22,737 nt of DNA from a virus. Both the position numbers and the translations under genes were made by a program. The notes below the pieces were generated by a model. It was not told where the DNA came from and did no database searches. It saw only the letters and a program-made list of their open reading frames with translations. Of this stretch, positions 1 through 22,737 are shown in pieces (within the stretch, counting starts at the first letter, position 1; the number at the start of each line of letters is the position of its first letter). The DNA lies in IMG/VR virus record IMGVR_UViG_3300010354_000713, positions 1 to 22,737 of that record. The stretch is one strand, 5' to 3'.

Positions 1-1
1 A

Positions 2-3000
2 ATGAATCTTGAATCTAATATGAGCGGCAATAAAGCTATATTAGATACACAAACTGGACCTTTCCCATTCATACGCAATAGCTCTCAACCTAATTTTGCA
101 GCAGCTATTTCTGATCATGGTGGATTAAATAATGCTTTAGGTGATTCATTAAGAAATCAAAAGGATGCTGGATTGATGAACAAGGGATATGTACCAAATT
201 TTGCTCCTTTAAAACAAAATGTTCAAAGTGAATTCGTTGATTTGCAAGGCAATCCTTTGATGGCCGAGCAAACCATGACAAAACAAGCTCAACAACAATT
301 AGTAAAAGCAATAAACGATCAAGTTAGATTATTTGCTCAAGGCAAAATATCTCAAAATGATTTAAATACTGCTACAAATAATTTGATCAAAGCTCAGAAT
401 TTAACTACCGCTTCTGAAAAACAATTAAATGATTTTATACAAAAAAGAATTCCGGCTGAACAAAAAGCGGTTCAAGCTGCTGAAGAAGCTACTAAACAGC
501 AAACTTTAGATAGAGCTAAAAGAAGGCAAGAAAAAAGAGTGATTCCTATTGATGAAAGAATTGGATATGCTACGTCAAAAATTATGAATCCTAATGAACG
601 ATTAGGAGGTAGACAAGGATTGAAATACGCAAGAAATTTTTCAAGCAAATTCAGTGGTTTGTCTAACAATATAGCTTTTCAGTTAGCTGCTCCAATTGTT
701 GGTGGTGTTTTAGAAGAATCGATTACAGGTGGAAAAGATAGAAGTGAATTGTCTCCACTTCAAAGATTTGGTGGTACTGCTGCGAGCGGAGTATTGACTG
801 GATTATCAACAGGAGCTGCAATAGGTAGCGCAATACCAGTAATTGGTACAGCTGCTGGTGCTGCTATTGGTGCTATAATTGGTTTAGCAAATGCAGCGGT
901 AAGAGCAAGAACCACATTAGATGATTATCAAAAACAGCAACAACAATATAATGCAAAGGTCGCAGAAATTGGAGGCGCAGCAGAAACTTATGTGCGTGGT
1001 TTTTCCCAATCTTCTGCACAACAAGATCCAATTACAAGAAACAAACAATTATTTGCTATGACAGAAGCTTTAGGTAAAGTAGATGATCCTAAATTATATT
1101 CAGAATTGATAGCAGCGGGATCAGATGCGACTAAACTGCAAGCCGCTTTAGCTGATTTTTATAAACGGGCAAATATATTAAGTTTATCAAAATCATTAAC
1201 TACTCAAACAAGATCATATGAAGAAGCTTTTAATAAAAAACAGGGAAATAAATATTTAGCTCAATTTGGTTATACAGGTCTTGATGCATCTTCTACGGGT
1301 AGACCATTATATACAGTAGTTGCACCTGGAATGACTGGAGGCGGCGGAATTCCAAATGCGCCTCAATTTAATATTGATACAATAAATGAAAAAGATGATA
1401 CAAATTTGAAAATACTTGCTCAAAGATATAATTCATTTTTTGAAATAATTAGAGAGCAATTTAAAGGTAAAGGTGGAGAAGCTTTAAAGTTCGCTACGGC
1501 GTTTCAAGAGGAATTATCTAAAGGAGATGCAGCTGATCAATATCAATTGAAACAAATTCTAAAAAAATTCAAGTTTTCTGATGAACTAGCTGATCAATTA
1601 TCTATCGCTGGAGATGAAATCGCTGCTCAAACAAATGTAGAAGCTAAATTTTTTGTTCAAACTATGCCTACAATTGTAAAACAAATATTCCAAAATATTA
1701 TTAAAACAGTTACACAAGCTGGAGATCAAGCGGGTGCAAGCTCACAGGAACAGCTTAAAAAAGCTCAAGAAACTATAAACAAATCTGCTGAACGTAGTAT
1801 GCAAAAGCAAACTGAGCTTGATTTTCAAAGAAGCAGAAGGCAGCTATATAGCAATCCAAGTGGCCGTCAAAAAGGTGGCATCATCAAAGCTCAATCTGGT
1901 ATGTTGGTGCCAGGTTCTGGAGAAGGAGATAGAGTTCCGGCTATGTTAGAACCCGGAGAATTTGTAATAAATAAAAAAGCTGTTCGTGAATATGGATTAG
2001 ATAATTTATTAAATTTGAATGATTCTGTTCCTCGTTTTGGATCTAAAAAACAAAGAGGTGGATTTATAGGATTTACGCAAAGATTTCAAACAGGTGGAGC
2101 TGTACAAAATGTTAATAGTGCGGCATTGGCTAATGTGTTAAGTAAACTGGTTGCAAATCAACAAATGTTTAGTTCAGCAATTAATAGTGATTTTTTACCG
2201 CCTTTAGAAAAAGTATTAATAAGTATTGAAGAAAATACAGCTGAAACAGCTGACAAAATACAATCAAAAAATATAGATATGCAACAACAATTTCTTGATA
2301 AATTTGCTATTTCATTAATACAAACGATTTCAGCTGGAGATATTTCGATTGGTAATAAAATAAAAACAGATTTTATTGATGCTATAGACAAATCGACTGA
2401 TCCTGAAGTTATTTTAACAAAATTAGAAACTTTATATGCAAACACAAGAGATCCATCTACTGCACAAAAGAATCTGGGTGCTTCAATAAATCTTGATCCA
2501 GTCAAATTGCAAGAATTAAATCTTCAATTAGATAGACAAGTTGCTTTATATAAAGACTTAATTAAGAAAAATAAAAATGCAAATCTTATTGATGAAGAAG
2601 CGAATAAGTTAGCTACGGCTCGCGCCCGAGCCCAAGAAAAGTTAAATATATATGAAAAAGATTATATTGATAGAGTATTGACTAAAAAAATAAATCTTGT
2701 ACGATTACAAGCTTCATATGAATTAAGAAAATTACAAATGGATGAGCAAATGCAATTACCGAGTTTTGGTTTTGGTGGATCACCTGAATATATAAATAAA
2801 GAAAAAAATATTAATGCTCAGAGATTATTAAGATTAGAACAACTTAAAGAAACTGAAAAGTTTTCATTAGATAATGAAGAAATAGAAAAATCTTTTGCTT
2901 CCGTTGGAACATCTCTCCAAAAAGAAATTGATATTATGTTTGTAAAAAGAGATGTCGCTAAAAGAGACAATCAAGATTACACGGGTTTGGATGAGCAAAT

Positions 3001-5467
3001 AGCTACATTCCAAAATAAATTAAAAAATGTTCAAGATATAAATTTACCGTCTAATATTACGGATATAAAAGGAATAGAACAAACCATAGAATCATTGCAA
3101 TATGCTATGCAAAATATTTTTACTGGAGTTTCTGAAGAAGAAATAAAAGTTCGTTCTCAAATTAGCTCTAGGATTGAAGCGGCTAAAAGTTTAGTTTCTC
3201 AATTAAGAATACAAAATGCTCAATTAGAATCTCAAAACAAACTTGCCAAAATTCAAGCAGAAATACAAGGTGCTATTAATAAATCTTATTATGATAGAGC
3301 GCCAATAATTCTTAGAAATGAAAGACTAGAATCTCAAAAAATAAATCAATTTGAATTACAATTACAAGAGCTTGAAAATTATCAAAGTCGAGAAGAGAAT
3401 TTTTATGGTCAAGGGATTTTTGGTAAAACTAGAAGTCAAATTTCTATATTAGAAAAGCAAACAGCTATACAAAGATCAAATATAGAAACTAGAAATATCG
3501 GTCAGGTACAAAAAATTGCCGATACTATTACCCAATATCAAGCTGGATTAAGCACTACAGGGAATATAAATGCTAATGAAGTTTTATTAATAAAAAAATT
3601 GCAAGAATTAAAAATAAATTCGGAGAATATACAAACAATTAATGATGCCGAAAATTTAGCCACCCAATTAAAAAATGTTAGACAATATGGAGAAACAATT
3701 AATCCTGATTTTAAAAGATCTGCTGTTGCTAAAGAGATATTAGACTATGAATTGCAAATAAATAGAATTCTAAACTCTAACACAACTGAAATTGAAAAAC
3801 AAAATGAATTATTAAAATTATCAATAGATAGAAAAAATTTAGAATTTTATGACCGTACATCTATGCGTCAAGGTTTTAGATCTGGATTTGATGAATTGAG
3901 AGATCAGGCTGATACAATAGGCAGAAAATTAGGTCATGATATTCCAATCATGTTTACTGATGGCATGACAAATGCATTGATGGAAGTTGCAAAAGGAACA
4001 AAATCTATTGGTGATGCATTTACTGATATGGCTATTAATTTTGGTCAGCAATTAATGCAACAAGTTTTAAATGCAGCTATTGGTAAGGTTGTCAGTTCAA
4101 TAGGTTATAGTTTATTAGGAAGTCAAACAGGGGGTGTCATCGGAAAACAAAATGGCGGTATTATTCGTGCTGAAAATGGCGCTTATATACCTGGAAATAG
4201 AACTGGAGATAGAAATTTAGCGATGTTGGAAGATGGTGAATATGTATTAAATAGAGAAGCGGTTGCAGCGATTGGAGTAAGCAATTTAGATAGTTTGAAT
4301 TATGGAATGGCACCTCGTTTTCAAAGTGGTGGTGGCTATAATTTACTTGCTGAACAAGGTTTTGTTGGTGATAATTATGATTATACTGGAAAATTAATGC
4401 AAGATGTTGGTCCAACACAAGATATTAATATGTCTGATTATACTGCTTATGCTTTTGAAGAAGATGAATATTTCAAAAAAATGAGACAAACTTCAATAGA
4501 AGATGCTCAAAGAAATATTCAAGAAAGTTATCAGAAAAAAGTAAGTGATCTAAAATTAATGACTTCTATAATTGGTGCGGTTGGAAGCGTTATGTTATCA
4601 GCGGGTATGTCTGCGGCTGCTGCTGGTGAAGCGGCAGGAGAAGCTGCAAAAGCTGGTCAGGCTGGTGCTTCTGGTGGAGCCACGGCAATTTCTGAAGGAG
4701 CAAACATAACCAGAGAAGGTTTTAAAGCGGCAACTCCACAATTGCAAGAAGGATTAGATAAAGCTCTAAAAGGTAGTAATTTTGGATTAGGTAGATTTTT
4801 ACAAAAAAATGCTGATTATATTAAATTTGATGGTAAAACGTTAAGCGGTTTAGTTGCTGCACAAGATATAACTAAATTTACTACTGGACAATTAAAAGAT
4901 ATCACTAAAATAGGTGATTTAAGAGGAATCGCTGGTTTAAATAAAATTACTTCTGTATTTAGTCAACAACAACAGCGTCAAAACATAATGAGAAGTATAT
5001 ATCCATCAATTTTGAATTCTGGATCTGATTTATTTAGATCTAATTATCCCGGTCGTCAAACAGGTGGTTTAATTGGTTTTAATTCTGGAGGTTTTGTTCC
5101 ATATGGATCTAGATTAAATGATACAATACCAGCATTATTAACAGGCGGAGAATATGTCATGAATAATTCAGCTGTTAAAAAGTATGGATTGAATACCATG
5201 AATACAATGAATTCTGGATCGGCTCAATCTAATGGTCCAGTTAATTCAAATACCACAAATAATAATAATACAAATAATTCAACAAATATTTCAATAAATA
5301 TTGATAAATCTGGTAGATCTGTTTATGGAGCTTCAACAAGCAGTTATGAGCAAAATGATATCGTATTTAGTAAAGAAATGGCTCGTCAATTAAATCAATT
5401 TATTAATGTAAAATTAGTAGATGAAAAACGTTATAATGGTAAAAACTATAGAAAATCTTATACCTGA
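2..5467 (+). CDS. Tail tape measure protein (lambda gpH role), probably 5'-partial
   Basis: This protein sets tail length and is carried inside the tail tube. At least 1821 residues are present. The first ATG is at base 2, so the true start is probably upstream; the N-terminus already looks internal, with PNFA motifs at residues 30-33 and 65-68. Glycine/alanine-rich hydrophobic stretches lie near residues 226-300 and 1518-1560. Long Gln/Glu/Lys/Leu-rich coiled-coil-like sequence covers about 830-1290. A segment typical of lambda-type tape measure C-termini (MFTDGMTNALMEVAKGTKSI) lies near 1316. Three GG...PG-EFV-N--AV--YG boxes start at residues 625, 1377 and 1688. The end has an Asn/Thr run, then a NISINIDKSG segment and a DEKR motif, as in many tape measures. 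At roughly 0.15 nm per residue (rule of thumb) the tail would be about 270 nm or longer. It ends in TGA, six bases before the next ATG. Confidence 0.93.
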   Translation: MNLESNMSGNKAILDTQTGPFPFIRNSSQPNFAAAISDHGGLNNALGDSLRNQKDAGLMNKGYVPNFAPLKQNVQSEFVDLQGNPLMAEQTMTKQAQQQLVKAINDQVRLFAQGKISQNDLNTATNNLIKAQNLTTASEKQLNDFIQKRIPAEQKAVQAAEEATKQQTLDRAKRRQEKRVIPIDERIGYATSKIMNPNERLGGRQGLKYARNFSSKFSGLSNNIAFQLAAPIVGGVLEESITGGKDRSELSPLQRFGGTAASGVLTGLSTGAAIGSAIPVIGTAAGAAIGAIIGLANAAVRARTTLDDYQKQQQQYNAKVAEIGGAAETYVRGFSQSSAQQDPITRNKQLFAMTEALGKVDDPKLYSELIAAGSDATKLQAALADFYKRANILSLSKSLTTQTRSYEEAFNKKQGNKYLAQFGYTGLDASSTGRPLYTVVAPGMTGGGGIPNAPQFNIDTINEKDDTNLKILAQRYNSFFEIIREQFKGKGGEALKFATAFQEELSKGDAADQYQLKQILKKFKFSDELADQLSIAGDEIAAQTNVEAKFFVQTMPTIVKQIFQNIIKTVTQAGDQAGASSQEQLKKAQETINKSAERSMQKQTELDFQRSRRQLYSNPSGRQKGGIIKAQSGMLVPGSGEGDRVPAMLEPGEFVINKKAVREYGLDNLLNLNDSVPRFGSKKQRGGFIGFTQRFQTGGAVQNVNSAALANVLSKLVANQQMFSSAINSDFLPPLEKVLISIEENTAETADKIQSKNIDMQQQFLDKFAISLIQTISAGDISIGNKIKTDFIDAIDKSTDPEVILTKLETLYANTRDPSTAQKNLGASINLDPVKLQELNLQLDRQVALYKDLIKKNKNANLIDEEANKLATARARAQEKLNIYEKDYIDRVLTKKINLVRLQASYELRKLQMDEQMQLPSFGFGGSPEYINKEKNINAQRLLRLEQLKETEKFSLDNEEIEKSFASVGTSLQKEIDIMFVKRDVAKRDNQDYTGLDEQIATFQNKLKNVQDINLPSNITDIKGIEQTIESLQYAMQNIFTGVSEEEIKVRSQISSRIEAAKSLVSQLRIQNAQLESQNKLAKIQAEIQGAINKSYYDRAPIILRNERLESQKINQFELQLQELENYQSREENFYGQGIFGKTRSQISILEKQTAIQRSNIETRNIGQVQKIADTITQYQAGLSTTGNINANEVLLIKKLQELKINSENIQTINDAENLATQLKNVRQYGETINPDFKRSAVAKEILDYELQINRILNSNTTEIEKQNELLKLSIDRKNLEFYDRTSMRQGFRSGFDELRDQADTIGRKLGHDIPIMFTDGMTNALMEVAKGTKSIGDAFTDMAINFGQQLMQQVLNAAIGKVVSSIGYSLLGSQTGGVIGKQNGGIIRAENGAYIPGNRTGDRNLAMLEDGEYVLNREAVAAIGVSNLDSLNYGMAPRFQSGGGYNLLAEQGFVGDNYDYTGKLMQDVGPTQDINMSDYTAYAFEEDEYFKKMRQTSIEDAQRNIQESYQKKVSDLKLMTSIIGAVGSVMLSAGMSAAAAGEAAGEAAKAGQAGASGGATAISEGANITREGFKAATPQLQEGLDKALKGSNFGLGRFLQKNADYIKFDGKTLSGLVAAQDITKFTTGQLKDITKIGDLRGIAGLNKITSVFSQQQQRQNIMRSIYPSILNSGSDLFRSNYPGRQTGGLIGFNSGGFVPYGSRLNDTIPALLTGGEYVMNNSAVKKYGLNTMNTMNSGSAQSNGPVNSNTTNNNNTNNSTNISINIDKSGRSVYGASTSSYEQNDIVFSKEMARQLNQFINVKLVDEKRYNGKNYRKSYT
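185..205 (+). other. GYVPNFA motif in tape measure
   Basis: Residues 62-68 read GYVPNFA. A degenerate partner, QPNFAAAI, sits at residues 29-36. Motifs of the form GYxPNFA recur in large phage tape measure proteins, usually well inside the chain. Their presence here suggests that the window begins inside the gene. The role of the motif is unknown to me. Confidence 0.5.
1874..2098 (+). repeat. Tape measure box 1 (PGEFVINKKAV)
   Basis: Degenerate protein repeat, copy 1 of 3. A GG-hydrophobic pair is followed by PGSGEGDRVPAMLEPGEF, VINKKAVREYG, LLNLN and a closing RFQTGG. Similar boxes are common in tape measure proteins of long-tailed phages; the function is not established as far as I know. 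Confidence 0.75.
2617..2632 (+). other. GC-rich perfect hairpin inside tape measure gene
   Basis: GGCTCG pairs perfectly with CGAGCC across the four-base loop CGCC. It lies in very AT-rich coding DNA and is made from codons rare elsewhere in the window (CGC, GCC, CGA, GCC; protein A-R-A-R-A). A six-pair stem could be chance; no function is claimed. Confidence 0.35.
4130..4335 (+). repeat. Tape measure box 2 (DGEYVLNREAV)
   Basis: Copy 2 of 3. It has GG-VIGKQNGG, PGNRTGDRNLAMLEDGEY, VLNREAV, LDSLN and a closing RFQSGG. It keeps the same order of elements as box 1, so it is a true repeat and not a chance match. It follows directly on the lambda-type C-terminal segment. Confidence 0.75.
5063..5220 (+). 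repeat. Tape measure box 3 (GGEYVMNNSAV)
   Basis: Copy 3 of 3, near the C-terminus. It has GGLIGFNSGGFVPYGS, then NDTIPALLTGGEYVMNNSAV, KKYG and MNTMN. The closing RFQxGG found in the other two copies is absent; a Ser/Asn/Thr-rich stretch follows. Confidence 0.7.
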
Positions 5468-5473
5468 TAAAAA

Positions 5474-6391
5474 ATGAAAGGCGCAATTACAAATTATGAA
5501 AATACATTTTACTTGGATGGCGCAGCTTTATCTGGAATTGTTTCAGTAGATGGTTCTTATAATTTAGATTACCAACCAATTAATGTAATTGGTAAAGGAT
5601 TTGTCAAACAAATCAACGCTTCTGTTCCAAAAGCAAATTTATCAATTGATAGATATTTAATAAATAATGATCCTGTTTTTGGGTTAACTGGAAATGGTCC
5701 TAATAATGTTGCTCAAAGTGTAAGTGGAGGTTTATATTATAAAAATAAATATTTTGCTTTTAAAAGTGGTTATTTGAATTCTTTTGGTATTAGCTGCAAT
5801 GTGGGAGAAGTGCCTCAGATAAAATCTAGTTTTGATATATATGGTGATTTAGGATCTGGTATCAATCCTAGTGGGGATATTAATGGTGGCGGTGTATTTG
5901 TTCCACAAGTCAAAAATATAACTTTATCTTGTAAAAATTCTACTACAAATCGTGTTAAAAGTTTTAATATAGATTTTGATTGTCCGAATATGCCAATTTA
6001 CGCTTTATCAAATATAAATGCAGAAATTCCAGTTGAAGTGCATAATATTTTTCCAATAACAGTTAATAGTTCCTTTGTTTTAGATGTTGATAATTATGAA
6101 ACAAAAAATATATTTGATGATTTAAAATCTGATGGAACAACATCATTTAATATAAGAGTAAGCGGAACAATTTTAAAAGATACACCTTTAACAATTTCGT
6201 CGGGGAATTTTGAGGAATTAACAATAAGTTCGGGAACTCTAGAGCCATTATACGCTTTTCTTAAAAGCCAAGATTCCACGCCAATATTTAATTTTACAGG
6301 AGTTAATGCTATTATATTATCAGAAGAACTTAGTTCATCAGCAGAAGACTTAATGAGTGTAAAACTATCTTATAGAACATATTTAAATTAA
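5474..6391 (+). CDS. Tail structural protein, paralogue A
   Basis: A 305-residue protein rich in beta-type sequence, with no signal peptide or membrane segment. I do not recognise a named family. It is clearly related to the 264-residue protein two genes downstream. Both share an I-NY-N--F opening, then SGYLNSF...PQIKSSFDIYGDL (about residues 100-126) matching TGLYPKS...KPIVINAEFDWYGNV. They also share a Cys-containing SFNIDFDCPNMP...NINAEIP stretch and a VSGTILKDTPLTISSG ending. The early NLDYQPIN-IGKG region has the feel of tail tube-like proteins, but this is only an impression. The start follows the tape measure stop by six bases (TGATAAAAAATG) without a Shine-Dalgarno sequence. Position after the tape measure suggests a distal tail or tip component. 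Confidence 0.7.
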   Translation: MKGAITNYENTFYLDGAALSGIVSVDGSYNLDYQPINVIGKGFVKQINASVPKANLSIDRYLINNDPVFGLTGNGPNNVAQSVSGGLYYKNKYFAFKSGYLNSFGISCNVGEVPQIKSSFDIYGDLGSGINPSGDINGGGVFVPQVKNITLSCKNSTTNRVKSFNIDFDCPNMPIYALSNINAEIPVEVHNIFPITVNSSFVLDVDNYETKNIFDDLKSDGTTSFNIRVSGTILKDTPLTISSGNFEELTISSGTLEPLYAFLKSQDSTPIFNFTGVNAIILSEELSSSAEDLMSVKLSYRTYLN

Positions 6392-6392
6392 A

Positions 6393-8123
6393 ATGAAATT
6401 TACAGATTTACCAGTTATAACAAGTTCAACAATTACTTCAAATCACGTTTTTGCAGTTGCTACAACTTCTACAACAGATCAACTAACATTAAGTGAATTA
6501 CAAAAATGTTTTACTAGTTTTACTGCACCATCTTCTTCTAGTATAAATATTATTGGTGGAACTACTCCAAGTGGTATTACTATCGGTGCTAACGGATATT
6601 TAGGAGTAAATAATACTAGTCCTACGGTAGCAGTCGATATTGGTGATCAAGGTAGTACAACATTAGCTGAAGTAAGATTAAAATCAAGAGCTTCAAGCAG
6701 ACAAGCTTCATATACTTTAACTGATAATTCTATATGGTGGAGAAATACTAAAAAAGCAAGTGATACTGATTATTATATTGAAAAATCAACTGATGGTTCT
6801 TCATTTACAACAGTTTTCAATATAGATACAAATGGTAACGTTGGTGTTCATGATGGTTCTGTTGGTTTAAATGATAAATTATTTGTTAATGGTGGAACAA
6901 TTAAATTTCAAAATTCAAATTCTGGTATTTTATTTGATCCTGCTGTATGTGAAATAAAAAATAGTACGATAGGTGATATTTTATATATAAATAAATCAAC
7001 TGACGATGATATTGTTTTAGGTAATGATGTCATGTATATTGAAAACGGCGCTAATCCATATGTAGGTATAAATACTACATCACCGCTAGCAGCTTTACAT
7101 GTAAAAGATTCTGGTCACTTTGTAAGATTTCAAAATACATCAACTAATACGAGCAATTTATCATTGTCAAATTCATCCACAACTTCTTATGTAAGTTTAA
7201 TTGGTAATAATTTTCAAATAGGTCCTTATAATTTCAATTCAGAAAGTAATTTAATTTATGATATTTCTAATGAACGTTTAGGCATAGGAACAAATTCATT
7301 ACAAAGTAAATTGCATGTTAAATCAAGCGATCAAACAATGGTTATTTTTGAAGGAGGCGCTTTATCATCACATGAAGTTTTAGAAACAAATAATAATACA
7401 GCAGCCGCACCTACATCATGTTTATATACTTTTGCTAGTGGTTCAGCTTCGTCACCAACTAAACGTTGGTCGATGGGTTTATATAATATTTCTCCTTATT
7501 CTGATTCATTTGTTTTATTGTTAGATGGTAGTACAAGCACTTCTGCTGTAAAAGCATCAATAAGCAGAAATGGTGATTTAGATATCAAAGGAAGTCTAAC
7601 AACCGATTCTAAATATACAAAAGGTAAATTCGTTCAAATATATCAAACGAGAGTTACTGGTGATTGTATTTATTTTAATCCATTTGCTCCTGATAGTAAT
7701 ACAAATCCTAGTGGTCATAATGATTATCATGCTCCATTTGGTATTACTTCTTACGCTGGTTCTATTGAAAAAGTTCAAATTATAACATCTGATATTTATA
7801 GTGATTCTTTGAATCCAAGATTAGAAGTGGTTCAAGTTCAACCTTCATATAATAGTACAACTCCTGATGGCTATGTTTCTGGTTTTTTTGTAAGTCCTGC
7901 TTCAAATCCAACTACATTTCCGACAAGTGGTATTATTGGATTTGCTAGTTTAGGCACCATCTATCCAAATCAATTAAAAACATATACTCGAAGTCAATTT
8001 GATGGAGATACAGCTTTTGCATCAGGAAGATTATTGCAGTATAGAATTGCTGAATCGAATGGCACTAAAACTCTTCCTATTGATTATACCGTAATTTCAA
8101 CAATAGCCTATACAATTACATAA
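6393..8123 (+). CDS. Repeat-built tail fibre protein
   Basis: A 576-residue fibre-like protein. The N-terminus (KFTDLPVI, then QLTLSELQ at about 27-34) looks like a short virion-attachment segment. Four spaced copies of a beta-structured motif follow: YLGVNNTSPTVAVDI at 69, NVGVHDGS...KLFVNG at 149, YVGINTTSPLAALHV at 223 and RLGIGTNSLQSKLHV at 295, a period of about 72-80 residues. G(I/V)GTxxPxxxLHV repeats are widespread in phage fibres and bacterial surface proteins. Roughly residues 405-576 form a non-repetitive C-terminal domain that could be the receptor-binding tip. No peptidase S74 autochaperone (its Ser/Lys active site region) is visible. It starts one base after the previous stop and ends one base before the next start. 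Confidence 0.8.
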   Translation: MKFTDLPVITSSTITSNHVFAVATTSTTDQLTLSELQKCFTSFTAPSSSSINIIGGTTPSGITIGANGYLGVNNTSPTVAVDIGDQGSTTLAEVRLKSRASSRQASYTLTDNSIWWRNTKKASDTDYYIEKSTDGSSFTTVFNIDTNGNVGVHDGSVGLNDKLFVNGGTIKFQNSNSGILFDPAVCEIKNSTIGDILYINKSTDDDIVLGNDVMYIENGANPYVGINTTSPLAALHVKDSGHFVRFQNTSTNTSNLSLSNSSTTSYVSLIGNNFQIGPYNFNSESNLIYDISNERLGIGTNSLQSKLHVKSSDQTMVIFEGGALSSHEVLETNNNTAAAPTSCLYTFASGSASSPTKRWSMGLYNISPYSDSFVLLLDGSTSTSAVKASISRNGDLDIKGSLTTDSKYTKGKFVQIYQTRVTGDCIYFNPFAPDSNTNPSGHNDYHAPFGITSYAGSIEKVQIITSDIYSDSLNPRLEVVQVQPSYNSTTPDGYVSGFFVSPASNPTTFPTSGIIGFASLGTIYPNQLKTYTRSQFDGDTAFASGRLLQYRIAESNGTKTLPIDYTVISTIAYTIT

Positions 8124-8124
8124 A

Positions 8125-8919
8125 ATGGCTAATTTTATAAATTATAGAAATATAAATTTTTCTATTGATGATAAAAATTATTATGCTACAAGAGTTAGTT
8201 TATCAGCAAAAGCTTCAGTTGAAGCGGTTGTTTTAAATGATGGTTCATTATTAAATTATGCTCCGCAAGGTGCAGTTATAGGTAACTTATCTACTGAATT
8301 TTATTTAACAGGTTCTTTGCCTTCTTTTTTAAGAATAACTGGAACAGATGAATCTTCAATTACTGGAAATTTTGCTGGTGTTGCTATCACAGGATTATAT
8401 CCTAAAAGCATCAATTTTTCTGTCGAGCCTTTCAAACCTATTGTTATAAATGCTGAATTTGATTGGTATGGAAATGTTAATGTTCATTATTTTAAAGAGA
8501 ACTCGCAACAAGAAATTGAAAGCATTCAAATACCTGATTATGTTGCTAATGGATATAAATCTTATATGACAAGCGCAGATATAGATACGTTTGGATATAT
8601 AACTAATTTTAATTATTCATCAAGTTGTGATCGCCCAGCTTTTTTTAATGTAAATGAAATAGTTCCATTTAGAGTTGGTAAATTAAATAAAAAAATTGAT
8701 TTTTCATTAAATTCAAATTATTTAGGATCTTTAATATCAATAGCAGGTAGAACTGCAACTACAACAATAACTTTAAAAGATATATATGGAACAACTTTAG
8801 ATACTTTTGATGTAAGTGGAGTATTAACAAGTCAAAATTATGAAATTAGTCAAGGGCAATATTTGTTGGCATCTGCTAATATATCTCAAACAGTAACAGA
8901 AAATAAAGTTTTAATATAA
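8125..8919 (+). CDS. Tail structural protein, paralogue B
   Basis: A 264-residue, beta-rich protein paralogous to the 305-residue protein upstream of the fibre gene (shared FDxYGxx, S-NFN-Cys and C-terminal VSG-LT-Q-YEIS elements). It differs at the N-terminus (MANFINYRNINFSIDDKNYY) and lacks the Gly-rich loop found in paralogue A near residues 125-137. The two copies bracket the fibre gene exactly, with single-base spacers. A structural role in the distal tail, possibly as a ring or adaptor that holds the fibre, is inference from position. The start is preceded by A/T-rich sequence only. Confidence 0.65.
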   Translation: MANFINYRNINFSIDDKNYYATRVSLSAKASVEAVVLNDGSLLNYAPQGAVIGNLSTEFYLTGSLPSFLRITGTDESSITGNFAGVAITGLYPKSINFSVEPFKPIVINAEFDWYGNVNVHYFKENSQQEIESIQIPDYVANGYKSYMTSADIDTFGYITNFNYSSSCDRPAFFNVNEIVPFRVGKLNKKIDFSLNSNYLGSLISIAGRTATTTITLKDIYGTTLDTFDVSGVLTSQNYEISQGQYLLASANISQTVTENKVLI

Positions 8920-8920
8920 T

Positions 8921-10783
8921 ATGAGCGCTGTTTTATCTGGCTTAAATATAAAAAATATTTTTGAATATTATACTGGCAACTCATATTCAAAATATGATAT
9001 TGTTGATTTTCAATTAACTACAGGTATTTCAGCTTATCCAAGTTATACTGGTTTTGGTCAATCAGGTTTGACAACTTGGTTCAACAACGATTTATTAAAT
9101 AATTTTTCTTTAGATGCTAATTTTAATGTTTCTGGATGGATTAACTTAGTCAGTGGAAGTGGATCTTTAAAACAAACAAGTAATGATGAAAATTCAAGAC
9201 CATATATTGATTTCAATGAATATTATATAGATATATATAATAAACAATCATTAAGTGGTACAGGTTTTGCATCTAACTCCAGAACTATATTTTTAACTGT
9301 TAACGCTGGTAATATTTCATATATAAATCAAACTCAAAAACTAATTAAATTTGGTTTATCTTCTGATTATGGATTTATAAAATTGAGTGGAGAAAATACA
9401 AATGGTAATGCGGTTATTTTTATTGATGATCAACAATTTAATGCGCCTTCTTATATTTATGATACGAAAAATATTTATACTATAATTCAAGATAGTTCTG
9501 CAAATGTTTTAAAATTAAGACAAAATGGTATTTATGTCGGATCAATAAATTCTTTTAGTAATTATTGGAAAAATGAACAATTAATTTTAGGCGATAATAA
9601 CGATAATAAATCTTTGAAATATTATGAATTGATTCATTTTACAGGGATTTTAAAAGATGAAGAAATTGATTGGTATGAAAAATATTTATTTGAAAAATAC
9701 TTCGATAATAAAAGTTTATATTATGCTAAACAAAATGTTCCGCAAGGTATAAATTATTCTCCGATTTCTTTTACGGGTGCTGATTATTGGACACGCAATA
9801 TAAATGATTTATTTAAAATTAGTTATGGATCTAATGCGTCGTTTTCTTCTAAATTATCTAATTTGATGATGGGTGACGGTTATCAAAGCAACATTGCAAA
9901 AAATATAAATACATTAAATTCTAATTTTTCAATTAATTATGATGGCTTAACAGATACACAAGCAAAATGTTTAATAGCTTATTTTGAAAATACTCCAGAA
10001 GCAAATAAAAAAAGTTTATATGAGGGTTTCAAAGGAGTAGAATTAGATTTATTTTCACCATATAAACCTTCTGCTGAATTATATTTTAAAAAAATTGATC
10101 ATACAACACCTTATAATAATATAAATAATGTTAAAATTGAAGCCGAGTCTTTATATGATAGCTCTTTAGATTATAAAGGTATGTTGGTTCAACTTGACGA
10201 AATTAAAATAAGAACATATACAGACACAATAAATCAATTAAAATATAATGATGTTTTTTACTATAATTCTGATTCTTTTTTAGATAGAGGATATTATTTT
10301 TACACTGGAGAAAATTTTATTACAGAAGGAAGTAACATTGCATTTCCAGTCAATATTTCTCCAGAAAATAGTCCTACTGGTGAAAATTCTTGGTTTACTA
10401 AAAGTTTTTATTTCAAAGGGGAAATAGATTATTCTTTAAATAACGAATTAAGATTACGTGTTAATGATAGTAAAAATTCAACAATTGAATATGATAAAGA
10501 TGGAATAAATTACAATTTACTAGAGTTTAATATAAATTTTAACAGAAGAACAAACTCAGAAGCAATGGCTATTTTGAAGTTTTTAGATGATAAAGCTGGT
10601 TATAAACCTTTCCAATATACTCTTCCTCAACCTTATAATAAAACTATTAATGTTTATTGTCCAGAATGGAATCATGTATATAATTTTTATAACAATAATG
10701 ATATTAGTGTAAAATTTAAAGAAATAAAAGCACCTTTAAAATTTACATCAAGTTTTAATACAGATATTTATTTTTCGATATGA
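8921..10783 (+). CDS. M: Tail-tip gpM-family protein with LamG-like module and doubled gpM domain
   Basis: A 620-residue protein, far longer than lambda gpM (about 110 residues). Residues 47-263 look like a LamG/concanavalin-type domain (GLTTWF opening, SRTIFLTV strand, YELIHFTG...YLFEKY closing motif). Residues about 287-430 resemble gpM (phage minor tail protein family): MGDGYQSNIAKNIN at 317, then NINYD-like strands, a helix with A-CLIAYF and an LFSPY segment. Residues about 500-605 repeat the plan: KDGINYN, EFNINF, EAMAILKFLDD, YKPFQYTLPQPY and VYCPEWNHVYNFYNNNDISV. gpM joins the tail tip next to gpL in lambda. It overlaps the next gene by an ATGA junction. The gpM assignment rests on recognised motifs and gene order; the LamG call is weaker. 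Confidence 0.75.
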   Translation: MSAVLSGLNIKNIFEYYTGNSYSKYDIVDFQLTTGISAYPSYTGFGQSGLTTWFNNDLLNNFSLDANFNVSGWINLVSGSGSLKQTSNDENSRPYIDFNEYYIDIYNKQSLSGTGFASNSRTIFLTVNAGNISYINQTQKLIKFGLSSDYGFIKLSGENTNGNAVIFIDDQQFNAPSYIYDTKNIYTIIQDSSANVLKLRQNGIYVGSINSFSNYWKNEQLILGDNNDNKSLKYYELIHFTGILKDEEIDWYEKYLFEKYFDNKSLYYAKQNVPQGINYSPISFTGADYWTRNINDLFKISYGSNASFSSKLSNLMMGDGYQSNIAKNINTLNSNFSINYDGLTDTQAKCLIAYFENTPEANKKSLYEGFKGVELDLFSPYKPSAELYFKKIDHTTPYNNINNVKIEAESLYDSSLDYKGMLVQLDEIKIRTYTDTINQLKYNDVFYYNSDSFLDRGYYFYTGENFITEGSNIAFPVNISPENSPTGENSWFTKSFYFKGEIDYSLNNELRLRVNDSKNSTIEYDKDGINYNLLEFNINFNRRTNSEAMAILKFLDDKAGYKPFQYTLPQPYNKTINVYCPEWNHVYNFYNNNDISVKFKEIKAPLKFTSSFNTDIYFSI

Positions 10784-12153
10784 GTGTCTACAATACAGGA
10801 ATTATATTGAATCCGGTGCCGACGGGTTTTGGGGGATATACCGGTGTTGTATTAGTTAATAATGGAAATTTCCCTGTTATATATACAGCAAAAATGTCAG
10901 ATACAACTATTACTGGATTAGGCGTTAACACAAATACTTTATATTTATCATTATATAATAACGAAGTTGATATAAATATTTCTGAATTATCGCAAACAGT
11001 AAACCCTACAGAATCTGGTATTTTTTATGTTCTTCATAAACCATATCTTTCTGCGATTACTGGTTATGAAACTGCAAATTTGTCTATAAGTACAGTATCG
11101 AGTTTAGGTGATATTGATAAAGAAATTAATATTAAAATATCAGGACATAGAGCTGTTGATAATCCTCTTCCGGGTATAATAAATAATTTTTATGTCATAA
11201 AAGATTTTTCTTCAAATAATTTATACAATTTAAATTTTTATTGGAATGTATTAAGACCAGATACATATGTTACAGGTTTCAATTTAGAAATAGCTACAAA
11301 TTCAAATTTTAGCACAATTATAGATACTGCGTTTTATAATATTCCGCCAAATATAACAAATCAATATTATCCTGTTTATGGAAACTATAATGGTTTTGGT
11401 GATAGTCAAAGATCTATTTTAATTAAAAATCTACAACTTGGTACTGATTATTATGCAAGAATAAAAGGAGTAAATGCTGAAGGTGAGTATGGAGTTATAT
11501 CATATCCTTTTGGATTAACCAGTACTATTCCATCTCTACCTAATAATGTACAGAATGGTCTTTATCCATCCCCAGGAGATAATCTAAGATTAGAACCGCA
11601 AATATTATATATAAATAGAGCAGATGATACTGAAACAGATTTTGATCTTTTCAGTTTTATAAAAGAAAAAAATAATAACTCAACAGATTTTAGAAAATAT
11701 TCTGGTGTTTATGTTAAATTTTCATCTTCTACTCCTTCTTTATGTAAATATGTTGCATCTTCAACAACAAAAGGCGCAATTAACTGTGTAATTCCTGATG
11801 GCACTGATTTCAGATTCAATGCTGATGCTAATAATAAATTTACAATGATTTTAGAATTTGAAAATGTAGCATTATTAGGTTATGGCGGAGATGGATTAAG
11901 ATTTAATCCAGACGGAAGTTATACAGATCCTCAAAGAGGTGGTCCATTTTTAAAATTAGATTATTATAAATATGGAAATTATGAATTAGAATATAGAATT
12001 TATAAAGATTTAAATAGTTATTTTTATGCTGGTGTTGCTGGAGGAAAAGGTTGGTTGATAACTGATGATACAACAAAAGCTTTAAATGAAAATAAAGTGG
12101 ATGGAGATAAAATTGAGTATCTAGCGGATTACGATTTAAGAGGAGGGCCTTGA
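10780..12153 (+). CDS. Ig/FN3 tail protein with divergent glycine-rich C-terminal domain
   Basis: A 457-residue protein with three parts. Residues about 15-126 are Ig-like strands. Residues 129-250 form a fibronectin type III domain, with the usual W in strand B (FYWNV), a LQLGTDYYARIKGVNAEGEYG strand-F region and a Pro-rich exit. Residues about 285-430 start with FDLFSFI and reach three glycine clusters: LLGYGGDG at 365, RGGPF at 386 and YAGVAGGKGW at 416. That order resembles the glycine-rich receptor-recognition domains of some phage adhesins (long-tail-fibre gp38 type), with the poly-Gly runs eroded. A tip decoration or adhesin role is inferred. The ATG overlaps the gpM stop. The final codons carry AGGAGG, the only strong Shine-Dalgarno-like element near a start. 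Confidence 0.6.
   Translation: MSVYNTGIILNPVPTGFGGYTGVVLVNNGNFPVIYTAKMSDTTITGLGVNTNTLYLSLYNNEVDINISELSQTVNPTESGIFYVLHKPYLSAITGYETANLSISTVSSLGDIDKEINIKISGHRAVDNPLPGIINNFYVIKDFSSNNLYNLNFYWNVLRPDTYVTGFNLEIATNSNFSTIIDTAFYNIPPNITNQYYPVYGNYNGFGDSQRSILIKNLQLGTDYYARIKGVNAEGEYGVISYPFGLTSTIPSLPNNVQNGLYPSPGDNLRLEPQILYINRADDTETDFDLFSFIKEKNNNSTDFRKYSGVYVKFSSSTPSLCKYVASSTTKGAINCVIPDGTDFRFNADANNKFTMILEFENVALLGYGGDGLRFNPDGSYTDPQRGGPFLKLDYYKYGNYELEYRIYKDLNSYFYAGVAGGKGWLITDDTTKALNENKVDGDKIEYLADYDLRGGP
12141..12146 (+). promoter_or_regulatory. Shine-Dalgarno-like AGGAGG
   Basis: A perfect AGGAGG lies in the last codons of the upstream gene, 14 bases before the ATG at 12161. The spacing is longer than usual (5-9), so it may be coincidental (it encodes Arg-Gly-Gly). 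It is notable because most other starts in the window have none. Confidence 0.35.
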
Positions 12154-12160
12154 TTTATAT

Positions 12161-13591
12161 ATGTGGAAACCACTAATTAATACAAACACAACACCGATAA
12201 TTGAAGACGATCAAATAATATCTTCTAAAAATATTATTCTCACGAATCCTGTATCTAATTCAATTTCCAGTGATACAGTTGGTAATAATAATCCACAAGG
12301 AAATGTAATTATTAAATCAACGTCTAGTAATGATTTAAATGAATCTGTTTCAGAAGTATCAAGCAATGCTGCTAATAGATACAAAATAACACCTATTGGT
12401 TTAACACAACCAGCTGGCGGTTTTCAAGCAACAACAAATACATTCCCTAATGTTTATTTTAATTTCAAAAAAATTGAATATGTTGATTCAGATTTAATTT
12501 TTAAATTTACATGTGATGATTTAAATTCCGCTGGAAATACTTCAACAACTTGGTCGTGTGATCCAAGAATAAAAAATTTAACTTTAACTAGTGTTACTAC
12601 AGGAGCTTTAAAATCTGTTAAAGCTTATGATAAATATTTTTATCAATTGAAAGAAGAAGCGGTATTGAAAAATGACGCTATTTCTTTATATCCAACTACT
12701 GCTCCTGCTTATACAATATTAGTTTTTGCTTTAGGAAATACAGCTTATTATCAAAATCAAGATGAAAGTGATTATAATTTATTAACAAGCACTCCAATAA
12801 TACATAAATTTGCATCGGATTGGAATTTAGATGTTTATAATATAGGTAAAAAAATAATTGATGGAACTAGAATACCAAAGACTTATTATTTATTTTCTGG
12901 ATCTACATTAAATAATTTACACTATTTAAGTGAGTCTGGAAATCGATATGTAGATGGCATAACTTTAATAAATCCAGATTCAAGTTTTTTTAATTATACT
13001 GATACTCAACCTGGCTATTGGCAAAATTTTATTAATTATCAAAGACTAGGATCAGCAAATTTAAATCCAATTAAATATTTTAATTTGAAAAATATGCCTA
13101 ATAGTGCAACTGGTTCACCTTCTAATGTATCTATTGATAATGGATCAACCATAAAAGATTATAATGTTTTTACTTTATTTTTTGTGCAAATGCATAGCTA
13201 TGTTGATTTTAATGCGAAAGATAATTTAGATGTAATTAATTTTGAAACATATATTAATGGTTTACAATCATTTAATGCTAAATTACCTACATCTAAAAAA
13301 TTAGATACTAATCAGCCTAAAAATTATTCTATTCGTTTAAGCAATTCAAGAACTGCTAATTCGACTGCTGATATGTTTTTATTTGATTATATACATGGTA
13401 ATTCTACCACTGTTGAAAAAATGAAACAAAAATCAGATCAAATAGTACAATCTTTAGTTTACAAATATAGAAATTTAATTTTAAAAAATGTTGGAGATTT
13501 TCAAATGACTAGATATAATCCAAATTTTAATGTTCAGTTTCCCGCTAACATTCCTCATCCTTATTTGAATATATATATGAAAGGCAGTTGA
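12161..13591 (+). CDS. Tail-tip protein of unknown family, probable LamG-like C-terminal half
   Basis: A 476-residue protein that I cannot place in a named family. Residues 1-80 are Asn/Ser/Thr-rich and probably extended. Residues about 100-260 are beta-rich with a few Cys (CDDLNSAGNTSTTWSCDP). From about 290 to 441 it follows the outline seen in the LamG-like modules of the gpM and gpL proteins here: a YNVFTLFFVQMHSYVDF strand near 334, then MFLFDYIHG and a helix ending LVYKYRNLI near 433-441. The gene lies between the glycine-rich/FN3 protein and gpL, so a virion tip role is likely. The start ATG is eight bases after the previous stop and about 14 after an AGGAGG. The stop is followed by a 37-base gap, the largest in the window. 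Confidence 0.6.
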   Translation: MWKPLINTNTTPIIEDDQIISSKNIILTNPVSNSISSDTVGNNNPQGNVIIKSTSSNDLNESVSEVSSNAANRYKITPIGLTQPAGGFQATTNTFPNVYFNFKKIEYVDSDLIFKFTCDDLNSAGNTSTTWSCDPRIKNLTLTSVTTGALKSVKAYDKYFYQLKEEAVLKNDAISLYPTTAPAYTILVFALGNTAYYQNQDESDYNLLTSTPIIHKFASDWNLDVYNIGKKIIDGTRIPKTYYLFSGSTLNNLHYLSESGNRYVDGITLINPDSSFFNYTDTQPGYWQNFINYQRLGSANLNPIKYFNLKNMPNSATGSPSNVSIDNGSTIKDYNVFTLFFVQMHSYVDFNAKDNLDVINFETYINGLQSFNAKLPTSKKLDTNQPKNYSIRLSNSRTANSTADMFLFDYIHGNSTTVEKMKQKSDQIVQSLVYKYRNLILKNVGDFQMTRYNPNFNVQFPANIPHPYLNIYMKGS

Positions 13592-13628
13592 TATTGAAAG
13601 ATTTAGAATACTTATTATTATTTATAGT

Positions 13629-15524
13629 ATGTCAAGTTTATTTTTATTACAGAATTCTGAGGTTTTAGACCTTTTTGAAATAAAAATAAATGATTTTGAA
13701 GGTTATTTTAGATTTCATGGATCTAAAAATTTCAATAAAGATATTGTTTTTAATGGTAATACTTACTTGTATATACCATCTGAAATTTCGAATTTAGAAT
13801 ATAATTCTGAAGGAAAACAGAATCGCCCTACTTTGTCTATCGCGAATATTAATAATTTTATAACTAATTTTATTAAGGATAGAAATGATTTATTAGGAGC
13901 GCGTTTTTATAAAAAGAAAATACTGGCAAAAGATTTAGACGCTGTGAATTTTGGTGGAGAAAATAAAAATCTGTTGGGAGTTAGAAATTCTAATAATTTT
14001 ATTTCTTCTGATTTATATACAATTCAAAAAAAGAATTTTGAAACTAAAGAGAAAGTTGAGTTTACTCTTGCTAGTATATTAGATTTAGATGGATTAACAG
14101 CACCGTCTAGAAAAGTTTATAATGATAGTTGTCACTGGCAATATCGTGGTTGTGGCTGTAATTATGGTAAAATAAATGGATATAAAGGTCCTCAAACTGA
14201 AATAGGATTTTCTCCTTTTAATTCATTGTCAGATATAAATACATACAATGGTAATAATTTAACAAGTAATCTAGTTGTTTGGTTGCGCCCTGAAGGAATA
14301 AATACTTCCGGTACAACTGTAATGAAACAATATAACTCACCAAGGTCAGAAATTTTTTCTCAAAAAACATATGAAAAAATTACAAGTTGGACTAACGAAG
14401 GAACAGCAACAAGTCCAGTTGCTCCTACCATAACTCGTTATCCGAAATTATATAAAAATAGTGGAAGATTGAATAATAAAAATGGAGCTTATTTTACTAC
14501 AGATTATTTTAATGTTGATATAGATTCAATTATAATAAATCAAAGTTATACAAATAAAGATGTTACCGTTTTTTGTGTTTTGGAAATGGTTGCAGAAAAA
14601 TATTTACCGGGTTCATTTTGGAATACATGTTCTGCTAAGGGAGGTTTAATTAGAGCTGGATTAACTACAGATACAAATAATACAGGCGGTAACAGATTTA
14701 TTCTTGGTTATTGGGAGAATCAAGAAGATGTATTCTATTCTCAAAACAAGTATTATAATAATGTTAATTCTGATCGATGTAGTTCTATTGGTGATGCCAG
14801 AATTTATGGAGCTGTTATGCCGAAAACATTAACTGAAATAACAAATTATATAAAAAATGGCGAAATATATCCAAAAGTAAGAGGTGTTGCAAATCAGCCT
14901 GGATATCTAGGTATAAATACTTATAATAATTATTCTAGTGAAATTGTTTTATATGAATTAATTGTTTATGATAAAATTTTAACAAATGATCAAGTTAAAC
15001 AAGTTAATGCATATTTAAGTAATAAATATAATATTTCTATTAGTTATGATGCTAGTTATATAAAATATAAACCCAGTTCTGAGTATTTTGTTAATTCTGA
15101 AGGTAATTTAGGAATTCCTGTTTGTGATGAGAATAATAAATTATTTTTAAAAGCAGCTTCAGCTAAATCATCTAAAACAAATTATGAATCTTATAATTTA
15201 AATACTTTAACTTGGAAAGGAATATATAATAAAGATACTCAATATAATCAAGGCGATTTTGTCAAATTGGATCCTTCGATAGATTATGATTTTAATGAAA
15301 AATCAATGTATAAAAATTATGAAGTGCCAAGTAAATTTTTCGTTTGTATATCACAGAATGGATCTAAAGGAGTAAATCCCGCTTCTAATACTAATATTTG
15401 GATCGAAGATAGATGTTCAAAAAATCTAAATGGATGTTTATTGAGATTTGATGATAGTAAAATTAATATACCTTTTGGTGGATTTCCAGGAACTGTTGGC
15501 TATGAATATAAATTGCCAAATTAA
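13629..15524 (+). CDS. L: Tail-tip gpL family protein, iron-sulfur domain split by LamG-like insertion
   Basis: A 631-residue relative of lambda gpL (232 residues). The N-terminal half is clearly gpL: NRPTLSIANINNFITNFI, LLGARFYKKK, LDAVNFGG, and EKVEFTLASILDLDGLTAPS. The cysteine region begins HWQYRGCGCNYG with Cys168, Cys175 and Cys177. The chain then departs into a LamG/concanavalin-like module at about 211-472 (NLVVWLRPEG, VTVFCVLEM, YELIVYDKIL...YLSNKYNIS). It returns to gpL with Cys499, a W...Y--GDFVKL carbohydrate-module-like stretch at about 533-545, then DRCSKNLNGCLLRF (Cys596, Cys603) and LPFGGFPG-like IPFGGFPG. In lambda, four cysteines bind a [4Fe-4S] cluster; the 168/177 and 596/603 spacings of nine and seven fit that pattern as I recall it. 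It overlaps gpK by 23 bases. Confidence 0.88.
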   Translation: MSSLFLLQNSEVLDLFEIKINDFEGYFRFHGSKNFNKDIVFNGNTYLYIPSEISNLEYNSEGKQNRPTLSIANINNFITNFIKDRNDLLGARFYKKKILAKDLDAVNFGGENKNLLGVRNSNNFISSDLYTIQKKNFETKEKVEFTLASILDLDGLTAPSRKVYNDSCHWQYRGCGCNYGKINGYKGPQTEIGFSPFNSLSDINTYNGNNLTSNLVVWLRPEGINTSGTTVMKQYNSPRSEIFSQKTYEKITSWTNEGTATSPVAPTITRYPKLYKNSGRLNNKNGAYFTTDYFNVDIDSIIINQSYTNKDVTVFCVLEMVAEKYLPGSFWNTCSAKGGLIRAGLTTDTNNTGGNRFILGYWENQEDVFYSQNKYYNNVNSDRCSSIGDARIYGAVMPKTLTEITNYIKNGEIYPKVRGVANQPGYLGINTYNNYSSEIVLYELIVYDKILTNDQVKQVNAYLSNKYNISISYDASYIKYKPSSEYFVNSEGNLGIPVCDENNKLFLKAASAKSSKTNYESYNLNTLTWKGIYNKDTQYNQGDFVKLDPSIDYDFNEKSMYKNYEVPSKFFVCISQNGSKGVNPASNTNIWIEDRCSKNLNGCLLRFDDSKINIPFGGFPGTVGYEYKLPN

Positions 15525-15843
15525 AAATGAATTATATGAATTGTTAAAATATAAATCTTGTCTTTCTGTAAGTGAGATATGCGGATTTATCATTAAAAAT
15601 AATAATGTTTTTGATACTTTCATTGAATGCAAAAATATGCATCCAGATCATAAAAATTATTTTTTGATATCTCCACACGATTATATTTTAGATCAGGATG
15701 TTATTTTATTTCATAGTCATCCTAAGCATTGCGATATAAATGGTTTTTCTGATTGGGATATTGAAAATCAATCTTGTTTTTGTTTAAAAATGTTATTATA
15801 TAGTGTAAATAAAGATAAATTTTATTATAGAGATTATGACTGA
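15502..15843 (+). CDS. K: gpK-type tail protein, JAMM/JAB peptidase domain only
   Basis: I chose the ATG at 15502 (113 residues). A longer frame from 15448 adds 18 residues that would overlap gpL much more and precede the conserved domain; the 15502 start has AGGA ten bases upstream. The protein has the full metal-site pattern of JAB/Mov34 peptidases: Glu25 in SEICGFI, HSHP at His71/His73, then Ser83 and Asp86 in GFSDWD. The fit to lambda gpK extends through YFLISPHDYIL, DVILFHSHP and the final LLYSVNKDKFYYRDY. The chain stops where the JAB domain ends; the C-terminal NlpC/P60 cell-wall peptidase half of lambda gpK is missing. It sits between gpL and gpI as in lambda and overlaps gpI by eight bases. 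Confidence 0.85.
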   Translation: MNINCQIKNELYELLKYKSCLSVSEICGFIIKNNNVFDTFIECKNMHPDHKNYFLISPHDYILDQDVILFHSHPKHCDINGFSDWDIENQSCFCLKMLLYSVNKDKFYYRDYD

Positions 15844-16366
15844 TATTACTTTACATGGTATTTTAGGAAAAAAATTTGGAAAATTTTGGAAATTAGAAGT
15901 TGAATCTATTTTTGAGATTTTTGAGGCTATAGAAGCTAATAATTGCAAAGTTAATAAATATTTTAGTGATTTTAAAAAATTTGTTACTCATTTTATTGTT
16001 TATGTTGATGGAAAACCAATGTCTTCTCATTTATTAAGAAGTAAAATTTTAAAAGAAAACAGCAAGGTCGAAATAATACCTGTTATTCAAGGTGGTTGGA
16101 TTGTTGCGCTTATTGTGGTTGGTATTCTATTAATTGTTCTTTCTATAGTATTATCAATTGTTTTGAGTCCTAAAGCCCCTTCAGATATAAAAACTAATTC
16201 GACAATATTGGGAGGAGTTAGAAACGTATTGAATAGAAATATCACGGTTCCTTTAGGATATGGTAGATTGAGAATTGGAAGCGCGGTAATTTCTAATGAT
16301 ATCATTGTTTCAAAAATTAATGATAATACATCTTACTTATTGTCGTATCAGTCGGGAAATATTTAA
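15836..16366 (+). CDS. I: gpI-family tail assembly protein (beta-grasp plus membrane segment)
   Basis: A 176-residue protein of the lambda gpI tail assembly family. Residues 1-84 fit the beta-grasp (ubiquitin-like) fold described for this family: ITLHGILGKKFG, KLEVES, a helix, FIVYVDGKPM and a KVEIIPVIQGG end. A Gly-Gly pair lies at 86-87. A hydrophobic helix covers 89-111 (WIVALIVVGILLIVLSIVL). The C-terminal part carries LGGVRNVLNRN and the family signature PLGYGRLRIGSAVIS at 139-153. In lambda, gpI is needed for tail-tip assembly and is not clearly a mature virion part. It starts inside the gpK end, which points to translational coupling with its JAMM neighbour, and stops three bases before gpJ. 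Confidence 0.85.
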   Translation: MTDITLHGILGKKFGKFWKLEVESIFEIFEAIEANNCKVNKYFSDFKKFVTHFIVYVDGKPMSSHLLRSKILKENSKVEIIPVIQGGWIVALIVVGILLIVLSIVLSIVLSPKAPSDIKTNSTILGGVRNVLNRNITVPLGYGRLRIGSAVISNDIIVSKINDNTSYLLSYQSGNI

Positions 16367-16369
16367 TAT

Positions 16370-19300
16370 ATGAATATAAATGATTTTTTTGTTAAAAATG
16401 TTTCTCCTGATGCTTTAAAATATTTTAGTTTAACATATAGCAATGGTTTATTAGAATCAGATGAAAAACTGATTTGTACCGATTTAGTTTGCGAAGGACC
16501 TGTAGAAGGTTTAGTAAATAAAGATGGAGAGCTTTTAAAATACGTTTCTGATTCAAACGATACAAATATAGAAAACTTGATATTGGGTAAAGGTGTTTAT
16601 TATAATAATGTTCCTTTGATTGATACAAAACTAGATAAATTAAATTATGTAACTCAAGGATTCAGTATTTCTTATGGTGAAGAGTTGAATAATTATAAAA
16701 ATCAATATGCTTCGACTGTTTATAAATATAATCAAAAACTTTACTTGAATGAAAATAATACATATGAATCTATCTATCCTCGATATAGAAATGGTGTTTA
16801 TGCTTTTGCAAATATTGATACAAATACTGTTAAATTTAACGATAGTCTAAATACAGTTGAAAATACACAATACATAACAGATTTGGAGACTCAAAAATTT
16901 ACAAATCAAAAATTAACACTATCTTCTTTAATAACTGAATTAGATGAAATAAAAAAAACTTGTCAAGATTTTAATCATAAAATAAGAAATAAATATTGTG
17001 ATCAAATATCTATACAGATAAGAGTGGATAGATTATTTACAATGGGTAATAGTCCAGGCCCTTATGATGCCACATTAGCGATTGAAATTAGTGAAGATAA
17101 TACGGCTAATAGATTTTTTCTGATATTTTCTGTATATGGAATTTCGAAATCTGATTTTACAATTGACTTGCCGATAAATTTAAATTTAAATTCAGTTACA
17201 GCTAATAATTATTATGTTAAAGTTTATGCTATTTCTCCAAAGATAAATCCTAATGTGGGAAATCTTTTCAGAGAAATCAGTGTTTCTGCTATTATTGAAA
17301 GAATTAGAAATAAAGGTAGTTTTGGCTATCCTTTCTCATCTATTGTAAAATCCGCTGTAAGTTCCAGACATTTTAATAAAGATCCAGAAAGAACATTTGA
17401 TTTAAAATTGTTAAAAATAAAAGTTCCTAAGAACTACGATCCTGAATGTAAAGAATATACAGGAAATTGGAATGGCGTATTTGATTCTTTTTTAAGATGG
17501 ACTGATAATCCTGCTTGGATTTTTTATGATATTTGTACAAATGCTCGATATGGAGTTGGCAATGGTAAAATTTATGAAAAAGATTTAAATAAATGGGAAT
17601 TATATAAAATATCTAAATATTGTGACGAATTGGTTAAGGTCAGTACTCCGAATAAATATTTTCCAGATTCTTTTAAAATTTCTGTTCAATCTCCTAATTC
17701 TCTTATTGTTCCTGTAAGTGGCGGTGATGGCAAAGCTAGAAGTTTGGATGACATAAAAAAACAATATCCGCCTATATTTGATTTGATTGATAGTAACTAT
17801 GCAAACAATAATGGTGGTTTGCAAAATAGTTTAATTTATTTATATAATTTAAATAATGGCATTAATTCTTTGGACACTGTTTATAAAAAACTGATATGGT
17901 CTATTGAGGCTTTCGATTTGGATGCTCAAGGTAATGAGGTTGCGGTAACTGATGGATTACCTTCTTATTATAAAATCAATTTAATAAATGATTTTGGACC
18001 GCGTAAATTTTTTGAAAATGATACAACGGGTTTATTTCAATCTTTTTGTCAAACGCAAGTTGCAGCAATTGATACTCGGGCTAGTTTAAACGATAGAATT
18101 CAAAGAAGCAAAAAAAATACAGAAGGAAATGCTAAAAATTTTATATTGCTTTCAATTGCCAACGCTAAAAAAGCGAATTTGTCTACATATGATTCTTTAA
18201 TTAATTCATCAATTTTTCCTAATGATGTTATAGAAACAATAAAAGATAGAGGCGATTTCGGTTTAGTGGGTAATTGTTTACCAAGAGTTTTAAATTATCG
18301 AGATCCATTTGAGCATAGATTCACTTGTAACTTATTGATTGATAATGAAGTAGAATGTTTAAAACTATTGAATGATATTGCTTCTATTTTTAGAGGAATA
18401 ACTTATTATAAAAGTAATTATATTACTTCTACTATAGATGTAGATAAGCCTATTTCTTATATATTTAATAATTCAAATGTTAAAAATGGTTACTTCAGTT
18501 ATTCAAGTGCTAGTTTAGATGGAAATTATACAGTTGCTAAGGTTCTATATAAAGATAAATATGAAAATTATATTGAGCAAGTAGAAATAATTGAAGATGC
18601 GCTACTTATAAAAAATTATGGTATTGTAACAAAAGAAATATTAGGGTTTGGAATTACATCAAGAGATCAGGCAAGAAGAATTGGTCAATGGATGTTATTA
18701 ACAAATAGATTCGAAAATCAAAGTATATCTTTTTCGACTGATTTGCAAGGTGTTATTTTAAAACCTAGCGATATTATTCAAATACAAGATCAAAATAAAA
18801 ATGACTCAATTATACAAGGCAGAGTTGTAAGTGTTGATTTTGATAATAAATATATAGTTGTTGATAGACAAATTAATTTGGCTATGGTTGGTAAAAAAAT
18901 AAAATTTTTATTTGATCAACTGGGAGAAACAATTGATAGTTTAAATGCTAAATCAGAAGTTTCTGATAGTGATATTGATAATTTACAACCTTCTAAAATA
19001 ATAGAACTTCAAATAGATAGAATAGAAAACAATAAAAACAGAGTTTATTTCGACACATCTTATAATTATATTGATTTTTATAAACTGATAGCAACAACGC
19101 CTTTTATTATTATTGATACAGATTATAATAATTCACAAAACTTATATAAAATCATATCGATCAGTGAAGTTGATAATAATGAATATTCTTTGTTTTGTAT
19201 TAAACATGATCCTGCTAAATACGAAGCTTTAACAACTTCTATTTTAAATAAAGCAATAGATTTTTCTCAGAACACAATCAATTTTTCTAATTCAGATTTA

Positions 19301-19744
19301 ATATCTGAAATCGATGTTTCTAATATTAATTTTTATTCTGTTACAATGTATGATTTAAATAGCTTGTTTACTTTGAATTTAGATTATTCTTTTAATGAAT
19401 TAAGACAGTCATTGATAATGGATTTGTCAAAAACTAAAGATTATGGTGTCATGTATTTAAATTTGATTAATTTATTTAATAAGATTAATGACTTTAGCAA
19501 AGATTCCAATAATCCTTTGAAAAATTATTATTTAAATATTCAAAATGTATTAAATAATAAAGGAGGAATTTTATGTAAAATTATGTTACGCAATCAATCT
19601 GTTAAATTTATTGTTAGAAATAGTGATATTTCTAATAAGATAATATTTTTAGGTAAATTCGGCGTTTCTGATGTAACGTTATCAGCATCTGCTGATATCA
19701 AGTTTTATTTATTTGATTCAGAATATAAAATAATCAACGTGTAA
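16370..19744 (+). CDS. J: gpJ-family central tail-tip protein (core without receptor-binding fibre)
   Basis: An 1124-residue tail-tip hub protein; lambda gpJ is about the same length. Family landmarks in order: LICTDLVCEGPVEGLV at 34; RNKGSFGYPFSSIV, then KVPKNYDPECKEYTGNWNG, DNPAWIFYDICTNARYGVG at 379; YCDELV at about 417; EHRFTCNLLIDNEVECLKLL at 648; GQWMLLTNRF...SFSTDLQGVILKPSDIIQIQDQ at about 770-805; and YKIISISEVDNNEYSLFCIKHDPAKYEA near 925-955. Two things are unusual. About 220 extra residues lie between YCDELV and EHRFTCN, which are nearly adjacent in typical relatives. The chain also ends soon after the HDPAKY element, without the FN3 domains and fibre of lambda gpJ. Those appear to be supplied by the next gene. 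It forms the central tip and would contact the host. Confidence 0.92.
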   Translation: MNINDFFVKNVSPDALKYFSLTYSNGLLESDEKLICTDLVCEGPVEGLVNKDGELLKYVSDSNDTNIENLILGKGVYYNNVPLIDTKLDKLNYVTQGFSISYGEELNNYKNQYASTVYKYNQKLYLNENNTYESIYPRYRNGVYAFANIDTNTVKFNDSLNTVENTQYITDLETQKFTNQKLTLSSLITELDEIKKTCQDFNHKIRNKYCDQISIQIRVDRLFTMGNSPGPYDATLAIEISEDNTANRFFLIFSVYGISKSDFTIDLPINLNLNSVTANNYYVKVYAISPKINPNVGNLFREISVSAIIERIRNKGSFGYPFSSIVKSAVSSRHFNKDPERTFDLKLLKIKVPKNYDPECKEYTGNWNGVFDSFLRWTDNPAWIFYDICTNARYGVGNGKIYEKDLNKWELYKISKYCDELVKVSTPNKYFPDSFKISVQSPNSLIVPVSGGDGKARSLDDIKKQYPPIFDLIDSNYANNNGGLQNSLIYLYNLNNGINSLDTVYKKLIWSIEAFDLDAQGNEVAVTDGLPSYYKINLINDFGPRKFFENDTTGLFQSFCQTQVAAIDTRASLNDRIQRSKKNTEGNAKNFILLSIANAKKANLSTYDSLINSSIFPNDVIETIKDRGDFGLVGNCLPRVLNYRDPFEHRFTCNLLIDNEVECLKLLNDIASIFRGITYYKSNYITSTIDVDKPISYIFNNSNVKNGYFSYSSASLDGNYTVAKVLYKDKYENYIEQVEIIEDALLIKNYGIVTKEILGFGITSRDQARRIGQWMLLTNRFENQSISFSTDLQGVILKPSDIIQIQDQNKNDSIIQGRVVSVDFDNKYIVVDRQINLAMVGKKIKFLFDQLGETIDSLNAKSEVSDSDIDNLQPSKIIELQIDRIENNKNRVYFDTSYNYIDFYKLIATTPFIIIDTDYNNSQNLYKIISISEVDNNEYSLFCIKHDPAKYEALTTSILNKAIDFSQNTINFSNSDLISEIDVSNINFYSVTMYDLNSLFTLNLDYSFNELRQSLIMDLSKTKDYGVMYLNLINLFNKINDFSKDSNNPLKNYYLNIQNVLNNKGGILCKIMLRNQSVKFIVRNSDISNKIIFLGKFGVSDVTLSASADIKFYLFDSEYKIINV

Positions 19745-19752
19745 AATAAAAT

Positions 19753-22737
19753 ATGCCGATAATTACGGGTTCTAATTTAAATAGTTATGGTAAATATGAA
19801 ATAGTAGATTTTTCTATTTCGAATCTTAATTCTTTTTCTAGTTTAAATTATACTGTTAATCCTTCAATTTTTGGTCTGCCTGTTTCGGCTAAAATAGTTT
19901 CAGGAACTATAAATCAAAGTGATTTTACAATTGCTTTAACGATAAACAATCCAGAAACAAGTTCGGATATTCGTAAAGGAGTTATTACTGCCGAATCTTT
20001 TTCTGGAATCAATTTTGATGTTTATACAAAAGATCGCATTTATATTGGAACTATTAGTAATGGTTATAGTCAAACTGATATAACATTTAATAGTAAAGAT
20101 TTAGTTGATTTAGTTACTTCGTATACGGGTGTTACAGATATTTCATATTTGAGAGAATTTTTTATTGATATAAATACTTATGATAGAGTTGGTAATAATG
20201 ATGTTTATTATTTTTTATTAAATTATCCACAGGTTCAAATTTCGGGAATTGAAATTTTAAATGCAAATCCTTTAAATATAACACCTTTGTTAAAAGATTA
20301 TTCATCTGTTAAAAGTTTAGATGTTTATTCTGTATATAATAAAAATGTAGTTCCAGGCACTGTTGGTTTTAATATTAATCAAAGTGGTTACTATAATAAG
20401 TCTTTTGATTATGAAAATACAAGATATAGAAAATCTTTAAGTTTGCCAATACCAACTTATTTTAATAATGATTTACAAATAGCTTTGCCGTTTAATTTGG
20501 TGGTTATTCCAAAAGATTATTTTGGAACTGGTAATTATCTTTTAACTTCTGGAATAAAAACATCTTATTTTAATACAGATGCTGTTCCTGTATCAATTGA
20601 TAATATTACTGGATATATAAGTTGTACTCAAAATGAATATGATAAAAATTTAGATTTGCAAGCAGTTGTTAAATGGAATGATATTAGACAAACAAACGCT
20701 TTATCTTTTGAAACGTATGTTTATGAAGATGGAGCTGATAATGCTAATTATGTTTTTGCAAGTAATAATCCTCAAATTGAATCGATTATAGATTTTGGTT
20801 TTGGAACTGGAACTGGTATAGTAAAAGCTCCATTAACATCTAATTATTATTCAGGAACAACGCCTGTTTTTAGACCGTATGGAACTTCTGGTATAGAATG
20901 GTCTGATCATACTTTATTTGTCGATAATTATTCTTCTTATCCGATTGATTTTTATTCAACTGGAATAGATTTCAAATATATAACAGAAATTAGAGTTCCT
21001 TCTGGAAAAATAGAGTCTTCCGAATTATATTTTATAAAAGTTTTTGATACAGGTAATGGAACTTTTAATATATTACCGAACGGTGGATTATATAGTGGAA
21101 GTATATATACAGGAACTTATTCTGGAGCAAGATTTATTTCTGGTGGTCGATATTTAGAATATGAATATGGTGGTATTGCCTCATCAAGCGATCCTGGTTT
21201 TTGTAAATTAGCATCGGATTTTGCATTAGGATCGCCTAGTGTTGCAGCTATTTCTATTGATAATGTCAATTTTTTAGGAAACGATGTTGCGTTTTTTGCT
21301 TCTAGAATAACTGGTCAATTAAAATTAGAGAAAAAAGATAATTCTAATTCTTATATTATATATGATCTTGCGGGTTATTATGATTTTGGTAATTATATTG
21401 AGTTATCTGTAAATCAATATAAAACATTAAATCCTAGTTTAATTAATTCGGGAGACCATGTTTTATTAAGCAGATTTAGTTCTGAGCCTTCAACAATAGA
21501 TTACGAGCAAGGTGTTTTATTAGCAAAAAGAATTACTGGAAATTCTAATTTTATTTTATCTGAATTTGAACCGAAAGTTAAATTTCCCATAAAACCTGAT
21601 AAAAATTATGAAGTCAAAGTAAGAGCTTCATATCAAGATGGTAGTTTTTCTGATTTTTCAGAAACATTAAGGTTTACATCTGGTCAAATTGCAGATGTTG
21701 TTACTGGTATAACAGATGGTAAATTTGTTATTGATGGTTCTGGTGTTAGTGGTTATTTAGCTGTTTTTAGTGATAAAGATACAATAACAACAGGAACAAT
21801 AAGATATAGTGGCAATAATCAATTAGTATTTAATCAATTACCAGATACAACTACTACAGCTTCTAAAGTTTTAGTTTTAGAAGATAATATATTAAAAATA
21901 CAAGAAGGAGATTTTAGTTCAGATGCTGAAAGATTAATAAGAAATTTTACACAAGTTGGTCATTCATTTGTAACTGGAAACATTTTAGGTTTTAATGATG
22001 TTACTGGTTGGTTCAAGGCTAACGCTGAGTCAATAAGTACGGCTGAAGTTGTTGGTATTGTTCAGAATGTATATGTTGACAATTTTGATTTAGTATACAA
22101 TGGTAGAGTTACTGGATTAAACAGTTTAAATGAAGGTAGTGTTTATTTCCTTTCTCCATATACTTCTGGAGCTTATACTGAAACAGAACCTACATTTATC
22201 GGACAAGTAACAAAACCTGTTTTGTTTGCATTATCTCCTACGGAGGCAAATTTTATAATATATAGAGGTTTTGAAATAGTTGAAAATAATGGTGGTCAAG
22301 CATCTAGTGGAACTTCAGGAACTTCAGGTTCAAGTGGTTCTTCAGGAACAAGTGGAGTTGGGATTCCTGCTGGTGGAACAATAAATCAAGTTTTGGCTAA
22401 AGCTAGTGATAATGATTATGATACGGTTTGGGTAAATCAATCAGGAGGTGGTGGTTCAGGTAGCGCAGGCACAAGCGGATCTAGTGGAACTTCTGGCTCT
22501 AGCGGTAGTTCTGGAACAAGTGGTAGTTCAGGATCAAGTGGTACATCTGGATCTAGTGGAACTTCTGGTACAAGTGGACGTTCAGGCTCTAGCGGTAGCT
22601 CTGGTACAAGCGGCAGTTCAGGATCAAGTGGTACATCTGGATCTAGCGGTAGTTCTGGAACAAGCGGTAGTTCAGGATCAAGTGGTACATCTGGATCTAG
22701 CGGTAGTTCTGGAACAAGCGGTAGTTCAGGATCAAGT
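19753..22737 (+). CDS. Tail fibre/adhesin with FN3-like parts and Gly-X-Ser repeat tract (3'-partial)
   Basis: An open frame of 995 codons from ATG with no stop before the window edge; the start follows the gpJ stop by eight bases. The N-terminus reads MPIITGSNLNSYGKYEIVDF. An FN3-like segment resembling the gpJ stalk lies near residues 280-320 (DNITGYISC...QAVVKW). A second FN3-like end is near 611-640 (YEVKVRASYQDGSFSDFSE). A module common in phage fibres follows at about 766-845 (VVGIVQNV...NGRVTGLNSL...VYFLSP...YRGF). Next is a short Gly-Ser/Thr tract (850-867), a linker IPAGGTINQVLAKASDNDYD (870-889) also typical of fibres, and a long Gly-X-Ser tract from 906. It probably replaces the receptor-binding C-terminus missing from gpJ. 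Function is inferred from modules and position. Confidence 0.85.
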   Translation, partial: MPIITGSNLNSYGKYEIVDFSISNLNSFSSLNYTVNPSIFGLPVSAKIVSGTINQSDFTIALTINNPETSSDIRKGVITAESFSGINFDVYTKDRIYIGTISNGYSQTDITFNSKDLVDLVTSYTGVTDISYLREFFIDINTYDRVGNNDVYYFLLNYPQVQISGIEILNANPLNITPLLKDYSSVKSLDVYSVYNKNVVPGTVGFNINQSGYYNKSFDYENTRYRKSLSLPIPTYFNNDLQIALPFNLVVIPKDYFGTGNYLLTSGIKTSYFNTDAVPVSIDNITGYISCTQNEYDKNLDLQAVVKWNDIRQTNALSFETYVYEDGADNANYVFASNNPQIESIIDFGFGTGTGIVKAPLTSNYYSGTTPVFRPYGTSGIEWSDHTLFVDNYSSYPIDFYSTGIDFKYITEIRVPSGKIESSELYFIKVFDTGNGTFNILPNGGLYSGSIYTGTYSGARFISGGRYLEYEYGGIASSSDPGFCKLASDFALGSPSVAAISIDNVNFLGNDVAFFASRITGQLKLEKKDNSNSYIIYDLAGYYDFGNYIELSVNQYKTLNPSLINSGDHVLLSRFSSEPSTIDYEQGVLLAKRITGNSNFILSEFEPKVKFPIKPDKNYEVKVRASYQDGSFSDFSETLRFTSGQIADVVTGITDGKFVIDGSGVSGYLAVFSDKDTITTGTIRYSGNNQLVFNQLPDTTTTASKVLVLEDNILKIQEGDFSSDAERLIRNFTQVGHSFVTGNILGFNDVTGWFKANAESISTAEVVGIVQNVYVDNFDLVYNGRVTGLNSLNEGSVYFLSPYTSGAYTETEPTFIGQVTKPVLFALSPTEANFIIYRGFEIVENNGGQASSGTSGTSGSSGSSGTSGVGIPAGGTINQVLAKASDNDYDTVWVNQSGGGGSGSAGTSGSSGTSGSSGSSGTSGSSGSSGTSGSSGTSGTSGRSGSSGSSGTSGSSGSSGTSGSSGSSGTSGSSGSSGTSGSSGSSGTSGSSGSS
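22303..22353 (+). repeat. Short Gly/Ser/Thr triplet tract
   Basis: About 17 codons of Gly-(Ser/Thr)-Ser triplets (SSGTSGTSGSSGSSGTS). A linker with the IPAGGTINQVLAK motif separates it from the long tract of the same composition. Confidence 0.85.
22468..22737 (+). repeat. Gly-X-Ser tandem repeat tract with 54-base units
   Basis: Thirty consecutive Gly-X-Ser codon triplets run to the window edge. X is Ser or Thr except for one Arg at 22579-22581. At DNA level, 54-base units at 22621-22674 and 22675-22728 are identical and a third copy begins at 22729. Earlier units (22477-22530, 22531-22584) and a 36-base unit (22585-22620) differ mainly at third codon positions. The pattern keeps the frame and is consistent with recombination or slippage expansion at the 3' side. 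The tract would form an extended fibre segment. Confidence 0.92.

Follow-up and report, generated by a model that had tools for sequence, protein, structure and literature searches.

In phage lambda, the iron-sulfur (Fe-S) domain of the tail tip protein gpL is on the outer surface of the tail tip, and its [4Fe-4S] ligands are arranged as C173-x8-C182 ... C205-x6-C212; the role of the cluster is described as uncharacterised (PMC10721106). Opening of the tail involves a rigid-body rotation of the 4Fe-4S domain (PMC11101478). Some gpL homologues are without the cluster, and the gpL C-terminal region has been described as a focus of hypervariability in a 2026 paper (PMC13243795).

Related hub proteins have a domain between their Fe-S segments. 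The g13 hub of RcGTA has Fe-S segments at residues 143–167 and 250–263 around a putative sugar-binding domain (residues 168–249), and its cluster is seen by cryo-EM (PMC7296036). The hub of roseophage R4C, also with a cryo-EM cluster, has segments at residues 142–161 and 244–266 around a domain at residues 162–243 (PMC10276861). In both, the inserted domain is called oligosaccharide-binding (PMC7296036, PMC10276861). The upper baseplate protein of JBD30 has Cys147, 156, 238 and 245, spaced 9 and 7, at one putative metal (PMC11445458).

The window analysed here is the whole 22,737-nucleotide stretch of a virus record (IMGVR_UViG_3300010354_000713, 22.7 kb, G+C ~25–35%). Its source is an uncultivated, AT-rich virus that infects bacteria. 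The genes for gpL and for the gpM-, gpK-, gpI- and gpJ-like proteins are on the + strand. An uninterrupted open reading frame at positions 13629–15524 encodes a gpL-like tail-tip hub protein of 631 aa with two inserted modules. It matches the Pfam family Phage_tail_L (PF05100) with 127.6 bits and E = 5.4e-37 (curated cut-off 25), phrog_18 with E = 2.4e-49, and the solved lambda gpL (8iyk_L) with E = 3e-17; the F2-pyocin and T1 homologues are also matched. A first profile yielded 44 relatives in IMG/VR. No relative was found in the bacterial genome contigs that were scanned.

The lambda tail-tip gene order M-L-K-I-J is present in the window, except that two additional genes separate gpM from gpL. 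A gpM-type distal tail protein is encoded at positions 8921–10783 (PF05939, E = 1.3e-15). Its gpM domain is at residues 496–601 and is preceded by ~490 extra residues. Residues ~40–265 of these look LamG-like, from a weak profile match to the lectin-like domain of gpL (probability 7%, P 0.005), and a stretch N-terminal of the gpM domain resembles the small GDFVKL module of gpL. The open reading frame directly upstream of gpL (12161–13591; 2439–3950 in L026) has no Pfam match, and in L037 it is apparently fused with the preceding gene, giving 928 aa. Downstream are a gpK-like protein (15502–15843; phrog_30 minor tail protein, E = 2.5e-11), a gpI-like tail tip protein (15836–16366; phrog_32, E = 8e-25) and a gpJ-like hub/central fibre protein of 1124 aa (16370–19744; phrog_31, E = 3e-95; PF13550, E = 2.6e-11). 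The gpK-like protein consists of the JAB/JAMM half alone (HSHP...SDWD; Pfam Prok-JAB weak, E = 0.12), without the NlpC/P60 half of lambda gpK. Matches to tail fibre families were obtained for an open-ended reading frame at 19753–22737, at whose end are long collagen-like SGTSGSSG repeats.

The gpL open reading frame can be divided into six parts. The N-terminal, HDI-like domain (aa positions 1–160, nt positions 13629–14108) carries Pfam and PDB matches and has a mean pairwise identity of 0.65–0.77 among relatives. The first half of the Fe-S domain follows at aa positions 164–188 (14118–14192), with Cys168, Cys177 and an extra, variable Cys175. The second half is at aa positions 593–622 (15405–15494), with Cys596 and Cys603 in the sequence EDRCSKNLNGC...FGGFPG. 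The earlier note had recognised a gpL with an intact N-terminal half and a DRCSKNLNGC/FGGFPG end, and the PF05100 match and the retention of both invariant cysteine pairs bear this out. Between the two halves are a hypervariable, concanavalin-A/LamG-like jelly roll at a site termed a (aa positions 196–468, 14214–15032) and a small beta module, GDFVKL...FFVC...P...W, at a site termed b (aa positions 505–592, 15141–15404). A remnant of the ordinary gpL linker is found between them at aa positions 493–504 (15105–15140; NLGIPVCDENNK, equivalent to GPPVADERDN).

This remnant bears on the history of the protein. Ordinary gpLs show the linker pattern C(G/N)Y.G.PVADE.DNPT.DP..DKCS. In the window gpL the old motif GxPVADENNK is present as GIPVCDENNK at aa positions 495–504, and alignments place the lectin-like domain N-terminal and the GDFVKL module C-terminal of it. 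What had been taken for one insertion, a LamG module with an adjoining GDFVKL module, is therefore two separate insertions at two linker sites. Each full-length relative examined keeps both cysteine pairs with 385–525 residues between them; since the IMG/VR relatives share the long linker, an artefact of the contig does not account for the insert. One relative, L096 (3001–4674), has a gpL frame that stops at residue 558, although its tblastn match to the query continues as far as residue 630; that contig therefore has a frame change at this point.

In a sister clade the pairs are separated by 120–158 residues, which comprise the site-b module and, at site a, only a short variable stretch. A more distant gpL, L223, also has the site-b module and is without the site-a insert. 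In a tree of core columns rooted on ordinary gpLs, the lectin-bearing clade (36 sequences, support 0.87) and the site-b-only clade (23 sequences, support 0.97) have no intruding sequences. The union of both clades (59 sequences, support 0.97) and this union plus L223 (60 sequences, support 1.0) are likewise undisturbed. Because the sister clade and L223 carry the small module alone, the site-b module appears to have been gained first, and the simplest history from the alignments and tree would be site b first and site a later. The signature Y..GDxV...FFVC...P...W is conserved in both clades and in L223. We take this signature to be like that of CBM5/12; neither CBM5/12 nor any other Pfam model matched the module in any member searched, thus the CBM5/12 identity is unconfirmed and the likeness is one of signature.

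The frequency of such linkers was assessed in a sample drawn blind to the insert. A DNA pattern for KYLDAVNF, in the HDI domain, gave 43 non-redundant gpLs with both cysteine pairs, and their linkers are 14–26 residues long except in L223 (113) and L244 (177). The 177-residue site-b linker of L244 (1524–2687) is helical-hairpin-like with a small domain, and is apparently unrelated to the window modules. Among cultured phages there were 589 gpL matches, none of which spans 80% of the window query, and tblastn with the lectin-like domain gave no match. Two long-linker exceptions in 43, together with the negative searches of cultured phages, indicate that the gpL cysteine-pair linker is, as judged by these sequences, a rare yet repeatedly used insertion site. 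A third gpL insertion site is seen in L222 (1379–2614) and L280 (1357–2343), where inserts follow an NFP/NFA motif in the HDI part.

The earlier note had proposed structure prediction and fold searches for this protein. AlphaFold2 given the 34 close relatives alone produced a poor gpL core (mean pLDDT 66), as the flanks are too conserved; an input widened with shorter and distant gpLs (99 sequences) gave a good core. The resulting monomer model has a mean pLDDT of 84.5 and a pTM of 0.70, with pLDDT mostly >85 at residues 190–480 and ~91 in the second cysteine segment (residues 591–600). A Foldseek search of the PDB ranks 8iyk_L first (E = 3.7e-12), and the T1 hub is also top-ranked. In VIA comparison with 8iyk_L, Z is 16.6 and 206 of the 232 lambda residues are aligned (model positions 8–621 with chain positions 16–225) at 27% identity; the match covers the HDI plus Fe-S fold. 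The rmsd of 9.3 A suggests that the HDI and Fe-S domains are probably oriented differently in the two proteins. Since the alignment extends over positions 8–621, both cysteine segments are within the predicted gpL fold and the insert is looped out.

In the model, the insert at aa positions 196–468 is an independent concanavalin-A-like domain. With VIA it matches the tailspike of cyanopodophage Pan3 (9vyh_p; Z 17.3, 212 residues aligned, rmsd 3.4) and domain 4 of the arabinanase AbnA (Z 16.6–17.1), that is, with Z up to 17.3 and 17.1 for a jelly-roll fold of the concanavalin-A-like lectin type. The independent module that had been proposed at about residues 211–472 is thus upheld with slightly different limits. 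The Pfam LamG and Laminin_G models have no match in the window gpL or in 10 diverse members, so that “LamG-like” holds by fold only. Jelly-roll matches to clostridial neurotoxin binding domains and sialidases were also obtained; these reflect a shared fold only and are uninformative on function.

The best explanation of these results, which we hold with fair confidence, is that the window protein is the gpL-type hub in the tail tip of a lambda-like siphophage, with a [4Fe-4S] domain that would be split in sequence and unsplit in the predicted fold. The Fe-S domain would serve as a base for a displayed, host-facing lectin-like domain, and three copies would be displayed around the hub. This domain may be exposed and may bind a glycan of the host surface; its probable role is attachment to host cells. 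It counts against the sugar-binding part that concanavalin-A-like folds are also used for purposes other than sugar binding.

The pattern of variation is relevant here. Mean pairwise identity is 0.65–0.77 in the gpL parts (0.73–0.77 in most flanks) and mostly 0.26–0.38 in the lectin-like domain, where the last helix is higher at 0.49. In the clearest pairs (L031/L036, L002/L005, L001/L043 and L027/L031) the first core segment is 94–97% identical and the insert 38–60%. The insert is thus hypervariable between flanks that hardly change, a pattern that would be expected if the domain binds the host, and its variation may track the diversity of host surfaces. The pairs are not uniform. The insert of L020/L021 evolves just a little faster than the core, and the difference between L037 and L038 is for the most part a single block, of the kind that recombination leaves behind. 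In L007/L008 the pN/pS ratio is higher for gpL than for the other genes compared, and gpJ is milder; the gpM-type protein, unlike the gpL insert, shows no hypervariability in this pair. Some pairs also show fast evolution of the protein directly upstream of gpL (L026 and L029 are 0.66 identical there), hence the gpL insert need not be the sole host-facing part.

An unlikely alternative is that the inserts are structural and not adhesive. They would fill out or stiffen the tip, for instance by packing onto gpJ or the products of the upstream genes, and would vary by drift, as a weakly constrained spacer does. Neither insert is recognised by Pfam models, and no sugar-binding family model matches them, as this alternative would have it; variable patches of gpJ at ~81–160 and ~401–560 in one pair might also reflect contact partners. 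Under weak constraint, however, pN should at most approach pS. For L006/L008, pN is 0.004 and pS 0.08 in the core, whereas the insert has a pN of 0.213, above its pS of 0.17. Local segments reach 0.31–0.34, and those of L007/L008 confirm the rise (both measures were counted on aligned codons with no correction, and the insert alignment is less certain). In addition, the jelly-roll core motifs are kept among the members, which argues that the lectin-like domain itself is not decaying.

The window gpL has cysteines at positions 168, 175, 177, 316, 334, 384, 499, 573, 596 and 603. Cys168-x8-Cys177 and Cys596-x6-Cys603 have the ligand spacing of lambda (9 and 7), although 418 residues separate Cys177 from Cys596, as compared with 22 between Cys182 and Cys205 of lambda; the figure of over 400 given previously is correct. 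Among 34 full-length close relatives the only invariant cysteines are those at positions 168, 177, 596 and 603, with cysteine at position 175 in 23/34 and at position 573 in 31/34. When 99 diverse gpLs are aligned, ranging from short ordinary ones to the window type, these four cysteines are again invariant, and the second pair has a spacing of 7 in 99/99 and the first a spacing of 9 in 91/99. The four positions are constant across linkers of ~20 to 525 residues. The set of cysteines that had been singled out can therefore be reduced to these four, since Cys175, conserved in 23/34, has no ligand equivalent.

These observations suggest that a [4Fe-4S] cluster forms in the window gpL, but the existence of gpL homologues without it means that the cluster cannot be taken for granted here (PMC13243795). 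The same homologues lend something to a quite improbable second alternative, in which the cluster is lost or replaced and the cysteine pairs are apart, each forming disulfides or a site of its own in which Cys573 or Cys175 takes part. The conservation of Cys573 in most close relatives would fit this. Cys573 is nevertheless absent from several members, and the restriction of invariance to the four lambda-spaced positions, whatever the linker length, speaks against it, as does JBD30, which has the same arrangement around one putative metal (PMC11445458).

The hypervariability of the insert raises one further question of origin. Lectin-like folds are common targets of diversity-generating retroelements and protein change is strongly local here, but such an origin, in place of an ordinary fast-evolving or recombining domain, is very improbable, as close pairs differ chiefly by transitions, both A/G and C/T (58 and 44 in L020/L021), with no adenine-only pattern, changes are found throughout the domain, and in one pair the difference is a recombination-like block.

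The reading of a gpL hub with a displayed lectin-like domain has two implications. If the cluster holds the base of a hypervariable lectin-like domain in this family, one use of a tail-tip Fe-S cluster would be to provide a stiff base that can accommodate large inserted loops. The reading also draws attention to gpL as a host-facing protein in one group of uncultivated AT-rich phages, whereas gpJ and the fibres are where determinants of host range are usually looked for. A rather doubtful extension is that host range is set chiefly by gpL, not gpJ, and that a bound glycan could exert a pull on the outward-rotating Fe-S domain, on which the lectin-like domain sits, and help to trigger tail opening, beyond holding the particle. 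The rotation of the lambda domain makes it conceivable, as a speculation, that ligand binding might bear on opening (PMC11101478).

Lambda gpL (PF05100, 8iyk_L) is among the known systems closest to the window gpL. Both have the two-domain fold, four cysteine ligands spaced 9 and 7, and a place in the M-L-K-I-J order; the window protein differs by 418 in place of 22 residues between the pairs and by two extra modules. Like the RcGTA and R4C hubs, it has a domain between two cysteine pairs. The insert of those hubs is single, of ~82 residues, of the LKA1 tailspike insertion/T4 hub type and not described as concanavalin-A-like. The large insert of the window gpL matches concanavalin-A-like folds. 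JBD30 has a smaller linker (81 residues), and the part of its report at hand mentions no lectin-like domain (PMC11445458). The Pan3 tailspike (9vyh_p) is the closest solved fold to residues 196–468, but has 11% identity and is part of a tailspike, not of a hub protein.

Evolved Dit proteins, from siphophages that infect Gram-positive bacteria, likewise have carbohydrate-binding modules inserted in them and belong to a ring of the tail tip (PMC6669499, PMC10688798). The carrier there is Dit and not gpL. We know of no metal site at the insertion point of these proteins. Experiments on RcGTA, R4C and JBD30 have shown that a single metal site can form with an inserted domain, and ~80 residues, between the pairs, so that the metal-stapled mounting which the earlier note proposed is a known principle. 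The fold of the insert, its size, the two-step history and the hypervariability appear to be new.
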